Below, piece after piece: positions 1 through 64,000 of a DNA stretch of 64,000 bases. The translations under genes and the position numbers were made by a program. Under the pieces are notes generated by a model that saw only the letters and a list, made by a program, of their open reading frames with translations, was not told where the DNA came from and searched no databases. The stretch's first letter is position 1, and every line of letters starts with the position of its first letter. Source of the DNA: Actinocorallia populi (GTDB lineage: Bacteria > Actinomycetota > Actinomycetes > Streptosporangiales > Streptosporangiaceae); the NCBI RefSeq assembly GCF_002995495.1, contig NZ_PVZV01000006.1:496001-560000 (forward strand), in the 5' to 3' direction.

Positions 1-2
1 AC

Positions 3-1061
3 GGCGCGCGCAGCCGGACCCGCGACCTGACCGGCATCGCCTTCCCCGGCACCACCTACCCCGAGGTCAACCGGCTGGCCCAGGTCACCCTGCCCGATAC
101 GGTGCGCGTGCTCGGCGACGGCGGCCTCGACGTCCCCGGCTTCGGCGTGCTCCGCGCGGGCTTCACCCGGACCGGGCACGGCCTGTTCGGACTCGCCGCC
201 TCACCGGCCTCCGAGGCCGTCTCCCTCTACACCGTCGAGGACGAGGCCACCGAGTACGACGACGACACACCGATGACCGTCACCGAACTCCAGGACAGCC
301 TGCGCCGCGTGCTCGGCGTGGACCTGCCCGTGGAAAAGACGCTCCGGCTGTCGCGGTTCACCTTCAAGGCGCGGCAGGCCGAGCGGTACCGCCACCGGCG
401 GGTCCTGCTGGCCGGCGACGCGGCGCACCTGTTCCCCGCCACCGGCGTGGCGATCAGCGCCGGCATGCTGGACGCGGTCAACCTCGCCTGGAAGCTCGCC
501 GCCGAAGTCCACGGCCGGGCACCGGACGGCCTGCTGGACACCTACCACGGCGAACGCCACCTCGCCGGCGCCCGCACCATGCTGCACACCCGCGCCCAGG
601 TGGCCCTGCGCCGCGGGCACGACCCGGCCGCCGAAGCACTCCGGGAGGTCTTCTCCGAACTGCTCGCCGACGAACAGCCCCTGCGCCGCATGGGAGCCCT
701 CCTCGCCGGCGGCGACATCCGCTACCCGGTGCCGGACGCCGACCCGCACCCGCTGGCCGGGACCTTCGCCCCCGACCTCACCCTGCACACCGACCAGGGC
801 GTGACCGGCGTCGCGGAACTCATGCGCCCCGCACGGCCCGTCCTTTTGGTCCTGGCCGACCGCGCGGACCTGTGCGAGGCCGCCCGGGACTGGCGGCAGC
901 GCGTCGACGTCCGCACCGCCGAAACCGGCGACCGGCCGGCCGACGCCCTCCTGATCCGCCCCGACGCCCACATCGCCTGGGCCGCGGCCGTCGACGAACC
1001 CGCCGCCACCGCCGCACCCGCACTACGCCAAGCCCTCACCACCTGGTTCGGCACCCCCTGA
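3..1061 (+). CDS. FAD-dependent aromatic monooxygenase, 5'-truncated by window edge
   Basis: The reading frame is open from the first bases of the window, so the start and the N-terminal FAD Rossmann motif lie outside; 352 residues remain. What is visible is the C-terminal part of a PheA/TfdB-type flavoprotein hydroxylase: the second FAD-binding motif GDAAHLFPATG (near visible residue 140) followed by AGMLDAVNLAWKLA, then a long helical region and a thioredoxin-like C-terminal domain (from about DLTLHTDQG). Such enzymes hydroxylate phenols or polyketide rings with NAD(P)H and O2; rifampicin monooxygenases belong to the same group. The substrate cannot be read from the fragment. It ends with TGA and is followed by repeat-rich non-coding DNA. 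Confidence 0.85.
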   Translation, partial: GARSRTRDLTGIAFPGTTYPEVNRLAQVTLPDTVRVLGDGGLDVPGFGVLRAGFTRTGHGLFGLAASPASEAVSLYTVEDEATEYDDDTPMTVTELQDSLRRVLGVDLPVEKTLRLSRFTFKARQAERYRHRRVLLAGDAAHLFPATGVAISAGMLDAVNLAWKLAAEVHGRAPDGLLDTYHGERHLAGARTMLHTRAQVALRRGHDPAAEALREVFSELLADEQPLRRMGALLAGGDIRYPVPDADPHPLAGTFAPDLTLHTDQGVTGVAELMRPARPVLLVLADRADLCEAARDWRQRVDVRTAETGDRPADALLIRPDAHIAWAAAVDEPAATAAPALRQALTTWFGTP

Positions 1062-1208
1062 GAACGGCGGTACCCGACGCTGCGGCGATGCCCCGGCGAC
1101 ACGGACAGCCCCGCACCCTCACCCGGAGTCCGCAGCGCCCTGCAGAGGCGACCCCCGTCCCGAGGACGATCGCGCGGGACCCTCCGCGCCGGACGGGCCA
1201 TCCGCAGG

Positions 1209-1500
1209 GGCGAAAAACCGCGGCCCGAGGGAGCTGAGGTTCGCCGGCCGGGAGTTCGGAGCAGCGGCCGAGCCCCGACCTAGAGCGTGAAACCGCAGCC
1301 TGTCCGTTGTTCGAGGGCGTCAAGTTCGCCGTGGTCGGGAGTTCGGAGCAGCAGCCGGGCCGCCGACCGGTGGGGACGTGAAACCGCGACCGGCTGTCGG
1401 TCGGGAGTCTGGAGCGGGGCCGGGCTCCGGCCGGGGGAGTGAGGTTCGCCGGCGGGGGCGCGAAATCGCGGTCGGGCCGCCGGTCCGGGGCCGGAGCAGG
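1209..1500. repeat. degenerate tandem repeat, about four units of 80-90 bp
   Basis: Between the monooxygenase stop and the XRE gene, a motif resembling GTGAAACCGCGACC recurs near 1209, 1287, 1378 and 1460, and a second element, GGGAGTTCGGAGCAG or a variant, recurs near 1250, 1337, 1403 and 1486; GGTTCGCCG or AGTTCGCCG also recurs near 1239, 1323 and 1443. The order of elements is kept, so this is an imperfect tandem array, not chance GC bias. No convincing gene lies in 1062-1513. Function is unknown. Confidence 0.6.
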
Positions 1501-1513
1501 GGGCGGTCGTCGG

Positions 1514-2083
1514 TCAGGGGTGCTCCATGGCCAGGACGGCGGTGGTGGCGGGGGTGAGGGCGGCGAAGGTGTGGGGGGTGTCGCCGGGGTAGGTGAGGTA
1601 GTCGCCCGGGTGGAGCTCCACGGGGGAGTCCAGGGGGCCGGCCAGGGCGCGGCCGGTGCTGAGGATGACGTGTTCGACGGTGCCGGGCTGATGGGGTCGG
1701 GAGTCCCGGGGGGAGCCCGGTTCGGCGGTGATGCGGTAGAGGTCGCGGCGGGTGGCGGGCGGGCAGGAGGACAGCAGGGTGGCGGTGTAGTCCGCCTCCT
1801 GGGAGCGGGTGACGGGGCCCTCGCCGGCGCGGATGAGGTGGGTGCGGGGTCGGGCCGGCTCGACCAGGCGGCTGAAGGGAACCCCCAGCGCCATGCCCAG
1901 CGCCCAGATCGTCTCCACGCTGGGGTTGCCGGTGCCCGACTCCAGCTGGGAGAGGGTGGACTTGGCCAGCCCGGCGCGGCGGGCGAGCTCGGTGAGGGTG
2001 AGGCCGGCGCGTTCACGCTCGCGGCGGATGGCCGCGGCGATCGTCTTGATGATCCCGGCGGGGGAGGAGCCGGTGTCCGGCAT
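1514..2083 (-). CDS. XRE-family regulator with C-terminal cupin domain
   Basis: The 189-residue product has an N-terminal helix-turn-helix (about residues 10-65, with LTELARRAGLAKSTLSQLE and NPSVETIWALGMALGV) and a C-terminal cupin (about 75-185, ending with a PGDYLTYPGDTPH motif). This is the usual layout of XRE-cupin repressors of amino-acid, polyamine or sulfur genes, where the cupin senses a small ligand. The ATG at 2083 puts the helix-turn-helix at the normal distance; an in-frame GTG seven codons upstream is an alternative. It is divergent from azlC, and two GTTCG-N6-CGAAC dyads lie between the two starts, so it most likely controls azlCD and itself. Confidence 0.9.
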   Translation of the reverse strand: MPDTGSSPAGIIKTIAAAIRRERERAGLTLTELARRAGLAKSTLSQLESGTGNPSVETIWALGMALGVPFSRLVEPARPRTHLIRAGEGPVTRSQEADYTATLLSSCPPATRRDLYRITAEPGSPRDSRPHQPGTVEHVILSTGRALAGPLDSPVELHPGDYLTYPGDTPHTFAALTPATTAVLAMEHP

Positions 2084-2130
2084 GCCGTGCGTCACGGTGT
2101 CCACTCCATGTTCGCTGAAGGAGTCCAGGC

Positions 2131-2146
2131 GTTCGACTTGACGAAC
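2131..2146. promoter_or_regulatory. operator 1, GTTCG-N6-CGAAC
   Basis: A dyad GTTCG (2131-2135), six bases, CGAAC (2142-2146); the arms extend to GCGTTCG/CGAACGC. It lies in the divergent XRE/azlC intergenic region. A lone GTTCG half-site also occurs at 2110-2114. Confidence 0.65.
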
Positions 2147-2167
2147 GCGGCCATGGTGTTCATTGTA

Positions 2168-2854
2168 ATGGCCATGAGTTCGTTCTGGCGAACGCCCGGT
2201 CGGGCGACACTCCGCGACATCGCGCTGGTCTGCGTCGCCGACGCGCTGGTCGGCGCGTCCTTCGGCGCCCTCGCCGTCTCCGGCGGCCTGCCCCTGTGGG
2301 TGCCGGTCGCCATGTCCCTGCTGGTGTTCGCCGGAGGCGCCCAGTTCGCCGCCATCGGCGTCGCCCTGGCCGGAGGCGCGCCCCTGGCCGCCGTCGCCAC
2401 CGGCCTGGTCCTCAACGCCCGCCACCTGCCCTTCGGCCTGGCCGTCGCCGACGTGCTGTCCGGCCCCCGCTGGGCCCGCCTGCTGGGCTCCCACCTCATG
2501 ACCGACGAGACCGTCGCCTTCACCCTGCGCCACGACGACCCGGTCCGCCGCCGCGCCACCTACTGGCTGTGCGGCCTGGCCCTGTTCGTGGTGTGGAACC
2601 TCTCCGTCCTCCTGGGCGCCCTGGCCGCCCACGCCGTCGGCGACGTCAACGCCTTGGGCCTCGACGCGGCCTTCCCCGCCGTCCTGCTCGCCCTCGTCCT
2701 GCCCGCCCTGGCCGACCGCCCCACCCGACACGCCGCCCTGCTCGGCGCCCTGATCGCCGTGGCCGCCACGCCCCTGCTGCCCCCGGGCCTGCCCGTCCTG
2801 CTCTCCCTCCTGGCCCTCGTCCCCTTCCTGCCCCGCCTTCGAGCCCCCTCCTGA
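2168..2854 (+). CDS. azlC: branched-chain amino acid exporter large subunit AzlC
   Basis: The 228-residue, highly hydrophobic protein has about six membrane segments and the AzlC-family features ADALVGASFGALAV near the N terminus and LNARHLPFGLAVAD in the middle. With AzlD (BrnFE type) it forms a two-subunit exporter of branched-chain amino acids or analogues. The start is ATG 2168 or ATG 2174, both in frame; later starts would lose the first helix. The second operator (2178-2193) overlaps the first codons, which suggests repression by roadblock at the start of the gene. azlD follows after 26 bases. Confidence 0.9.
   Translation: MAMSSFWRTPGRATLRDIALVCVADALVGASFGALAVSGGLPLWVPVAMSLLVFAGGAQFAAIGVALAGGAPLAAVATGLVLNARHLPFGLAVADVLSGPRWARLLGSHLMTDETVAFTLRHDDPVRRRATYWLCGLALFVVWNLSVLLGALAAHAVGDVNALGLDAAFPAVLLALVLPALADRPTRHAALLGALIAVAATPLLPPGLPVLLSLLALVPFLPRLRAPS
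2178..2193. promoter_or_regulatory. operator 2, GTTCG-N6-CGAAC inside azlC start
   Basis: GTTCG (2178-2182), six bases, CGAAC (2189-2193). It has the same half-sites and spacing as operator 1, 47 bp downstream, and overlaps azlC codons 2-8. Confidence 0.6.
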
Positions 2855-2880
2855 TCCCCGGCACGACATCGGAGACCACC

Positions 2881-3201
2881 ATGACCGCGACCCTGCCGAT
2901 GGCGGCGATCCTGCTGCTGGCCGCCGGAACCTACGCCTTCCGCCTGGCGGGCCCCCTCCTGCACGAACGCCTCGGCGCCGCCGACCGGCTGGCGGCGCCC
3001 CTGGCCATGGCCACCACCGTCCTCCTCCTGGCGCTCGCGGCCACCTCCGCCCTCACCGAAGACCAGGGGTTCGCCGGCTGGTCCCGCACGGCCGGAGTCC
3101 TCACCGCGGCCCTGCTGGCCCTGCGCCGCGCGCCCTTCCCCGTCATCGTCCTCGCCGCGGCCGCGACCACCGCGCTCCTCCGCCTGTGCGGCATCCCCTG
3201 A
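2881..3201 (+). CDS. azlD: branched-chain amino acid exporter small subunit AzlD
   Basis: A 106-residue hydrophobic protein with about three to four membrane helices and the family signature TYAFRLAGPLL near residue 17. It is the partner of AzlC and its gene follows azlC in the standard order, so the two should be co-transcribed. The ATG directly follows the azlC stop region after 26 bases. No terminator-like hairpin was seen downstream. Confidence 0.9.
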   Translation: MTATLPMAAILLLAAGTYAFRLAGPLLHERLGAADRLAAPLAMATTVLLLALAATSALTEDQGFAGWSRTAGVLTAALLALRRAPFPVIVLAAAATTALLRLCGIP

Positions 3202-4278
3202 CCAGATCACCCGAAAAAGCGCACCGATGCGGTTGACAGGCCATCCGGACATCGGCAAGATCTTCAACAGCGTCGCAGTGCACCCGGCAAAGAGATCGCC
3301 GAGGGCGCGGAGGCGCCGGAACAATGGGACGATCTTAGTGAGATCCCACGGACACCCGACGGCGTCCGACGACCAGTCGAAGAGAACAGGCACCCGGCAC
3401 CGCGACCAGCGGACCCTGCCTCGAGAAGACGCCGACACCCCGCCCGCAGAGGGCAGACGACCCCGCAGAGCCCGGCCTCACCGCCGAGCCCTCGGCCCGG
3501 CGGTGGAGAAGACGCACCGCGCCCACCGGCCGACCGGGAGAACCGCACGCAGGTCCAAGGCCTCCACCGGTGTGGAGGCAGCGGTGAGCTCTGCCGAAAC
3601 CCGGCACCGGCCGGACGGCCCCGCCCCACTGCCGCCCGCGGGAACCGCTCCGCCGCCACTACCGGACGGCCCGCCCGGCCTCTCCCCGACGGCCCCGACC
3701 AGCCGCTACCGGACGGCCCCACCCGGCTTGGCGGACGGTCCTGCCCGGCCGGTGGAGGAGCACTCCGACCGCGGCAACGGGCGCGGCAACGGGCGCGACG
3801 CCGGGATGGACCCGGCCGGTGCGCTGAACGCGCCGCGACACGAGACGCCCATCCGGGTCCCCGCCCGCCGCCGGCGCGAAAGCACCTGCCGACTCCTGGC
3901 CCGCCACACTCGCCTGCCCTGACCGCGGCCACGCGGCCGACGGCAGCGCGGCGGGACCAACGCCCTCCTGCCGGGCTCGCACGCGCCTCGGCACCCAGCG
4001 GCGCACACCACGCGGCACCCGAGAGCGCTCGCCGCTCAGCGCCATGGCCGGCAGCCCCGGTCGGAGTCTCTGGTCGGCGTTCCCGGTCGGTACCGAACGC
4101 ATCATCGGTACCGGGCGCGTCAACCGCATCAACGACAGCAATTGCACCAACCACGGCAAACACAGCAATCGAATCAAACTCACTAATCGCGCCAACGACG
4201 CCAACCGTGTCAGCGACGGCAACGGCACGCCCGTCGATCATTGGCGGCGCTCATCAACGACATCGCGAGGAGCACACA
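3202..4278. other. 1.1-kb non-coding region with degenerate repeats
   Basis: No open frame here has recognisable domain content; the long frames on both strands are compositionally biased and overlap each other. Two repetitive tracts are present. At about 3604-3760 a unit like CCGGACGGCCCCGCCC recurs about five times. At about 4110-4235 there is a less GC-rich tract built of AACCG/ATCAACGACAGCAA-like units. The last 30 bases carry the vgb ribosome-binding site. Confidence 0.5.
4110..4235. repeat. low-complexity CAAC-rich repeat upstream of vgb
   Basis: Short units such as TCAACCGCATCAACGACAG, CACCAACCACGGCAAACA, CTAATCGCGCCAACGACG and CCAACCGTGTCAGCGACG follow one another with a period near 12 or multiples. 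The tract is clearly less GC-rich than its surroundings. It sits immediately upstream of the streptogramin lyase gene. Confidence 0.5.
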
Positions 4279-5187
4279 TTGACCCGGGTTCTCATCGAGG
4301 AATACGCGGTGGCCGGCCGCGACGACGGGCCGTACGCCATCACGGCGGGACCCGACGGGGCGCTGTGGTTCACCCTGGTCCACAGTGGCGGGATCGGCAG
4401 GCTGGTGCCGGGCGGGGAACCCACGCGCCACCGGCTCGACCCGGACTGCGGGCCGACGATCATCGTTCCCGGACCGGACGGCGCGCTGTGGTTCACCCAG
4501 TACCGGGCGCACCGCATCGGACGGATCTCCCTCGACGGCGCCGTCGAGGAGTTCACACCGCCCACCCCCGGCTGCGGCCCGTTCGGCATCGCCGCAGGCC
4601 CCGACGGCGCGCTGTGGTTCACCGAGACCGCCGCCGACCGCATCGGCCGCATCACCCCCGACGGGCGGATCACCGAGTTCCCGCTCCCGGTCGGCGGCGC
4701 GTTCCCCTCCGCGATCACCGCCGGAGCCGACGGCGGGATGTGGTTCACCCTGAACCAGGCCAACATGATCGGCAGGATCGGCACCGACGGCGCGGTCGCC
4801 CTCCACCCCCTGCCGACCGAGGCCGCCGCACCCGTGGGGATCACCGCAGGCCACGACGGCGCCCTGTGGTTCGTCGAGATCGCCGCCGGCCAGATCGGCC
4901 GCATCACCCCCGACGGGCGGATCACCGAGTTCCCGCTCCCCGACCGCGCCGCCCGGCCGCACGCCATCACCACCGACGGGAACGGCGCCGCCTGGTTCAC
5001 CGAATGGGGCGCCAACCGCGTCGGCCGCATCACCGCCGACGGCGCCATCGAGGTCCACGACCTGCCCACCCCCGCCTGCGAGCCGCACGGCATCGCCCTC
5101 GGCCCGGACGGCGCGTTGTGGACGGCGCTGGAGACCGGCGCGCTCGCCCGCATCGCCCCCGTCCGCACGACTCCCGACAACGCCTGA
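4279..5187 (+). CDS. vgb: virginiamycin B (streptogramin B) lyase Vgb
   Basis: The product linearises type B streptogramins by an elimination reaction at the ester bond, without hydrolysis. It is a seven-bladed propeller: about seven repeats of the form DGALWFTE-x-GRITPDGRITEF are visible. From the TTG start at 4279 the catalytic histidines fall at residues 228 (ARPHAIT) and 270 (CEPHGIA), the same numbers known for staphylococcal Vgb, with the conserved glutamate at 285 (284 in Vgb). The TTG has a GAGGAG site six bases upstream. The length (302 residues) fits the family. A VOC gene follows after 13 bases, probably co-transcribed. It may give intrinsic resistance, or act on an unknown cyclic depsipeptide. 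Confidence 0.92.
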   Translation: MTRVLIEEYAVAGRDDGPYAITAGPDGALWFTLVHSGGIGRLVPGGEPTRHRLDPDCGPTIIVPGPDGALWFTQYRAHRIGRISLDGAVEEFTPPTPGCGPFGIAAGPDGALWFTETAADRIGRITPDGRITEFPLPVGGAFPSAITAGADGGMWFTLNQANMIGRIGTDGAVALHPLPTEAAAPVGITAGHDGALWFVEIAAGQIGRITPDGRITEFPLPDRAARPHAITTDGNGAAWFTEWGANRVGRITADGAIEVHDLPTPACEPHGIALGPDGALWTALETGALARIAPVRTTPDNA

Positions 5188-5200
5188 ACAGGAGACCCGT

Positions 5201-5578
5201 ATGACCGTCACCTTCAACCACACCATCATCGTCTCCAAGGACCGCAACGAGTCCGCGCTCTTCTTCCGCGAGCTGTTCGACCTGCCCGAAACGCTCTCCT
5301 GGGGGCCGTTCACCAACGTCCGCCTCGACGAAGGAGTGCTGCTGCAGTTCGCCGAACCCCCCGTCGAGGAGATCCAGATGCAGCATTACGCGTTCCTCCT
5401 CGACGACGACCTGTTCGACCGTGCCTACGCCCGCCTGAAAGACCGCGGCATCGAGCACTGGGCCGACCCCCAGATGAAGCTCTCCGGCCAGACCAACACC
5501 GAGCACGGAGGCCGCGGCGTCTACTTCAAGGACCCGTCCGGACACGCCATCGAACTGATCACCCGCCCCTATTTCTGA
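5201..5578 (+). CDS. VOC (glyoxalase/bleomycin-resistance fold) protein
   Basis: A single-domain 125-residue VOC protein: betaalphabetabetabeta modules with FFRELFDLPE near the N terminus and GVYFKDPSGHAIELITRP at the C terminus, where H and E are usual metal ligands. It has a good GGAGA site before ATG 5201 and directly follows vgb, which suggests a role in the same response, for example in drug inactivation or binding. The VOC fold alone does not reveal the substrate. Confidence 0.8.
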   Translation: MTVTFNHTIIVSKDRNESALFFRELFDLPETLSWGPFTNVRLDEGVLLQFAEPPVEEIQMQHYAFLLDDDLFDRAYARLKDRGIEHWADPQMKLSGQTNTEHGGRGVYFKDPSGHAIELITRPYF

Positions 5579-6800
5579 ACCGTTCCTCAACAGCGTCCAG
5601 GAAGGGCATTTGCTCCCGACTCCGGATCTGCGCGCATCCCGATCGGATGCGCTGGGCTCCCTTGTTCGCTGTGTCCCCGTCCGGCGACGTGCATCGTGTG
5701 CACGCCCCGTGACGGGTGGGAGGGTTCTCTCACGCCCTCGTACGGGGCCTGGTCCGGCCTGGGCGGTCCGATGCCCCGCAGTATCGCTCTGGTGCTGCGG
5801 GGCCGTGCCGTCCGTCACCGGATCGGATGCCCGAGGGCGCGTCGCCCGATCGCGATACCAGAGGCACCCAAAGACGGAGGCCCCGGCCGACGGAAACACG
5901 GCGACCGTACGGGACACACTGGTCAAAGCACGAGCAAGCAGTCCTGCGGCGCTGCCGCGACCCCAACGACCGCGGCAAACCTTAAAACCTCAAACGGCGT
6001 GCGGTACGGCCGCGACCTCAACAGGGCGCGTGATCTCCAGGGCCTCGCCCTCGCGGCGAACCCCAAGGCCTTCAATGACGCACGGCGAACTCCAAGACCC
6101 CAGCGGACCTCAGTGTCTCAGCGGCGCACGTTGAGCCTCAGAGCTTCAACGGTGCGCCCGTTCCCCGCCGGCCTGCGCACCCGTATCCCGGACGGGGGCC
6201 GCATCTCCCGTTCGGCCATCGCCAGTGCCTGCTCGTCTCTCATGCCCCGACAACGATCAAGGTAGATCGAAGTTCCACGGCGGCGCCGGAGCAGGCCGCA
6301 GGCCGGTGGCGCTGCACGCCGGTCGGTCCCCGGCGGCGTGTGCGGCCGGGTGCGCCGGCCCTGCCGCTGCCGAAGCCGCACGGCGAGGACCGGCGAACGC
6401 CTGCCGCCCGCGCCTGCTTCGCCTTCGCACAGCCGGTGCGGGAGCTGGTGCGTGGGGCATGGACTGAAGACCCAACTACCGGAGCGGTCGTCTTCGGGCA
6501 GGCCGATCCCGGCGGCCATGTCGGTCATACGGTTGTTGTTCGCGCTCGCGGCCCTGGCCGAGACAGGAGGCGGCCGGATGACTCCTTCTGCTTCGCCTTC
6601 ACGCAGCTGATGCGGGCGATGCGGGAGCTGGTGCGTGGGGCACCGGATGGCTCCTTCCATGTGTTCTGCCCGGGTGCCCCTCTTCGAGGCGGCGCCGGAC
6701 GGCTCCTGTGCGTGCGTTCTGCTCGGCGCCCGGCGGGCGGATCTCTTTTCGCCGAGCGTGCAGAAGGCGTCCCGGTGGTGCGTCTGCGCAGGTCGGCGGG
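5579..6800. other. 1.2-kb non-coding region with direct repeats
   Basis: No frame in this stretch has domain-like content. Near 5985-6155, short elements of the form CCTCAA or CTTCAACGG-TGCG recur about four times. Between 6412 and 6646, two imperfect copies of a roughly 50-bp block share an exact 23-bp core (6437-6459 and 6620-6642). After the second copy, related GCCGGA-GGCTCCT elements occur near 6573, 6641 and 6698. It may be decayed DNA; no mobile-element gene is visible. Confidence 0.45.
6437..6642. repeat. pair of 23-bp exact direct repeats in larger imperfect repeats
   Basis: The 23-bp core beginning TGCGGGAGCTGG occurs at 6437-6459 and 6620-6642, 183 bp apart. Both copies are preceded by CTTCGCCTTC and a diverged linker, giving an imperfect repeat of about 50 bp. 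Confidence 0.65.
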
Positions 6801-7445
6801 TCAGGACAGGGCGGTGACGGCCTGGCGGAGGGCGGCCTGTTCGGAGTCGGGCAGCGTGCGGGTGGCGTGGAGGGTGTGCAGGGCGGTGGAGAGGCGCAGG
6901 CGGTCGTCGGGGGTGCCCAGGTCGCCCAGGAGCGAGGGCAGCAGGAGAGACAGGGATTTCAGGTCGCGGCGGTCGCACAGGGCGGCGGCCAGGGAGTCCA
7001 GGAGGGCGGCTGCGGGGTTCGGCGGCAGGGCGCCGCAGGCGCGCAGGCCCTCGGCGGCGGCCAGGCGGAGCCCGTCGGCGTACGGGCCAGGCGGGACGTC
7101 CGCCAGGCGTTCGGCGGCCAGGGTGAAGTGTTCGCGGGTCTGCTCGGGGGAGTCCAGGTCGCGGTGGGCGTGGGCGATGTTCAGGTGCAGGGAGGCGTAG
7201 AAGCCCTTGACGCGGTCGTCGGCCACGCGGTCGGCGCGCTTCAGGCACTCCTGGTTCCAGTGCAGGGTGTCGTGCGCGGTGGGCTGGTGGCGGGCGAGGT
7301 AATGGGCGGCGATGCAGGCCTCGTAGTCGTCGGCCGCGGTCTCCCACGCCTGCCGGAAGAGGTCGCGGGCGTCGTCGTCGCGGCCTTCGGCCTCGGCCTG
7401 CATGCCCTGGGAGCACAGCACGACCACGGGGTTGTCGGGATTCAT
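6801..7445 (-). CDS. TPR-like cytoplasmic protein of unknown function
   Basis: A 214-residue, all-helical protein, with alternating helices of TPR type (for example AEGRDDDARDLFRQAWETA near residue 20, then LNIAHAHRDLDSPEQTREHF near 110). It has no signal peptide or membrane segment. Close homologues are common in streptomycetes and relatives and are usually only annotated as TPR or hypothetical proteins. The start ATG has an AAGGAAG site seven bases upstream. It lies 65 bp downstream of the MerR-clamp gene on the same strand, so read-through is possible; a small GCGGAC/GTCCGC hairpin (7478-7499) lies in the gap. Confidence 0.75.
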   Translation of the reverse strand: MNPDNPVVVLCSQGMQAEAEGRDDDARDLFRQAWETAADDYEACIAAHYLARHQPTAHDTLHWNQECLKRADRVADDRVKGFYASLHLNIAHAHRDLDSPEQTREHFTLAAERLADVPPGPYADGLRLAAAEGLRACGALPPNPAAALLDSLAAALCDRRDLKSLSLLLPSLLGDLGTPDDRLRLSTALHTLHATRTLPDSEQAALRQAVTALS

Positions 7446-7510
7446 GGGTCTTCCTTTTCGATGTCGTCGGTGGACCGGCGGACGCGTGAGCGGGTCCGCA
7501 AAGGGGGGTC

Positions 7511-8647
7511 TCAGGCGCGGACGGGCATGACCAGCGTGGTGAAGCTGCCCTGGTCGGCGGAGCGGACCACGACGGGCCGGTCGGGGGCGGAGATCTCCAG
7601 CAGCACGTCGGGGCCCACGCTCGTCTCCAATGCAGGCAGCAGCACCCGGGGGTCGAAGTGCACCCGTGCGGGTGGTCCCGTGCACACCGCGGGCAGTGCC
7701 GTCTCCTTCAGGCCGGGCCCGCTCACGAGGAGGCTTTCCCCGCCGCCGTGCAGCAGGACCGGCTCCACGTCGGGGGCCGGCTGCCCGGCCGGAAGGTCTT
7801 CCACGGCGCCGTGACCGCTGTCGTCCCCGGCCGGGCGGCCGGGCCGCAGGCGGGCCAGCAGGGCGGCCAGGGGTTCGCGGGGCGTGATGACGCGGTGGCG
7901 GGCGGGGGACAGGTCCTGCAGGACGAGGCGGTAGGAGGGGAAGGGCTCGGCGAGGACGGGGAGGTGGAAGCGGCGGGGGCCGTCGTGCAGGTGGACGTCC
8001 GGGCCGCTCAGGTCGATCTCGACCTCGGGCAGGGGCAGCAGCCACGGGACGGCCCGCTGGAGGGCCTCGACGGGCACGGCCGCCTGGCGGGGGCCGCCCG
8101 TTGCCGATCCCGCGGGCAGGGTCCGGACGGACAGCCGGTAGCGGTCGGTGGCGGCCAGGCGCACCTCGTGCCCGTCGAGTTCCAGCAGCACGCAGCCCAG
8201 GACGGGGAAGCGGCCGAGGGTGGCGCCGCGGGCCACGGCGGATGCGACCTGGCGGATGGCTCCGGCCAGTTCGGGGCCGCCGAGACGGGCGCACACCGGT
8301 TCGGGGCCGTCGGGCAGGCCGCGCAGCAGCTCACCGATGACCGCCTGGGCGGCGAGCGCGGCCTCGCGGGTCTTGTCGGCGTGCCGTTGCAGGACGGCCC
8401 GCGCCCGGTCGGCGGGCCCGTCCAGGACCACCGAGGCGTCCGGCAGCGGCATCCCGGCGTCCCGCAGCCGCCGCACCAGCACGGCCCGCTCCTCCTGCTC
8501 GGGCGCGTAGGAGCGGTAGCCGGTCGCCGCGTCCACCCGGGCGGGCGGCAGCAGCCCGCAGTCGTCGTAGAACCTCAGGGTGCTGGGCGCCAGCCCCACC
8601 CGCCGCGCGAACACCCCGATGCTCATCAATCCGCCGGTCTCGTCCAT
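7511..8647 (-). CDS. MerR-family regulator fused to sliding-clamp (DnaN) domains
   Basis: The 378-residue protein starts with a MerR winged helix (about residues 8-75: MSIGVFARRVGLAPSTLRFYD, then GYRSYAPEQ) and a helical linker to about 115. The rest resembles the DNA polymerase III beta clamp: FPVLGCVLLELDG and ATDRYRLSVRTLP (about 147-178) match clamp domain 2, EPFPSYRLVL its end, and the C terminus (FDPRVLLPALE, RPVVVRSADQ, ending LVMPVRA) matches domain 3, including the clamp's typical PVR terminus. Clamp domain 1 is absent and is replaced by the MerR part. It may bind DNA through MerR and either dimerise through, or mimic, the clamp. Its promoter has a MerR-type 19-bp spacer. The ATG at 8647 or the one seven codons later could be the start. 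Confidence 0.85.
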   Translation of the reverse strand: MDETGGLMSIGVFARRVGLAPSTLRFYDDCGLLPPARVDAATGYRSYAPEQEERAVLVRRLRDAGMPLPDASVVLDGPADRARAVLQRHADKTREAALAAQAVIGELLRGLPDGPEPVCARLGGPELAGAIRQVASAVARGATLGRFPVLGCVLLELDGHEVRLAATDRYRLSVRTLPAGSATGGPRQAAVPVEALQRAVPWLLPLPEVEIDLSGPDVHLHDGPRRFHLPVLAEPFPSYRLVLQDLSPARHRVITPREPLAALLARLRPGRPAGDDSGHGAVEDLPAGQPAPDVEPVLLHGGGESLLVSGPGLKETALPAVCTGPPARVHFDPRVLLPALETSVGPDVLLEISAPDRPVVVRSADQGSFTTLVMPVRA

Positions 8648-8654
8648 GGACGTG

Positions 8655-8685
8655 ATTGTGGGCGTTCAACCTGCTTGAAGGTCAA
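8655..8685 (-). promoter_or_regulatory. MerR-type promoter and operator of the MerR-clamp gene
   Basis: On the minus strand, TTGACC (8685-8680) and CACAAT (8660-8655) are separated by exactly 19 bases, the overlong spacer typical of MerR-regulated promoters. The spacer contains the dyad TTCAA-N5-TTGAA (8665-8679). The -10 box lies just upstream of the gene start, so the transcript would be leaderless or nearly so. Confidence 0.6.
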
Positions 8686-8748
8686 ACCGGGGCGGGAGCA
8701 CCGCCCCGCGCGCCCCGGCGGGGCACCTGCCTTACCGGGCCGTCTTCG

Positions 8749-9579
8749 TCACGGTGCGGCGAGCCGGTCCAGGCGGTCGTACTGTTCACCGCTCAGCCGC
8801 AGGTACGCGGCGGCGACGTTCTCCTCCAGATGGGCGATCCCGGCGGTGCCGGGGATGGGGAGCATGACGGGGGAGCGCTGCAGCAGCCACGCCAGCGCGA
8901 CCTGCGCGGCCGTGGCGCCCGTCTCGGCGGCGACCTCGGCGATCTCGCCCGCGTCCTGTGAGGCGGCCGGGTGCACGGGCCGCCACGGAAGGAAGGCGAT
9001 CCCCGCCGCCTCGCACGCCTCCAGCACCGCCTCGTGCTCACGGTCGAGCACGTTGTAGCGGTTCTGCACGCTGGCGATCTCGACGATCCCGCGCGCCTCC
9101 TGCAGCTGGGCGACGTTCACCTCCGACAGGCCGATGTGGCCGATCTTCCCCTGCGCCCGCAGGTCGCGCAGCGTTCCGACCTGGTCGGCCAGCGGCACCT
9201 GGGGGTCCACGCGGTGCAGCTGCAGCAGTTCCAGGCGCTCCACCCGGAGCCGACGCAGCCCGTCCTCGACCTGCTCGCGCAGGAACTCCGGCCGCCCGCA
9301 CAGATCGGCCTCCCCTCCCGGAGGCGGCGGCGCGACCCCCACCTTCGTGGTGACGAGCAGCTCCGGCGGGTACGGGTGCAGCGCCTCAGCCAGCAGTTCC
9401 TCGTTGGCGCCCCACCCGTACAGGTGCGCGGTGTCGATCAGCGTCACGCCCAGTTCGACGGCCCGCCGCGCCACCGCGACGGACGCCTGCCGCTGCGGTC
9501 CCGCCTCCGTCGGCAGGCGCATCGCGCCGAACCCGAGCCGCCCCACGGCCTTCTCGCCGCCGATACGGAATGTCTCCAC
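8749..9579 (-). CDS. aldo-keto reductase
   Basis: A 276-residue TIM-barrel oxidoreductase. The AKR tetrad can be seen: D in GVTLIDTAHLYG (about 50), Y in the same motif (about 55), K in LVTTKVG (about 79) and H in LLQLHRVDP (about 122). IGLSEVNVAQL and the C-terminal IPGTAGIAHLEENVAAA match the NADPH-binding segment. It should reduce an aldehyde or ketone with NADPH. It starts with GTG (9579) and stands alone on the minus strand, divergent from the VOC gene 108 bases away. Confidence 0.9.
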   Translation of the reverse strand: METFRIGGEKAVGRLGFGAMRLPTEAGPQRQASVAVARRAVELGVTLIDTAHLYGWGANEELLAEALHPYPPELLVTTKVGVAPPPPGGEADLCGRPEFLREQVEDGLRRLRVERLELLQLHRVDPQVPLADQVGTLRDLRAQGKIGHIGLSEVNVAQLQEARGIVEIASVQNRYNVLDREHEAVLEACEAAGIAFLPWRPVHPAASQDAGEIAEVAAETGATAAQVALAWLLQRSPVMLPIPGTAGIAHLEENVAAAYLRLSGEQYDRLDRLAAP

Positions 9580-9687
9580 CGGTCCAGCCCCCTCATGTCC
9601 CCACTACACCGCCAAAACCATCCTTTCAGGATCTTGCGTCTCCCCGCCTGGCAGAGTGAGAACAGCACCCGAGAGAAACGAGAGACC

Positions 9688-10101
9688 GTGCACATCGAAC
9701 TGGACCACATCGTCCTGTGGGTCGCCGACCCGATCCGCTCCGCCGAGTTCTACGCCACCGTCCTGGAACTCACCCCGCTGCGCCTGCAGGAGTTCCGCGA
9801 CGGCACCGCGCCCTTCCCCAGCGTCCGCGTCAGCGCCGGAACCATCATCGACCTGGCGCCCCTGCCCCTGGCCGCGGGCCTGAACGCCGCGGGGGAGGGG
9901 ACCGCGGGCCACCCCGTCAACCACCTGTGCCTCAACCTCGACCACGACGGCTACCTCGCCCTCAAGGACCGCCTGGCCGCCCACGGCATCCCCGTCCCCC
10001 TCACCATGAAGGACTCCTTCGGCGCCCGCGGCCACGCACCCGAGACCCTCTACTTCACCGACCCCGACCGCAACGTCATCGAAGCCCGCTACTACGCCTG
10101 A
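9688..10101 (+). CDS. VOC family protein
   Basis: A 137-residue single-domain protein with the VOC pattern: IELDHIVLWVADPIRSAEFY at the N terminus and ETLYFTDPDRNVIEARYY at the C terminus; the histidine of LDHI and the glutamate of VIEAR are probable metal ligands. It starts with GTG at 9688 after a GAGAGAAACGAGAGA purine tract. It is similar in fold but not in sequence to the VOC gene at 5201. Fosfomycin-resistance-like and glyoxalase-like activities are possible; none can be assigned. Confidence 0.8.
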   Translation: MHIELDHIVLWVADPIRSAEFYATVLELTPLRLQEFRDGTAPFPSVRVSAGTIIDLAPLPLAAGLNAAGEGTAGHPVNHLCLNLDHDGYLALKDRLAAHGIPVPLTMKDSFGARGHAPETLYFTDPDRNVIEARYYA

Positions 10102-10168
10102 CCCCGCACACCGACCGCGAACCCCGACCTGCCGTCACCCACGGCGACAGAAGAGTTACTGTTCGGGT

Positions 10169-10966
10169 ATGGGATCACACCGACGAGCCCCCTCACGCAC
10201 CCGCCGCCACGCCGGTACCGCACTGGCCGTCCTGATGTCCTCCGCCCTCACCCTCGCCCTCATCACCCGCGCCGCGCCCGCCCCGCCCGGCGCGCCGGCG
10301 CCCCTACCCGAAACACCCCGCGCCGCCCGCCCCGCCGCCCCGCCCCTGGTCGTCAATGGACGCCTGCAGCCCGCGACCCGCGACGTCCCCACCCGCGCCT
10401 CGGGCCGCTACCTCATCGCCCCCGGCACCGACACGCCCCGCCACCACCGCCACCGCCCCGTCCGCTACCTCGTCGAAGTCGAAAAAGGCCTGCCCTTCAC
10501 CCCCCGGGAGTTCGCCCGCGACGTCCACCGCATCCTCACCGACCCGCGCGGCTGGCCCGCCGGCTTCCAGCGCACCGACCGCGAACCCGTCGACCTGCGC
10601 GTCTCCCTGACCAGCCCCGCCGTCGCCCGCCGCCACTGCCGGCCCCTGGACGTCGGACTGCGCCTGTCGTGCTGGCAGGGCAGCCGCGCCGTCATCAACG
10701 CCACCCGCTGGGCCCGCGGCGCCGCCTCCTACGGACGCGACCTGGCCACCTACCGCGAATACCTCATCAACCACGAGGTCGGGCACGCCCTCGGCCACGG
10801 CCACCGCACCTGCCCCGGCCCCGGACGGCCCGCCCCCGTCATGGTCCAGCAGAGCATCTCCCTGTACGGGTGCGCGCCCAACCCGTGGCCGCGCCGCCAC
10901 GCCTCACCCCGCATCGACCGCTCCCACAGCGCCCTGGCCACCGTGCTGCGCCGCGCCGTCGGCTGA
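10169..10966 (+). CDS. secreted DUF3152 protein, zinc-metalloprotease-like
   Basis: The 265-residue product has a basic N terminus and one hydrophobic helix (about residues 19-36), then a proline/alanine-rich linker and a DUF3152 domain. The domain ends in a zincin motif, HEVGHALGHGH (H202, E203, H206, third ligand H212), and has four to five cysteines that could form disulfides outside the cell. Members are common in actinomycetes and uncharacterised; the zinc motif suggests a peptidase. The ATG at 10169 keeps the signal/anchor intact. It converges with the DUF5701 gene, with only two bases between. Confidence 0.85.
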   Translation: MGSHRRAPSRTRRHAGTALAVLMSSALTLALITRAAPAPPGAPAPLPETPRAARPAAPPLVVNGRLQPATRDVPTRASGRYLIAPGTDTPRHHRHRPVRYLVEVEKGLPFTPREFARDVHRILTDPRGWPAGFQRTDREPVDLRVSLTSPAVARRHCRPLDVGLRLSCWQGSRAVINATRWARGAASYGRDLATYREYLINHEVGHALGHGHRTCPGPGRPAPVMVQQSISLYGCAPNPWPRRHASPRIDRSHSALATVLRRAVG

Positions 10967-10968
10967 CC

Positions 10969-11646
10969 TCACCCGGCCGCGCGGCGGCCCGCCGCCGAGG
11001 CCATGCCCAGCCACGTGTGCGGGTTGCCGACCCAGCACCAGCCGAGCTTGGGCGCCCGCCGGCTGATCCAGATCGCCGGGACGCGCCGGTCCCCGCACCG
11101 CGAGCCGCCCAGCGAGAAGCACTTGTTCTTCACCAGCACCTGCGGGAAGAGCGCGAGCAGCGCGATGCCCTCCTCGATGGTCAGCGCGGTGCGGCCCCTG
11201 GCCGCGATGGCGTCGAGCGCCTCCTGGGGGACCACTCCGCAGAACTCCTCCCCGCGCTCGACGCCCACCAGCAGGTAGGCCTTCGGGTCACCGGGAAGCC
11301 GCACCTCCTTCGTGGCGGTGAACCGCTCGAGGGAACCCGGCTCGAAGGACCGGTCGACGAACCCCGGCTCCCTGCCGCCGCGCAGGACGGTGAGCCGCAT
11401 CGCCTCCTCGACCGCCACCACCTCCCGGGTGAGCACCAGCACGAACGGCACCCGCCCCGCCGCCGGATCGCACTCCCGCGCGCCCAGGGCCACGGCCTGT
11501 TCGCGCAGCGGCGTGACGAGCGCGCGGAACTCCGCCTCGCCGAGCCCCGCCGCGGACGGGAAACCCGCCTCGACCAACCCGCGCACCTGCCGGTCGAACT
11601 CGGCACCGGCGTCCAGCTCCGTACTGGGGACTTCGTGCAAGACCAT
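10969..11646 (-). CDS. DUF5701-like cytoplasmic protein
   Basis: A 225-residue soluble protein with EFDRQVRGLVEAGFPSAAGL near the N terminus, a hydrophobic core FVLVLTREVV, and a C-terminal stretch rich in aromatic residues and cysteines (KNKCFSLGGSRCGDRRVPAIW, KLGWCWVGNPHTWLG). This pattern resembles the actinobacterial DUF5701 family; function is unknown. The ATG at 11646 follows an AGGAGATGG site. It lies 62 bp downstream of the drug ABC permease and could share its transcript. Confidence 0.65.
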   Translation of the reverse strand: MVLHEVPSTELDAGAEFDRQVRGLVEAGFPSAAGLGEAEFRALVTPLREQAVALGARECDPAAGRVPFVLVLTREVVAVEEAMRLTVLRGGREPGFVDRSFEPGSLERFTATKEVRLPGDPKAYLLVGVERGEEFCGVVPQEALDAIAARGRTALTIEEGIALLALFPQVLVKNKCFSLGGSRCGDRRVPAIWISRRAPKLGWCWVGNPHTWLGMASAAGRRAAG

Positions 11647-11708
11647 CTCCTTCTCGGTCTCCCGATCGAAAACCCCCGGCGGCCACCGCCGGGGGAGGGG
11701 CGGGAATC

Positions 11709-12500
11709 TCAGCCGCCCAGCCGCTGGTAGCGGCGCACCGCCAGCGGCAGGAACACCGCGGTGATCACCGCGGGCCACAGGACCGCGGGCCACACGCCGT
11801 AGGAGGCCGTCCACGAACCGTCCACCGCACCCGGATTGCCGAACAGGTCACGGATCACGGTGACGGTCGCCGACATCGGATTGGCCTCCGCCAGGAAGGC
11901 CACCCATCCCGGCATGCCGGACGGCGACGCGAACGCGTTCGACAAGAACCCCACCGGCCACACCAGGATCTGCATCACCACCACCGCCTCCGGCGAGGGG
12001 AACCGCACCCCCAGGTAGATGCCGAGCCACAGGAAGGCGAACCGCAGCCACAACAGCAGCGCCACCGCCACCACGACCCGCCCGAACCCCTCGTGCCAGC
12101 GCCAGCCGACGGCCAGCCCGCACCCCATCATCACCAGCAGGCCCAGCGCCGAGTTCAGCAGGTCGGCCGCCGACCGCCCGAGAAGCACCGCGCCGGGCGT
12201 CATCGGCAGGGTGCGGAACCGGTCGGTGACGCCCTTGGCCGCGTCCGAGGCCACCGCGGTGAACGTGCCCTCGATGCCGAACACCATCGTCAGCGCGAAC
12301 ATCCCCGGCAGCAGGAACTCCTCGTACCCGCCCTCGCCCGGCACCTGCATGCCGCCGCCCAGGATGTACACGAACATCACCACGATCAGGACCGGGAACA
12401 GCAGCCCCACGATCACCTGCGCCGGCTGGCGCACCCAGTGCAGCAGCGCCCGCCTCGTCAGCGTCCAGCCGTCGGCCACCACCCACGCCGCACTCGTCAC
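11709..12500 (-). CDS. ABC-2 type drug exporter permease (DrrB family)
   Basis: A 263-residue membrane protein with about six helices and the ABC-2 permease signature in the second half (ANPMSATVTVIRDLFGNP, then a final helix). It is the membrane half of an exporter of the daunorubicin-resistance type. The GTG start at 12500 overlaps the stop of the ATPase gene by four bases (GTGA) and is preceded by AAAGGAGG inside that gene, so the two are translationally coupled. Confidence 0.92.
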   Translation of the reverse strand: MTSAAWVVADGWTLTRRALLHWVRQPAQVIVGLLFPVLIVVMFVYILGGGMQVPGEGGYEEFLLPGMFALTMVFGIEGTFTAVASDAAKGVTDRFRTLPMTPGAVLLGRSAADLLNSALGLLVMMGCGLAVGWRWHEGFGRVVVAVALLLWLRFAFLWLGIYLGVRFPSPEAVVVMQILVWPVGFLSNAFASPSGMPGWVAFLAEANPMSATVTVIRDLFGNPGAVDGSWTASYGVWPAVLWPAVITAVFLPLAVRRYQRLGG

Positions 12501-13435
12501 GACTCCTCCTTTGCCGCCGTCAGGTGCAAGAACACCTCGTCCAGGGTGGGGCGGCGGACCGCGATGTCCTCCACCCCGATTCCCTCCTCCTGCAAAGCGC
12601 GCATCACCGAGGTCAGCGCGCCGATCCGGTCCGCCACCGGCACCCCCAGCCGGCGCGCGTCGGCGTCGGCGGCGGGGCGGGCGCCCACGGCCCGCTCCAC
12701 GATCCGCGCCGCCCGCTCCAGCTCGCCGTGCTCGCGCACCACCAGGTCGAGCCTGTCCCCGCCCAGCAGGTCCTTCAGCTGCCCGGCGGTGCCCTCGGCG
12801 ATGACGCGGCCGCTGTCGACGACGCTGATGCGGTCGGCGAGCCGGTCGGCCTCCTCCAGGTACTGGGTGGTCAGCAGGACCGTCGCGCCCCCGCCGACCA
12901 GGGACCGCACCGACTCCCACACCTCGGCGCGCGCCCGCGGGTCCAGGCCGGTGGTCGGCTCGTCCAGGAACAGCACCCTGGGGGAGCGGATGAGGCACAC
13001 CGCCAGGTCCAGCCGGCGCCGCATCCCGCCGGAGTACCCCGACACCGGACGCGACCCGGTCTCGGCCAGGCCGAAGCGCTCCAGCAGCTCGCCCGCGCGC
13101 CTGCGCGCCTCCTTGGCCCCCAGGTGGTGCAGCCGCCCGAACAGCTCGAGGTTCTGCCGTCCCGACAGGACCTCGTCCAGGGCGGCGTGCTGGCCCAGCA
13201 GCCCGATCGCGGCCTTGACCGCCGCGGGCTCGGACACCGCGTCGTGCCCGGCGACGCGGGCGGTGCCGCCGTCGGGGCGCAGCAGCGTGGTCAGCACCCG
13301 CACCGCGGTGGTCTTGCCCGCCCCGTTGGGCCCCAGCAGGCCGTGGACGGAGCCCGCCGGGACGGCCAGGTCGAAGCCGTCCAGGGCCCGGGCGCCGCGG
13401 AAGGCCTTCACCAGGCCCCGCGCGTGGATCTCCAT
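12497..13435 (-). CDS. ABC exporter ATP-binding protein (DrrA family)
   Basis: A 312-residue ABC ATPase with Walker A GPNGAGKTT (about 35-43), the Q-loop GLLGQHAALDEVL, the signature YSGGMRRRLDLA (about 133), Walker B VLFLDEPTTGLD and the H-loop replaced by the family's Q (TTQYLEEAD). The C-terminal extension of about 90 residues, ending RRPTLDEVFLHLT, is the DrrA-type regulatory domain. With the permease it should export a hydrophobic drug or self-made metabolite. It is divergent from a TetR gene whose repressor probably controls it. Confidence 0.94.
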   Translation of the reverse strand: MEIHARGLVKAFRGARALDGFDLAVPAGSVHGLLGPNGAGKTTAVRVLTTLLRPDGGTARVAGHDAVSEPAAVKAAIGLLGQHAALDEVLSGRQNLELFGRLHHLGAKEARRRAGELLERFGLAETGSRPVSGYSGGMRRRLDLAVCLIRSPRVLFLDEPTTGLDPRARAEVWESVRSLVGGGATVLLTTQYLEEADRLADRISVVDSGRVIAEGTAGQLKDLLGGDRLDLVVREHGELERAARIVERAVGARPAADADARRLGVPVADRIGALTSVMRALQEEGIGVEDIAVRRPTLDEVFLHLTAAKEES

Positions 13436-13459
13436 GCCCGCCCTCCTATTCGGTATGGT

Positions 13460-13522
13460 GTACGGAGTTGTTGCCGGAGAGAACCGTACGGCATGCGGAG
13501 TTAATTCCGTACAACCTACGGA
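13460..13522. promoter_or_regulatory. clustered palindromes between drrAB-like operon and tetR
   Basis: The 107-bp divergent region holds several related dyads: GTACGG (13460-13465) with CCGTAC (13484-13489); CGGAGTTAATTCCG (13496-13509, 12 of 14 positions symmetric); and TCCGTA-N5-TACGGA (13506-13522). The shared half-site is CCGTA/TACGG. They are good candidates for the TetR operator. Confidence 0.55.
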
Positions 13523-13542
13523 GATAATGTGAGGTACACCAC

Positions 13543-14358
13543 ATGGCCGACCGCAAAAGGCCCGACCCCGGCCGTGTCCTGGCCCTCCTGTGGGGCGCCC
13601 CGCCGCCCCCGCCCTCCCGCGGCCCCCGCCCCAAGGTCACCCTCGACCAGATCATCCGGGCCGGCACCGACCTCGCCGACGCCGAAGGGCTCGACGCCCT
13701 GTCCATGCGCCGCGTCGCCGAACGCCTCGGCGTCGGCACCATGTCCCTGTACACCTACGTGCCGGGCCGCACCGAACTGCTCCACCTCATGTACGACCGC
13801 GCCGTCGGCCCCACCCCGCCGCCCCCCGGGGGAGCCACCTGGCGCCAGGCCCTGCGCCACTACGCCCACCTCGACCGCGACCTCCACCAAAACCACCCCT
13901 GGACCCTGTCGGTCGCCACCCCCGGCCTGATGCTGATGAGCCCCAACAGCACCGCCCGCGCCGACGCCGTCTACGGCGCCCTGGCGCCCCTGGGCCTGCC
14001 CGCCGCCCGGCAGGCCGCCATCGCCGGCAGCGTCGACGCCTACGTGCGCGGCGCCTGCCAGGCCAGCGGCGCCGTCCTGACCAGCGCCGACCTCGACGGC
14101 GGCTTCGCCGACCACGACGACTACGACCGCTGGTGGAACGAGGCCGCGCCGCACCTGACCGAACTCGTCACCCGCGAACGCTTCCCCCACCTGTACGCCG
14201 TCTGGGAGGCCGGGGCTTTCGAGGAGTTCGGCGACGCCGCCTTCGACTACGGCCTCGACCGCCTCCTGGACGGCATCGAACGCCGCCTCGAGGAGGACCG
14301 GGAAGGCGGGGGAGAGGGGGAACTGCGGGGGCCCGCGCCGGACGCGGGACCCCCGTGA
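13543..14358 (+). CDS. TetR/AcrR regulator of the divergent drug exporter
   Basis: A 271-residue TetR protein with the helix-turn-helix at about residues 48-75 (LDALSMRRVAERLGVGTMSLYTYV) after a proline-rich 30-residue N-terminal extension, and a TetR_C-type ligand domain, typical of drug-responsive TetR proteins. The acidic, glycine-rich tail after residue 245 is probably disordered. It lies divergently next to the DrrAB-type exporter, and CCGTA/TACGG dyads lie between them. Confidence 0.92.
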   Translation: MADRKRPDPGRVLALLWGAPPPPPSRGPRPKVTLDQIIRAGTDLADAEGLDALSMRRVAERLGVGTMSLYTYVPGRTELLHLMYDRAVGPTPPPPGGATWRQALRHYAHLDRDLHQNHPWTLSVATPGLMLMSPNSTARADAVYGALAPLGLPAARQAAIAGSVDAYVRGACQASGAVLTSADLDGGFADHDDYDRWWNEAAPHLTELVTRERFPHLYAVWEAGAFEEFGDAAFDYGLDRLLDGIERRLEEDREGGGEGELRGPAPDAGPP

Positions 14359-14654
14359 CGCCTGCCGATGCGGTAAGTGGCCGCGCGCCGCGGTTTCCAC
14401 CATTCCCGATCACCGATGGGGCGGGAGCGTTCCCTTGCACAGTGTCGAACGCGAGCGTTGCACCGTTGTCAGCACCTGATGAACAGGCTGTGACAACCAC
14501 TTATCACTCGAAGCGTTCGATCTGTCACTACCCACGACCTATCTATGTTTATCTAAAAAATCTTTGGATAGCGGGCATTTCACCCTGCCGGTTGGCATGA
14601 TCGAACACGCGCCGCACCCGGCCCGCGACCACCCGACCAGCAGAAAGCACCCCC
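14359..14654. other. 296-bp intergenic region with an AT-rich promoter zone
   Basis: No gene is seen. The segment from about 14485 to 14580 is unusually AT-rich for the window and includes a run of six A at about 14555. It probably holds the promoter of the methyltransferase gene at 14655. A GATCGAACA element at 14599-14607 resembles ATGATCGCGAACAT upstream of the second methyltransferase gene. Confidence 0.4.
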
Positions 14655-15449
14655 ATGCACGAACCACTCCCCGAAATCGACACCACGACCCCGCACTCCG
14701 CCCGCGTCTGGAACTACTGGCTCGGCGGTAAGGACAACTACCCCGCCGACCGCGAGGTCGGCGACCAGGTCCGCCAGGTCTACCCCGGCATCGTCGACGT
14801 CGCCCGCCACACCCGCGCCTTCCTCGGCCGCGCCGTCCGCCTCCTGGCGGGGGAGAAGGGCATCACCCAGTTCCTCGACATCGGCACCGGGCTTCCCACC
14901 GTCGACAACACCCACGAGGTCGCCCAGCGCGCCGACCCCGCCTGCCGCATCGTCTACGTCGACAACGACCCCCTGGTCCTCTCGCACGCCCGCGCCCTGC
15001 TGACCAGCACCCCCCAGGGCGCCTGCTCCTACATCCACGCCGACGTCCACGACCCCGGCGACATCCTGCGCCAGGCCGCCGAGACACTGGACCTCACCCG
15101 CCCGGTGGGGCTGATGATGCTGGGCATCCTCGGCAACGTCTGGGACCACGACGAGGCGATGGCCGTGCGCGACGAACTCGTCGCCGCCCTGCCGCCGGGC
15201 AGCTACCTGGCGCTGGAGGACGGCACCAACGCCGTGGACCCCGAGGCCGCCGCCGAAGCCGAGAAGACCCGCGCCGAGGCCGGCGACCCGTACCGGCTGC
15301 GCACCCCCGAGCAGATCGCCGCCTTCTTCCACGGCCTGGAACTGCTCGAGCCGGGAGTGGTGTCGGTGTCGCACTGGCGCCCCGAAGCCGAACCGCACGG
15401 CCTGCCCGCGGAGGTCACCGCCTACTGCGGCGTCGCCCGCAAGCCCTGA
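14655..15449 (+). CDS. SAM-dependent methyltransferase, DUF574/Methyltransf_19 family
   Basis: A 264-residue protein with the family hallmark ARVWNYWLGGKDNYPADRE at the N terminus, the SAM-binding loop FLDIGTGLPT (about 73-82) and acidic loop IVYVDNDPLVL. The C terminus PAEVTAYCGVARKP is also typical. This family is greatly expanded in actinomycetes; substrates are largely unknown. An AGAAAG site precedes the ATG. A paralogue is at 40877 next to a P450 gene; the two share the N- and C-terminal signatures. Confidence 0.92.
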   Translation: MHEPLPEIDTTTPHSARVWNYWLGGKDNYPADREVGDQVRQVYPGIVDVARHTRAFLGRAVRLLAGEKGITQFLDIGTGLPTVDNTHEVAQRADPACRIVYVDNDPLVLSHARALLTSTPQGACSYIHADVHDPGDILRQAAETLDLTRPVGLMMLGILGNVWDHDEAMAVRDELVAALPPGSYLALEDGTNAVDPEAAAEAEKTRAEAGDPYRLRTPEQIAAFFHGLELLEPGVVSVSHWRPEAEPHGLPAEVTAYCGVARKP

Positions 15450-15511
15450 ACCCGCTCTACTTAACATAATGTGCATTATCAACCTGCGACGGAAGAGGGG
15501 GGAGGGGCACC

Positions 15512-16381
15512 TCACACCAGCAACTCCGCCAACCGCGCCGCGTTCCGCTGCGAATGGTCGCCGCAGCAGTTGTTGAACACCACATGCGTGGTCTCCGCCC
15601 GCCCCGCCAGCTCCCGGACCCGCCCCGCCCACACGCCGAGCTCCTCCTCGCCGTACAGGTAGGCGAACTTCTCGTACACGCTGGAGCTGTCCCACCTGTC
15701 GCTGTGCCCGTGCAGGCGCACCACGGCCAGGTCCGACGTCGCCTCCAGCACCGGCGGCACCGACGAACGGTGCCCCTGCGGCATGTCCACGCCGACGTAC
15801 GCCAGATCGTGCCGCCGGAGAAACCCCAGCGTCGCCTCCCGGTCGCTCGGCGACAACCACGTCCCGTTGCGGAACTCCACGCAGACCCGCGCGGGCGCGC
15901 ACCGCTCCTTCACCTCCAGGACGTACTCCCGGTTGCGCCCGCCCGCGGTGAACCACGGCGGGAACTGGAACAGCAGCGCCCCCAGCTTCCCCGCCTCGCG
16001 CAACGGCCGCAGCGCGCCCAAGAACCGCTCCCACACCTGCTCGACCACCCTTGCGGGCACGTCCTTCAGGTACACGCTCCCGCGCGCCGGCACCTGCTCC
16101 CGCAGATCCTTGTACAGCCTGTCCACGCGCGTGGGATGCCCCGTGAGCAGCGAGAACGCCTTCACGTCGAAGACGAAGTCCTCCGGAGTGCGATCGCGCC
16201 ACTGGCAGACCGTCCGCTCGGCCGGCGGCGCGTAGTACGTCGCGTCGACCTCCACCAGCGCGAACCGGGAGGCGTAGAACCGCAACCGCGACTCGGCGGT
16301 CTTGGCCTCCGGCGGATACCAGCCCGACTCCAGCAGCGTCCTGTCCGTCCAGGACGCCGTCCCCACCAGGATCTCCCCCAT
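15512..16381 (-). CDS. DUF72 (YecE-like) protein
   Basis: A 289-residue TIM-barrel-like protein of the DUF72 family: ILVGTASWTDRTLLESGWYP at the N terminus, FALVEVDATYYAPP, FVFDVKAFSLLTGHP, LLFQFPPWF, VCVEFRNGTW and the C-terminal HVVFNNCCGDHSQRNA. These blocks are the well-conserved core of the family, whose biochemical role is not established. It converges with the methyltransferase gene. Confidence 0.9.
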   Translation of the reverse strand: MGEILVGTASWTDRTLLESGWYPPEAKTAESRLRFYASRFALVEVDATYYAPPAERTVCQWRDRTPEDFVFDVKAFSLLTGHPTRVDRLYKDLREQVPARGSVYLKDVPARVVEQVWERFLGALRPLREAGKLGALLFQFPPWFTAGGRNREYVLEVKERCAPARVCVEFRNGTWLSPSDREATLGFLRRHDLAYVGVDMPQGHRSSVPPVLEATSDLAVVRLHGHSDRWDSSSVYEKFAYLYGEEELGVWAGRVRELAGRAETTHVVFNNCCGDHSQRNAARLAELLV

Positions 16382-16484
16382 GCGGCCAGCCTAAGCAGGC
16401 GGTGGATGGGACGGACGTGACGCCAGGGATTTCACACACGTTACGGCTGTCATGATCCGGCCATCTGTTACCCCATGACAGATA

Positions 16485-16513
16485 TTGACTGGCCAGTAAC
16501 CACTGCCTACGTT
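16485..16513 (+). promoter_or_regulatory. promoter TTGACT-N17-TACGTT
   Basis: TTGACT at 16485-16490 and TACGTT at 16508-16513 with a 17-bp spacer. The identical hexamers with the same spacing precede the paralogous secreted-protein gene at 49603. Confidence 0.6.
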
Positions 16514-16760
16514 TCCTTCTGGAATTCGCACCTTGAAGAAAGGCTTCGCAAGGTGACACGACCGCAGGGCTGCCGACCCCCGTCGACGGCCCCTCGCAGT
16601 GAGGCGGACCCGACACCCACGACCCTTCCGACGAGCAGCGCGCGACCGCGAAAGCCCCCGTCGCCGAGTCCGCCGCACGCCCGTCCGCGAGGGCCCGCCC
16701 CGGCGCCCTGACGGTCCACGACCGGGCCGGCCGACCCGGCACCGGCCGCGCCCCCCAAGC

Positions 16761-16805
16761 GCGGTTCTCTCTCCGCCCACCCGACATGGGCGGAGGGAGA
16801 ACCGC
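16761..16805 (+). terminator. 19-bp-stem hairpin without U tract
   Basis: Arms of 19 bases (16761-16779 and 16787-16805, one G-T wobble) around the loop CCCGACA. The inner stem (CCGCCCA/TGGGCGG) and the loop are identical to those of the terminator at 50219. No T-run follows, so it may be an attenuator, an RNA-stability element or a relic of a terminator. Confidence 0.55.
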
Positions 16806-16910
16806 TCGGCCCCAGCCTAAACCGCAGGGACCAGCATGAACGGCCGCACCAGGCCACATCCCGCCCGCGCGCGGTCCCCCCGCGCGCCCGTTTCCGGACA
16901 GAGGAGACAC

Positions 16911-17438
16911 ATGTCCCGCATCAAGACCCTCGCCCTGGCCTCGGCCGCCGCCACCACCGCCGCCCTCGCCCTGGCCGCACCGGCCTCGGCCTGGACCGGC
17001 GGCCCCATCACCGCCACCCTCTCCCAGCCCCTGACCATCGAGTCGAGCATCGGCGGCGGCACCTGCACCACCTCCACCCTGGGCGGCTCCGTCACCCCCG
17101 CCGGCGCGCTCACCGTCAACTCGGCCTCCATCACCGGCTGCAGCGGCGACTTCCCCATCACGGTCACCACCCAGAACCTGCCGTGGGGCGGCAACCTCGG
17201 CGGAACCACCGCCTCCATCACCGGCTTCCGGGTGAGCGCGGCCATCACCGTGCCGATCTTCGGCAACATCACCTGCATCTACGGCGGCAACCTCAGCGGC
17301 TCCCTCAGCGGCTCCGCGCCCTCGGTCACCGCCACCTTCGACACCAGCGTCAGCAAGGTGAACTCCGGCAGCCACTTCTTCTGCCCGGGCACCGCCGACA
17401 TCACCGGCCAGTACACCATCACCGGCTCGGGCCTGTGA
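16911..17438 (+). CDS. small secreted four-cysteine beta-rich protein (paralogue 1)
   Basis: The 175-residue product has a Sec signal peptide (MSRIKTLALASAAATTAALA, cleavage after APASA near residue 28) and a mature domain of about 147 residues, rich in T, S, G and N. Four cysteines sit in GGGTCTTSTLGG, ITGCSGDF, NITCIYGGNLSG and HFFCPGTADI; the same four motifs recur in the protein at 49603, so two disulfides are likely. No catalytic motif is seen; family and function were not recognised. The ATG has an AGAGGAGA site. It is followed by a hairpin at 17484. Confidence 0.85.
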   Translation: MSRIKTLALASAAATTAALALAAPASAWTGGPITATLSQPLTIESSIGGGTCTTSTLGGSVTPAGALTVNSASITGCSGDFPITVTTQNLPWGGNLGGTTASITGFRVSAAITVPIFGNITCIYGGNLSGSLSGSAPSVTATFDTSVSKVNSGSHFFCPGTADITGQYTITGSGL

Positions 17439-17483
17439 CCTGCGGGCCCAGCCGGCCCGACACCGGCTGAGCCCGTCCCGTGC

Positions 17484-17515
17484 GCCGCGGCCCCGGCACC
17501 GTCCGGGGCCGCGGC
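17484..17515 (+). terminator. 13-bp perfect hairpin downstream of secreted protein gene
   Basis: GCCGCGGCCCCGG (17484-17496), six-base loop, CCGGGGCCGCGGC (17503-17515). There is no T-run; probable terminator of the secreted-protein gene, 45 bp after its stop and just before the next gene. Confidence 0.5.
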
Positions 17516-17533
17516 CGTGGGAGCATCGACCCC

Positions 17534-18082
17534 ATGGAGCGGGTACTCGTCTCAGGCATCTCCGGCGCGGGCAAGACCACCCTCGGCCGCAGGCTGCAGG
17601 ACCTGCTGGCACTGCCCCACCACGAACTCGACGCGCTGCACCACGGCCCGAACTGGACACGGCGCGCGGAGTTCGAGGCCGACGTCGAGGCGTTCTCGGC
17701 GGGGCCGCGCTGGGTGACCGAGGACCAGTACCACTCCCTGCTGGGCGACCGGCTGTGGCGGCGCGCCGACACCGTGGTCTGGCTGGACCTGCCGCGCCGC
17801 ACGGTGATGGGGCGCGTGGTGCGGCGCTCGGCGGCGCGGGCGCTGACAGGCCGGGAGCTGTGGAACGGCAACCGCGAGTCCTTCGGCCAGTGGCTGGAGG
17901 CCGACCATCCCATCCGGTGGGCGTGGAGCCGGTACGAGCGCAAGCGGGAGAAGACGCTCGAGCGGATCGGGCGGAATCCGGGGCCGGCCGTGGTGCGGCT
18001 GGACTCCCCTGGCGAGGTCCGCCGGTGGCTGGCCTCCCTCCCCCGTGCCGGGCGGTTCGTGCCCGGAGGCGAAGAAAGGTAA
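17534..18082 (+). CDS. P-loop nucleotide kinase-like protein
   Basis: A 182-residue protein with a Walker A motif GISGAGKTTLGRRL at residues 6-19, a substrate-binding-like segment LPHHELDALHHGPNW, Walker B-like VVWLDLP and a conserved RALTGRELWNGNRES block. The pattern matches the adenylate-kinase-like family also called topology-modulation/FlaR-like proteins. A small-molecule or nucleotide kinase is likely; the substrate is not known. The ATG at 17534 places the P-loop at the N terminus, as usual. Confidence 0.8.
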   Translation: MERVLVSGISGAGKTTLGRRLQDLLALPHHELDALHHGPNWTRRAEFEADVEAFSAGPRWVTEDQYHSLLGDRLWRRADTVVWLDLPRRTVMGRVVRRSAARALTGRELWNGNRESFGQWLEADHPIRWAWSRYERKREKTLERIGRNPGPAVVRLDSPGEVRRWLASLPRAGRFVPGGEER

Positions 18083-18236
18083 CCCGACAGAAGGGGGATT
18101 CTGTCTGGTTAGTGCCACTTTGTTGCAGTTCGTACGGTTTGGCCATCATGTCGAGTCCTGTCCGCGCTTGCCGCACCCGTCCCTAATCCCTAGTATTCCA
18201 GTCGGTTTAGCATTGTCGATCTGAGAAGAGGGAAAA

Positions 18237-19640
18237 GTGGCCGATCAGGAAGGTGTCGGGCGCAGGACCGCGCTGACCGCTGGACTGGCCGCCGGGGTGG
18301 CGGGCGTGGCGCTCGCGGCGAGGCCCGCCGAGGCGGCGCCGGGCGAGCGGGAGTTTCGCGCCGCTCCCCCGCGGCGCCGCCCGGACCGCCCCAACGTGCT
18401 GGTCATCCTGGGCGACGACCTGGGCTGGGCCGATCTGGGCGCCTACGGCTCGCCCGACATCAAGACGCCGCACCTGGACGCCCTGGCGCGCCAGGGCGTG
18501 CGTTTCACCGACGCCTACTCGGCGGCGGCCGTCTGCTCCCCCACGCGGTTCGCGCTGTACACCGGGCGCTATCCGGGGCGGCTGCGCGGCGGCCTGGAGG
18601 AGCCGATCGGGCGGGCGGGCGAGCAGATCGGCATCCCGCCGGAGCATCCGACGCTGGCGTCGCTGCTGAAGGGCGCGGGGTACGCCACCGCGATGTTCGG
18701 CAAGTGGCATTGCGGTTTCCTGCCGTGGTTCAGCCCGCTCAAGTCGGGGTGGGAGGAGTTCTTCGGGAACCTGTCGGGGGCGGTGGACTACTACTCCAAG
18801 CTGACCAACGGCGGCGCGGTGGACCTGTACGAGGGCGAGGTGCCGGTGGAGTCGCTGGACTACTACACCGACACCATCGCCGACCGGGCCGCTGATTTCA
18901 TCCGCCGCCGCCGGGGCGGGCGGTGGCTGCTGAACCTGAACTTCACCGCGCCGCACTGGCCTTGGGAGGCTCCGGGCGACCGGGCGACCAGTGCCGAGAT
19001 CACCCGGCGGATCAGGGCGGGTGAGGGCAGAGCGCTCTTCCATGAGGACGGCGGTTCGCTGGAGACGTACCGCAAGATGGTGGAGAGCCTGGATGCGGCG
19101 GTGGGCAGGGTGTTGCGGGCGTTGCGTGACAGCGGTCAGGAGCGCGACACCCTGGTGTTGTTCAGCAGTGACAACGGTGGTGAGCGGTTCTCCTACAACT
19201 GGCCGCTGTCGGGTGAGAAGGGCGGCTTGAACGAGGGCGGTATCCGGGTGCCGAACATCCTGCGGTGGCCGGCGGCGATCCGGGCGGGTCAGGTCAGCCG
19301 GGTGCCGGTGGTGACGCAGGACTGGACGGCGACGATCCTGGAGGCGGCGGGGGTGTCGCCTTCGCCGGAGTATCCGCTGGACGGCCGCAGCCTGGTCCCG
19401 TACCTGCTGCGGGGGGCGCGGGCGCCGGAGCGGGATCTGTTCTGGCGGACGAGGTCGCAGGGCGCCTTGCGGCGGGGTGGCTGGAAGTACCTGCGTTCGG
19501 GGTCGGCGGAGTCGTTGTTCGATCTGGGTGCCGATGTTCGCGAGCAGGCCGATGTGGCCGGGCGGCGTCCGGAGGTGGTGCGGGAGTTGCGGGCGCGCTG
19601 GGAGGAGATCGAGGGGGGTCTGCTGCCCTATCCGGCGTGA
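18237..19640 (+). CDS. Tat-exported type I sulfatase
   Basis: The 467-residue protein opens with a twin-arginine signal (GRRTALTAGLAAGVAGVALAA, cleavage near residue 34). The alkaline-phosphatase-fold sulfatase core follows: VLVILGDDLGWADLGAYG with metal ligands D60/D61, the formylglycine motif C100-S-P-T-R with YTGR, KWHCGF, and the second metal site SSDNGG. C-terminal domain features include SLFDLGADVREQADVA. The cysteine must be oxidised to formylglycine by an enzyme not seen here. It would release sulfate from an extracellular ester. The start is GTG 18237 after a GAAGAGGGAAA site. Confidence 0.92.
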   Translation: MADQEGVGRRTALTAGLAAGVAGVALAARPAEAAPGEREFRAAPPRRRPDRPNVLVILGDDLGWADLGAYGSPDIKTPHLDALARQGVRFTDAYSAAAVCSPTRFALYTGRYPGRLRGGLEEPIGRAGEQIGIPPEHPTLASLLKGAGYATAMFGKWHCGFLPWFSPLKSGWEEFFGNLSGAVDYYSKLTNGGAVDLYEGEVPVESLDYYTDTIADRAADFIRRRRGGRWLLNLNFTAPHWPWEAPGDRATSAEITRRIRAGEGRALFHEDGGSLETYRKMVESLDAAVGRVLRALRDSGQERDTLVLFSSDNGGERFSYNWPLSGEKGGLNEGGIRVPNILRWPAAIRAGQVSRVPVVTQDWTATILEAAGVSPSPEYPLDGRSLVPYLLRGARAPERDLFWRTRSQGALRRGGWKYLRSGSAESLFDLGADVREQADVAGRRPEVVRELRARWEEIEGGLLPYPA

Positions 19641-19676
19641 GGTCCTGCGGGGTGGCAGGGAACTCACCCGGTCGGC

Positions 19677-19712
19677 CGGACCCGGATTCCCGCGGCGGGG
19701 TGTCCGGGTCCG
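19677..19712. terminator. hairpin between convergent sulfatase and siderophore permease genes
   Basis: CGGACCCGG (19677-19685) pairs with CCGGGTCCG (19704-19712). The loop contains a further CCCGC/GCGGGG stem. Probable bidirectional terminator. Confidence 0.45.
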
Positions 19713-19755
19713 CGCAGGCGGCTGCCCGGCGGGCCCGGTGCGGCGGGGTCGCGGG

Positions 19756-20778
19756 TCACAGTGCGCCGCGGCGCCATTCGCTCAGCAGGAGGTAGCCGAG
19801 GTAGCCGCCGCCCAGGGCCATGGTGTAGATGCCGACGGGCAGGGTGGTGAAGAGCGGGAGCTGCTGGGCGGCCAGGTCGGCCAGGGCCAGGAGGAAGGCT
19901 CCGGCCAGTGCCGACATGGCGAGGTTGGGGCCGGGGGCGCGGGTGCAGCGGCGTGCGATCTGCGGGGCGCACAGGGAGACGAAGGCGATGGGGCCGGCGG
20001 CGCTGACGGCGGCGGCCGACAGGATGATCGACAGGACGACGGCGGTGGTCCTGATGCGGGCGGGGCGGGTGCCCAGGGCGGTGGCGGTGTCGTCGCCCAT
20101 CTCCCCCACCGTCAGGTCGCGGGCGATGAGGGCGGTGAGGGGGGCGGTGAGGGCGACGGCGAGCCAGATGGTGGCGGCGTCCTCCCAGGAGCGGGCGTTG
20201 AGGCTGCCGTTGACGTAGGCGGTCAGGACGCTGGCCTTGTCGCGTTCGATGGCGTAGACGGCGTACTGGATGATCGCCTGGGCGACGGCGGTGACGCCGA
20301 TGCCGGCGACGATGAAGCGTCCCGGGCTGCGAAAGCCCGTCCCGGTGGACAGGTAGACGATGGCCATGGCCAGGACGGCGCCGGTCAGGGCGCCGAGGGG
20401 GACGGGGAGGAGGCCGGGGAGGAAGAGCGCGACGATGGCGGCGCCCGCGCCTGCTCCGGCGCCGATGCCGATGACGTCGGGGCTGCCCAGGGGGTTGCGG
20501 GTGACGGACTGGAAGAGGGTTCCGGCCAGGCCGAAGGCGGCGCCGACGCCGAGGGCGACGATGAGGCGGGGGCCGCGCAGGCGTTCCAGGACGAAGGCGT
20601 TCTTGCCTTCGGCGTCGCCCAGGAGGGCGGCGGGCAGTTCGGCGGGTGCGATGCCCAGGCGGCCGAGGGTGAGGGTGGCGGTGGCGGTGGCCAGCAGGAG
20701 GGTGAGGAAGGCCGCGGCGGTGGCCAGGGTGCGCGGGCGCAGGGTGCGGCGGGGGGTGGTCGCTCCGCGGGCGGTCAT
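19756..20778 (-). CDS. iron-siderophore ABC permease (FecCD family), distal gene
   Basis: A 340-residue membrane protein with about nine to ten helices and FecCD motifs: LRGPRLIVALGVGAAFGLAG, FQSVTRNPLGSPDVIGI, and the coupling-helix region GTRPARIR. It forms the membrane channel with the upstream permease for import of a ferric siderophore. Its ATG overlaps the upstream stop by four bases (ATGA). No ATPase gene lies in this operon; it must use an ATPase encoded elsewhere. Confidence 0.93.
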   Translation of the reverse strand: MTARGATTPRRTLRPRTLATAAAFLTLLLATATATLTLGRLGIAPAELPAALLGDAEGKNAFVLERLRGPRLIVALGVGAAFGLAGTLFQSVTRNPLGSPDVIGIGAGAGAGAAIVALFLPGLLPVPLGALTGAVLAMAIVYLSTGTGFRSPGRFIVAGIGVTAVAQAIIQYAVYAIERDKASVLTAYVNGSLNARSWEDAATIWLAVALTAPLTALIARDLTVGEMGDDTATALGTRPARIRTTAVVLSIILSAAAVSAAGPIAFVSLCAPQIARRCTRAPGPNLAMSALAGAFLLALADLAAQQLPLFTTLPVGIYTMALGGGYLGYLLLSEWRRGAL

Positions 20779-21803
20779 GCGTTCTTCCTCATTTTGCGGA
20801 CGGCGATCAGGAGGGCGGGTGCGCCGACGAAGGCGGTGACGATGCCGACCATGAGTTCTTCGGGGCGCAGGACGAGGCGTCCGATGATGTCGGCGGTGAG
20901 CAGGAGGGAGGGGCCCAGCAGGAGGGAGAAGAGGATCTGGAGGCGGAAGTCGGTGCCGATGAGGGCGCGTACGAGGTGGGGGACGGCCAGGCCGACGAAG
21001 GCGATGGGGCCGGTGGCGGCGGTGGCGGCCGCGGCCAGGAGGGTGGCGGTGAGGAGGCCTGCGGCTTTGGTGCGGGCGGGTTTGGCGCCCAGGGCGGTGG
21101 CGGAGTCGTCGCCGAGGGCGACGGTGTTGAGGGGGCGGCCGAGGGCGAGGGCGGCGGTGAGGCCGGTGGCGGCCAGGGGCAGGACGGTCCAGAGGATGTC
21201 GAAGTCGCGTCCGGCCAGGGAGCCGACGACCCAGAAGCGGTAGTTGTCGAAGACCTGGGGTTCGCTGAGGGTGACGGCTTGGATGAGGGCGTTGAGGACG
21301 GCGGCCAGGACGGCGCCTGCCAGGACGAGGCGGACGGTGCTGGTGCCGCCTCGGCGGGTGCCGATGAGGTGGACGACGGCTCCGGCGGCGAGGGCGCCGG
21401 GCAGGGACCACCACAGGATGTCGTGTTGGCCGGAGACGCCGAGGTAGGCGGTGGCCAGGACGATGGTGGCCGAGGCGCCTGCGTTGATGCCGAGCATGCC
21501 GGGGTCGGCCAGGGGGTTGCGGGTGACGCCTTGCATGAGGGTGCCGGCGACGGCGAGGCAGGCTCCGGCGAGGATGCCCAGGGCGGTGCGGGGGTGGCGG
21601 CTTTGGAGGACGGCGGTGTGGTGGGGGTCGCCGTTGCCGGTGAGGGCGTTCCACAGGTCGTGCGGGGGGATGTGGAGGTTGCCCAGGGCGATGCTGGCCA
21701 GGGTGGTGGCGGCCAGGAGGGCGAGTGCCAGGGCCAGGGAGAACGCCAGTCGCGTGGCGCCGGGTCGGGCGCCACGCGACGGGTGTGGGGTGCGGGTGGT
21801 CAT
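20775..21803 (-). CDS. iron-siderophore ABC permease (FecCD family), proximal gene
   Basis: A 342-residue FecCD permease: SRHPRTALGILAGACLAVAG, MQGVTRNPLADPGMLGI, LGDDSATALGAKPAR for the ATPase contact, and GPIAFVGLAVPHLVR. It is a paralogue of the distal permease; the two probably form a heterodimer. It follows the binding-protein gene after 13 bases and overlaps the next gene by four. Confidence 0.93.
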   Translation of the reverse strand: MTTRTPHPSRGARPGATRLAFSLALALALLAATTLASIALGNLHIPPHDLWNALTGNGDPHHTAVLQSRHPRTALGILAGACLAVAGTLMQGVTRNPLADPGMLGINAGASATIVLATAYLGVSGQHDILWWSLPGALAAGAVVHLIGTRRGGTSTVRLVLAGAVLAAVLNALIQAVTLSEPQVFDNYRFWVVGSLAGRDFDILWTVLPLAATGLTAALALGRPLNTVALGDDSATALGAKPARTKAAGLLTATLLAAAATAATGPIAFVGLAVPHLVRALIGTDFRLQILFSLLLGPSLLLTADIIGRLVLRPEELMVGIVTAFVGAPALLIAVRKMRKNA

Positions 21804-21816
21804 CGGGGGCGGGGTG

Positions 21817-22854
21817 TCACTTGGCCTTGGCGGCGGCCTCGTCGATGAGGGGGAGGAAGCGCTCGATGGTCCAGGGGACGGTGAGGGGGTTGATCATGGA
21901 GGAGGCGGTGACGAAGGAGTTGTCGTCGCTGGCCACGACGGCGCCGTTCTTGACGGCGGGGATGGCGGCGTACAGGGGCTGGGCTTCGATTTCCTTGCGG
22001 GTCTTGGCGTCGGTGTAGAAGGTGAAGACGACGTCGCTGTCCTTGAGCTTGTCGGCGTTCTCCAGGCCGATGACGGCGGAGTCGGTGCCTTCGGTCTCCT
22101 TGAAGGTGGAGATGACGGGGTCGGGCTTGAGGCCGAGGGAGGCGACCATTTCGGCGCGCTGTTCGGTGGGCAGGAAGACGCCGAGGGTGCCGGGGCCGTC
22201 GGTGTAGATGTAGGAGAAGGTGAGGTTCTTGTAGTCGGGGCGGCTCTGGGCGGCGTCGTTCAGCTGCTTCTTGATGTCGCCGATGAGCTTTTCGCCGTCG
22301 TCGGGCTTGCCGAGGGCCTTGGCGACCGTGGTGATCTGCTGGTCCCAGTCGGTGCTCCAGGGCAGGTCGGGGTAGGCGACGGTGGGGGCGACGTCGTTCA
22401 GGAGGTCGAACTGCTCCTGGGTGATGCCCGACCAGGGGGCGAGGATGACGTCGGGGTCGAGTTCGACGATGGCCTCGATGTCGAGTTCTTCGCCGCCGGT
22501 GAACTGCTTGGGCGGTTCCTGGCCTTTTTCGGTGACGGCTTCGTGGATCCAGGGCAGGTAGCCGGTCTTGTCGCTGCCCCAGGGGTAGCTTTCGATGCCG
22601 ACGGGGGTGTTGCCCAGGGCGATGGCGGTCTCGGCGGAGCCCTGGCCGAGGGTGACGACGCGTTCGGGCTGCTCGTTGATGACGGCGTCGCCCAGGGCGC
22701 TGGTGATGGTGACGGGGAAGGCGGCGGCGGTGGTCTTCTCGCCGGTGCCGGTGGTGGTGTCGTCGCTGGAGCCGCAGGCGCCGAGGAGGAGGGTCAGGGT
22801 GGTGGCGGCGGTGGCCACGAGGGCGGGGCGGCGCAGGGAGCGGAGGGTGAGCAT
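21817..22854 (-). CDS. iron-siderophore substrate-binding lipoprotein
   Basis: The 345-residue product has a lipoprotein signal with lipobox LLLGAC and lipidated C27, then a threonine-rich linker and a two-lobed periplasmic-binding-protein type III fold (FITSALGDAVINEQPERVVTLG-like start, a ELDPDVILAP motif and a long central helix). It captures ferric siderophore at the outer face of the membrane and delivers it to the two permeases that follow. The ATG at 22854 follows AAGGAA and starts a standard signal peptide; an upstream in-frame ATG would spoil it. The iron box at 22927 lies 73 bp upstream, so iron-repressed expression is expected. Confidence 0.93.
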   Translation of the reverse strand: MLTLRSLRRPALVATAATTLTLLLGACGSSDDTTTGTGEKTTAAAFPVTITSALGDAVINEQPERVVTLGQGSAETAIALGNTPVGIESYPWGSDKTGYLPWIHEAVTEKGQEPPKQFTGGEELDIEAIVELDPDVILAPWSGITQEQFDLLNDVAPTVAYPDLPWSTDWDQQITTVAKALGKPDDGEKLIGDIKKQLNDAAQSRPDYKNLTFSYIYTDGPGTLGVFLPTEQRAEMVASLGLKPDPVISTFKETEGTDSAVIGLENADKLKDSDVVFTFYTDAKTRKEIEAQPLYAAIPAVKNGAVVASDDNSFVTASSMINPLTVPWTIERFLPLIDEAAAKAK

Positions 22855-22926
22855 GGGTGGTTCCTTGGTTCGTGGTCGGTGAATCGGGCGCACCAAAACC
22901 GGCGTGTCGGCACCAGTGATAACTGG

Positions 22927-22944
22927 TTAGGTGAGCCTAACCTA
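22927..22944. promoter_or_regulatory. IdeR/DmdR-type iron box
   Basis: TTAGGTGAGCCTAACCTA matches the actinobacterial iron box (TTAGGTTAGGCTAACCTAA) at nearly all positions. It lies upstream of the siderophore-binding-protein gene; the TetR gene at 23049 is divergent and could be affected too. Confidence 0.85.
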
Positions 22945-23048
22945 CACTCCTTTTTGTTGGCGATCTGTCCGGAATGTGAGGTCCGGTGGCGGGGGTGCCC
23001 GCGGCGGCGCCGGGCATAGGGTGGCGCTGGTTCGCGGAAGGGGGATCG

Positions 23049-23639
23049 GTGCCCAGACTGGTCGATCACGCGGCGCGGCGGCGGCAGATCGCCGAGGCGC
23101 TGCTGGCGGTGGCGAGCGAGCGGGGGCTGCACGCGGCCACGATGCGCGAGGTGGCGGCCGAGGCCGGCGTGTCGCTGCGGCTGGTGCAGTACTACTTCCA
23201 CAGCAAGGACGAGTTGCTGGCCGGGGCGCTGGAGCACCTGGCGGCCCGGCTCGGCGAGCGGGTGCGCGCGCGCACGGCCGGGGCGCGCGACGTGCGGTCC
23301 CTGCTGCTGGGGACGTTGTCGGCGGTGCTGCCCGACGACGAGGACGGGCGGCGCGTGATCCTCACCTACCACGCCTACTACGCCCACGCGCTCTCCCGGG
23401 GCGGGCCTTCGGAGCAGGGGGCGCGCGACGCGGCGGTGCTGGAGGGGCTGCTGGCCTCCCAGGTGGCGCGGGCGCAGGAGGAGGGCCTGGTGGCGGCGTC
23501 GCTGGATCGCGGCGCGGTGGCGGCGGAGCTGCTGGCGGTGGCCAACGGGCTGGGCATCAGCGTGCTGACGGGGCGGCGGGACGGGGCGGCGGCCCTGGCG
23601 GTGCTGACCGGGTGTGTGGACCGCCTCCTGGGTTCGTGA
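23049..23639 (+). CDS. TetR-family regulator
   Basis: A 196-residue TetR protein. The helix-turn-helix lies at about residues 24-48 (HAATMREVAAEAGVSLRLVQYYF), followed by a ligand domain with HAYYAHALSRGG. The GTG at 23049 with GAAGGGGG upstream is the likely start. The next gene (MDMPI) starts 53 bases downstream, and a large inverted repeat covers this gap and the TetR stop codon, so it probably represses the downstream gene. Confidence 0.9.
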   Translation: MPRLVDHAARRRQIAEALLAVASERGLHAATMREVAAEAGVSLRLVQYYFHSKDELLAGALEHLAARLGERVRARTAGARDVRSLLLGTLSAVLPDDEDGRRVILTYHAYYAHALSRGGPSEQGARDAAVLEGLLASQVARAQEEGLVAASLDRGAVAAELLAVANGLGISVLTGRRDGAAALAVLTGCVDRLLGS

Positions 23640-23677
23640 TACACAGGTACCATAAAGATTTGGTACACAAGTATCAC
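23636..23677. promoter_or_regulatory. 42-bp inverted repeat, putative TetR operator
   Basis: GTGATAC-N4-GTACCA (23636-23652) is mirrored by TGGTAC-N4-GTATCAC (23661-23677). The first arm includes the TetR stop codon. The element precedes the MDMPI gene and is the only strong dyad in this gap. Confidence 0.65.
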
Positions 23678-23692
23678 GACCGAGGGGATCCC

Positions 23693-24409
23693 ATGGACAC
23701 CTGCCTCGACCTGAAGGACCAGACCGCGGCCCTGGCCGGCCTGCTGGAGCGCACCGACCCGGCCCTGCCCGTGCCCACCTGCCCGCTGTGGACGCTGGCC
23801 GACCTGGCCGCCCACGTGGGCCACGGGCAGCGGTGGACCGCCGAACTCCTGCGCACCGGCACTCCCCCGCCCCAGCCCGAAGGCGGCGCGCCCGCCGAGC
23901 CCGGCCCGTGGCTGCGCGAGAGCGCCGAACTGGTGGCCGAGGCGGTCGGCGCGGACCCCGACGCCGTGGTGTGGACGTTCCTGGGGCCGCGGCCCGCCCG
24001 CTTCTGGAGCAGGCGCATGCGCAACGACGTGCTGGTGCACCGCGCGGACGCCGCCCTGGCCGCGGGAGAGGACTTCACCGCGCCCGCGGCCACCGCGGCC
24101 GACGCGATGAGCGAAGGGCTCGACCTCCTGACCGCCAGCGTCAACTCGGGCCTGTCCCCCGCGCTGGCCGAACTGCGCGGCAACGGCGTGCTGAAGTTCG
24201 CCGCCGACGACACCGGCGGCGTCTGGACGGTGCGGCGCACACCCGAGGCCGTCCTGTGGAGCGAGAAGGACGAGCCCGCCGACGTCACCGTGCGCGGCGG
24301 CGCACTCGACCTGCTGCTGGTCCTCACCCGCCGCGCCTCACCCGAGCGCGTGCGCGTGCGGGGCGACGAGGCGCTGCTGCGCCACTGGCTCGAGCACTCG
24401 GCCTTCTGA
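23693..24409 (+). CDS. maleylpyruvate isomerase-family mycothiol-dependent protein
   Basis: A 238-residue protein of the MDMPI/DinB-like fold: CPLWTLADLAAHVGHGQRW at residues 27-45 contains the first histidine of the usual zinc triad, RRMRNDVLVHRADA the later ones (about 106-119), and the C-terminal MDMPI_C domain ends LVLTRRASPERVRVRGDEA. Members perform mycothiol-dependent isomerisation or conjugation, or are of unknown role. The ATG at 23693 follows CGAGGGGATC. It is expected to be under the TetR upstream. Confidence 0.88.
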   Translation: MDTCLDLKDQTAALAGLLERTDPALPVPTCPLWTLADLAAHVGHGQRWTAELLRTGTPPPQPEGGAPAEPGPWLRESAELVAEAVGADPDAVVWTFLGPRPARFWSRRMRNDVLVHRADAALAAGEDFTAPAATAADAMSEGLDLLTASVNSGLSPALAELRGNGVLKFAADDTGGVWTVRRTPEAVLWSEKDEPADVTVRGGALDLLLVLTRRASPERVRVRGDEALLRHWLEHSAF

Positions 24410-24421
24410 CGCGGGCGCCGG

Positions 24422-25699
24422 CTAACGCAGGTGCTCGGCGAACCAGGCGGAGGCCAGGTCGCAGACCTCCTCCAGGGCGCCCGGCTCCTCGAACAGGTGG
24501 GTGGCGCCCGGCACGACCGCCAGGTGCTTCTCGCACCTCAGCCGCGCCAGCGCCTGCTCGTTGAGGTCCAGGACCGGCAGGTCCGCGCCGCCGACGATGA
24601 GCAGCGTGGGTGCCTGCACCTGCGGCAGTGCCTGCATCGCCAGGTCGGGGCGGCCGCCGCGCGAGACCACCGCGCGCGCCGGGGAGCCCGGTTCGGCCGC
24701 GGCGATCAGCGCCGCCGCCGCTCCCGTGCTGGCGCCGAAGTAGCCCACCGGCAGGCCGCGGACGTCGGGTTCGCCGGCCAGCCAGCCGGTGGTGTCGGCC
24801 AGGCGCCCGGCCAGCAGCGGGATGTCGAACACGTGGGAGCGGTCGTGCTCCTCCCGGCGGGTCAGCAGGTCGAACAGCAGCGTGCCCAGGCCCGCGCCGT
24901 TCAGCGCCCGCGCCACTTGGTGGTTGCGGGGGCTGTGGCGGCTGCTGCCGCTGCCGTGCGCGAACAGCACGATCCCCTCGGGATGGGGCGGCAGCACCAG
25001 GTGCCCGGCCAGCTCCACGGGCCCGGCCTGGACGGCCACCTCCCGGTCCACGACCGGTGAGGCCGCCTCCCTGGCCTGCTTGAGCAGGGTGATGACCTCG
25101 TCGTCGGCGGTCTGGGCGAAGTCGTCGTAGAACTGGCCGACGGCGTAGAAGTCGCGCGGGGTGTGCGGGCAGACGACCTCGTCGGCGACCTCGCCCAGGC
25201 TCCGCGCGGCCTCGGGCGAGGCGACGGGGACGGCCACCGCGATGTGCTCGGCGTGGCGGGCGCGGGCCACCAGGCAGGCGGCGCGGGCGGTGGATCCGGT
25301 GGCGGCGCCGTCGTCGACGATGACGACGGTGCGCCCGTGCAGGTCCAGCGGTTCGCGGCCGCCGCGGAAGCGGGCGGCGCGTTCGTCCAGGACGGCGTGC
25401 TCGTGCTCCTCCTCCCGGCTCAGCTGCGCGTCGCTGATGTGGCCGCGGCGCAGGATGTCGGTGTTCAGCACGCGGACGCCGCCCTCGCCGATGGCGCCCA
25501 TGGCCAGTTCGGGGTGGCCCGGGGTGCCGAGTTTGCGGACCACGATGACGTCCAGCGGGGCCCTCAGCGCCTGGGCGACCTCGAAGGCGACGGGGACGCC
25601 GCCGCGCGGCAGGCCCAGGATGAGGGGGTCGCGGGCGCGCAGGTGGCCCAGCAGGTCGGCCAGCGCCCTCCCGGCGTGCCTGCGGTCGGTGTAGGTCAT
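24422..25699 (-). CDS. phosphoribosyltransferase - alpha/beta hydrolase fusion
   Basis: The 425-residue protein has an N-terminal type I phosphoribosyltransferase domain (about 1-215) with the PRPP loop VVIVDDGAATGSTARAA, and a C-terminal dienelactone-hydrolase-like domain (about 225-425) with nucleophile motif GASTG, an aspartate in GGADLPVLDLNE and a histidine in PGATHLFEEPG. This fusion is known from hypoxia/dormancy (DosR) regulons of mycobacteria and relatives. It lies four bases after the long HPF gene, so both respond to the same signal, probably low oxygen. The enzymatic substrates are unknown. Confidence 0.9.
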   Translation of the reverse strand: MTYTDRRHAGRALADLLGHLRARDPLILGLPRGGVPVAFEVAQALRAPLDVIVVRKLGTPGHPELAMGAIGEGGVRVLNTDILRRGHISDAQLSREEEHEHAVLDERAARFRGGREPLDLHGRTVVIVDDGAATGSTARAACLVARARHAEHIAVAVPVASPEAARSLGEVADEVVCPHTPRDFYAVGQFYDDFAQTADDEVITLLKQAREAASPVVDREVAVQAGPVELAGHLVLPPHPEGIVLFAHGSGSSRHSPRNHQVARALNGAGLGTLLFDLLTRREEHDRSHVFDIPLLAGRLADTTGWLAGEPDVRGLPVGYFGASTGAAAALIAAAEPGSPARAVVSRGGRPDLAMQALPQVQAPTLLIVGGADLPVLDLNEQALARLRCEKHLAVVPGATHLFEEPGALEEVCDLASAWFAEHLR

Positions 25700-25703
25700 G
25701 GTG

Positions 25704-26474
25704 TCATCCGGCGGGTGTGATGAGGCCGTAGTGGCCGTCGTAGCGGTGGTAGAGGACGTTGCCGCGGCCGGTGGCGGAGTCGGCGAAGAACACGAACGGC
25801 AGGCCCGTGGTCTCCAGCCTTTCGATGGCCTCGGGCACGGTCAGGCGGGGTGCGGGGTGCGGGCTGACGGTCAGGTCGACGGCCGGGGCGTCGCGGCGCG
25901 GCCTGGGGTCGAGCTGGGCCATGCGGTAGGCGTCGGCGTGCCGGTAAAGGACGCTGTCCTGGCCGGTGGCCACGTCGGTGAACAGGTGGAAGTCGTAGTC
26001 CAGGGCCTCCATGTCGAAGGCGGCCTCATCGGGGGTGGCCGAGGCGAGTTCGTAGGACTTGTGGCGGATGACCTGGCGTTCTTCGGCGGGGCGCGGGTAG
26101 TAGGCGGGTCGGTGGGCGGGTTCGGCGTTGTGCCGCCATTCCCGGGGCTGGGGCTGGCCGCCGCGCACGGCCTCCCAGTGGCGGGCGACGCGGCGCAGGC
26201 GTTCGGCGAGGCGGTCTTCCAGCACGTCCACGGCTTCGGCCATGGTGGCCGCGGCCGTCTGCACCCGCACGGTGCGGCCGTTGACGTCGAGGTTGGCCTG
26301 GGCGAGGGCGGGGCGTGCGGGGTCGGCGCCCATGGTCAGGCGCACCCGGGCGGCCAGGACGGGTTCGGGGGCGCGGCCGCTGAGCTTCTCGATCTTCTCC
26401 CTGGCCCGGTCCAGCAGTTCCTGCGGGACGTTTCCGCCGGCCTGGGTCTTCACCTGCGGGATGGTGCGGGTCAT
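25704..26474 (-). CDS. long ribosome hibernation-promoting factor, RafS/dormancy type
   Basis: A 256-residue S30AE-family protein: an N-terminal domain (about 1-95; helix VPQELLDRAREKIEKLSGR and MAEAVDVLEDRLAERLRR) followed by two copies of the C-terminal dimerisation-type domain (about 130-190, KSYELASATPDEAAFDME ... DSVLYRHADAYRMAQ; and 200-256, LTVPEAIERLETTGLPFVFF ... NVLYHRYDGHYGLI). Two C-terminal domains are the mark of the hypoxia-induced factor of mycobacteria, not of the constitutive long HPF. It would dimerise or stabilise idle 70S ribosomes. A DosR-like box lies about 95-110 bp upstream. Confidence 0.88.
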   Translation of the reverse strand: MTRTIPQVKTQAGGNVPQELLDRAREKIEKLSGRAPEPVLAARVRLTMGADPARPALAQANLDVNGRTVRVQTAAATMAEAVDVLEDRLAERLRRVARHWEAVRGGQPQPREWRHNAEPAHRPAYYPRPAEERQVIRHKSYELASATPDEAAFDMEALDYDFHLFTDVATGQDSVLYRHADAYRMAQLDPRPRRDAPAVDLTVSPHPAPRLTVPEAIERLETTGLPFVFFADSATGRGNVLYHRYDGHYGLITPAG

Positions 26475-26566
26475 GGGTGTGCTCCCCCCTGCCGGCGCGG
26501 CCTTCTCCGGGTCGGCCGCGCGTGTGGGCTTTTCTCCCACGGTCGCGCAGGCCGGCGGCCGCTGAC

Positions 26567-26583
26567 AGGGGCCCAAGGTCCTC
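26567..26583. promoter_or_regulatory. DosR/DevR-like box
   Basis: Read on the minus strand, AGGACCTTGGGCCCC resembles the GGGAC-TT-GGCCC core of DosR/DevR boxes. It is upstream of the dormancy-type HPF/phosphoribosyltransferase pair. Only one copy was seen. Confidence 0.5.
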
Positions 26584-26696
26584 GCGGTGCCGGTTTTCGG
26601 GAAGGGCGGGCGGGCTTTCGGCAACTCCCGGCCAACAACCGCCCATGCGGAGGTATGTGCATTTTCGTGATGTTTCATGCGGGTAGGTGACCGCGT

Positions 26697-27605
26697 GTGA
26701 CACCAGAGCCCACGACGATCGTGATCGCCACCCGCGACCGGTGCCGGGAGCTGGCCACGACCCTGGAGCACACCCTGGCCCTGCCCGAACGGCCCGGCGT
26801 GACGGTCGTGGACAACGGCTCGGCGGACGGCACCGCCGACCTCGTCGCCCGCCGCTTCCCCGAGGTGAGGCTCATCCGCCTGGAGCACAACCACGGATCG
26901 GCCGCCCGCAACCTGGGCGTGCGCTCCGCCCGCACCCCGTACGTGGCCTTCAGCGACGACGACTCCTGGTGGGAGCCCGGCTCCCTGCGGCGCGCCGCCC
27001 GCCTCCTGGACGCCCACCCCCGCCTGGCCCTGATCGCCGCCGCCACCCTCGTGGGCCCCGGCCGCGACCCCGACCCCCTCAACGCCGTGCTGGCCGCCTC
27101 GCCCCTGCCCGCCCGGCCCGGACTTCCCGGCCCGCCCGTCCTGGGGTTCCTGGCGTGCGCCACCGTCGTGCGGCGCGAGGCGTTCCTGCAGGCCGGCGGC
27201 TTCCACCCCCTGCTGTTCTTCGCCGGCGAGGAGGAACTGCTGGCCCTGGACCTGAGCGCCCGCGGCTGGGACCTGTGCCACGTGCCGTCCGTGCGCGCCC
27301 TGCACCACCCCTCCGCCAACCGGCCCTCCCGGGGACGGCGCGCCCTGGAGCAGCGCAACGCCCTGCTGACCGCCTGGCTGCGCCGCCCCCTGCGCGCCGC
27401 CGCCTGCGGCACCGCCCGCCTGGCCGCCGCGGCCCTGCGCGCCGCCGCCTGCGGCACCGCCCGCCTGGCCGCCGCGGCCCTGCGCGACCCCGAGGCCCGC
27501 ACCGCCCTGGCCGGGACCCTGCGCAGGCTGCCCGCCGCGCTGCGCGAACGCCGCCCCCTGCCCCCGCACCTGGAGCACCAGGCCCGCCTGCTGGAGCGGC
27601 GATGA
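26697..27605 (+). CDS. GT2 family glycosyltransferase (tandem copy 1)
   Basis: A 302-residue GT-A fold transferase: TTIVIATRDR at the N terminus, VTVVDNGSADGT, and the metal-binding AFSDDDSWWEPG (about 82-93), then an EEELLALDLSARGW motif around residue 180. There is no signal peptide; it probably acts at the inner membrane face. It is paralogous to the next gene along its full length. The C-terminal part contains a perfect in-frame duplication of 15 residues (two units of LRAAACGTARLAAAA). The start is GTG 26697. Confidence 0.88.
   Translation: MTPEPTTIVIATRDRCRELATTLEHTLALPERPGVTVVDNGSADGTADLVARRFPEVRLIRLEHNHGSAARNLGVRSARTPYVAFSDDDSWWEPGSLRRAARLLDAHPRLALIAAATLVGPGRDPDPLNAVLAASPLPARPGLPGPPVLGFLACATVVRREAFLQAGGFHPLLFFAGEEELLALDLSARGWDLCHVPSVRALHHPSANRPSRGRRALEQRNALLTAWLRRPLRAAACGTARLAAAALRAAACGTARLAAAALRDPEARTALAGTLRRLPAALRERRPLPPHLEHQARLLERR
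27390..27479 (+). repeat. perfect 45-bp tandem duplication inside GT2 gene
   Basis: Units 27390-27434 and 27435-27479 are identical at every base. The second GT2 gene has no such duplication, so this is a recent slippage event, or a hotspot for it. Confidence 0.85.
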
Positions 27606-28498
27606 GCCCCCCGCGTTATTCGGTCGTCATCATCACCCGCGACCGCAGGGACGAGCTGCTGCGCACCCTGGAGCTGATGACCGCCCTGCCCGAAGGCCCG
27701 CCGGTCATCGTGGCCGACAACGCCTCCAGCGACGGCACCGCCGAGGCCGTGGCCCGGCTGCACCCGCGGGTCGCCCTGCTGCGATTGGCCCGCAACGCAG
27801 GGGCCGTCGCCCGCAACCTGGCCGTGCGGCGGGTCACCACCCCCTACGTGGCGTTCTGCGACGACGACACCTGGTGGGAGCCCGGCGCGCCCTCCCGCGC
27901 CGCCGACCTCCTGGACGCCCATCCCCGCCTGGCCTCCGTCACCGGCCTCATCCTCGTCGAACCCGGCCGGGGCGAGGACCCCCTGACCCCCGAGCTGCGC
28001 CACTCTCCCGTCCCCGCGCCCGCCTGGCTGCCCGGACCCGCCCTGCTGAGCATCCTGGCCGGCGCGTCCATGCTGCGCGTCTCGGCCTTCCGCCAGGCCG
28101 GGGGCTTCAGCCGGCGGCTGTGGCTGGGCGGCGAGGAGGAACTGCTCAGCCTCGACCTGGCCGCCGCCGGATGGTGGCTGTGCTGGCGGGAGGACGTGCG
28201 GATCCACCACGCGCCCTCCCGTGCCCGCGACCCCCGCGAACGCCGCCGCCTGGGCATCCGCAACACCCTGTGGACCGCGTGGCTGCGCCGCCCCTGGCCC
28301 GACGCCCTGCGCCACACCCTGGCCGTCCTGCGCTCGGCGCCCCACGACGCCGCCACCGCCCGGGCCGTGGCACACGCGCTGGCCGGGGCCGGCTGGGTCC
28401 TGCGCGAACGCCGCCCCGTGCCCGCCCACGTGGCGGCCGGGCTGCGGCTGCTGCGCGACTCCCAGCGCCGCTCCCCCGCCCGCCGCTACGTGGGCTGA
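27602..28498 (+). CDS. GT2 family glycosyltransferase (tandem copy 2)
   Basis: A 298-residue GT2 protein with YSVVIITRDRRDELLRTLEL, VIVADNASSDGT and AFCDDDTWWEPG, then GGEEELLSLDLAAAGW. Its order of motifs and C-terminal ERRPVPAH-x-LRLL match the preceding gene, so the two arose by duplication. Its ATG overlaps the first gene's stop (ATGA). Acceptor and donor sugar are unknown; a role with the heptose glycan cluster 2 kb away is possible. It converges with the OYE gene after seven bases. Confidence 0.88.
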   Translation: MSPPRYSVVIITRDRRDELLRTLELMTALPEGPPVIVADNASSDGTAEAVARLHPRVALLRLARNAGAVARNLAVRRVTTPYVAFCDDDTWWEPGAPSRAADLLDAHPRLASVTGLILVEPGRGEDPLTPELRHSPVPAPAWLPGPALLSILAGASMLRVSAFRQAGGFSRRLWLGGEEELLSLDLAAAGWWLCWREDVRIHHAPSRARDPRERRRLGIRNTLWTAWLRRPWPDALRHTLAVLRSAPHDAATARAVAHALAGAGWVLRERRPVPAHVAAGLRLLRDSQRRSPARRYVG

Positions 28499-28505
28499 AC
28501 GCGCT

Positions 28506-29669
28506 TCAGGCCAGGACGCAGTTGGTCTTGGTGAAGGTGGTCGGCATGCACCTGTTGCAGTGCGTGCACAGGGAGGGCGTGGCCGGGTCCTTCTGCAGGC
28601 GCTCGAGCAGGTCGGGCTCGCGCAGCAGGGCGCGGGCCATCGCCACGAACTCGAAGCCCTCGGCCATCGCCTTGTCCATGGTGGCGCGGCCGGTGATGCC
28701 GCCCAGCAGCACCAGCGGCAGCCGCAGCTCCGCACGGAAGAGGCGGGCGGTCTCCAGCAGGAACGCCTCCCGGTAGGGGTAGGCGTGCAGGAACTTCTTG
28801 CCGCCCAGCTTGATGCCCGCCCGCAGCGGCTGGGAGAACACCTCGGCGAACTCCTTGACGGGGGCCTCACCGCGGAAGAGGTACATGGGGTTGAGCAGGG
28901 AGCTGCCCGCGGTCAGCTCCAGAGCGTCCACGGAGCCGTCGCGCTCCAGCCACGCGGCGACCTGCACGCTCTCGCCGGGCCGCAGACCGCCCGAGACGCC
29001 GTCGTCCATGTTGAGCTTGGCCAGGATCGCGATCCGCTCGCCCACCGCCTCGCGCACGGCGCGCGCCACGCCCAGGGCGACCTTGGCGCGGTTGGCCAGC
29101 GAACCGCCGAACCCGTCCTTGCGCCGGTTGAGCTTGGGGCTGAGGAAGGAGCTGGTGAAGTAGTTGTGGCCCATGTGGATCTCCACGGCGTCGAAACCCG
29201 CCTCGACCGCCAGCAGCGCGGCGTCGGCGTGCGCCTTGGTGATGCGCTCGATGTCGGCGGCGGTGGCCGTGCGGATCTTCTGCATCGACATGGGGTTGAA
29301 GAACACCGAGGCGCCCAGCCCGTGCACCCCGTTGGACCTGCCGTTGGCGACCGGCCCGGCGTGGCCGATCTGCGCGGAGACCGCGGCGCCCTCGGCGTGC
29401 ACGGCCTCGGTCAGGCGGCGCAGCCCCGGCAGCGCCTCGGGCCGCATGAGGATCTGGTCGCGCTCGGTGCGGCCCTCGGGGGCCACCGCGCAGTACGCCA
29501 CCGTGGTCATGCCCACGCCGCCGGCGGCGTGGGCGCGGTGGAACTCGATCAGGTCGTCGCTGACCAGCGCACCCGGAGCCATGTGCTCGAAGGTCGCGGC
29601 CTTGATGACCCGGTTGCGCAGGGTCAGCGGGCCGAGCCGGGCCGGGCTGAAGACGTCGGGGACGGTCAC
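28506..29669 (-). CDS. NADH:flavin oxidoreductase, Old Yellow Enzyme family
   Basis: A 387-residue FMN TIM barrel with LGPLTLRNRVIKAATFE at the N terminus, the histidine of AQIGHAGP, FDAVEIHMGHNYFTSSFLSP with the active H and N/Y region, and RRKDGFGGSLANR. LLGGITGRATMDKAMAEGFEFVAMARALL forms the FMN phosphate site. A C-terminal cysteine set (CTHCNRCMPTTF...C) is seen but no Fe-S/2,4-dienoyl-CoA reductase extension, so it is a single-domain ene-reductase. The start is GTG 29669. It is divergent from a TetR gene and the 31-bp palindrome lies between them. Confidence 0.9.
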   Translation of the reverse strand: MTVPDVFSPARLGPLTLRNRVIKAATFEHMAPGALVSDDLIEFHRAHAAGGVGMTTVAYCAVAPEGRTERDQILMRPEALPGLRRLTEAVHAEGAAVSAQIGHAGPVANGRSNGVHGLGASVFFNPMSMQKIRTATAADIERITKAHADAALLAVEAGFDAVEIHMGHNYFTSSFLSPKLNRRKDGFGGSLANRAKVALGVARAVREAVGERIAILAKLNMDDGVSGGLRPGESVQVAAWLERDGSVDALELTAGSSLLNPMYLFRGEAPVKEFAEVFSQPLRAGIKLGGKKFLHAYPYREAFLLETARLFRAELRLPLVLLGGITGRATMDKAMAEGFEFVAMARALLREPDLLERLQKDPATPSLCTHCNRCMPTTFTKTNCVLA

Positions 29670-29706
29670 GGCTGCCTCCGGGGGTAGGGGTTCCGCTCTG
29701 ATTCCG

Positions 29707-29737
29707 ACACCGATTCAATCACTGATTGGATCGGTGT
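29707..29737. promoter_or_regulatory. 31-bp palindrome, putative TetR operator
   Basis: ACACCGATTCAATCA (29707-29721), one base, TGATTGGATCGGTGT (29723-29737): 14 of 15 base pairs are symmetric. It lies in the 89-bp divergent OYE/tetR region. Confidence 0.8.
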
Positions 29738-29758
29738 TGAAGACATAGGATCCGACAC

Positions 29759-30379
29759 ATGGCCGGCGACGAAACCTCCACCCGCGACCGCCTCCTGGCG
29801 GCCGCCGAGCGCCTCTTCCTGCTCAAGGACCCCGACCGGGTCTCGGTGCGGGCCATCAACGCCGAAGCCGGCCTCAACCCCGGCGCGGTCCACTACCACT
29901 TCGGCTCCCGCGAAGCGCTCATCGCCGCGCTCCTGGAACGCGAGCTGCTGCCCCTGTGGGCAGGGCGGCTGGAGGGCCTGGCCCGCCACGCCGACGCCCC
30001 CGACGGCAGGTCCTTCCAGGCCGGCGAGCTCGTCGCCGCCATCGTCCAGCCCTTCGAGGAGCTGTCGCGCACCGAGAAGGGCCGCATGCTCTGCCACCTG
30101 CTGGCCCGCTCGGTCCTGCCCACCGGGCACATCCCCGTCCCGTCGCCGTGGTTCAGCCCCGCGCCGTTCGAGACCATGCTCGGCCGCGCCATGCCCCACC
30201 TGGCGCCCCGCGAGATCTCCCAGCGCTGGCGGCTGGCCTTCACCCTCCTGCTGGAGATCTACGGCCGCGCCCTGTCCCCCAGCCCCGCCGCCGAGACCGC
30301 GCTGCCCGACACCTCCACCGTCGTGGCGTTCCTCACCGCCGGCCTGACCGCGCCCCCGACCCGGACCCCCGCCGGCTGA
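29759..30379 (+). CDS. TetR-family regulator of the divergent OYE gene
   Basis: A 206-residue TetR protein with the helix-turn-helix at about residues 27-52 (RVSVRAINAEAGLNPGAVHYHFGS) and a helical ligand domain. Its gene is divergent from the ene-reductase, and a near-perfect 31-bp palindrome lies between them, which is the classic arrangement for autoregulation plus substrate-induced expression of the enzyme. Confidence 0.92.
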   Translation: MAGDETSTRDRLLAAAERLFLLKDPDRVSVRAINAEAGLNPGAVHYHFGSREALIAALLERELLPLWAGRLEGLARHADAPDGRSFQAGELVAAIVQPFEELSRTEKGRMLCHLLARSVLPTGHIPVPSPWFSPAPFETMLGRAMPHLAPREISQRWRLAFTLLLEIYGRALSPSPAAETALPDTSTVVAFLTAGLTAPPTRTPAG

Positions 30380-30409
30380 GACCCCGCGCGGGTCGACGGG
30401 GGCCGCGGG

Positions 30410-31345
30410 TCAGCGGACCGGCGCGTGCGACAAGGCGGCCTCCACCACCTCCGGCACGCCGATGGACAGCAGCCGCGCGTCGGGACGGCGGCCTCGGGCA
30501 TCCCCCGGACGGCCGCCCTGCCCGTGCCAGATCACCCGGTGGCGGCGGTGCTCGGGCGGCCCCCACAGGCGCGGGGAGACCGGCCCGTACAGCGTCACCG
30601 ACGGGCGCGCGTAGGCGAAGGCCAGATGCGCCACCCCGGTGTCCCCGCTGACGACCAGGCGGGCCGCGGCCACCAGGGCCGCCAGCGCCGACAGGTCCAG
30701 CCGGCCGGCCAGCACCCGCTGCTCGGGCAGGGCCGCCAGCTCCGCGACCCGCTCGGCCAGGAGCCGCTCCCGGGCGCCGCCGGTGAGCACCACCCGGTGC
30801 CCGGCGTCCTCCAGCACCGCGGCGACCTCGGCGAACCGCCCGGCGGGCCAGCGGCGCGACGGATGGGCCGCACCCGGATGCACCACGGTCGCATCCACCA
30901 CGGGCGGGGCCACCGCGGGCCGCTCCAGCAGCAGGTCCGACGGGTCGGCCGGCAGGCAGTGCCAGCGCAGCAGCCGGCACCAGCGCGCCGTCTCGTGCTC
31001 CTCCTCCCGCCACCACGGGCCCGCCACGTCCGGAGCCGCCTGCGAGCCGTACATCCACTGGCCGCGCGCACCCGTGGCGGCGATGAGGCGGTGGCTGGCC
31101 GGGCCGTTGCCGTGCAGGTCCACCGCCAGGCGCGGCGGCGGCCCCCGCCACGGGATCGGCCGCAGCTCCCCCGTCGGCAGCAGCCGGTCCAGCGCCCCGG
31201 TCAACGGCACCAGCGGCGCCAGCACCCCCGGCGCGGCCAGCACGATCTCGCGGCCGGGATGCGCCGCCGCCAGCGCCCGGTAGGCCGGCACCCCGGTCAG
31301 AAAGTCACCCAGCCCCAGGGCCCGCAGGATCAGGACGGCGCTCAT
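30410..31345 (-). CDS. GT9 glycosyltransferase, heptosyltransferase family (distal)
   Basis: A 311-residue GT-B protein: LILRALGLGDFLTGVPAYRAL at the N terminus, the ADP-heptose-binding type block VVHPGAAHPSRRWPAGRFAEVA, VVLTGGARERLLAERVAEL, and LVVSGDTGVAHLAFAYARPSVTLYGPVSP. These are the motifs of LPS heptosyltransferases (WaaC/WaaF family). It is the last gene of the heptose-glycan operon and overlaps the previous stop by four bases. It probably transfers a heptose made by the upstream enzymes. Confidence 0.9.
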   Translation of the reverse strand: MSAVLILRALGLGDFLTGVPAYRALAAAHPGREIVLAAPGVLAPLVPLTGALDRLLPTGELRPIPWRGPPPRLAVDLHGNGPASHRLIAATGARGQWMYGSQAAPDVAGPWWREEEHETARWCRLLRWHCLPADPSDLLLERPAVAPPVVDATVVHPGAAHPSRRWPAGRFAEVAAVLEDAGHRVVLTGGARERLLAERVAELAALPEQRVLAGRLDLSALAALVAAARLVVSGDTGVAHLAFAYARPSVTLYGPVSPRLWGPPEHRRHRVIWHGQGGRPGDARGRRPDARLLSIGVPEVVEAALSHAPVR

Positions 31346-32292
31346 CGGGCCACGGCCTCGCGCAGCACCACGTCCCAGTCGGCCAGGAAGCGGCACAACC
31401 CGTAGCGGTCCAGCGCGGCCTCCCGCCCGGCCTTGCCCAGCGCCGCCGCCTCGTCCCGGTCGTGCACCAGGCGGCGCACCGCCTGCGCGAGCACGTCCGG
31501 ATTGGTGGACACGACACCAGCGCCCGGCGGGACCGCCTCGACCGCCTCGGTGGCCGCCAGCGCCACCACCGGCATCCCCAGGTACATCGCCTCGATCAGC
31601 GACAGGCCCAGCGACGTCCACCGGAACGGGTGCAGGTACACCCGGCGGCAGGCCAGCAGCTCGTGCATCCGCCCCTGGGGAAGGTCCTCGAAAGTGCACG
31701 CCTCGGCCAGGCCGAGCGCCTCGGGCAGGCCGGTGACCTTCATCCCGAACACATCGACCGGCACGCCCCCGGCCAGCCGGCCCAGCAGGTCGGTGCCCGC
31801 GTAGCGGCCCCGCCGCAGCGGCTCGTTGACCACCACCCCAGCGCGCGGCAGCTCCCCGCTCCACAACGCCCCCGGATCGAGCACCGCGTGCTCGACGACG
31901 CGCCGCTCGGTCGAGCCGCTGTCCCAGAACAGGTCGTTGAAGTGTGTGACGTGCACCAGCAGCACATCGCGCCGGTCGGCCATCGGATGGCGGGTCAGCG
32001 GCACCTCGCCCCACGGCGCGTCGTGCTCCAGGTACACCAGGGGCACCTTGCGCCCCAAAAAGCGGCGCAGCAGCTCCTCCTCGTGCGGGCGCTGCAGCAC
32101 GGCCACGTCCACGTCGTGGTCGGCCAGGCGCCCCAGCGGCACCTCCACCGCCGAGTCCGGCCACCGCCAGGTGCGGGCCCGGCCCCTGCCGTCGGGGTCG
32201 CGCCCGGGCGTGACCGGCAGCAGGTAGGTGTGATCGCCCTGCAGGAAGGCCGTGGTCCACGAGCCGTGCACATGCCAGATGAGAACGTTCAT
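31342..32292 (-). CDS. glycosyltransferase, GT-B type
   Basis: A 316-residue protein with NVLIWHVHGSWTTAFLQG at the N terminus and a GT4-like second half: EDLPQGRMHELLACRRVYLHPFRWTSLGLSLIEAMYLGMPVVALAATEAVEAVP. The H-x-F-R-W-T-S and LSLIEAM-LGMP blocks bind the donor nucleotide sugar. It is in the heptose operon; starts and stops overlap its neighbours by four bases. Donor and acceptor are not predicted. Confidence 0.87.
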   Translation of the reverse strand: MNVLIWHVHGSWTTAFLQGDHTYLLPVTPGRDPDGRGRARTWRWPDSAVEVPLGRLADHDVDVAVLQRPHEEELLRRFLGRKVPLVYLEHDAPWGEVPLTRHPMADRRDVLLVHVTHFNDLFWDSGSTERRVVEHAVLDPGALWSGELPRAGVVVNEPLRRGRYAGTDLLGRLAGGVPVDVFGMKVTGLPEALGLAEACTFEDLPQGRMHELLACRRVYLHPFRWTSLGLSLIEAMYLGMPVVALAATEAVEAVPPGAGVVSTNPDVLAQAVRRLVHDRDEAAALGKAGREAALDRYGLCRFLADWDVVLREAVAR

Positions 32293-33308
32293 CTCCCCGC
32301 CTCCTCCATCAGCGCCTCGGCCGCGTCGGCGGCCTCCTCGGCGCCCACCCCGTTCAGGCACGGATGGCCGGGCACCGGGCAGTCCACGGCCCGGCTGGCG
32401 CGGCACGCCGCGCGCTGGTCGCCCAGCAGCACGTGCGGCACCCGCCAGGGACGCCAGCGCGCCGCCGGGACGACCGGCGCGAACAGCGACACGATCGGCG
32501 TGCCCACGGCCGCGGCCAGGTGCGCGGGCCCGGTGTTGGCCGCCAGCACGACCCGGGCCCGCGCCAGCACCCCGGCCAGCTCGTGCAGGCCGGTGCGGCC
32601 GCCCAGGTCCAGGGCGTGCGCCCCGGCCACGTGCGCGGTCAGCTCCCGCTCGTCCGGCGCGCCCGTCACCACCACGCGGTGCCCGCGGCGCACCAGTTCC
32701 TTGACCGCGTCCACCCACCGCTCCCGCGGCCAGCGCCGCGCGGCGGCCGTGGCTCCCGGATGCACCGCCACATACGGGCCCTGCCCGGTCAGGGCGGCGG
32801 TGGGCGGCAGCGGGGTGCGCACCGCCAGTGCCCCGGTGTCGCCGGGCGGCGGCGCGAACCCGGCGGCGCGGGCCAGGGACAGGCCGCGCTCGGCCTCGTG
32901 CACGTCCTCGGCCACGCGGTGGCGCACGTCCAGGAGGCTGCCGGGGTAGTCGGTGCTGATCGCGCTGATCCGCCCGACCCCGGCCATGCGCAGCAGCAGC
33001 GCGACCGGCAGCGGCGACTGGTGGAAGGAGGTCAGGACCAGCGCCTCGGCGAACGAGGCGGCCGCGATCCGCTCCACCACCTCCCCGATCTCGCGCGCCC
33101 GCACCGGCGGCGGCTCGCGCACCACCCACGGGCACCGCCACACCAGCACCTGCGACACCCCCGGCAGCAGCCGCGCCGCCTGCTCGCCCTGCGGGCCGGC
33201 CAGCACCGCCACCCGCCCGTACCGGGCGTGCACCGCGCGCACGCACGGGCCGGCCAGCAGGACGTCGCCCGCCCCGTCCAGGCGCACCACCAGCGCCCCG
33301 CCGCTCAC
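32289..33308 (-). CDS. GT9 glycosyltransferase, heptosyltransferase family (proximal)
   Basis: A 339-residue GT9 protein: ALVVRLDGAGDVLLAGPCVRAV near the N terminus, YVAVHPGATAAARRWPRERW, VVVTGAPDERELTAHVA, and VVLAANTGPAHLAAAVGTPIVSLFAPVVP. The cysteines in RAACRASRAVDCPVPGHPCLNGV resemble a metal or disulfide site typical of this subgroup. The GTG start at 33308 overlaps the stop of the GT2-GmhB gene (GTGA). It is paralogous to the GT9 two genes downstream; two such enzymes suggest two heptose (or related) residues. Confidence 0.9.
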   Translation of the reverse strand: MSGGALVVRLDGAGDVLLAGPCVRAVHARYGRVAVLAGPQGEQAARLLPGVSQVLVWRCPWVVREPPPVRAREIGEVVERIAAASFAEALVLTSFHQSPLPVALLLRMAGVGRISAISTDYPGSLLDVRHRVAEDVHEAERGLSLARAAGFAPPPGDTGALAVRTPLPPTAALTGQGPYVAVHPGATAAARRWPRERWVDAVKELVRRGHRVVVTGAPDERELTAHVAGAHALDLGGRTGLHELAGVLARARVVLAANTGPAHLAAAVGTPIVSLFAPVVPAARWRPWRVPHVLLGDQRAACRASRAVDCPVPGHPCLNGVGAEEAADAAEALMEEAGR

Positions 33309-34810
33309 CGCCACAGCCGGCCCCCCGACGCCTCGCCGAGCGCGAACCGCACGGCCGTCATCAGGTCCGGCGCGCACCGCGCCCCCCGCAGCTCCTCACG
33401 GCGCGTCTGGGCGGTGGGCACCAGCACCGAACGGGCCCCGGCCGCCCGCGCGGCCTGGACGTCGGAGCCGATGTCGCCGACGACCACGCACTGCCAGACC
33501 GGCACGCCCAGCCCCGCGGCGGCGCGGGTGACCAGGCCCGGCGCGGGCTTGCGGCAGGCGCAGCCGTCGTCGCCGCCGTGCGGGCAGGTCTCCCATACCT
33601 CGAAGGGCCCCAGCAGCTCCTGCACCCGCCGGTTGACCGCCGCCATGTCCTCGGCGGAGAAGCGTCCCGCCGCCAGACCCGACTGGTTGCTGACCACCCC
33701 CAGCCGCAGGCCGCGGCTGCGCGCCAGGTCCAGTGCCTCGCGTGCCCCCGGCAGCGGCTCCACCAGGTCGGGGTCCCCGTTGTAGGGGACGTCGTGCACC
33801 AGGGTGCCGTCGCGGTCCAGCAGCAGCGCCTGGGCCGGTCCGGGCCAAGGCCGCGCGGCGCGGGAGCGGGCCAGCCCGCCGAACCAGTGCCAGGAGGCGG
33901 CCGGCGGGATGAGCAGACTGGTGCCCAGCATCAGCGCCACCTCCCGCACGTCGCGCGGACCCGGCAGGATGCGGGCTGCCGCGAACTCCCCGACCCCCGC
34001 CAGCGCCGCCAGGCCCGCCATGCCCGCCAGGCGGCGCCGTCCGGCCAGGGCCGCGCCCGCCGCCAGCGCGCCGGCCGCGGTGATGGCCAGATGGCGGGGC
34101 CTGCGCCCCACGTGCTCCCCGGCCCGGCGGTGCCAGTCGCGGCCGTGCACGGCGCACATCAGCGCGTCGTCGGCGTTTCCCGCCTGGGCGCGCAGGCTCG
34201 CCGACGCCGAGGACGGCCGCACCGGGTGCAGGGTGCGGCGCTCGCCGACGGACAGCTCCCACCCGTCGGCCTGCACGCGCAGCGCCAGGTCGGCGTCCTC
34301 GCGGAACGCGCGCGGGAACCGCTCGTCGAAACCGCCGGCCTCCACCAGCGCGGTGCGGCGGTAGGCCAGGTCCGCGGTGGCCCACCGGGCCCGGGACAGG
34401 CCCGCGGTCACCCGCTCCCAGTCCGTGGGCGCCCGCCCCGGCGGCAGCGGCACGGTGATGCGGCCCTGCACCCCGGCCACCCGCTCGTCGGCCCGCTTCA
34501 GGTCGACGGCCAGCGCCGCGTACCAGTCCTCCTCCACCACCACGTCGTCGTCCAGGAACACCACCCACGGGGTGCGGGTGCGGCGCCAGCCCATGTTGCG
34601 GGCCGCCGCGGGGCCCCGCCCCCGGCTGGCCACCACCCGCACCAGGCAGGCCAGCTCGCCGGGGACGCGCACGACCGGGCCGCCGCGGGGACGGTCGTCG
34701 ACCAGGACGATCTCCTCGGGCGGCGGGCCCCAGGCACGGGCCAGGGAGTCCAGGCAGGCGCGCAGGGACGGCCGCACCAGGGTCGGGATCACGATGCTGT
34801 AGCCGTTCAT
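33305..34810 (-). CDS. GT2 glycosyltransferase fused to GmhB heptose-bisphosphate phosphatase
   Basis: A 501-residue bifunctional protein. Residues 1 to about 215 are a GT2 domain (YSIVIPTLVRPSL, EIVLVDDRPRG, WVVFLDDDVVVEEDW), then a hydrophobic alanine-rich section (about 235-310, one or two membrane helices), then a HAD-IIIA phosphatase from about 330: LLLDRDGTLVHDVPYNGDP with both catalytic aspartates, VVSNQSGLAAGRFS, and the zinc loop CPHGGDDGCACRKPAPG typical of GmhB. The phosphatase would remove the C7 phosphate of heptose-1,7-bisphosphate. Fusion to a transferase is unusual. The gene lies between carbamoyltransferase and GT9 with four-base overlaps. Confidence 0.9.
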   Translation of the reverse strand: MNGYSIVIPTLVRPSLRACLDSLARAWGPPPEEIVLVDDRPRGGPVVRVPGELACLVRVVASRGRGPAAARNMGWRRTRTPWVVFLDDDVVVEEDWYAALAVDLKRADERVAGVQGRITVPLPPGRAPTDWERVTAGLSRARWATADLAYRRTALVEAGGFDERFPRAFREDADLALRVQADGWELSVGERRTLHPVRPSSASASLRAQAGNADDALMCAVHGRDWHRRAGEHVGRRPRHLAITAAGALAAGAALAGRRRLAGMAGLAALAGVGEFAAARILPGPRDVREVALMLGTSLLIPPAASWHWFGGLARSRAARPWPGPAQALLLDRDGTLVHDVPYNGDPDLVEPLPGAREALDLARSRGLRLGVVSNQSGLAAGRFSAEDMAAVNRRVQELLGPFEVWETCPHGGDDGCACRKPAPGLVTRAAAGLGVPVWQCVVVGDIGSDVQAARAAGARSVLVPTAQTRREELRGARCAPDLMTAVRFALGEASGGRLWR

Positions 34811-36432
34811 CGCCGCACCACGAAGGATCCGAGGGCCAGCAGGTCGATGGGCGTGGAGCCGAAGCACTCCAGCGCGTCGCGGATGTCGTCCACCATGGGC
34901 CTTCCAGCGGTGTTGAGGCTGGTGTTGACCAGCACGGGCAGGCCGGTGCGCCTTTCGAAGGCGTCCAGCAGGCGGGCGGTCAGCGGCTCGTCGGCCGCGT
35001 CGACCGTCTGCACTCGGGCGGTGCCGTCCACGTGCACCGCGGCGGGGATGCGGTCCTGCCAGGCGGGCGCGACGTCGTGGACGAACAACATGTAGGGACT
35101 GGGAAGCGGGCCGCGCTGGAAGATCTCCGCCGCGCGGCCGGCCGCCACCATCGGGGCCACGGGCCGGAACTGCTCGCGGCCCTTGACGTCGTTGAGGCGC
35201 TCGAGGTTGGCGCGGTGCCCGGGATGGGCCAGCAGGGAGCGGTGCCCCAGCGCGCGCGGCCCGAACTCGGCCCTGCCCTGCACCCAGGCGACGATGCCGT
35301 TGCCGGCCAGGACCTCGGCGGCGGCCTCGGCGACGTCACCGGGCCGCTCGTAGCGCACCCGGGAGCGGCGCAGCGCCCGCTCGATCTCCCCGTCGTCCAG
35401 GTCCCGGCCCAGATCGGCGCCCCGCATCGTCCACGGCTCCTGGCCGCTGGAGGCGCTGAGCTGCAGCGCCGCGCCCAGGGAGGTGCCGGCATCGCCCGCG
35501 GCGGGCTGCACCCATACCCGCTCGAACGGGCCCTGCCGGGCCAGGACGGTGTTGGCCACGCAGTTCAGCGCCGTGCCGCCGGCCATCGCCAGCAGCCGCT
35601 CGCCGGTCTGGGCGTGCAGCAGGCGGGCCTGCTCCAGCAGCACCTCCTCCAGGCGGCGCTGGGCGCTGGCGGCGACGTCGGCGTGCGCGTCGGTGCAGGG
35701 CGTGTCCGGCGCGCGCGGCGGGCACAGCGACGCCCAGTCGACGGGGTCGGTGCGAAACCCCCCGGCGGGGTGGACGCGCACCGCCTCGCGCAGCAGGTCC
35801 AGATGGCGGGGCTTGCCGTAGGAGGCCAGCGCCATCACCTTGTACTCGTCGCTGGAGCGCAGGAATCCCAGGTGCTGGGTGAGGTCCTCGTAGAACAGGC
35901 CGAGGGAGTGCGGCAGCGGCTGGGTCGCCAGCACCTCCAGTTCGCCGTCGCGGTAGCGGCCGGCCAGGTGCGAGCCGTCCTCGCCGCGCCCGTCGTTGAC
36001 CAGCACCGCGCACGAGCGGGCCGGGGCCGCCAGCCCCGCCGACGCGGCGTGCGCCACGTGGTGGGGGACGAAGACGGCCTTGGCCGGGTCCAGGCCGGGC
36101 AGTTCCTCGGCCAGCAGGGTGGGCGCCATCCGCGCGTACCGGATGCGCAGGTCGTCGAACGGGTCGTCCAGGCCCATCTCGTGCGCCGGTCTGGCCAGCG
36201 CCGGATCGTAGGAGAAGGCGACGGCGTCCAGGTCGGCGGCGCTCAGCCCGGCGTGCCGCAGGCACCACCGGGCGGCCTGCCCGGGTTGCTCCCAGGCGGA
36301 GAACGGCACCGGCCGCTTGCCGTGCTTGCGGCGGCTGAACCTCTCCTCCTCGGCCGCGGCGACCGGCCGGCCGTCGACGACCAGCGCCGCCGCGGGATCG
36401 TGGAATATCGCGTTGATTCCCAGGACTCGCAT
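34807..36432 (-). CDS. NodU/CmcH-type O-carbamoyltransferase
   Basis: A 541-residue carbamoyltransferase: RVLGINAIFHDPAAALVVDG at the N terminus, PHHVAHAASAGL with the metal-binding histidines, SDEYKVMALASYGKP, LAMAGGTALNCVANT, and the C-terminal FGPRALGHRSLLAHP, LVNTSLNTAGRPMVD. Enzymes of this family carbamoylate sugar hydroxyls with carbamoyl phosphate and ATP (as in nodulation factors, tobramycin, cephamycin). Here the acceptor is probably a sugar of the heptose glycan. It starts 14 bases after the epimerase gene; its stop overlaps the GT2-GmhB start. Confidence 0.92.
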   Translation of the reverse strand: MRVLGINAIFHDPAAALVVDGRPVAAAEEERFSRRKHGKRPVPFSAWEQPGQAARWCLRHAGLSAADLDAVAFSYDPALARPAHEMGLDDPFDDLRIRYARMAPTLLAEELPGLDPAKAVFVPHHVAHAASAGLAAPARSCAVLVNDGRGEDGSHLAGRYRDGELEVLATQPLPHSLGLFYEDLTQHLGFLRSSDEYKVMALASYGKPRHLDLLREAVRVHPAGGFRTDPVDWASLCPPRAPDTPCTDAHADVAASAQRRLEEVLLEQARLLHAQTGERLLAMAGGTALNCVANTVLARQGPFERVWVQPAAGDAGTSLGAALQLSASSGQEPWTMRGADLGRDLDDGEIERALRRSRVRYERPGDVAEAAAEVLAGNGIVAWVQGRAEFGPRALGHRSLLAHPGHRANLERLNDVKGREQFRPVAPMVAAGRAAEIFQRGPLPSPYMLFVHDVAPAWQDRIPAAVHVDGTARVQTVDAADEPLTARLLDAFERRTGLPVLVNTSLNTAGRPMVDDIRDALECFGSTPIDLLALGSFVVRR

Positions 36433-36446
36433 CCGTGCTCCCTCAT

Positions 36447-37403
36447 TCACACGTGGGCCAGGCGGTCGGCGAACCACTCGATGGTGCGGGCCAGGCCTTT
36501 CTCGGGTGCCACGCGCGGCTCCCATCCCAGCAGCCGGCGGGCCAGCGCCACGTCCGGGCAGCGCACGCTGGGGTCGTCGACGGGGCGCGGGACGAACTCG
36601 ATCGGCGAGCGCGAACCGCACAGGCGGCGGATCGTGCGGGCCAGGTCGGCGATGGTGGTCTCGCTGCCGTTGCCGATGTTGACCGGGCCGCTCTCGCCGC
36701 TGAAGGCCAGCGCCAGGACGCCTTCGACGGTGTCGTCGACGTAGCAGATCGACCGGGTCTGGGTGCCGTCGCCGGCGACCGTCAGCGGCTCGCCCGCCAG
36801 CGCCTGGCGGATGAAGGTGGGGATGGCGCGGCCGTCGTGCGGGCGCATCCGGGGCCCGTAGGTGTTGAAGATGCGCACGATGCCGGTGTCGGCGCCGCGG
36901 CTGTGGCGGTAGGCGGTCGTCAGGGCCTCGGCGTAGCGTTTGGCCTCGTCGTAGACGCTGCGCGGCCCGACGGGGTTGACGTTGCCCCAGTAGTCCTCGC
37001 GCTGGGGGTGGCGCAGCGGGTCGCCGTAGACCTCGCTGGTGGAGGCCAGGACGAACCTGGCGGTCTTCTCCCGGGCCAGGCCCAGGGCGTGCATCGTGCC
37101 GAGCGCGCCGACCTTCAGTGTCTCCAGCGGCAGTTTCAGGTAGTCCACCGGGGACGCGGCCGAGGCGAAGTGCAGGACCAGGTCGACCGGCCCGGAGACG
37201 TGCACGAAGTCCGTCAGGTCGCACTCCACGACCTGGAAGCCCGGCCGTCCCAGCAGGTGGATGAGGTTGTGCGGGGTGCCGGTGAGGAAGTTGTCCATGC
37301 AGATGACCGACACGCCGCGTTCCAGCAGCCGCTCGCACAGGTGCGAGCCCAGGAAGCCGGCGCCTCCGGTGACGACCGCCCGTGCGATGGTGCGTCCGCT
37401 CAT
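36447..37403 (-). CDS. NAD-dependent sugar epimerase/decarboxylase, UDP-xylose-synthase-like
   Basis: A 318-residue extended [24 protein letters not shown] at the N terminus, [41 protein letters not shown] and [13 protein letters not shown] with the catalytic Y-x-x-x-K, then [24 protein letters not shown]. The blocks are those of UDP-glucuronate decarboxylase (UXS); dTDP-glucose dehydratase-like activity is less likely. In the operon it could make a pentose donor or modify the heptose nucleotide. The ATG overlaps the hldE stop by four bases. Confidence 0.88.
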
Positions 37404-38794
37404 GAGTGCTCACCTCCCGCGGTGTGGGCGCGCCGCACCAGGCGGGTGCTGGAGCGGCCCTCCAGGTAGGGCAGCAGCAGCACCTGGCCGCCGTGCCCGC
37501 GGACCAGCGGCGCCTCGGGCAGTTCCATCGGGCCGTAGTCGCCGCCCTTGACCCACAGGTCGGGGCGGAGCCTGTCCAGCAGCGCCATCGGCGTCTCCTC
37601 ATCGAAGATCATGACGGTGTCGACGCAGCCCAGCGCCGACAGCACCCGGGCCCGGTCCCGCTGGTCCATGACGGGCCGTCCGGGGCCCTTGAGGGCGCGC
37701 ACCGAGGCGTCGGAGTTCAGGCACACCACCAGCAGGTCGCCCAGCCGCGAGGCCTGGTGCAGCAGGCTGACGTGGCCGGGGTGCAGCAGGTCGAAGCAGC
37801 CTCCGGTGGCCACGACGGTGCCGCCCTGCAGGCGGGTGCGGCGCACCAGGTCCCACGGCTCCTCGCCCGCGGGCGCCTGCGTCCGGCGGGCCGGGCCGCC
37901 GGTGACGAACGCCGAGGCGTGGTGGACGCCCTGTTCGAGCGCCTCGGTCAGCAGCGCGCCCTCGGCGAGCGCGCCCGTCGTGGCGGCGGCCAGGCAGTCG
38001 CCCGCTCCGCAGGTGTCGGGCCTGCCCGGTACGTGCGGCGCGGGCACCAGGACGGGCGGCTGGTCTCCGGTGCACAGCAGGGCCCCGTGCTCGCCCATCG
38101 TCACGCTCACCCCCGAGGCCCGCCAGCGGGCGCGCAGCGCCGCGGCGTCCGTGGCGGCCTGGGCGTAGCCGCCGGAGCGGGCGGTGGGCGCGGTGGCGGC
38201 CAGGACGCGGGCCTCCTCGTGGTTGGGCGTCACCAGCCGTGCTCCCGCGACGGGCTCGGCGCCGCGCGGGTGCGGGTCCCACACCAGCGGCACCTCGCCG
38301 GGCAGGTCCTCCAGCAGTGCCCGCAGCACCGGGTGGGCGGCGGTGCCGCGGCCGTAGTCCGACACCAGGACCGCGCCCGCGCCGCGGACGGCCGCGGCCG
38401 CGGCGTCGGGCAGGCCGGCGCGGCCGTGCAGGCGCCCGTCGCCGCGGTCCACCCGCACCAGGGGCCTGCCGTGCGCGATCAGCCGGGTCTTGCGGACCGT
38501 GCGGCCGCTCAGGGCCAGCCGCACCACCCGCACTCCCTGTTCCTCCAGCAGTTCCAGCAGGGTCAGCGCGTCGGGGTCGTCGGTGTCGGCCAGCGGGGTG
38601 ATGAGCACCGTCTCGCGTGCCGTGCGCAGCCGGGCCGCCTGCACCGCGGCCAGTCCCGCCCCGCCGGGGCGGGGGCGTTCGGCGGCCAGGTCGACCACCG
38701 GCACCGGCGCGTCCGGCGCCAGGCGCTGGGAGGTGCCCTGCAGGTCGACGTCCAGGAGCGTGTCGCCGACCACGACCAGCGGTCCGGCCCTCAT
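37400..38794 (-). CDS. hldE: bifunctional heptose 7-phosphate kinase / heptose 1-phosphate adenylyltransferase
   Basis: The 464-residue protein joins a PfkB/ribokinase domain (about 1-310; [29 protein letters not shown] and the catalytic [17 protein letters not shown]) to a cytidylyltransferase-like domain (about 330-464; [20 protein letters not shown] with the HxGH motif, and [17 protein letters not shown]). This is the HldE fusion: it phosphorylates heptose-7-phosphate at C1 and, after GmhB, adds a nucleotide. Which nucleotide is used cannot be told from the sequence. Both flanking junctions are ATGA overlaps. Confidence 0.93.
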
Positions 38795-39372
38795 GCCCGC
38801 ACCACCGCCCGGTGCGGGACGCGCACCTGCTCGTCGACGACCTCGCACAGCAGGTGCACCACCGCCAGGTGCGCCTCCTGCACGGTGGCGGTCGAGGGCG
38901 CGTCCACGATCAGCGCCTCCTGGCAGGCCGCGGCCAGCGGGTTGGGCGCGGGGCCGGTCAGCGCCCACGTGCGCATCCCCGCGCGGGCGGCGGTGTGGGC
39001 GGCGCACACGATGTTGCGGCTGGTGCCGCTGGTCGACAGGGCCAGCAGGACGTCGCCGGGGCGGCCGTGCGCGCGCACCTGGCGCGCGTACAGCTCCTCG
39101 GCCCCGTAGTCGTTGACGATCGCGGTGACCGCGGAGGTGTCGCAGTGCAGGGACAGCGCCGAGAACGGGCGGCGCTCGCCCTGGTAGCGGCCGACGAGTT
39201 CGGCGGTCAGGTGCTGGGCCTGGGCGGCGCTGCCGCCGTTGCCGCAGGCCAGCAGGCGTCCGCCGTCCTGCAGCGTGCGGGCCAGGAGGCGGCCCCAGCG
39301 CAGCAGCAGCGGGCTCTGGCCGCGCACCCTGTGCAGCGCGGCCTCCAGGCGGGTCAGATGGTCGTCGATCAT
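38791..39372 (-). CDS. gmhA: phosphoheptose isomerase (SIS domain)
   Basis: A 193-residue SIS protein: LLACGNGGSAAQAQHLTAELVG binds the sugar phosphate, DVLLALSTSGTSRNIVCAA is the second SIS loop, and VQEAHLAVVHLLCEVVDEQ holds the catalytic histidine/glutamine region. It converts sedoheptulose-7-phosphate to D-glycero-D-manno-heptose-7-phosphate, the first step of heptose nucleotide synthesis. The length matches GmhA. It lies between the GT4 and hldE genes, with four-base overlaps on both sides. Confidence 0.92.
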   Translation of the reverse strand: MIDDHLTRLEAALHRVRGQSPLLLRWGRLLARTLQDGGRLLACGNGGSAAQAQHLTAELVGRYQGERRPFSALSLHCDTSAVTAIVNDYGAEELYARQVRAHGRPGDVLLALSTSGTSRNIVCAAHTAARAGMRTWALTGPAPNPLAAACQEALIVDAPSTATVQEAHLAVVHLLCEVVDEQVRVPHRAVVRA

Positions 39373-40583
39373 GAGCTGGCCTCCCCCATCGGCACGGTGG
39401 CGCGGGCGGCCACCTTGGCGTGGACGGCTTCGGTCCCGGCCGCCACCCGCTCCCAGGAGTACAGGGCGCGGGCGCGGCGCACCGCGGCGTCGCCCATGGT
39501 GCGGCGCCGGGCGGGATCGTTCAGGACGCGTTGCAGCGCCGCGGTGAGCGCCCGCGGGTCGCGCGGCGGGACCAGCAGCCCGGTCACGCCGTCCACGACG
39601 GTGTCGAGGTGGCCGCCGACCGCGGAGGCGACCACGGGCGTGCCGCAGGCCATCGCCTCGACGGGCACCATCCCGAACGGCTCGTACCAGGGGACGCCGA
39701 CCACGACGTCGGCCGAGCGCATCAGCGCCGGGACGTCCTCGTGCGGCACGCCGCCCAGGAACTCGACGCGGTCGGCGATGCCGTGGCGTTCGGCGACGGC
39801 ACGCCAGCGCGCGACCTCGGGGTCGCGGTCCAGGTCCCGGCGGGCGGGGCCGCCGGCGACCAGCAGCTCGGCCTCGGGCAGGGACGCCATCGCCTCCAGG
39901 ACGGTGTCCAGGCCCTTGCGGCGCACCAGGCGGCTGACGCTCAGCACGCGGGGCCGCCCGCCCCGCCCGGCGGCCGGGCCGTCGGGCCGGAACATGCGCA
40001 GGTCCACCCCGCACGGCACGATCTCCAGCCGGGAGGGGTGCACGCCCAGGGCGTACAGGTCCTCGGCCTCGCAGGTGCAGGTGGCGATGACGGCCTGGGC
40101 GCGGCGGGCCACCAGCGGCTCCAGGCGGTGGCGTTCGGGCGGGCTGGTGTCGGCGCCTCCCTGGTGGCGGCGCTTGACGACGCCCAGCGCGTGGAAGGTC
40201 TGCACCACGGGGATGCCCAGCTGCTGCGCGCCGGTCAGGGCGGCCCAGCCGCTCATCCAGAAGTGGCCGTGCACGACGTCGGGCGGCTCGGTCAGCCAGC
40301 GGCGCGTCAGGTGTTCGGCGAAGGCCCGCATGTGGGGCATCAGCGCGTCCTTGGACACCGGCTGCGGCGGCCCCGCGTCGACGTGCTCGACGGTGAATCC
40401 GGCGGGGGCGCGCACGGACGGCGGCGGGTCGGGCGAATCCCGGCGGGTGAAGACGGTGACCTCGTGTCCCCGCTCGGCCAGCGCGCCCGCCAGTGCGGCG
40501 ACGTAGACGTTCTGTCCGCCTGCGTCCTCCCCGCCCAGAACTGCCAGCGGGCTAGCGTGTTCGGAGACCATGTGAACGAGCAA
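39369..40583 (-). CDS. GT4 glycosyltransferase, first gene of the heptose operon
   Basis: A 404-residue GT-B enzyme: VSEHASPLAVLGGEDAGGQN at the N terminus, DVVHGHFWMSGWAAL, RPRVLSVSRLVRRKGLDTVLEA, and the donor site VVGVPWYEPFGMVPVEAMACGTPVVAS with the EX7E motif. It resembles sucrose-phosphate-synthase/mannosyl-type GT4 proteins. A TTG at 40583 gives the same N-terminal length as relatives (five residues before VSEH) and has GGAGG five bases upstream; the ATG at 40571 is the alternative. The intergenic region of 293 bp upstream should hold the operon promoter. Confidence 0.85.
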   Translation of the reverse strand: MLVHMVSEHASPLAVLGGEDAGGQNVYVAALAGALAERGHEVTVFTRRDSPDPPPSVRAPAGFTVEHVDAGPPQPVSKDALMPHMRAFAEHLTRRWLTEPPDVVHGHFWMSGWAALTGAQQLGIPVVQTFHALGVVKRRHQGGADTSPPERHRLEPLVARRAQAVIATCTCEAEDLYALGVHPSRLEIVPCGVDLRMFRPDGPAAGRGGRPRVLSVSRLVRRKGLDTVLEAMASLPEAELLVAGGPARRDLDRDPEVARWRAVAERHGIADRVEFLGGVPHEDVPALMRSADVVVGVPWYEPFGMVPVEAMACGTPVVASAVGGHLDTVVDGVTGLLVPPRDPRALTAALQRVLNDPARRRTMGDAAVRRARALYSWERVAAGTEAVHAKVAARATVPMGEASS

Positions 40584-40876
40584 AGCTCCTCCTCGAACGG
40601 GGTCCGCAGGTCCTACGCCGAGCCGGAAAACCCTTCCCTCCACCCGCCCGCATCGGCCCCAATAATGCCATTTTCAGCACATCAACCGTTGCCATCCATC
40701 CTTCCCTGACACTAATTACAAAACGCCATAATCGCAGTAAAGAAGACCAATCCCAATTCTCGCCGCAGTAATGGATGAAAATTTATCTACTACTGGTTTG
40801 ACGAGTAATGCAACATGGGTGGCGAAATCTAACGAATCCCCCTATGATCGCGAACATCTTTCACGAAGGGGGCACG
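40584..40876. other. 293-bp AT-rich divergent promoter region
   Basis: This is the least GC-rich part of the window. It separates the heptose operon from the second methyltransferase gene, and must contain both promoters. A TATGAT at 40844-40849 with TGGCGA 17 bp upstream is a possible promoter for the methyltransferase. No dyad strong enough to call an operator was seen. Confidence 0.45.
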
Positions 40877-41680
40877 ATGGACGAGCCGACGCCAGGGGGA
40901 ATAGACGTCACCGTCCCGAACGTCGCCCGCATGTACGACTTCTACCTGGGGGGCAAGGACAACTACGCCGCCGACCGGGAGGCCGCGGCCCGGGTCCTCG
41001 AGGTCGCCCCGCAGGCGCCCGCACTGGCCAGGGAGAACCGCGCGTTCCTCGGACGCGCCGTGCGCTTCCTGGCCGCCGAGGCCGGTGTCCGCCAGTTCCT
41101 CGACCTGGGCGCGGGGCTTCCCACCCGGGGCAACGTGCACGAGGCCGCCCGCGAGGCCGCCGCGGAGACCCGGTGCGTCTACGTGGACAACGACCCCGTC
41201 GTCCTGACCCACGGCCGGGCACTGCTGGCCGGTGCCGACAACGTGGACGTCATCCCCGGCGACCTCAGGCGCCCGGAGGAGATCCTGGCCGGCCCCCGGC
41301 TGCACCGCACCCTCGACTTCGACCGGCCCGTGGCCGTGCTGTTCAGCTCGGTCCTGCACTGCCTGACCGACGAGGACGACCCGTGGCGGACGGTACGGGT
41401 ACTGGGCGAGGCCCTCCCCTCCGGCAGCCATCTGGTGCTCTCCCACATCACCGCCGCGGAGCAGGAGGACGCCGCCCAGGCAGGCGCCGCGGTCTACCGC
41501 CGCGCCAGCTCCGAGATGACCCTGCGCCGCGCCCCGGACATCGCACGCTTCTTCGACGGCTTCGAGCTGCTCGAGCCCGGCCTCGTCCCGCTCCCTGACT
41601 GGCGCCCCTCCGCCGCGCTCCGGCCTCCCCGCGAACGGCTGCCCACCTGGTTCCTGTGCGGAGTGGCCCGCAAACCCTGA
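40877..41680 (+). CDS. SAM-dependent methyltransferase, DUF574/Methyltransf_19 family (second copy)
   Basis: A 267-residue protein: ARMYDFYLGGKDNYAADREA at the N terminus, FLDLGAGLPTRGNVHEAA for SAM binding, CVYVDNDPVVL, and a C-terminal FLCGVARKP. It is paralogous to the gene at 14655. The ATG at 40877 follows GAAGGGGG. A P450 gene begins 30 bases downstream with its own GAGGAAGAG site, so the two form an operon. They could act in turn on the same small molecule. Confidence 0.92.
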   Translation: MDEPTPGGIDVTVPNVARMYDFYLGGKDNYAADREAAARVLEVAPQAPALARENRAFLGRAVRFLAAEAGVRQFLDLGAGLPTRGNVHEAAREAAAETRCVYVDNDPVVLTHGRALLAGADNVDVIPGDLRRPEEILAGPRLHRTLDFDRPVAVLFSSVLHCLTDEDDPWRTVRVLGEALPSGSHLVLSHITAAEQEDAAQAGAAVYRRASSEMTLRRAPDIARFFDGFELLEPGLVPLPDWRPSAALRPPRERLPTWFLCGVARKP

Positions 41681-41710
41681 CCCGCCGCACACCACCGAGG
41701 AAGAGACACC

Positions 41711-42874
41711 GTGACCGAACTGGACTTCAACCCGCTGGCCGGCGCGCGGCCCGTGGGCGAGACCGCACGCATCCTGAACGCGCTGCGCGAGGAGCACCGC
41801 GCGTTCCGGTCCACCTTCGGGCGGGGCTTTTGGGTCCTGACCCGCCACGAGGACATCACCGCCGCCTTCCAGGACCCCGAACTGTTCTCCAGCTCCGCCG
41901 TCAACGCCCTGGACCCCGAGCCGCGCTACCGGTGGATCCCCGAGATGCTGGACCCACCCGAGCACACCGCCTGGCGGCGGCTGCTGCGCCCCCACTTCAC
42001 CCCGGCCGCGGTCAGGGAGCGCGAGGAACGCATCCGTGAGCACTGTGCCTCCCTCATCGCCGGGATCTCCCGCACCGGGCACTGCGACTTCGTCACGGAC
42101 TTCGCCACGCCCTTCCCCTCGGTGATCTTCCTGGAACTCATGGGGCTGCCCGTGGAGCGGCTGGAGACCTTCCTGACCTGGGAGCGCGCCATCCTGCACG
42201 GCCCGCCCACGGCCAACGCCGAACGGGTCGCCGCGATGGGCCAGGTCACCGCGATGTTCGCCGAGCTGATCGAGCTGCGACGCGCCGAACCCGGCGACGA
42301 CCTGGTCAGCCACGCCCTCACCTGGCGGCTGGACGGCGAGCCGATCCCCGAACAGGACCTGCTGGACCTCTGCCTGCTGCTGTTCATGGCCGGTCTGGAC
42401 ACCGTCACCTCGCAGCTGTCCTACGCCTTCTGGCACCTGGCCGCCCATCCCGAGGACCAGAAGGCGCTGCGCGAAGACCCCGGCCTGATCCCCGCCGCCG
42501 TCGAGGAGCTCATGCGCGCCTACTCCATCGTGCTGCCCGGCCGCAAGCTCACCCGCGACGCCGAGGTCGCCGGCTGCCCCATGAAGGCGGGCGAGACCGT
42601 CATGCTCCCGCTGGCCTCGGCCAACCGCGACCCGCGCGCGTTCGCCGACCCCGAGAAGGTGGACCTGCGCCGCGAGCACAACCGCCACCTGGGATTCGCC
42701 ACGGGCCCGCACCGCTGCCTGGGCTCCCACCTGGCCCGCACCGAAATGCGCATCGCCCTGGAGGAGTGGCACCGCGCCGTCCCCGCCTGGCGGCTCTCCC
42801 CCGACCGGGAGGCGCTCGAGCACGCCTACGGGCTGATGGGCCTGGACACCCTGCCCCTGGTCTGGGAGGTCTGA
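41711..42874 (+). CDS. cytochrome P450 in operon with DUF574 methyltransferase
   Basis: A 387-residue soluble P450: the I-helix FMAGLDTVTSQL with the acid-alcohol pair D-T, the K-helix EELMR (ExxR) and the heme loop FATGPHRCLGSHLAR with the proximal cysteine. DPPEHTAWRRLLRPHFTP is the C-helix region. It needs ferredoxin and reductase partners that are not encoded here. The start is GTG 41711. Substrate unknown; the coupling to a methyltransferase suggests tailoring of a metabolite. Confidence 0.93.
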   Translation: MTELDFNPLAGARPVGETARILNALREEHRAFRSTFGRGFWVLTRHEDITAAFQDPELFSSSAVNALDPEPRYRWIPEMLDPPEHTAWRRLLRPHFTPAAVREREERIREHCASLIAGISRTGHCDFVTDFATPFPSVIFLELMGLPVERLETFLTWERAILHGPPTANAERVAAMGQVTAMFAELIELRRAEPGDDLVSHALTWRLDGEPIPEQDLLDLCLLLFMAGLDTVTSQLSYAFWHLAAHPEDQKALREDPGLIPAAVEELMRAYSIVLPGRKLTRDAEVAGCPMKAGETVMLPLASANRDPRAFADPEKVDLRREHNRHLGFATGPHRCLGSHLARTEMRIALEEWHRAVPAWRLSPDREALEHAYGLMGLDTLPLVWEV

Positions 42875-42884
42875 GGCGCCGGGC

Positions 42885-43304
42885 TCAGCGGTCGCGCACG
42901 TCGTCCAGCGCGAGGGTGAGCCCGATGCCCAGCAACCACACGTCCTTGACCAGCGGCAGGCCCTCGGAGGTCGGCCGCAGGCCGCCCTCCTCCCGCATGC
43001 CCGGCGTGCGCAGGTACAGGCCCAGCAAGCCGCCGGCGAACGCCGTCAGCGCGGCGCCCGCCACCAGAGACGGCACGAACGGGGTCAGCAGCATCGTCCC
43101 GATGGCGATCTCCCCGGTCGACAGCAGCCGCACGAACCGTTGCGGATCCTGCGACTTGAGGAAGGGGTAGGTGCCCGCGGCCATGCCGTGCACCCCCTCG
43201 GCCGTCGGCTGGTCGGCCTCGCGCTTGCCCAGCCCGGAGTTGAGGATGACCAGCCCCGCCGACAGCCGGGCCGGCAACTGGTGCGGACGTACCAGGAATC
43301 TCAT
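42885..43304 (-). CDS. DoxX-like small membrane protein
   Basis: A 139-residue protein with four hydrophobic segments: LPARLSAGLVILNSG, GEIAIGTMLLTPFVPSLVAG, ALTAFAGGLLGLYL and LVKDVWLLGIGLTLAL. The pattern fits DoxX/DoxD-like proteins, whose role is mostly unknown. The ATG at 43304 has GAGGAAGATC before it; a TTG further upstream is a weaker option. It is convergent with the P450 gene and divergent from the TetR gene. Confidence 0.75.
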   Translation of the reverse strand: MRFLVRPHQLPARLSAGLVILNSGLGKREADQPTAEGVHGMAAGTYPFLKSQDPQRFVRLLSTGEIAIGTMLLTPFVPSLVAGAALTAFAGGLLGLYLRTPGMREEGGLRPTSEGLPLVKDVWLLGIGLTLALDDVRDR

Positions 43305-43476
43305 GATCTTCCTCGCGTCAGCGAACAAAACCTACTTTCCGCAGCTCCTTCCCGGTCTCCCCCCGCCCACCCGCGCCCCTGCGCAGACTTGACCGCCCCC
43401 AGGTCGGGCGCACACCACTCCAGGGCCCTTGACCGTGCCGTCGGGTAAACGTACATTCGGATCATCCAAACGAGTG

Positions 43477-44073
43477 ATGGGAAAACCCGTGGCCGACGGT
43501 ACCCGGACCAGGATCATCAACGAGGCGCTCAAGCTGTTCGCGCAGCGGGGCTACGCGGCGACGTCGATCGGGGCGATAGAGAAGGCCGCGGGACTCTCGC
43601 CCCGGTCGGGCTCCCTCTACACGCACTTCGGCTCCAAGGAGCAGGTGCTCGCCGCGGCGGTCGACCAGGCGGCGGGCGTGGCCGAGGGCCTGGACCTGTC
43701 GGCGATGCTGCCGCTGGGCGACCTGAGGGCGGAACTGACGCTCATCGCGCGGTGCATGCTGCAGCTGATGCACGGATGGCGGGACCTCATCAGGGTCATG
43801 ATGAAGGAGTCCGAGGGGTTCCCCGCCGTGATGGCCGACGCGCGCAGCCGCCTGTTCGCCACCTCCTACCGCTTCTTCGCCGACTGGCTGCGCGCCCGGG
43901 GGGACGCCGGCGGCCGGGACTACGAGGCGGTCGCGACGATCTGGCTGGGCGCCGTCGAGAACTACTGGGTCATGACCTACGTGTACGACCATCCCCCCTT
44001 CGGCATCGACGACGACCGGTTCATCACGCAATGGGTGGACACCCTGCTGACCGCACTGGAGGCACGCCAGTGA
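43477..44073 (+). CDS. TetR-family regulator coupled to P450
   Basis: A 198-residue TetR protein: the helix-turn-helix at about residues 22-52 (GYAATSIGAIEKAAGLSPRSGSLYTHFGSKE), then a helical ligand domain. The start is ATG 43477, or GTG four codons later. Its stop overlaps the start of the P450 gene (GTGA), so the two are translationally coupled. A repressor that is co-expressed with its target enzyme is likely. Confidence 0.9.
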   Translation: MGKPVADGTRTRIINEALKLFAQRGYAATSIGAIEKAAGLSPRSGSLYTHFGSKEQVLAAAVDQAAGVAEGLDLSAMLPLGDLRAELTLIARCMLQLMHGWRDLIRVMMKESEGFPAVMADARSRLFATSYRFFADWLRARGDAGGRDYEAVATIWLGAVENYWVMTYVYDHPPFGIDDDRFITQWVDTLLTALEARQ

Positions 44074-45308
44074 CCGCGACCGCGTTCGAGATCAACGACC
44101 CCTCCGTCATCGACGACCCCTACCCCCACTACGCCCGGCTGCGCGAGAACGCCCCCGTCCACCACGACACCGCGCTCGGCATGTGGGTGCTGAGCCGGCA
44201 CGAGGACGTCGCCGTCGCGGTACGGGACGCGACCCGCTTCTCCTCCGACCTCGGCCGCTGGTCGAACCTGACCGGCAACCCGTTCAACCCCTCCCTGCGG
44301 ATCCCGCGCCGCCTCGCCTCGCTCCTCGCCAAGGCGCCCGGGCCGCGCGTCCTGCTGACGACCGACCCGCCCGACCACACCGCGCTGCGCCGCCGCGTCA
44401 GCCCCGCGTTCACCCCGCGCAGGATCGCCGCGCTGGAACCGAGGATCCGCCAGATCGCCGAAAGCCTCGTCGACGGCATGTGCGCCGCGGACCCCTCCCG
44501 GCCGGGCGACCTCGTGCGGGATCTGGCCTCCCCGCTGCCCACGCTCGTGATCGCCGAGATGATGGGCATCCCCTCCGACCGCGTGCACGACTTCAAACGC
44601 TGGTCCGACGACCTCGTCAACGGCCTGCTCACCGACGGCGGCACCCGCCGGATGCTGACCGGCGTCGCGGAGATCTCCTGGTTCTTCACCCGCACCATCC
44701 GCCGCCGCCGCAAGGACCCCGGCGACGACCTGATCAGCCTCCTGGTCGCCGGTGAGGGCGACGACGCCCTCACCACCGCCGAACTCGTGACCTTCTGCGT
44801 CCTGCTCCTGGTCGCCGGCAACGAGACCACCACCAACCTCGTCTCCAACGCCATGGCCGCGCTGCTCGCCCACCCCGAGGCGCACGACCGCCTCAGAGCC
44901 GACCCCGGCCTGGCCGCCGCGGCCGTCGAGGAGACCCTGCGCTACGACGCCCCCGGCCAGGGACTCCTGCGCGAGACGCGCGTCCCCGTCACCTTCGGCG
45001 ACGTCACCATCCCGGCCGGCCAGACGGTCCTGACCCTGATCGCCTCGGCCAACCGCGACCCCCGCCACCACACCGACCCCGACACGTTCCTCCTCGAGCG
45101 CGACCAGCGCACCCACCTGGCCTTCGGAACCGGCATCCACTTCTGCATCGGCCACGCCCTGGCCCGCCTGGAATCCCGCGTCGCCATCGAGACCCTGTAC
45201 CGCCGCCTGCCCGACCTCGCGCCCGCCGCGCCCCCCACCCGCATCAACAGCCCCGTCCTGCGCGGGCTACGCACCTTCCCGGTGACCACCGGGACGCCCC
45301 GCCCCTGA
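44070..45308 (+). CDS. cytochrome P450
   Basis: A 412-residue P450: the I-helix LLLVAGNETTTNLV, the K-helix EETLRYDAPGQGLLR and the heme loop FGTGIHFCIGHALAR. DPPDHTALRRRVSPAFTPRRI is the C-helix motif. It resembles bacterial soluble class I P450s; partners are not encoded here. The GTG start at 44070 overlaps the TetR stop. It has little similarity to the P450 at 41711 beyond the family motifs. Confidence 0.93.
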   Translation: MTATAFEINDPSVIDDPYPHYARLRENAPVHHDTALGMWVLSRHEDVAVAVRDATRFSSDLGRWSNLTGNPFNPSLRIPRRLASLLAKAPGPRVLLTTDPPDHTALRRRVSPAFTPRRIAALEPRIRQIAESLVDGMCAADPSRPGDLVRDLASPLPTLVIAEMMGIPSDRVHDFKRWSDDLVNGLLTDGGTRRMLTGVAEISWFFTRTIRRRRKDPGDDLISLLVAGEGDDALTTAELVTFCVLLLVAGNETTTNLVSNAMAALLAHPEAHDRLRADPGLAAAAVEETLRYDAPGQGLLRETRVPVTFGDVTIPAGQTVLTLIASANRDPRHHTDPDTFLLERDQRTHLAFGTGIHFCIGHALARLESRVAIETLYRRLPDLAPAAPPTRINSPVLRGLRTFPVTTGTPRP

Positions 45309-45390
45309 GCCCTCCACCGACGAAAACGTTTTTCCCGCCTTCCTTGATCGGCGTAGCGTGGGCCGACACCGTGCGGGAGAGAGGGAGCCT

Positions 45391-46638
45391 ATGAGCGTGG
45401 AGATCCGCCTGCTGGAGATGGACGACGACGACGTGGCGCAGTGGTGGCAGGCCCGCAGCATCGGCTACCTCGGGGCGCCCACCGCCGAAGCCCACGACCT
45501 GGAGTACATGCGCGAGATCCTCGATTTCTCCCGCACCTGGGGGGCCTTCGAGGACGGCCGGTGCGTGGCGACCTACCGCAGCTTCGACCACGAGGTCACA
45601 GCGCCCGGCGGCGCGACCGTCCCCTCCAGCGCGGTCAGCGCCGTGACGGTCTCGCCCACGCACCGCAGGCAGGGCCTGCTCACCCGCATGATCGAGCCCG
45701 ATCTGCGCAGGTTCAAGGAGGCCGGAAACCCGGTGGCCTCCCTCATCGCCGCCGAATACCCCATCTACGGTCGGTACGGGTTCGGGCCCGCCGCCTGGCT
45801 CACCGACTTCCGCATCGACGCCATGCGCGCCATGCGCCCCGGACCCCCGCCCGGCCCCCAGGACGGGGGCCGCGTGGTGCTCGCCGACGCCCAACGGGTC
45901 CGCAAGGAGGGCCCGTGGCTGCACGAGCGCATCCGCCGGAAGCAGCACGGGTTCGTCACCCGCCCCGGCGGCTGGTGGAAGAAGCTGACCGGCTCCTACC
46001 AGCCGACGGGCGGGGACTGGAAGGAGCCGTACTACGCGCTCTACCTGGCCGCCGACGGAACCGTCGACGGAATGGTCGCCTACACCGCCGTCAACGCCTG
46101 GAACGGCGGCATGCCCGACGGCGACCTGCACGTGCAGGACCTGCTGGCGTACTCACCGGCCGCCGAACGCGCCCTGTGGCACTACCTGTGCTCGATCGAC
46201 TGGGTGACCCGCGTCCACGCCCCCTCGCGCGCGCCCGACGACCTGCTGCCGCTGCTGGTCGGCGACGCCCGTGCCGCCGTCACCACGGCCTGCGTCGACC
46301 ACCTGTGGCTGCGGCCGCTGGACGTCCCGGCGATGCTGACCGCCCGCTCCTACCCGGCTGAAGGCCGTCTCGTCCTGGACGTGCGGGACGAGGCGGGCCT
46401 CGCGCAGGGGCGGTTCCTGCTGGAGGCCGGACCGGACGGCGCCTCCTGCGCCCCCACCGCCCTGGCCGCCGACCTCACCCTCCCCGCGGCCGCGCTGGGC
46501 GGCCTCTACCTCGGGGACGAGTCGGCGGTCCGGCTGGCGGCGCTGGGCCGGCTCGACGAGGAGCGCGCCGGGGCGGCCGCCGCGGCGGACACCCTGCTGC
46601 GGGCCTCCCGCCGCGCCTGGTGCCCCGACATCTTCTGA
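45391..46638 (+). CDS. Eis-family GNAT N-acetyltransferase
   Basis: A 415-residue protein made of two GNAT-like domains and a sterol-carrier-like C-terminal domain, as in mycobacterial Eis. The acetyl-CoA site is SAVTVSPTHRRQGLLTRMI (about 87-105), with YPIYGRYGFGPAA next. The C-terminal carboxylate (ending DIF) is used in catalysis in Eis. It would acetylate amines of aminoglycosides, peptides or proteins. A GAGAGAGGGAG site precedes the ATG. It converges with the roadblock gene after three bases. Confidence 0.88.
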   Translation: MSVEIRLLEMDDDDVAQWWQARSIGYLGAPTAEAHDLEYMREILDFSRTWGAFEDGRCVATYRSFDHEVTAPGGATVPSSAVSAVTVSPTHRRQGLLTRMIEPDLRRFKEAGNPVASLIAAEYPIYGRYGFGPAAWLTDFRIDAMRAMRPGPPPGPQDGGRVVLADAQRVRKEGPWLHERIRRKQHGFVTRPGGWWKKLTGSYQPTGGDWKEPYYALYLAADGTVDGMVAYTAVNAWNGGMPDGDLHVQDLLAYSPAAERALWHYLCSIDWVTRVHAPSRAPDDLLPLLVGDARAAVTTACVDHLWLRPLDVPAMLTARSYPAEGRLVLDVRDEAGLAQGRFLLEAGPDGASCAPTALAADLTLPAAALGGLYLGDESAVRLAALGRLDEERAGAAAAADTLLRASRRAWCPDIF

Positions 46639-46641
46639 CGT

Positions 46642-47013
46642 TCAGACCTCGGCGTTCTCCTCGATGCGCCTGAGGTGGTGGCGGGCCAGCGCCAGGTTGG
46701 CCCGCTCCCGGTCCAGCGCCATGTACATGAACAGGCCCTGGCCGTTGCGTCCCGACAAGGGCCGGATGATGTGGTACTGCCGCGACAGCGTGATGAGGAT
46801 GTCCTCGATGGTGTCGTTCAGCGCCAGCTGCTCGATCGTGCGCATCTTGGCCCGTACCACCTCGGTGTTGCCCGCCGCGGCGATCTGCAGGTCCAGCGCC
46901 TTGGTGTTGCCCATGACGCCCAGCGCCATGCCGCTGCCGTAGTCGACGATCGCCGCGCCGATGGCGCCGTCGATCGACATCATCTCCTTGAGGGACTGCT
47001 CGATGTCGGACAT
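46642..47013 (-). CDS. roadblock/LC7 domain protein (MglB-like), distal
   Basis: A 123-residue protein with the roadblock fold: IEQSLKEMMSIDGAIGAAIVDYGSGMALG, then a central helix EVVRAKMRTIEQLALNDTIEDILITLSRQYHIIRPL and a final MYMALDRERANLALARHHLRRIEE. Such proteins form dimers that regulate small GTPases (MglB on MglA) or serve as scaffolds. No GTPase gene is nearby. It is the last gene of a three-gene operon with another roadblock protein; the shared ending DRER-NLALARH-LR shows the two are paralogous. Confidence 0.88.
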   Translation of the reverse strand: MSDIEQSLKEMMSIDGAIGAAIVDYGSGMALGVMGNTKALDLQIAAAGNTEVVRAKMRTIEQLALNDTIEDILITLSRQYHIIRPLSGRNGQGLFMYMALDRERANLALARHHLRRIEENAEV

Positions 47014-47082
47014 CACTGTCTCCTTTGACCGGTCATCTCGAATGGGTGGTCGCGGGGCGTGCGGCACCGCGGCCGGGGGCGC

Positions 47083-47877
47083 TCATTCCAGCTCCCTCAG
47101 CGCGTCTTGGAGCAGTGCCAGCAGCCCCGGGTCTGCTTCGGCCCAGCGGGGCCGGGAAGGTGCGCCGGAGGTGACGGGCAGCGCGCGGCGGGGCGCCCCG
47201 CCCGGGTGGCGGCGCGGCATCCTGACGCCCTCCTCCGGCTCGGGGGCGCGGGCCAGCGCCGAGGCGACCAGCCCGCGCACGGCCAGGGTGCAGCCGAAGC
47301 GGGTCCGTCCGAGCTCCCGCGCGAGCTCGGACGGGGTCTTGCGGCCGTCGGCGTTCAGCAGCAGCTCGGCCTGCAGGCCGGTGAGGACCACCCGCTGGCG
47401 GTGCAGCCGCCGTACCGGCTCCAGCGGCGCGTCGTCGGCCAGCGGGGAGGGCCAGGCCGCGCCCAGCAGGGCGCGGCGGCGGCGCACCTCGTGGGCCAGC
47501 GTGGCGGGATCGGCGGCGGTGAACCCGGCCAGCCAGTGCCGCTCGCCCGCGGTGAAGCGGGGCTCGGCACGGCAGGGCGCCAGGAAGTACACGGCGTCGA
47601 ACAGGGCGATGAGCTGGTACATCTGCAGTTCGGCGCGGCTGAGCCGGCCCGGGACGGCGAGGGCGGCCGACGCGCCGCCGGCCCGCAGGCACTCCCAGCC
47701 GTGCTCGCTCAGCCTGCCGGAGTTGACCAGCAGGTCCCGCAGGGAGGGGGTGTGGCGGCTCTCGGCGTGCACGACGGCGCCGTCGGCGAGGTACAGGGCG
47801 CCCTGCCCGTCCAGGTGCAGGGTGCCGGTGGCCCGCTCGTCGGCCAGCCGGCGCAGGTGCTCGCGCAGCCGCCTCAT
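47083..47877 (-). CDS. PATAN/DUF4388-like regulator protein
   Basis: A 264-residue protein with an N-terminal section RRLADERATGTLHLDGQGALYLADGAVVHAESRHTP-like pattern (PATAN/DUF4388: a beta-rich sheet that senses or relays signals), followed by helices and a segment LLLNADGRKTPSELARELGRT that resembles a winged helix; the last 50 residues are disordered and R/P-rich. It is coupled by an ATGA overlap to the upstream roadblock gene. It probably links the roadblock proteins to a response. Confidence 0.7.
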   Translation of the reverse strand: MRRLREHLRRLADERATGTLHLDGQGALYLADGAVVHAESRHTPSLRDLLVNSGRLSEHGWECLRAGGASAALAVPGRLSRAELQMYQLIALFDAVYFLAPCRAEPRFTAGERHWLAGFTAADPATLAHEVRRRRALLGAAWPSPLADDAPLEPVRRLHRQRVVLTGLQAELLLNADGRKTPSELARELGRTRFGCTLAVRGLVASALARAPEPEEGVRMPRRHPGGAPRRALPVTSGAPSRPRWAEADPGLLALLQDALRELE

Positions 47878-48254
47878 CCGACCGCCAGGGCGCGGGCGAT
47901 CTCCCGCAGCCGGTGCCGGGCGAGCGCGAGGTTGCCCCGCTCGCGGTCCAGGCGCAGGTGCAGGCACAGGCGCGCGTCCAGCGGGGTGGTGAGCACCATG
48001 AGCAGGTGGTGGCCCGCCGTGCCGCTGACGGTGAGCTCCTCCAGGTCGTCGCCGGTGGCGGCGCACGACAGCACGGGGCTGGCCAGGGCGGTCCGCAGCA
48101 GTTCCGACAGGCCTTCGGCGTCCTCGGCCGCGTCGGTGAAGCGGTCGCCGCCGGCCGCCGCGAGGGGCAGGCCGACGGCGAAGTCCACCAGTGTGGCGGC
48201 CTGGGCGCCGGGGATGTCCAGCGCGGCGGCCAGGCTCTCCTCGATCGCCGCCAC
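47874..48254 (-). CDS. roadblock/LC7 domain protein, proximal
   Basis: A 126-residue roadblock-fold protein: IEESLAAALDIPGAQAATLVDFAVGLPL at the N terminus, a central helix LSELLRTAL, then HHLLMVLTTPLDARLCLHLRLDRERGNLALARHRLREI. It is paralogous to the distal gene and probably forms homo- or heterodimers with it. The start is GTG 48254. Upstream (48255-48417) there is an AT-rich control region with AAGTACT repeats. Confidence 0.85.
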   Translation of the reverse strand: MAAIEESLAAALDIPGAQAATLVDFAVGLPLAAAGGDRFTDAAEDAEGLSELLRTALASPVLSCAATGDDLEELTVSGTAGHHLLMVLTTPLDARLCLHLRLDRERGNLALARHRLREIARALAVG

Positions 48255-48354
48255 CGCCGCCCCCTTCTTGGACTCCCGAACCTCAGGACCAGGAGGCTAT
48301 AGCGACAAGAAAGGCAAGGAGGGCAAGAACGGCAATTCTCCGGGAACCGTTATT

Positions 48355-48405
48355 AAGTACTAACAAGTACTTTTCTCCCGGTGCTTATGTAGTGAAATGT
48401 ACTAC
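48355..48405. promoter_or_regulatory. AAGTACT repeats and inverted GTAGT/ACTAC upstream of roadblock operon
   Basis: AAGTACT (48355-48361) and AAGTACTT (48365-48372) are direct repeats 10 bp apart. GTAGT (48389-48393) and ACTAC (48401-48405) form a small dyad. They lie between the roadblock operon and the downstream end of the HAD gene, in an AT-rich zone, and are candidates for promoter control. Confidence 0.4.
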
Positions 48406-48417
48406 CCGGGTGGATAA

Positions 48418-49200
48418 TCATTCCACCATCTCGACCAGGTCCGCCACCGAGTCGAAGATGCGGGAGGGCCGGTAGGGGAACCGCTCGATCTCGTGCTCGC
48501 GGGTCACCCCCGACAACACCAGGATCGTCTCCATGCCGGCCTCCATCCCCGAGACCACGTCGGTGTCCATCCGGTCGCCGATCATCGCGGCGGACTCGCT
48601 GTGCCCGCCCATGCGGCGCAGGGCGCTGCGCATCATCAGCGGGTTGGGCTTGCCCACGAAGTACGGCTCCACCCCGGTCGCCCGGGTGATCATCGCGGCG
48701 ACCGCGCCGCACGCCGGCAGCGAGCCCTCCTGGGAGGGGCCGATGGGGTCGGGGTTGGTGCAGATGAACCGGGCGCCGCGCTCGATCAGCCGCACCGCCC
48801 TGGTGATCTGGTCGAAGCTGTAGTTGCGCGTCTCCCCCAGCACCACGTAGTCGGGGTTCAGGTCGGTCAGGATGTAGTCCACCTCGTGCAGCGCCGTGGT
48901 CAGTCCCGCCTCCCCGATGACGTAGGCGCCGCCGTGCGGGCGCTGGTCGGCCAGGAACTGCGCGGTGGCCAGCGCCGACGTCCAGATCCACTCCGGCCGC
49001 ACGTTCAGGCCCGCCGCGGCCAGCCGCGCCGACAGGTCCCGGGGGGTGTACAACGAGTTGTTCGTCAGCACCAGCAGGTGCTTGCCCGAAGAGGTGATCT
49101 TCGACAGGAAGGCTTCGGCTCCCGGGATCGGCGTCCCCTCGTGCACCAGGACGCCGTCCATGTCCGAAAGCCAGTACTCGATCGACTTGAGGTCCGTCAT
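48418..49200 (-). CDS. HAD-IIA (NagD-like) phosphatase
   Basis: A 260-residue HAD-IIA hydrolase: YWLSDMDGVLVHEGTPIPGA with nucleophile Asp 13 and acid Asp 15, LLVLTNNSLYTPRDLSARL for the second motif, GKPNPLMMRSAL with the conserved lysine, and MIGDRMDTDVVSGMEAGM. It should remove phosphate from a small sugar or nucleotide phosphate; NagD-type or phosphoglycolate activity is possible. The ATG at 49200 starts right at the catalytic strand, as usual. Confidence 0.9.
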   Translation of the reverse strand: MTDLKSIEYWLSDMDGVLVHEGTPIPGAEAFLSKITSSGKHLLVLTNNSLYTPRDLSARLAAAGLNVRPEWIWTSALATAQFLADQRPHGGAYVIGEAGLTTALHEVDYILTDLNPDYVVLGETRNYSFDQITRAVRLIERGARFICTNPDPIGPSQEGSLPACGAVAAMITRATGVEPYFVGKPNPLMMRSALRRMGGHSESAAMIGDRMDTDVVSGMEAGMETILVLSGVTREHEIERFPYRPSRIFDSVADLVEMVE

Positions 49201-49602
49201 GGGCACATTCTCGCAGGCCGCGCCCCTGCCGCAGGGCGGTCGGAGCGGCCGGGGGATCCGCCGGGAGCGGGCGGGAACAACGGGCGGGGGGATCCTGTTG
49301 TTCAAGACGTGGCCGGTGTGCTCGGTGTCCCCGGGCCTCACCTATCGCCTTCGCGGAATACCGTTCGGCTGGAGCCGCGTTGTGCATCTCGCCGAGAGGC
49401 GACCCCGCACACCGTGCCGCGACATGGGCGGCGTCTCGCCCGGGTTCTCCCGGTGCGAGGCGCCGTTCCTGTTTTCACGCCCGGCAAACATGAACGAGCG
49501 TCGCATTCCGGCCAAATCTGAAGAAGTTTCACCTATTGACTGATGATTTGCCGCTTTTTACGTTCATGGTGTCCCTCACTTCTCCAGAATGGAGACGGCT
49601 CC
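49201..49602. other. 402-bp intergenic region with promoter of secreted paralogue 2
   Basis: No gene is supported. The promoter TTGACT-N17-TACGTT (49536-49564) is in the last 70 bases. The 5' part is plain GC-rich spacer with a few TTGTT-type short elements. Confidence 0.5.
49536..49564 (+). promoter_or_regulatory. promoter TTGACT-N17-TACGTT upstream of paralogue 2
   Basis: TTGACT at 49536-49541 and TACGTT at 49559-49564, 17-bp spacer, identical hexamers and spacing to the promoter at 16485. The start of transcription should be about 30 bases before ATG 49603. Confidence 0.7.
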
Positions 49603-50211
49603 ATGAAGACCCTCCGCACGTTCACCGTCACCGCGGCCGCAGGCGTCACCGTCCTGGCGCTCGCGAGCCCGGCCTCGGCGCTGTACGCCGGGAACATCCA
49701 GGCGTCGCTGCTGGGCACCGCCACGGTGACGACCTCCCTCGGCGGCGGCAGCTGCACCTCCTCCACCCTGAACGGCGCCCTGGCCTCGGGCGGCGGGCTG
49801 TCGGTCTCGTCCGCGGGCTTCTCGTCCTGCTCCGGCGCCACCGTCACCGCCCAGAACCTGCCCTGGACCGGCGGCAACGTCACCGCCTCCACCGCCGTCC
49901 CCGGCGGGCGCGACGGCACCGCCACCATCGCGGGCTTCCGGGTCCGGGCCGTCGTCACGATCCTCGGCGCGAACGTCACCTGCGTCTACGGCGGAAACCT
50001 CACCGCCAACGCCTACAACGGCACCAACGCCGCCCGCCCCGTCCCCGGCAACGGCCAGTTCCAGATCTCGCTGAACAACGTCAGCGCCGCCAAGCAGTCC
50101 GGCAGCAACTTCCTGTGCCCGGGCACCGCCTCCGTCGTGGCCACCTACGAGGTGAAGGGCGAGAGCGTCCCCGGCTCCGGCGTCTACAACCAGAGCATCA
50201 GCCTGCCCTGA
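49603..50211 (+). CDS. small secreted four-cysteine beta-rich protein (paralogue 2)
   Basis: The 202-residue product has a Sec signal (MKTLRTFTVTAAAGVTVLALA, cleavage after ASPASA near residue 26) and a mature domain that matches the protein at 16911 in all conserved blocks: GGGSCTSSTLNG, FSSCSGATVTAQNLPW, TCVYGGNLTAN and NFLCPGTASVVATYEV. It is 27 residues longer because of inserts in loops and a C-terminal extension (VPGSGVYNQSISLP). No catalytic motif or family is recognised. ATG 49603 follows a GGAGA site. A strong terminator follows. Confidence 0.87.
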   Translation: MKTLRTFTVTAAAGVTVLALASPASALYAGNIQASLLGTATVTTSLGGGSCTSSTLNGALASGGGLSVSSAGFSSCSGATVTAQNLPWTGGNVTASTAVPGGRDGTATIAGFRVRAVVTILGANVTCVYGGNLTANAYNGTNAARPVPGNGQFQISLNNVSAAKQSGSNFLCPGTASVVATYEVKGESVPGSGVYNQSISLP

Positions 50212-50218
50212 CCCGCAC

Positions 50219-50265
50219 GGCCGGTCTCCGCCCACCCGACATGGGCGGAAACCGGCCTTTTAATT
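50219..50265 (+). terminator. intrinsic terminator after secreted paralogue 2
   Basis: A 16-bp stem (50219-50234 and 50242-50257, one mismatch) around the loop CCCGACA, followed by TTTTAATTTG. The inner stem and loop equal those of the hairpin at 16761. Confidence 0.85.
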
Positions 50266-50302
50266 TGTTTCGCCGTCCCGGCCCCTGCCGCAGGATGGCC
50301 TC

Positions 50303-51199
50303 ATGAACACGGAGATCCACGACTACCTCGACACCGTCCTCACCCTGATGGAGGACAACGCCCTGCGCCGGGGGCGGGTCGACTGGCCGGCGGTCCGGCG
50401 CCGGGCGCACGAGGCGACCGCGGAAGCGGCGTCGACGGCGGACGTCTACGGGGTGATCCGCGCGGCGATCGACGTGCTCGGCGATCCGCACACGTTCTTC
50501 CTCACCCCGCAGGAGGTCGCCGAGTCGTTCGGCGAGGAGGCCGCCCAGCAGGCGCCGATGCCCTCCGGCCGGCTCGTCGACGGCAGGTTCGCCCTGGTGG
50601 ACATCCCCTCGGCCACGGGCGTCGAGGACGCCGACCGCCGCTACGTCCGGACCGGCGCGGAGCTCGTCCGCGACCTGGACGGCCACCGGCCGCAGGGCTG
50701 GATCGTCGACCTGCGCGGCAACACCGGCGGCAACATGTACCCGATGCTCACCGTGCTCGCCCCGCTGCTCGGCGACGGGGTGCTCGGCTGGTTCGCCGAC
50801 GCCGACGGGCAGCCGTGCGGCCACTGGATCCTGCGCGAGGGCGTCGTGCACCACGACGACGCGCCCGTCTCCCCGCGACCCCACCCCTACCGGCTCGCCG
50901 ACCCCGGCCACCCGATCGCGATCCTCACCGGCCCGAACACCATGAGCGCCGGTGAGGCCACCCTGATCGCCTTCCGCGGGCTGCCCCACGTGCGGAGCTT
51001 CGGCGCGCCCACCGCCGGGCTCGCGACCGGCAACGCCGCCATAGAGCTCGACGACGGCGCCCTGCTGGGACTCACCACCGTCCAGGAGGCCGACCGGACC
51101 GGCCGCATCTACGGCACCGACCCCATCGCGCCCGACCAGCCCGTCCCCCCGGACGGCGACGCCCTCCAGGCGGCCGTGGACTGGCTGGCCGCCCGGTGA
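50303..51199 (+). CDS. S41-family peptidase-like protein, no signal peptide
   Basis: A 298-residue protein of the S41 (C-terminal processing/tricorn-core) fold: LGDPHTFFLTP (His 63 region), GWIVDLRGNTGGNMYPML, ILTGPNTMSAGEATLIAFRG with the nucleophile Ser 215, and SFGAPTAGLATGN. At the place of the usual catalytic lysine (25 residues after Ser) there is a leucine, so a Ser-His pair with His 63 is likely, as in IRBP/nisin-resistance-type members. No PDZ domain and no signal peptide were seen. The ATG follows a weak site after the terminator. Confidence 0.82.
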   Translation: MNTEIHDYLDTVLTLMEDNALRRGRVDWPAVRRRAHEATAEAASTADVYGVIRAAIDVLGDPHTFFLTPQEVAESFGEEAAQQAPMPSGRLVDGRFALVDIPSATGVEDADRRYVRTGAELVRDLDGHRPQGWIVDLRGNTGGNMYPMLTVLAPLLGDGVLGWFADADGQPCGHWILREGVVHHDDAPVSPRPHPYRLADPGHPIAILTGPNTMSAGEATLIAFRGLPHVRSFGAPTAGLATGNAAIELDDGALLGLTTVQEADRTGRIYGTDPIAPDQPVPPDGDALQAAVDWLAAR

Positions 51200-51247
51200 A
51201 ACACCGAACCGGAGCACGCCTTCGACGGCGTGCTCCGGTTCGGTGTT
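51200..51247. terminator. 21-bp perfect hairpin, bidirectional terminator
   Basis: Arms 51200-51220 and 51227-51247 are perfectly complementary over 21 bp, with a six-base loop. It lies between the convergent S41 and acyl-CoA dehydrogenase genes. Confidence 0.8.
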
Positions 51248-51258
51248 CTGCCGAGTCG

Positions 51259-52206
51259 TCAGCCGATCAGCGCGGCGGCCACGGCCCTGCGGTGGTGGGA
51301 CGCGTCCCCCCAGGCCGAGGCCAGGCTCCAGGCGCGGCGCAGCCAGCGGTGCAGGTCGAGTTCCATCGTGTAGCCGATCGCGCCGTGGACCTGCAGCGAG
51401 ACCTTCGCCGCGTGCAAGGCGGCGTCCGAGGCCAGGGCCTTGGCGCCCGAGGCGTCCAGCGAGGCATCCGGCTCGCCCTTGGCCAGCGCGTAAGCGGCCT
51501 TGTACGCCGCCGGACGCGCGAACTCCACGTCCACCAGCGCGTCGGCGATCTGGTGCTGCAGCCCCTGGAAGGAACCGATCGGGCGGCCGTACTGGCTGCG
51601 CTCACCGGCGTAGCGCACCGCGAAGTCGACCAGGCGGCGGGCCACGCCCACCAGCTGGACGGCGGTCAGCGCCGCACCCCGGTCGAAGGCCTCGGCGGCC
51701 AGGGCGCCCTCGGCCACCGGCACCGCGCCCTCGGGCACCCGCACCGCCGACAGGCGGCGCAGCGGGTCCATGGAGTTCTGGACGGTCAGCGAACCGGGCT
51801 CCGGCCGCACCGCGTACCAGGCGCCGCCCTCACCGACCAGCACCAGCCCGGCCCGGTCGGCGTGCGGAACGTAGGGGCCGGGAGCGGCGACGACCAGCGC
51901 CTCGCCCGAGGCCAGCTTCGGCAGCCACTCGGCGGCCAGTTCGCCGCCGATGCCCGCCAGCAGGCGGGCCGCCACCGCGGCCTCCACCACCGGCTCGCCC
52001 AGCGCCGCGCGCCCGGCCTGGTCCAGGACCGCCAGCAGGTCGACCTCGTCGCCGCCCGCGCCCTCGTGCTCCTCGGCGACCAGCACCGCGGGCACGCCCA
52101 GCTCCACCAGGCGCTCCCACACGTCCTCGGCTCCGCCGTGGGCCTCCAGCAGGTCCGCGACCGCGTCGCCGAACTGCCTGTGCTCGGGGGTCAGGCCCAG
52201 CCTCAT
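51259..52206 (-). CDS. acyl-CoA dehydrogenase, small subunit of a heteromeric pair
   Basis: A 315-residue acyl-CoA dehydrogenase. The C-terminal helical part is well kept: YAGERSQYGRPIGSFQGLQHQIADALVDVE, VSLQVHGAIGYTMELDLHRWLRRAW. The N-terminal part is short and diverged. Such short ACADs pair with a longer partner as alpha2beta2 enzymes in steroid and branched fatty-acid breakdown. Its ATG overlaps the stop of the larger partner (ATGA). It is the last gene of the minus-strand operon. Confidence 0.9.
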   Translation of the reverse strand: MRLGLTPEHRQFGDAVADLLEAHGGAEDVWERLVELGVPAVLVAEEHEGAGGDEVDLLAVLDQAGRAALGEPVVEAAVAARLLAGIGGELAAEWLPKLASGEALVVAAPGPYVPHADRAGLVLVGEGGAWYAVRPEPGSLTVQNSMDPLRRLSAVRVPEGAVPVAEGALAAEAFDRGAALTAVQLVGVARRLVDFAVRYAGERSQYGRPIGSFQGLQHQIADALVDVEFARPAAYKAAYALAKGEPDASLDASGAKALASDAALHAAKVSLQVHGAIGYTMELDLHRWLRRAWSLASAWGDASHHRRAVAAALIG

Positions 52207-53375
52207 CGCTTGCTCCTCGGTTCTCTCGGCAGGCCCAGGACCCGCTCGGCGATGATGTTGCGCTGCACCTCGTTGGTGCCGCCGTAGATCGGCCCCGCCA
52301 GCGCGAACAGGAACCCGTCGGCCCACCGGCCGTCCGCCACGGCGTCCTGGGCGCCCTCGACCAGCTCGCCCGCCGGACCCAGCACCCGCAGCGCGGTCTC
52401 GTGCAGCCGCAGGTCCATCTCCGACCAGAAGATCTTGTTGATGCTGGACTCGGGGCCGATGCTCTCCCCGTCCAGGATCCGGGTGAGGGTCTGGAAGGTG
52501 TAGGACTGGTAGGCGCGCGCCTTGATCCAGGCGTCGGCGACGTCCTCGCGCAGCCGGTCGTCCAGCGGCCCGGCCTCGCGGGCCTGCTCGACCAGGCGGT
52601 CGGCGGCGGCCAGGAAGCGGCCCGGCGAGCGCAGCGTCAGGCCGCGCTCGGAACCGGTGGTGGACATCGCCACCTTCCAGCCCTGGCCGACCTCGCCCAG
52701 CACCTGGTCGTCGGGGACGAACACCTTGTCCAGGAACACCTCGGCGAAACCGGCGTAACCGTCCAGCTGGTGGATGCCGCGGACCGTCACGCCCGGGGCG
52801 TCCAGCGGCAGCAGGAAGTAGGTCAAGCCGTGGTGGCGGACCGACTCGGGGTCGGTGCGCACCAGCGCGAACAGCCAGTGGCCGTGCACCGCGCGCGAGC
52901 TCCACGTCTTCTGGCCGCTGACCAGCCAGCCGCCGTCCACGCGCTCGGCGCGGCTGTGCACGTTCGCCAGGTCGCTGCCGGCCTCCGGCTCCGACCAGCC
53001 CTGCGCCCAGACCTCCTCGCCGCGCGCCATCGGCGGCAGGAAGCGGGCCTTCTGCTCGGGGGTGCCGAACTCGAACAGAGAGGGGGCCAGCAGGTAGATG
53101 CCGTTCTGGCCGACCCGGCCCGGCGCGCCCGCCCGGTAGTACTCCTCCTCGAAGATCAGCCACTCGGTGAGGGACGCCTCGCGGCCCCCGTACTCCACCG
53201 GCCACGTCACCACCGACAGGCCCGCGCCGTGCAGGCGGGCCTCCCACTCCTGGTGGGCGGCGAACCCCTCGGCGGTGTCGAAGGACGGCAGCGGCTCGGC
53301 GGGCACGTTGGCCTCGAGCCACGCGCGCACCTCGGCGCGGAACTTCTCCTCTTCGGGAGTGAAACTCAGGTCCAT
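52203..53375 (-). CDS. acyl-CoA dehydrogenase, large subunit
   Basis: A 390-residue acyl-CoA dehydrogenase with an N-terminal helical domain (LSFTPEEEKFRAEVRAWLE), the FAD/acyl site WAQGWSEPEAGSDLANVHSRA and GQKTWSSRAVHGHW, and a C-terminal domain ending GGTNEVQRNIIAERVLGLPR. Full-length relatives of this kind catalyse the first oxidation of beta-oxidation. It is coupled to the small subunit, which suggests a heteromer. The SDR gene lies upstream after 46 bases. Confidence 0.92.
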   Translation of the reverse strand: MDLSFTPEEEKFRAEVRAWLEANVPAEPLPSFDTAEGFAAHQEWEARLHGAGLSVVTWPVEYGGREASLTEWLIFEEEYYRAGAPGRVGQNGIYLLAPSLFEFGTPEQKARFLPPMARGEEVWAQGWSEPEAGSDLANVHSRAERVDGGWLVSGQKTWSSRAVHGHWLFALVRTDPESVRHHGLTYFLLPLDAPGVTVRGIHQLDGYAGFAEVFLDKVFVPDDQVLGEVGQGWKVAMSTTGSERGLTLRSPGRFLAAADRLVEQAREAGPLDDRLREDVADAWIKARAYQSYTFQTLTRILDGESIGPESSINKIFWSEMDLRLHETALRVLGPAGELVEGAQDAVADGRWADGFLFALAGPIYGGTNEVQRNIIAERVLGLPREPRSKR

Positions 53376-53421
53376 CAGCGGTTCCCCTCGGCCATGCTCT
53401 CAGCGGTCATCGGGTTGTCTC

Positions 53422-54174
53422 TCACGGGTGCTGGTTGCTGACCGACACGACCTCGCCGGTCATGTACGACGACAGGTCGCTGGCCAGGAAGAGCACCACG
53501 TTGGCGACCTCCTCGGGGGTCGCGGCCCGGCCGAAGGCCTCCTTGGCGGTCAGCTCCGCCAGCAGCTCGGCGCTGACGGTCTTCTCCAGGAAGGGGTGCA
53601 TGGCCAGGCTGGGCGCCACGGCGTTGACGCGGACCCCGGCCGGCGCCGCCTCCATCGCCACGCAGCGGGTGAAGGCCATGACGCCGGCCTTGGCGGCGGC
53701 GTAGTGGGCCTGGCGCTCCTGCGCCCGCCAGCCGGACACCGACGCCAGGTTGACGATCACGCCGGACTCGCGCGGCAGCATGTGGCGCAGCACGGCGCGG
53801 GTGACGCGGAAGACGCTGGTGAGGCTGATGTCGATGACCTTGTCCCACTCGGCGTCGGTCATGTCCACCACGGCCTGGTCGCCGCCCATGCCGGCGTTGT
53901 TGACCAGCACGTCGATGCGTCCGGCCTGTTCGACGGCCCGCTCGACCAGGGCGTCGACCTGGGCGGTGTCGCTGACGTCGCAGGGGATCGCGACCGGCTT
54001 GACGCCGGCGGCCTCGGCCAGCTTCTCGGCGGCCTCGGCCAGCCGGCGCTCGTGGACGTCGCTGATGACCAGGCGGGCGCCCTCCTGCGCGCACTTCAGC
54101 GCGGTGGCGTAACCCAGCCCGGCGCCGGCGGCGGCGGTGACCAGGACGACCCTGTCATTGAGCATCCCGCTCAT
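53422..54174 (-). CDS. SDR-family 3-oxoacyl/hydroxyacyl dehydrogenase
   Basis: A 250-residue short-chain dehydrogenase: the cofactor loop TAAAGAGLGYATA, NNAGMGG, the catalytic serine in LASVSGWRAQ and the YAAAKAG (Y-x-x-x-K) motif. The first gene of the operon on this strand, it probably oxidises a hydroxyacyl-CoA intermediate made by the acyl-CoA dehydrogenases and a hydratase encoded elsewhere. It is divergent from the thiolase gene. An operator-like palindrome lies between the two. Confidence 0.9.
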   Translation of the reverse strand: MSGMLNDRVVLVTAAAGAGLGYATALKCAQEGARLVISDVHERRLAEAAEKLAEAAGVKPVAIPCDVSDTAQVDALVERAVEQAGRIDVLVNNAGMGGDQAVVDMTDAEWDKVIDISLTSVFRVTRAVLRHMLPRESGVIVNLASVSGWRAQERQAHYAAAKAGVMAFTRCVAMEAAPAGVRVNAVAPSLAMHPFLEKTVSAELLAELTAKEAFGRAATPEEVANVVLFLASDLSSYMTGEVVSVSNQHP

Positions 54175-54252
54175 CGGTATTCCCCACTTCCTTCCGGTCG
54201 AGCCCCTCCAAGATTGAGGGTGCCCCCCTTGTGGCGACTCGTCTTTCTTTTA

Positions 54253-54268
54253 GAAGATAGCTATCTTC
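54253..54268. promoter_or_regulatory. perfect 16-bp palindrome between SDR and thiolase genes
   Basis: GAAGATAGCTATCTTC (54253-54268). The TAGAAGATAG and TTCATAG elements around it are shared with the region before the GntR gene (56515-56534), which suggests that GntR binds both. Confidence 0.65.
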
Positions 54269-54307
54269 ATAGAAACAAGCAACCGGCCCCTACCCTCGAG
54301 GAGCACC

Positions 54308-55537
54308 ATGACCGAGGCCGTCATCGTCGCCACCGCCCGTTCCCCCATCGGCCGCGCCTTCAAGGGCTCGCTGAAGGACCTGCGGGCCGACGAACTCGCC
54401 GCCCGGATGATCTCCGCGGCGCTGGCCAAGGTGCCGCAGGTCACCCCCGACGACATCGACGACCTGCTGCTGGGCTGCGGCTCGCCCGGCGGCCAGCAGG
54501 GCTTCAACATGGCCCGCGTCGTGTCGGTCCTGCTCGGCTACGACCAGGTGCCCGGCGCCACCGTCACCCGCTACTGCTCCTCCTCCCTGCAGACCACCCG
54601 GATGGCGCTGCACGCGATCAAGGCGGGCGAGGCCGACATCGTCATCTCCGCCGGCACCGAGTCGGTGAGCAACTACGCCAAGGGCACCAGCGACCGGCCC
54701 CCGGCCGACGCCGGCACCGCCGCCGACTTCGGCTGGCACCACCCGGCCTTCGCCGAGGCGCGCGCCCGCGCCGCCTCCGGCAAGTGGGAGGACCCCCGCC
54801 AGGCCGGCGAACTGCCCGACGTCTACATCGCCATGGGCCGCACCGCCGAGAACGTCGCCGGGCTGCGCGGCGTCACCCGCGCCGAGCAGGACGAGTTCGC
54901 GCTGCGCTCGCAGAACCTGGCCGCACGCGCCATCGCCTCGGGCTTCTACGAGCGCGACATCACCCCCGTGGAGCTGCCCGACGGCACCCTCGTCACCGCG
55001 GACGACTGCCCCCGCCCCGCCACCAGCGCCGAGTCCCTGGCCGGGCTCAAGCCGGTCTTCAGCGAGGACGGCACCGTCACCGCCGGCAACTGCTGCCCGC
55101 TCAACGACGGCGCCGCCGCCCTGGTCATCATGAGCGACACCAAGGCCGCCGAGCTGGGCGTCACCCCGCTCGCCCGGATCATCTCCACCGGCGTGTCCGG
55201 CCTCTCCCCGGAGATCATGGGCCTCGGCCCCGTCGAGGCCTCCCGCCGCGCCCTGGCCAAGGCCGGCCTGAGCGTCTCCGACCTGGACCTGGTCGAGATC
55301 AACGAGGCGTTCGCCGCCCAGGTCGTCCCCTCCTACCAGGAGCTGGGCATCGACCTCGACAAGGTCAACGTCCACGGCGGCGCCATCGCCCTGGGCCACC
55401 CCTTCGGCATGACCGGCGCCCGCATCACCGGCACCCTGCTCAACGGCCTGCGCGAGAAGGACGGCACCCTCGGCCTCGAGACGATGTGCGTCGGCGGCGG
55501 CCAGGGCATGGCCATGGTCATCGAACGCCTCAGCTGA
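54308..55537 (+). CDS. thiolase, acetyl-CoA C-acyltransferase type
   Basis: A 409-residue thiolase: [17 protein letters not shown] at the N terminus, nucleophile Cys 90 in [30 protein letters not shown] with the histidine, and [11 protein letters not shown] with the second cysteine. It cleaves 3-oxoacyl-CoA to acetyl-CoA and a shortened acyl-CoA (or the reverse). GAGGAG precedes the ATG. Together with the divergent SDR-ACAD operon it forms a near-complete beta-oxidation spiral; a hydratase is missing here. Confidence 0.93.
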
Positions 55538-55577
55538 CCGCGTCCGGGGGCCCGCCCGGCCGAACGGCCTTTGGCCC

Positions 55578-55607
55578 GGGCCGTCCCGCCTTCGAGCGGG
55601 ACGGCCC
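55578..55607. terminator. 12-bp perfect hairpin between thiolase and GntR genes
   Basis: GGGCCGTCCCGC (55578-55589) and GCGGGACGGCCC (55596-55607) with a six-base loop. The two flanking genes converge, so it can serve both. Confidence 0.65.
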
Positions 55608-55655
55608 GCCTCGACTCCGAAACGGTCCCCGTCCCGACCGGACGGCCCCTCCAGG

Positions 55656-56420
55656 TCAGGGGAGGCGGCCGCGCAGGGACTGGGAGGAGACCACGGCGGT
55701 GCCCGGGGCGAGGCCGTAGCGCATGGTGTTGTCCAGGTGGGCGCGGGCGAAGGACTCGAGCTGCTCGGCCTCGCCCTGCTCGATCAGGCGCAGGATCCGT
55801 TCGTGGGCGCGGATGCCGGTCTCGCGGCGGGCCACGTCGGGGAAGTCGCCGGCCTCCAGCGCGTGGGAGGCCCACGCCTGCTCCTGGGAGGCCCACAGGG
55901 ACTCCAGGGTGCCGGCGATGAGGATCAGCGTCTGGTTGCCGCACAACCGGACCAGCGCCTCGTGGAAGCGGCGGGTGACCCGGGTGAACTCCACCTCGTC
56001 GTCCACGGCCTCGAGCGTCTGCTCGTGGATCAGCCGCAACTGCGGGAGCACCTCGGTCGCGCGGTCCTCACGGGTGGCGCACAACGACACGCACACCGGC
56101 TCCAGCCGCTTGAGCGCCTCGCCGACGTCGGCGTAGGACGTACGCTGGAACTGCATCACGAGGCCGATCATGTAGGCGGCGTTGGCGGCGGTCGGCACGT
56201 GCACCACCGACCCGCCCTTGTTGCCGCGCTGCACCGTGATCAGCCCCTCGGCCTCCAGGATGCCCAGCGCCTCCCGCAGCGAGGGGCGGCTGACCTGGAA
56301 CTCGCGCAGCAGCTCGTCCTGCGCGGGCAGCTCGTCCCCGTCGGCGAGCGCCCCGCTCAGGATCCGGTCCCGCAGGATGGCGGCGACCATCTCCGCCAAT
56401 CGCGGCTGCCTGAGCTGCAA
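55656..56420 (-). CDS. GntR/FCD-family regulator
   Basis: A 254-residue FadR-like protein: winged helix at about residues 12-75 ([39 protein letters not shown]), then an all-helical FCD domain (about 100-235) with the usual metal-ligand pattern near [10 protein letters not shown] and AHLDNTMR. The start is likely the TTG at 56420 with GGGGAG six bases upstream; ATG 56501 is the alternative (27 more residues). It probably binds the TAGAAGATAG-type motif at 56515 and 54253, and responds to a CoA ester. Confidence 0.87.
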
Positions 56421-56514
56421 GGTCGACTCCCCGGATGAGAACGTGTGCGACGGACCGGGCCGCCCCGGAGAAGGCCGAACACCGGACCCGCGGCACCCCA
56501 TCCGCTTAACTATA

Positions 56515-56534
56515 CTATGAATACTATCTTCTAG
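56515..56534. promoter_or_regulatory. GntR-operator-like motif before the GntR gene
   Basis: CTATGAATACTATCTTCTAG; in the other direction CTAGAAGATAGTATTCATAG, which shares TAGAAGATAG and TTCATAG with the palindrome region at 54251-54272. Confidence 0.6.
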
Positions 56535-56778
56535 AGGAAAGAAAAAGGGGAGGTCCGGATGACCCCGGTCCGCCCTTCCCCATGAGACCACCGATTCCGA
56601 ACGGCGAGGCCTGTTCTCCGAACGTATCCGCGACCACCCTGCCGACCGGAAGCCCCGGGGAACGGGAAAGGCCCTTCCTGCGGCGGCCCGGGTCCGCGTG
56701 GCTCCTCGCCCCTCCACGGAAGGCCGGGAGACGGGAAAAATATTTGACCGGCGGCAACGGGCCGAGCAGTATGCCGCA

Positions 56779-57927
56779 ATGCGGGTGGGAGTGGTCGGAC
56801 TCAAAAGGGGACTCCATCTGGCGGACTGGTGCCGTCGGCTGGGCATGGAAGTGGTGGCCGCGTGCGATCGCGACCCCGGGTGCCGCGCGGAGGCGGGCGG
56901 GCTGCTGCCGGACGCGGTGCTGACCGAACGGTGGCAGGACCTGCTGGAGCACCGGCTCGACGGGGTGATCCTCGCCAACGACTTCGACGCGCACGCGCCG
57001 TTGGCCGTCGCCTTCCTCGAACGCGGCGTGCACGTGCTGTCGGAGACCGCGGCCTGCGCGGACGCCGAAGAGGGGCGCCGGCTCATCGAGGCGGTGGACG
57101 CCTCCTCCGCGACCTACTCCTTCGCCGAGAACTACGTTCTGCATCCGCATGTGCGGCTCATCGGCCGGGCCCTCGACGCCGGAGAGCTGGGCCGGGTCAA
57201 CCTGGTCGAGGCCGACTACCTGCACGGCCTGCCTCCCGAGGCGGTCGAGGAGCTGATCGGAGATCCCGGGCACTGGCGGGGGCGGATCGCGCCGACCGCC
57301 TACTGCACGCACACGGTCTCGCCGGTGCTGGCGCTCACGGGCGCGTGGCCCGTGGAGGTGACGGCGTTCTCGGCGGACGAGCACGATCCCCGCGCCGCGG
57401 TCGTCATGGCGATACGGCTGTCCAGCGGCGCACTGGCGATCACCCGGCACGGTTTCCTCCAGGGCGAACCCGACAGCCACTGGAGCTGGGTCTCGGCGCG
57501 CGGCACCCGGGCCCTGGCCGAGTCCGTACGCGGCCCGGCCGAGGAGGCCTGGTCGGTGCGGATCAGATCCGAGGCGTGGGCGAACCCGGACGGCCGCACC
57601 CGCGAGGAGAGGCGCGTCCCTCCTCCGCTGCTCCTCCCGAACACGACCACGGAACCAGGGACCCCGTCACCCCGGGCGGTCCCGGCCGCGAGCACGGAAC
57701 ACGGCTCTGCGGTTTCCCGTACGGATGAGACGGTGGAACGCGACGCCGAGGGCACGGTACTGCTGCTTCAGGCATTTCAGGCGACCGTCGAACGGGGAGA
57801 ACCTCCCCTGATCCCGGTGCGCCCCGCCGTGGCCGCGTCACTGGTCGGCGTGGCGGGCGCCGAGTCACTGGAGAACGGGTCACGTCCGGTGGCGATGCCC
57901 GGCTTCTTCCGGGACCCGACAGCCTGA
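56779..57927 (+). CDS. Gfo/Idh/MocA-family oxidoreductase
   Basis: A 382-residue protein: a Rossmann start MRVGVVGLKRGLHLADWCRR, VVAACDRDPGCRAEAGGLLPDAVLTE, DGVILANDFDAHAPLAVAFLERGVHVLSE, and the second domain with NYVLHPHVRLIGRALDAGELGRVNLVEADYLH-type pattern. The usual catalytic lysine motif E-K-P is SETAA here, so its activity may be altered. The linker around 295-330 is proline/threonine-rich. It should act on a sugar or inositol-like substrate with NAD(P). It is alone on the plus strand; the promoter region upstream is shared with the divergent GntR gene. Confidence 0.82.
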   Translation: MRVGVVGLKRGLHLADWCRRLGMEVVAACDRDPGCRAEAGGLLPDAVLTERWQDLLEHRLDGVILANDFDAHAPLAVAFLERGVHVLSETAACADAEEGRRLIEAVDASSATYSFAENYVLHPHVRLIGRALDAGELGRVNLVEADYLHGLPPEAVEELIGDPGHWRGRIAPTAYCTHTVSPVLALTGAWPVEVTAFSADEHDPRAAVVMAIRLSSGALAITRHGFLQGEPDSHWSWVSARGTRALAESVRGPAEEAWSVRIRSEAWANPDGRTREERRVPPPLLLPNTTTEPGTPSPRAVPAASTEHGSAVSRTDETVERDAEGTVLLLQAFQATVERGEPPLIPVRPAVAASLVGVAGAESLENGSRPVAMPGFFRDPTA

Positions 57928-57983
57928 CGGAGCCGCCTCGGGCTCGGTCCGGTTCGGAGCGCGGCGGCGGAAGTACGCGGCCG

Positions 57984-58475
57984 TCAGATCTTTCTGAGCT
58001 CCCAGCGTTGGTTGCCGGTCTGGCTCTGCGGCAGGAGGAAGACGGGCTCCCGGTCGCTGAGCCAGGACAGGGAGGTGTAGTAGTCCGGCCGCGTGACGCG
58101 CACCCACTGCCGCCCGTCCGCCGCCTGGAGGACGGTGAGGGTCCACAGTTCGTCCAGGGCGGCGCAGTCGCGGGTGCCCACCCGCTGGGGGTAGATCCGC
58201 ACCAGGGAGGGGGCCAGGCAGTTGCCGGTGGCCCCGTGCCTGATCACGTATCCGCCCTCCCGGACCTCCATCTGCCAGCCCGTCCCCTCGCAGGGGCCGA
58301 GCCACAACGACACGTCCGCCTCACCCGTCCCGCTCAGGCAGTGCCCCGCGGGCGTGACGACCTGGTAGGCGCCCGGCTCCACCCGGGCCGCCTCCGCCGC
58401 GGTCCCGTTCCCTCCGGCGGCCACGGCGCCCGCCCCTCCCAGGACGGCAGCGGCACAGGCCAGGCGAACACGCAT
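57984..58475 (-). CDS. secreted ricin-type beta-trefoil lectin-like protein
   Basis: A 163-residue protein with a signal peptide (MRVRLACAAAVLGGAGAVAA) and a single beta-trefoil: three Q-x-W-like motifs are visible (GWQMEV, DELWTL, NQRWEL) at about 50-residue spacing, with cysteines in HCLSG, GPCEG, NCLAP and RDCAA giving two probable disulfides. It should bind carbohydrate outside the cell. No catalytic domain is attached. The ATG at 58475 follows a GAGGGGG site. It is divergent from a HAD gene. Confidence 0.83.
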   Translation of the reverse strand: MRVRLACAAAVLGGAGAVAAGGNGTAAEAARVEPGAYQVVTPAGHCLSGTGEADVSLWLGPCEGTGWQMEVREGGYVIRHGATGNCLAPSLVRIYPQRVGTRDCAALDELWTLTVLQAADGRQWVRVTRPDYYTSLSWLSDREPVFLLPQSQTGNQRWELRKI

Positions 58476-58580
58476 GACGACCCCCTCCAGTGTGAACACA
58501 AGCAGTAACAGATCATGACACAGGGCACTCGCCGTTTCCGGCAAGAAGACGGCGCCAGGGCCGGAACGTATCCTGGACCC

Positions 58581-59255
58581 GTGATCAAGGCTGTGCTGTG
58601 GGACGTCGACGACACCCTCTCCGATTACACGTCAGCCGACATGCAGGGCGTCATCCGGCACTTCACCGCCGAGGGACTCCCCTGCGACGAAGCCGCCTAC
58701 CTCCGCTGGCGCACCGTCACCGACGCCGCCTACGCCCGTTTCTCCGGCGGAGAGCTGACCTTCGTCGGGCAGCGCCGCGAACGCGCTCGCGCCTACCTCG
58801 GCGCCCAGGCCACCGACGAGGAGGCCGATGCCTGGTTCGCCCGCTACCTCGTCCACGACGAGGCGTGCTGGACGGTCTTCCCCGACGTCGTCCCCGTCTT
58901 CGCCGCCCTCGCCCACCGCCACGCGGTCCTGTCCAACTCCAACGCCGCCCTGCAGGAACGCAGGCTCACGGCCCTGGGCCTGCGCCACCACTTCGAGTTT
59001 CTGGCCTGCTCCGACCAGACCGGCCACGCCAAACCCGCTCCCGCCGCCTTCCGGCACGCCTGCGCCGCCCTCGGCCTCCCGCCCGCCGAGGTCGCCTACG
59101 TCGGAGACCGGCTGGACCTCGACGCCCTGGGCGCCGAGGCCGCGGGCCTCCACGGGATCTGGCTCGACCGCACCGGCCCGCCCACCACCCCGCCTCCCGG
59201 CGTCCACCGCATCACCACCCTCGCCCGGCTCCCCGCCCTCCTGTCCGCGCTCTGA
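58581..59255 (+). CDS. HAD-family hydrolase
   Basis: A 224-residue HAD phosphatase: VIKAVLWDVDDTLSDYTSAD with the DxDxT catalytic site (Asp 9 and Asp 11), a helical cap, HAVLSNSNAALQERRLTALGL, TGHAKPAPAAFRHAC with the lysine, and YVGDRLDLDALGAEAAG. A class I cap HAD of sugar- or nucleotide-phosphate type is likely; the substrate is unknown. The start GTG 58581 places the catalytic motif at the N terminus. Confidence 0.88.
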   Translation: MIKAVLWDVDDTLSDYTSADMQGVIRHFTAEGLPCDEAAYLRWRTVTDAAYARFSGGELTFVGQRRERARAYLGAQATDEEADAWFARYLVHDEACWTVFPDVVPVFAALAHRHAVLSNSNAALQERRLTALGLRHHFEFLACSDQTGHAKPAPAAFRHACAALGLPPAEVAYVGDRLDLDALGAEAAGLHGIWLDRTGPPTTPPPGVHRITTLARLPALLSAL

Positions 59256-59312
59256 GGTGCTCAAGGGGACGGGTCGCCGTCCACCGGGCCGCGGCCCCGG
59301 GACACGGCTGCG

Positions 59313-59667
59313 AACCCGCTCCATGAGGTCGTCGGGACGATCGAGCAGACCGGCCGCTCATCCCTCGCGGAGATGCGCCGCCTGATGAACCTGCTGCGCG
59401 GCGACGACGTCGACGGCCCCGCCCCCCGCCCGGCCTGGCCGACCTGGGCGCCGCGGCGTCCGCGGCGGACCTGCGCACCGAACCGGCGATCCACGGCGCT
59501 CCGCGCCCGCCGGCCGTCGGCGCCGACCTGGCCGCCTACCGGATCGCCCAGGAGGCCCTGACCAACGCCGTGAAGCTCACCAAGACGGAGTCCCGGGACC
59601 GTGCCCAGCTGGTCATCTTCGCCTACGAGTCCGGCCTGGTCTCCGTGCCCTGGAGGCACGGCCGGGT
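59313..59667 (+). pseudogene. remnant of a NarL-type histidine kinase
   Basis: In one frame (59319-59430) the translation reads like a sensor kinase dimerisation domain: IEQTGRSSLAEMRRLMNLLRG. A shift of frame in the run of C at about 59420-59432 continues the homology: GLADLGAAASAADLRTEP, VGADLAAYRIAQEALTNAVKL (the N box), then DRAQLVIFAYESGLVSV. Intact homologues have these blocks in this order in one frame, then an ATP-lid part that is missing. So the gene is frameshifted and truncated. The 3' end abuts the NAT stop. Confidence 0.75.
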
Positions 59668-60438
59668 TCACCCGGAGCGGAGGGCGGGGGCGCGGTCGAG
59701 GGCGATGCCGAAGCGGGTGCGGTAGGCGGCCAGGACGGCGGCTTCGTCGGGCAGGAGGGTTTCGGTGCGCACGCCGTGCTCGGTGGTGATGAGTTTGGCG
59801 CCGCTGAGGGTGACGCGGCCGCCGGCGGTGCGGAGACTGCAGGTCAGGCCGCGGGTGAAGGGCGATTCGGGGGACGTGCGGTGCCACCAGCATGCCGCTC
59901 TGAAGTCGGCCAGGGCGGCGGGCCGGGGGTCGATGACGAGGGACGAGCCCTCGGTGTCGTGCACCTCGAGGAGGCCGTCCCGGTCGGTGATGCGGTAGAC
60001 GCCGGCGGTGTCGTGCTGCGGGGCGCGGTCGTCCAGGCGCAGGGGCGCGTCGGTGAACTCGCCGAAGCCGACGTCGGCCAGCCACGGTTCTTCCAGGTCG
60101 ACGCGCAGGGTCAGGTGGTCGTAGGGGATGCCGAGGGCACCGTCGGAGCCGCGCACCCGGCCCGCCAGGAGCGTCACCTCGTAGCCGAGGGAGCGCAGGA
60201 GGGCGGCGAACAGGCCGTTCAACTCGTAGCAGAACCCGCCGCGGCGCCGCTGGACGATCTTCTCGTAGAGGTGTTCCTCCGCCAGGGTGACCGGCTCGTC
60301 CAGGTGGATGCTCAGGTTCTCGAAGGGCACCGCCCGCAGGTGCGCGTACTGCAGGGCGCGCAGGCCTTCGAGGTCCGGTTCGCCGGGCCTGGCCGCGCCG
60401 ATTCTCGCCAGATATCGCCCGATCTGTCCCTCGTCCAC
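59668..60438 (-). CDS. nat: arylamine N-acetyltransferase
   Basis: A 256-residue NAT with the catalytic triad visible: Cys in RRGGFCYELNGLF (about 70), His in PYDHLTLRV (about 107) and Asp in WLADVGFG (about 122). The family N-terminal helix set (ARIGAARPGEPDLEGLRAL ... AVPFENLSIHL) is complete. It acetylates arylamines or hydrazines with acetyl-CoA; some relatives are amide synthases in antibiotic pathways. The start is GTG 60438. It lies before the acyl-CoA ligase gene on the same strand. Confidence 0.93.
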   Translation of the reverse strand: MDEGQIGRYLARIGAARPGEPDLEGLRALQYAHLRAVPFENLSIHLDEPVTLAEEHLYEKIVQRRRGGFCYELNGLFAALLRSLGYEVTLLAGRVRGSDGALGIPYDHLTLRVDLEEPWLADVGFGEFTDAPLRLDDRAPQHDTAGVYRITDRDGLLEVHDTEGSSLVIDPRPAALADFRAACWWHRTSPESPFTRGLTCSLRTAGGRVTLSGAKLITTEHGVRTETLLPDEAAVLAAYRTRFGIALDRAPALRSG

Positions 60439-60514
60439 GATGTCCAGTGTGCCCTAGGGCGGCGGCTCCGGTGAGCACGTCCCGCGGCGAGTCGATCTTT
60501 TGCCCCTCCTCGGC

Positions 60515-62059
60515 TCAGCCGGAGTGCGCCGCGCGCAGCTCGTGTTTGAGCACCTTGCCCGAGGCGTTGCGCGGCAGCTCGGCGACCACGGCGACGGCCG
60601 TCGGCTTCTTGTAGGAGGCGAGCCGGTCCCGGCACCACCCGGCCAGCTCGGGGGCGGTCGGGGCCCGCCGCCCCGCCGCCGGGACGATCACCGCCAGCGG
60701 CGTCTCCCCCCACTTCTCGTGCGGGACGCCGACCACCGCCACCTCCGCGACGTCCGGGTGCGCGGCCAGGACGTTCTCCACCTCGGCGCAGTAGATGTTC
60801 TCCCCGCCCGAGATGATCATGTCCTTCTTGCGGTCGACGACGTAGAGGAAGCCCTCCTCGTCGGCCCGCACCAGGTCGCCGGAGTGGAACCAGCCGCCCT
60901 CGAACGCCTCGGCGGTGGCCTCCGGGGCGTTCCAGTACCCCGACATCGTGGACGGTCCCCGGTAGACGATCTCGCCGACCTCGCCGGGCGCGACGTCCTT
61001 CATGGCGGCGTCCACGATCCGCGCCGCGACCGTCGCGACCGGCCTGCCCACCGAGCCGATCTTGCGCAGTGCGTCGGCGGCCTCCAGCGCGCAGGTGACC
61101 GGGGACATCTCGGTCTGCCCGAACACCGCGACGTTCGCCGCGTGCGGGAACACCTCGGCCATGCGCTCCAGCAGCGTCACCGTCGCGGGCGCCGCGCCCC
61201 AGCTGATCGTCCGCAGCGAGCGGGCGCGGTGCGGGGCCGACGGCTCGGCGCACAGCACCTGCCACTGCGCCGGGACGAGGAAGGCGCTGGTGACCCGCTC
61301 GGCCTCGATCAGCCCGAGGGTCGCGGCGGCGTCGAACTGCCCGCTCGGCATGATCACGGTGGTGGCGCCGACCATCAGCATCGGCGCCACCGAGCCGATC
61401 GCGCCGATGTGGAACAGCGGGGACGCGCACAGGTTGACCTCGTCGTCGCCGAACAGCCGCCACGCCCGGACGAGGGTGAACGACTGCATCAGCAGGTTCA
61501 GGTGCGAGAGCATCGCGCCCTTGGGCCGGCCCGTGGTGCCCGACGTGTACATGATCAGCGCGGTGTCCCGCTCGCCGACCGGCACGGACGGCGGCTCGGC
61601 GCCCTCGGCCAGCACGGCCTCGTACCGCTCGGCGTCGATCGGGGACTCCCCCGTCACCAGGCAGGCCGGCTCGAGGTCGCCCATCGAGCGCACCGCCGCC
61701 GCCAGGGGCGCCAGGCCGCCGTCGGCGACCAGCATCCGGGCTCCGCTGTCGGCGACGATGTAGGCCGCCTCCGCCGCCGACAGGCGGAAGTTCACCGGGA
61801 CGGCGATCGCGCCCAGCAGGTTCGCCGCGACGACCGTCTCGACGAACTCCGGCCGGTTGGTCATCAGCACCGCGACACGGTCGCCCTGCCGGACGCCCCG
61901 CGCGTGCAGCCCGCCGGCCAGGGCGCGGACCCGCCGGTCCAGCTCCGCCCAGGTCGTCGAGGCGCCCTCGAAACGCAACGCGACGCCGTCCGGACGCGTG
62001 TGCGCGTGCCGGGCCACATGGTCCGACCAGTGGGCTCCACTCCATCCGCTCACCGACAT
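60515..62059 (-). CDS. AMP-dependent acyl-CoA synthetase/ligase
   Basis: A 514-residue adenylating enzyme: A3 motif TALIMYTSGTTGRPKGAML (about 168-186), VFGQTEMSPVT (A5), GYWNAPEAT with HSGDLVRADEEGFLYVVDRKKD (A7/A8), and the C-terminal catalytic lysine in LPRNASGKVLKHEL (A10). It activates a fatty or aromatic acid as acyl-AMP and forms the CoA thioester. GGAGG precedes the ATG at 62059. It could feed the beta-oxidation-like set at 51-55 kb; this is only a guess. Confidence 0.92.
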   Translation of the reverse strand: MSVSGWSGAHWSDHVARHAHTRPDGVALRFEGASTTWAELDRRVRALAGGLHARGVRQGDRVAVLMTNRPEFVETVVAANLLGAIAVPVNFRLSAAEAAYIVADSGARMLVADGGLAPLAAAVRSMGDLEPACLVTGESPIDAERYEAVLAEGAEPPSVPVGERDTALIMYTSGTTGRPKGAMLSHLNLLMQSFTLVRAWRLFGDDEVNLCASPLFHIGAIGSVAPMLMVGATTVIMPSGQFDAAATLGLIEAERVTSAFLVPAQWQVLCAEPSAPHRARSLRTISWGAAPATVTLLERMAEVFPHAANVAVFGQTEMSPVTCALEAADALRKIGSVGRPVATVAARIVDAAMKDVAPGEVGEIVYRGPSTMSGYWNAPEATAEAFEGGWFHSGDLVRADEEGFLYVVDRKKDMIISGGENIYCAEVENVLAAHPDVAEVAVVGVPHEKWGETPLAVIVPAAGRRAPTAPELAGWCRDRLASYKKPTAVAVVAELPRNASGKVLKHELRAAHSG

Positions 62060-62142
62060 CAAGCCTCCTCGACCCAGACGGAACCCGTTTCCGCCCCTCA
62101 TCCTCGCCCATGGACGCAAGTGATCTCTGTCATCATTTCGGG

Positions 62143-63060
62143 ATGAGTCTTTTCGGGTGGGAGATCTTGCCTTTCCAAGGCATAGGGGGACTACTCGCCA
62201 AGCCCATCCTGTTCGGCATGACCCGGCGTGAGATCGACCGGCGGCTTTCGAGGGCACTGGGCGACGCGGTGGGAGAGGTCCGGACCTTTCGCAAGGCCTT
62301 CTGGGACACCGGGGTGTGCGACCACTACCTCGAGGGCGACCTGATCCTGTTCTACGACGACGCGGACCGGTTGTACCACCTGGAGATCCACGACGCGGCT
62401 CCCGCCCACTACGACGACGTCCTGCTGACCGGCCGCCCCCACGGCAAGGTCGTGGCGGACCTGCGCGGGCGCGGGCACCGGGTGGTCGAGGGCGAGACGG
62501 GCTGCGAGGTGCCCGAGGCCGGGTTCAACCTCACCGCGGTGGACGCCGACGACGACTCCCTGGGAGTGGAGTCGGTCGGGGTGTTCCTGCGCAGCCCCGC
62601 CGAGAGCCTGATCAGGATGTCCCGGGAGCCGGGCGTCGAGGCGATCACCGAGCACGACCTGGTGTCCGGTGAGGGCACCGGGACGGTGCGGCTCGGGCAG
62701 GGCCGGTGGGAGCTGCGCGAACGGCTGGGCCCGGCGCTGCAGAGCGTCCCGTCCTACGGCGGGGCGGCGCAGGACTGGTACTTCGACCACGGCCTGATCC
62801 TGAAGTTCGGCGAGGACGAGCGGTTGAGGACGCTGGTCATCAGCTACGTGGGGGCACAGGGCGCGGTGCGGTTTCGCGACGTGCCCCTGCTGGACCGCCC
62901 CTATGCGGAGGTCGTGGCGGACCTGGCGGCGCTGGGCGTGGCGGTCGAGCCGGGAGAGCTGTGCGGCAGGGTGCCGGAGCACGGGTTCACGTTGTCGTTG
63001 ATGGGGCGCCAGAACCCGGCGATGCCGGTCTCCGCGGTCGTGTTCCAGCAGCGTTCATAA
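62143..63060 (+). CDS. orphan protein with internal duplication
   Basis: A 305-residue protein of unknown family. Two halves repeat: HYLEGDLILFYDDADRLYHLEI ... GRPHGKVVADLRGRGHRVVEGE ... CEVPEAGFNLTAV ... VESVGVFLRS and YFDHGLILKFGEDERLRTLVIS ... DRPYAEVVADLAALGVAVEPGE ... GRVPEHGFTLSLM ... VSAVVFQQRS. The order of blocks is the same in both, so a domain of about 90 residues was duplicated. No signal peptide is seen. ATG 62143 is preferred; ATG 62110 would add 11 residues. No homologue was recognised. Confidence 0.72.
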   Translation: MSLFGWEILPFQGIGGLLAKPILFGMTRREIDRRLSRALGDAVGEVRTFRKAFWDTGVCDHYLEGDLILFYDDADRLYHLEIHDAAPAHYDDVLLTGRPHGKVVADLRGRGHRVVEGETGCEVPEAGFNLTAVDADDDSLGVESVGVFLRSPAESLIRMSREPGVEAITEHDLVSGEGTGTVRLGQGRWELRERLGPALQSVPSYGGAAQDWYFDHGLILKFGEDERLRTLVISYVGAQGAVRFRDVPLLDRPYAEVVADLAALGVAVEPGELCGRVPEHGFTLSLMGRQNPAMPVSAVVFQQRS

Positions 63061-63160
63061 CATATTGATCTTTGTCTTGATCTAGCCCGAGTTTCGGTGT
63101 TGTGCCGGATGGGTAGTGCTTTACGCTTAGGCGCGTTTCTGTTCGTGACTGAGGAGTCGC

Positions 63161-64000
63161 ATGAGGCGCGCAGGTCTGGTCGTCGGCATCGCCGCCGGAG
63201 TCGTGGCAGTGGGTGTCGGCGCGGGAGTCCTCGTGGCGACCGGATCGGACGGGGAGAAGCCCGGGACCTCGGCCATGCCCGTGCCGACGCTGAGCATCCC
63301 CGGCGTACCGCTGAACCCGGGCGCCTCCGGCGGGAGCAGCACCGCGACGGCTTACCTGCACCTGGGCTGGGGAAGCCCGCCGAAGGTGCAGAAGGTGATG
63401 AAGGCGACGGGGCTCAAGTCGTTCACGATGGCCTTCGTCCTCTCCGACGGCGGCTGCAACCCCGCCTGGGACGGCAACCGCCCCCTCCGGGGCGGTGTGG
63501 ACGCGCGGACGATCTCGCAGATCAAGGCGGCGGGCGGCAGCGTCCAGATCTCCTTCGGCGGCTGGTCCGGCCGCAAACTCGGCCCCGCCTGCTCCAGCCC
63601 CGAGGACTACGCCGCCGCCGTGCAGAAGGTCGTCAAGGCCTACCGCCCGGCCGCGCTCGACTTCGACATGGAGAACGACGAGCTGAAGGACGCAGCGGTC
63701 CAGGACCGCATCCTGCGCGGCCTGAAGATCGTGGAGCGCAAGAACCCCGGCCTGCGGGTCATCATCACGATGAGCACCGGCAAGAACGGCCCCGACCAGT
63801 GGGGGCTGCGGCTCATCCGGCAGGCCAAGGCGCTCGGCGTGAAAGTCGACAACTACACGATCATGCCGTTCAACTTCAACGGCTCCGACACGCGCGCCGA
63901 CACGATCCGCGCCGCCCAGGGGCTGAAGCGCGCCCTGGTCTCCGTGCGGGGCTGGAACGACCGCACCGCCTACCGTCACATGGGCATCTCCGGCATGAAC
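63161..64000 (+). CDS. secreted GH18 chitinase-like protein, cut by window end
   Basis: The visible 280 residues start with an N-terminal membrane helix (LVVGIAAGVVAVGVGAGVLVA), which is a signal or anchor, then a proline/serine linker and a GH18 barrel: AYLHLGWGSPPKV, FTMAFVLSDGGCNPAWDGNRP, SVQISFGGWSG and AALDFDMENDEL. In the DxxDxDxE motif the last three acidic residues (D, D, E) are kept and the first is alanine. Later strands (VIITMSTGKNGPDQWG, VDNYTIMPFNF) fit the family. The 3' end is not in the window. A GAGGAG site precedes the ATG. Confidence 0.82.
   Translation, partial: MRRAGLVVGIAAGVVAVGVGAGVLVATGSDGEKPGTSAMPVPTLSIPGVPLNPGASGGSSTATAYLHLGWGSPPKVQKVMKATGLKSFTMAFVLSDGGCNPAWDGNRPLRGGVDARTISQIKAAGGSVQISFGGWSGRKLGPACSSPEDYAAAVQKVVKAYRPAALDFDMENDELKDAAVQDRILRGLKIVERKNPGLRVIITMSTGKNGPDQWGLRLIRQAKALGVKVDNYTIMPFNFNGSDTRADTIRAAQGLKRALVSVRGWNDRTAYRHMGISGMN

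Follow-up and report, generated by a model that had tools for sequence, protein, structure and literature searches.

The gene at positions 7511-8647 of the window (the whole stretch of 64,000 nucleotides of DNA analysed here) encodes a MerR regulator fused to domains 2 and 3 of a bacterial sliding clamp. The fusion itself, an observation already made in the original prediction, is confirmed, and the protein is taken to be a MerR regulator with a new kind of effector domain; to our knowledge, no MerR effector domain has been described as deriving from a replication protein. The clamp is the ring protein that keeps DNA polymerase on DNA. Its peptide pocket, where clamp partners and some antibiotics bind, is preserved in its inner part, and the protein appears to control its own small operon only; a drug target may thus have been made into a sensor. 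The best explanation of the whole, on which we stand evenly balanced, is a one-component, self-regulated MerR sensor with half a sliding clamp as its ligand domain.

Architecture and distribution of the fusion

The gene and its domains are arranged as follows:
7511-8647, minus strand: MerR-clamp fusion gene, 378 aa (open reading frame, Pfam and AF2 model)
8420-8626, minus strand: MerR winged-helix DNA-binding domain, residues 8-76 (Pfam MerR_1, E 5.4e-15)
8318-8413, minus strand: long helix, residues 79-110, presumably the MerR-type dimerisation helix (DSSP on the AF2 monomer model)
7913-8302, minus strand: clamp domain 2, residues 116-245 with approximate borders (Pfam DNA_pol3_beta_2 at 126-228 and structural alignment)
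7514-7897, minus strand: clamp domain 3, approximately residues 251-378, with a low-confidence insertion inside it (AF2 model and structural alignment; Pfam beta_3 only at E 0.069)

The N-terminal part is the MerR winged helix that had been predicted, and Pfam MerR_1 is present in all 42 aligned members of the family, the window copy included. The closest solved proteins by sequence to residues 5-111 or 7-111 are 5xbt and BrlR (5xql). Comparison of a predicted monomer with DnaN, a check proposed at the outset, gives an AF2 model that aligns structurally to the clamp over residues 115-378 and, together with the sequence matches, bears out the assignment of clamp domains 2 and 3. Domain 1 is missing, as had also been proposed: the clamp match starts at residue 115, and the residues before this point belong to the MerR domain and the helix (Pfam, AF2 model). 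A chance resemblance or another fold is ruled out by the same sequence matches, model and alignment. The protein presumably dimerises through the MerR helix and sits on its own promoter.

A pseudogene or an assembly chimera is also ruled out, because relatives exist in other genomes and on plasmids. At E 1e-20, matches occur in at least 21 of 341 genomes of the host's family and in at least 30 of 394 genomes of its class (which we take to be Actinomycetes), these counts being lower bounds because few candidates were scored per genome. The 30 class genomes fall into nine families, although two of them (G066 and G615) hold fragments and one family is represented by a fragment only. In a sample of 296 genomes from the phylum, 54 match; nine of these matches span the MerR and clamp parts, all within the class, and the other 45 genomes match in the clamp part only and are read as plain DnaN, so that no fusion is found outside the class in this sample. 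Within the genus to which G464 belongs, presumably Streptomyces, one subfamily, B, gives matches (some partial) in at least 78 of 295 genomes. Eight plasmid records from Streptomyces, Kitasatospora and Embleya contain a copy, annotated in seven only as “MerR family transcriptional regulator” and in the eighth with no gene listed at that place. In two of four plasmid records examined, transposase or IS genes closely flank the copy on either side. No phage record matched the fusion.

In a tree built from the clamp part, one branch separates the fusions from DnaN (100/99). The fusions form three groups: A, which includes the window copy (18 rows, 82/92), A' (13 rows, 100/95) and B (11 rows, 100/98). 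A single origin is likely but not proven, since the bootstrap is unsettled and long branches meet. The underlying alignment, A1, covers 42 of 50 loci, drawn from a cluster of 48 (window included) plus L057 and L100. Left out are L037 and L109 (MerR proteins without a clamp part, judged by length and match), L039, L050 and L106 (short), L091 (a fusion with a TPR protein) and the fragments L057 and L100. Four of these were assigned to subfamilies by similarity and not by the tree, namely L039 and L050 to A, L106 to B and L091 to A'.

Around the fusion gene, neighbour names were read by eye apart from nine proteins checked with Pfam. Neighbour clusters present in at least four of the 50 loci include ABC ATPases (at least 10 loci) and MFS transporters (at least six), and no constant transporter, biosynthetic cluster or resistant DnaN is found near the fusion in the 50 loci, within up to about 10 kb. 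In three of the 50 the fusion gene directly follows dnaB in the rpsF-ssb-rpsR-rplI-dnaB region, and in a fourth it lies two called genes beyond dnaB; DnaB was verified by Pfam in two of these loci and SSB in one. Elsewhere in the window, reading by eye suggests a heptose-type sugar pathway at positions 30410-40571 (kinase/nucleotidyltransferase, isomerase, glycosyltransferases, carbamoyltransferase). ARAGORN calls a 92-base tRNA-Cys at 38799-38890, minus strand, at the junction of two overlapping genes of this pathway, possibly a false positive.

The peptide pocket and the ring interface

Three motifs of the clamp's peptide pocket are placed on the window copy by alignment:
8132-8149, minus strand: pocket motif TDRYRL, residues 167-172 (E. 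coli clamp 172-177)
7928-7942, minus strand: pocket motif FPSYR, residues 236-240 (E. coli clamp 241-245)
7517-7531, minus strand: pocket motif VMPVR, residues 373-377 (E. coli clamp 361-365)

To measure pocket conservation, the fusions were compared with E. coli DnaN and with 28 DnaN proteins that the same genomes encode. The 28 come from 30 fetched loci, L117 and L123 being left out as no frame passed the filter; the DnaN search covered 40 genomes, and additional DnaN proteins there lie outside the set. In this connection, four carriers of the MerR-clamp fusion (G304, G516, G578 and G127) have a divergent extra dnaN, 35-49% identical to the DnaN of the window genome. The pocket residues are divided into two parts: in E. 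coli numbering, we take the inner pocket to comprise 155, 172, 174-177, 242, 247, 346, 360 and 362, and the outer pocket and rim N320, F/Y323, R365 and L366.

Among columns conserved to at least 90% in the 28 DnaN proteins, the fusions keep the DnaN residue at 65% in 16 pocket columns vs 30% in the 103 others. None of 20,000 permutations reaches the pocket value, although the sequences are related and this p is not a phylogenetic test. With hydrophobic or small columns only, the figures are 69% (11 columns) and 32% (81 columns), with p 0.0004 if kinship is ignored. All 42 fusions have the same residue at each of the equivalents of E. coli T172, M362 and P363, the last two being M374 and P375 of the window copy. 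Over the 11 columns of the inner pocket the majority residue of DnaN is retained at 88% on average, column 247 being the low point at only 33%.

The outer pocket separates the subfamilies. In A, N320 is replaced by D in 15 of 18 members and F/Y323 by V or T in 16 of 18, and R365 is kept in eight of 18; A and A' share this pattern of a kept inner pocket and a largely lost outer part. Subfamily B retains N320 in nine of 11, F/Y323 in 11 of 11 and R365 in 10 of 11, and with them nearly the whole pocket. The loss coincides with the two subfamilies that have a TPR partner gene (below). This preference for pocket residues supports a role for the fusion that depends on the clamp's peptide pocket, as originally envisaged, although the residues may be kept for reasons of fold. 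With the outer half lost in the window's subfamily, canonical clamp ligands may therefore not fit there. A paper on antibiotics that bind this pocket describes two subsites, with Met362 as a gate and Arg365 as a hydrogen-bond partner (PMC10817943).

The suggestion that the fusion could form a ring or half-ring fares less well: domain 1 is missing and the stretch taken as the ring interface (E. coli residues 255-284, in domain 3) is altered in length, so this is not supported. The stretch has 28 residues in all 28 DnaN proteins vs 21-26 in 39 of 42 fusions; the window copy belongs to the remaining three, with 48 residues resulting from an insertion. In the four inner clamp helices the charge of the fusions relative to DnaN is lower in two and slightly higher in two, and a loss of the charge for sliding on DNA is therefore not claimed.

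Promoter, TPR partner and internal start

The fusion gene is flanked on its own strand by an operator-promoter and a second gene:
8655-8685, minus strand: operator-promoter, with -35 TTGACC (8685-8680), a 19-bp spacer holding the palindrome TTCAA..TTGAA, and -10 CACAAT (8660-8655)
6801-7445, minus strand: TPR partner gene, 214 aa, 65 bp downstream of the fusion gene (all-helical AF2 model, pLDDT 96; TPR families match its relatives)

MerR-regulated promoters are marked by a 19-20 bp spacer that encloses a palindrome (PMC11049809, PMC1526738), and such a palindromic operator within a long-spacer promoter is present in 46 of 46 members with readable upstream DNA, the window included (L037, L109, L057 and L100 are not in this count). 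All 46 have TTGAC[C/T]-N20-A-N3-T, 29-59 bp before the start and with a 19-bp spacer, when the TTGAC[C/T] with the best palindrome within 220 bp is chosen at each locus. The operator is conserved among members down to about 30% identity. It recurs in 30 of 30 loci of a second subfamily B set (the best 30 of 80 matches, at least two of them repeating earlier loci), and among 744 other genes in the family's loci only four show such a site within 65 bp upstream. In many copies, including that of the window, about 7 bases separate the -10 from the start codon, a distance at which the message is probably leaderless.

How many other promoters carry the operator? At two mismatches or fewer, a stringency that would miss looser operators, the window operator is the only match to the family pattern in the host genome. 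The A pattern likewise finds one site, the gene's own promoter, in 15 of 16 genomes and two in G001, where the second is directly upstream of an unlinked TPR gene. The B pattern gives a single site in 15 of 15, and a reversed control pattern has no occurrence in any of the 31 genomes. A wide regulon is rejected at this stringency, 30 of the 31 having a single site. With one site per genome, the fusion seems to control its own operon and little else, an autoregulation predicted from the promoter sequence.

The second gene of the operon is conserved in the subfamilies A and A', where 27 of 34 loci have a TPR relative behind the fusion gene, on the same strand (24 called genes, L043 with a 119-residue match and no gene called, L089, and L091, in which fusion and TPR protein are joined in one 533-aa open reading frame). 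In the other seven no TPR gene adjoins, and one of these, L096, has a 39-residue remnant. Subfamily B has an adjoining TPR gene in none of 12 loci. Pfam TPR_12 matches 17 of 22 relatives of the partner protein, and the window copy itself has no TPR-family match at E 0.1. The pair is kept on three of the plasmids examined, in whose records the confirmed TPR neighbour is annotated “hypothetical protein”. The two incomplete copies, L057 and L100, consist of a clamp fragment followed by a TPR gene, with the MerR part not found. A scan of the TPR proteins with the clamp-binding consensus gives one weak match in 22; the TPR protein therefore need not be a canonical ligand of the pocket.

Away from the fusion, in 15 loci hand-picked from 45 matches, TPR relatives lie directly downstream of a uracil-DNA glycosylase (UDG) gene in nine, with UDG checked by Pfam in three of the nine, and beside ligA in one (LigA confirmed by Pfam). 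The order UDG then TPR gene in L196-L201 and L205-L207 makes the TPR protein a possible, unstudied repair partner; a search of the open-licence literature found no paper linking uracil-DNA glycosylase and the clamp. Together with the dnaB/ssb neighbourhoods, the UDG loci hint at ties to DNA replication or repair.

Subfamily B has, by sequence, an internal start. At one column of the linker, 29 of 30 fetched copies (the best 30 of 80 matches in 78 genomes) have an in-frame ATG after a ribosome site, and in the remaining copy, L178, a GTG follows one codon later, read by eye. The ribosome site, GGGAG, is present in 30 of 30; the runner-up column has a possible start in 13 of 30. The Arg codon within the site is AGG in 28 of 30 copies, whereas AGG and AGA together account for 58 of the 1225 Arg codons of these genes, the 28 included. 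The first set is more diverse, and 10 of its 11 aligned B members have the internal start (nine with ATG and site, L095 with GTG and site), L105 being the sole exception. Its conservation predicts that subfamily B also makes a free clamp half of about 245 aa. The linker of the window copy contains only a GTG without a ribosome site, and in A and A' start codons with a candidate site turn up here and there (L042 is an example), at no conserved position.

Candidate functions and known systems

The fusion's own promoter with its 19-bp spacer, the TPR partner and the internal start of one subfamily point to a dedicated, self-regulated sensor and not to a global regulator of replication. A molecule fitting the pocket, such as a clamp-binding peptide or an antibiotic of the griselimycin or mycoplanecin kind, would bind between domains 2 and 3 and switch the dimer, so that the over-long spacer would be distorted and the operon turned on. 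The output would be more of the clamp-like receptor and, in the window's subfamily, of the TPR protein too. Much as TipA sequesters thiopeptides, the receptor would be a decoy that spares the real clamp; more generally the product, be it full-length, a free clamp half or paired with the TPR protein, would serve as decoy or effector. For subfamily B this decoy would be the free clamp half from the internal start; in the window's subfamily the TPR partner would probably complete or cap the ligand site, or pass the signal on. The window copy has no internal start, and a decoy of the TipAS type would therefore apply to subfamily B only. That the protein senses pocket ligands in general has roughly an even chance of being right. 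Clamp-binding antibiotics as the natural ligand are a tentative proposal, with the balance somewhat against it; griselimycins come from Streptomyces. Equally doubtful, if possible, is the fuller picture of an antibiotic target turned detector, in which a MerR switch is joined by a free decoy in B and by the TPR partner in the window's subfamily to give a sensor and sponge for replication inhibitors or peptides. Two points count against the sensor reading: the window's subfamily has lost the outer pocket, and no resistance or biosynthetic gene is a constant neighbour in the 50 loci.

The main rival is a sensor of the state of replication or repair, the pocket reading the cell's own clamp-binding motifs (polymerases, ligase, mismatch repair) or unloaded clamp partners and the TPR protein acting in repair or replication. 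The kept pocket, the four loci at or near dnaB and the TPR relatives next to UDG genes or ligA all agree with it. However, the patchy, accessory spread through family and class, the plasmid copies flanked by transposase or IS genes in two records and the one target site found in 30 of 31 genomes are more in keeping with a cassette than with core control of replication, and we consider this rival unlikely.

The clamp part could also be a structural module only, serving to position the MerR dimer, to oligomerise it or to bind the TPR protein, with no small-molecule or peptide ligand in the pocket. The conserved TPR gene next door, fused outright in L091, fits this idea, as do the near-absence of a clamp-binding motif from the TPR proteins and an outer pocket that is lost where the TPR gene is present and largely kept where it is not, as if the TPR protein had replaced it. 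Subfamily B, however, retains nearly the whole pocket without any adjoining TPR gene, and a purely structural role seems rather improbable. A competitor of the real clamp, titrating clamp partners or phage-encoded clamp inhibitors and slowing replication under stress, could draw on the free clamp half predicted in B, but it would need high expression and no phage record matched; we regard it as very improbable.

For the preferred reading, a sensor of pocket ligands, promoter and pocket are both well defined, so that this and the replication-state reading are testable together. Should the pocket sense ligands, the family would supply a ready-made reporter for natural products that bind the clamp, and an example of an antibiotic target turned receptor. 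Should it read clamp-binding motifs of the cell itself, it would give a direct transcriptional readout of the replisome.

The MerR-clamp architecture appears in no paper found in the open-licence literature, outside which most subscription journals and bioRxiv preprints fall. With bacterial DnaN the fusion shares domains 2 and 3 and the inner part of the peptide pocket, and it differs in lacking domain 1, in its MerR head and in the altered ring-interface stretch. BrlR, a MerR regulator with a ligand-binding domain, is together with 5xbt the closest solved protein by sequence in the N-terminal part, but the C-terminal domain of the fusion is half a clamp. GriR and MypR, of the griselimycin and mycoplanecin clusters, are also clamp homologues tied to clamp-binding antibiotics; they are described as DnaN genes for self-resistance, not as transcription factors (PMC10817943). 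A parallel in design is TipA of Streptomyces (TipAL/TipAS), which likewise joins a MerR DNA-binding part to a C-terminal effector domain, acts on its own promoter and has a second internal start before the effector domain, as does subfamily B. Its two isoforms arise from two start codons, and antibiotic sequestration is ascribed to it; it is also said to activate several genes (PMC7762955), whereas the fusion has one site per genome. The window copy also differs in having a TPR partner gene and no internal start, and Pfam scans of the fusions give no match to the TipAS domain, a clamp fold taking its place. The parts are known, but the fusion is neither a clamp, being without domain 1, nor a TipA, since its effector domain is another one, half a sliding clamp.
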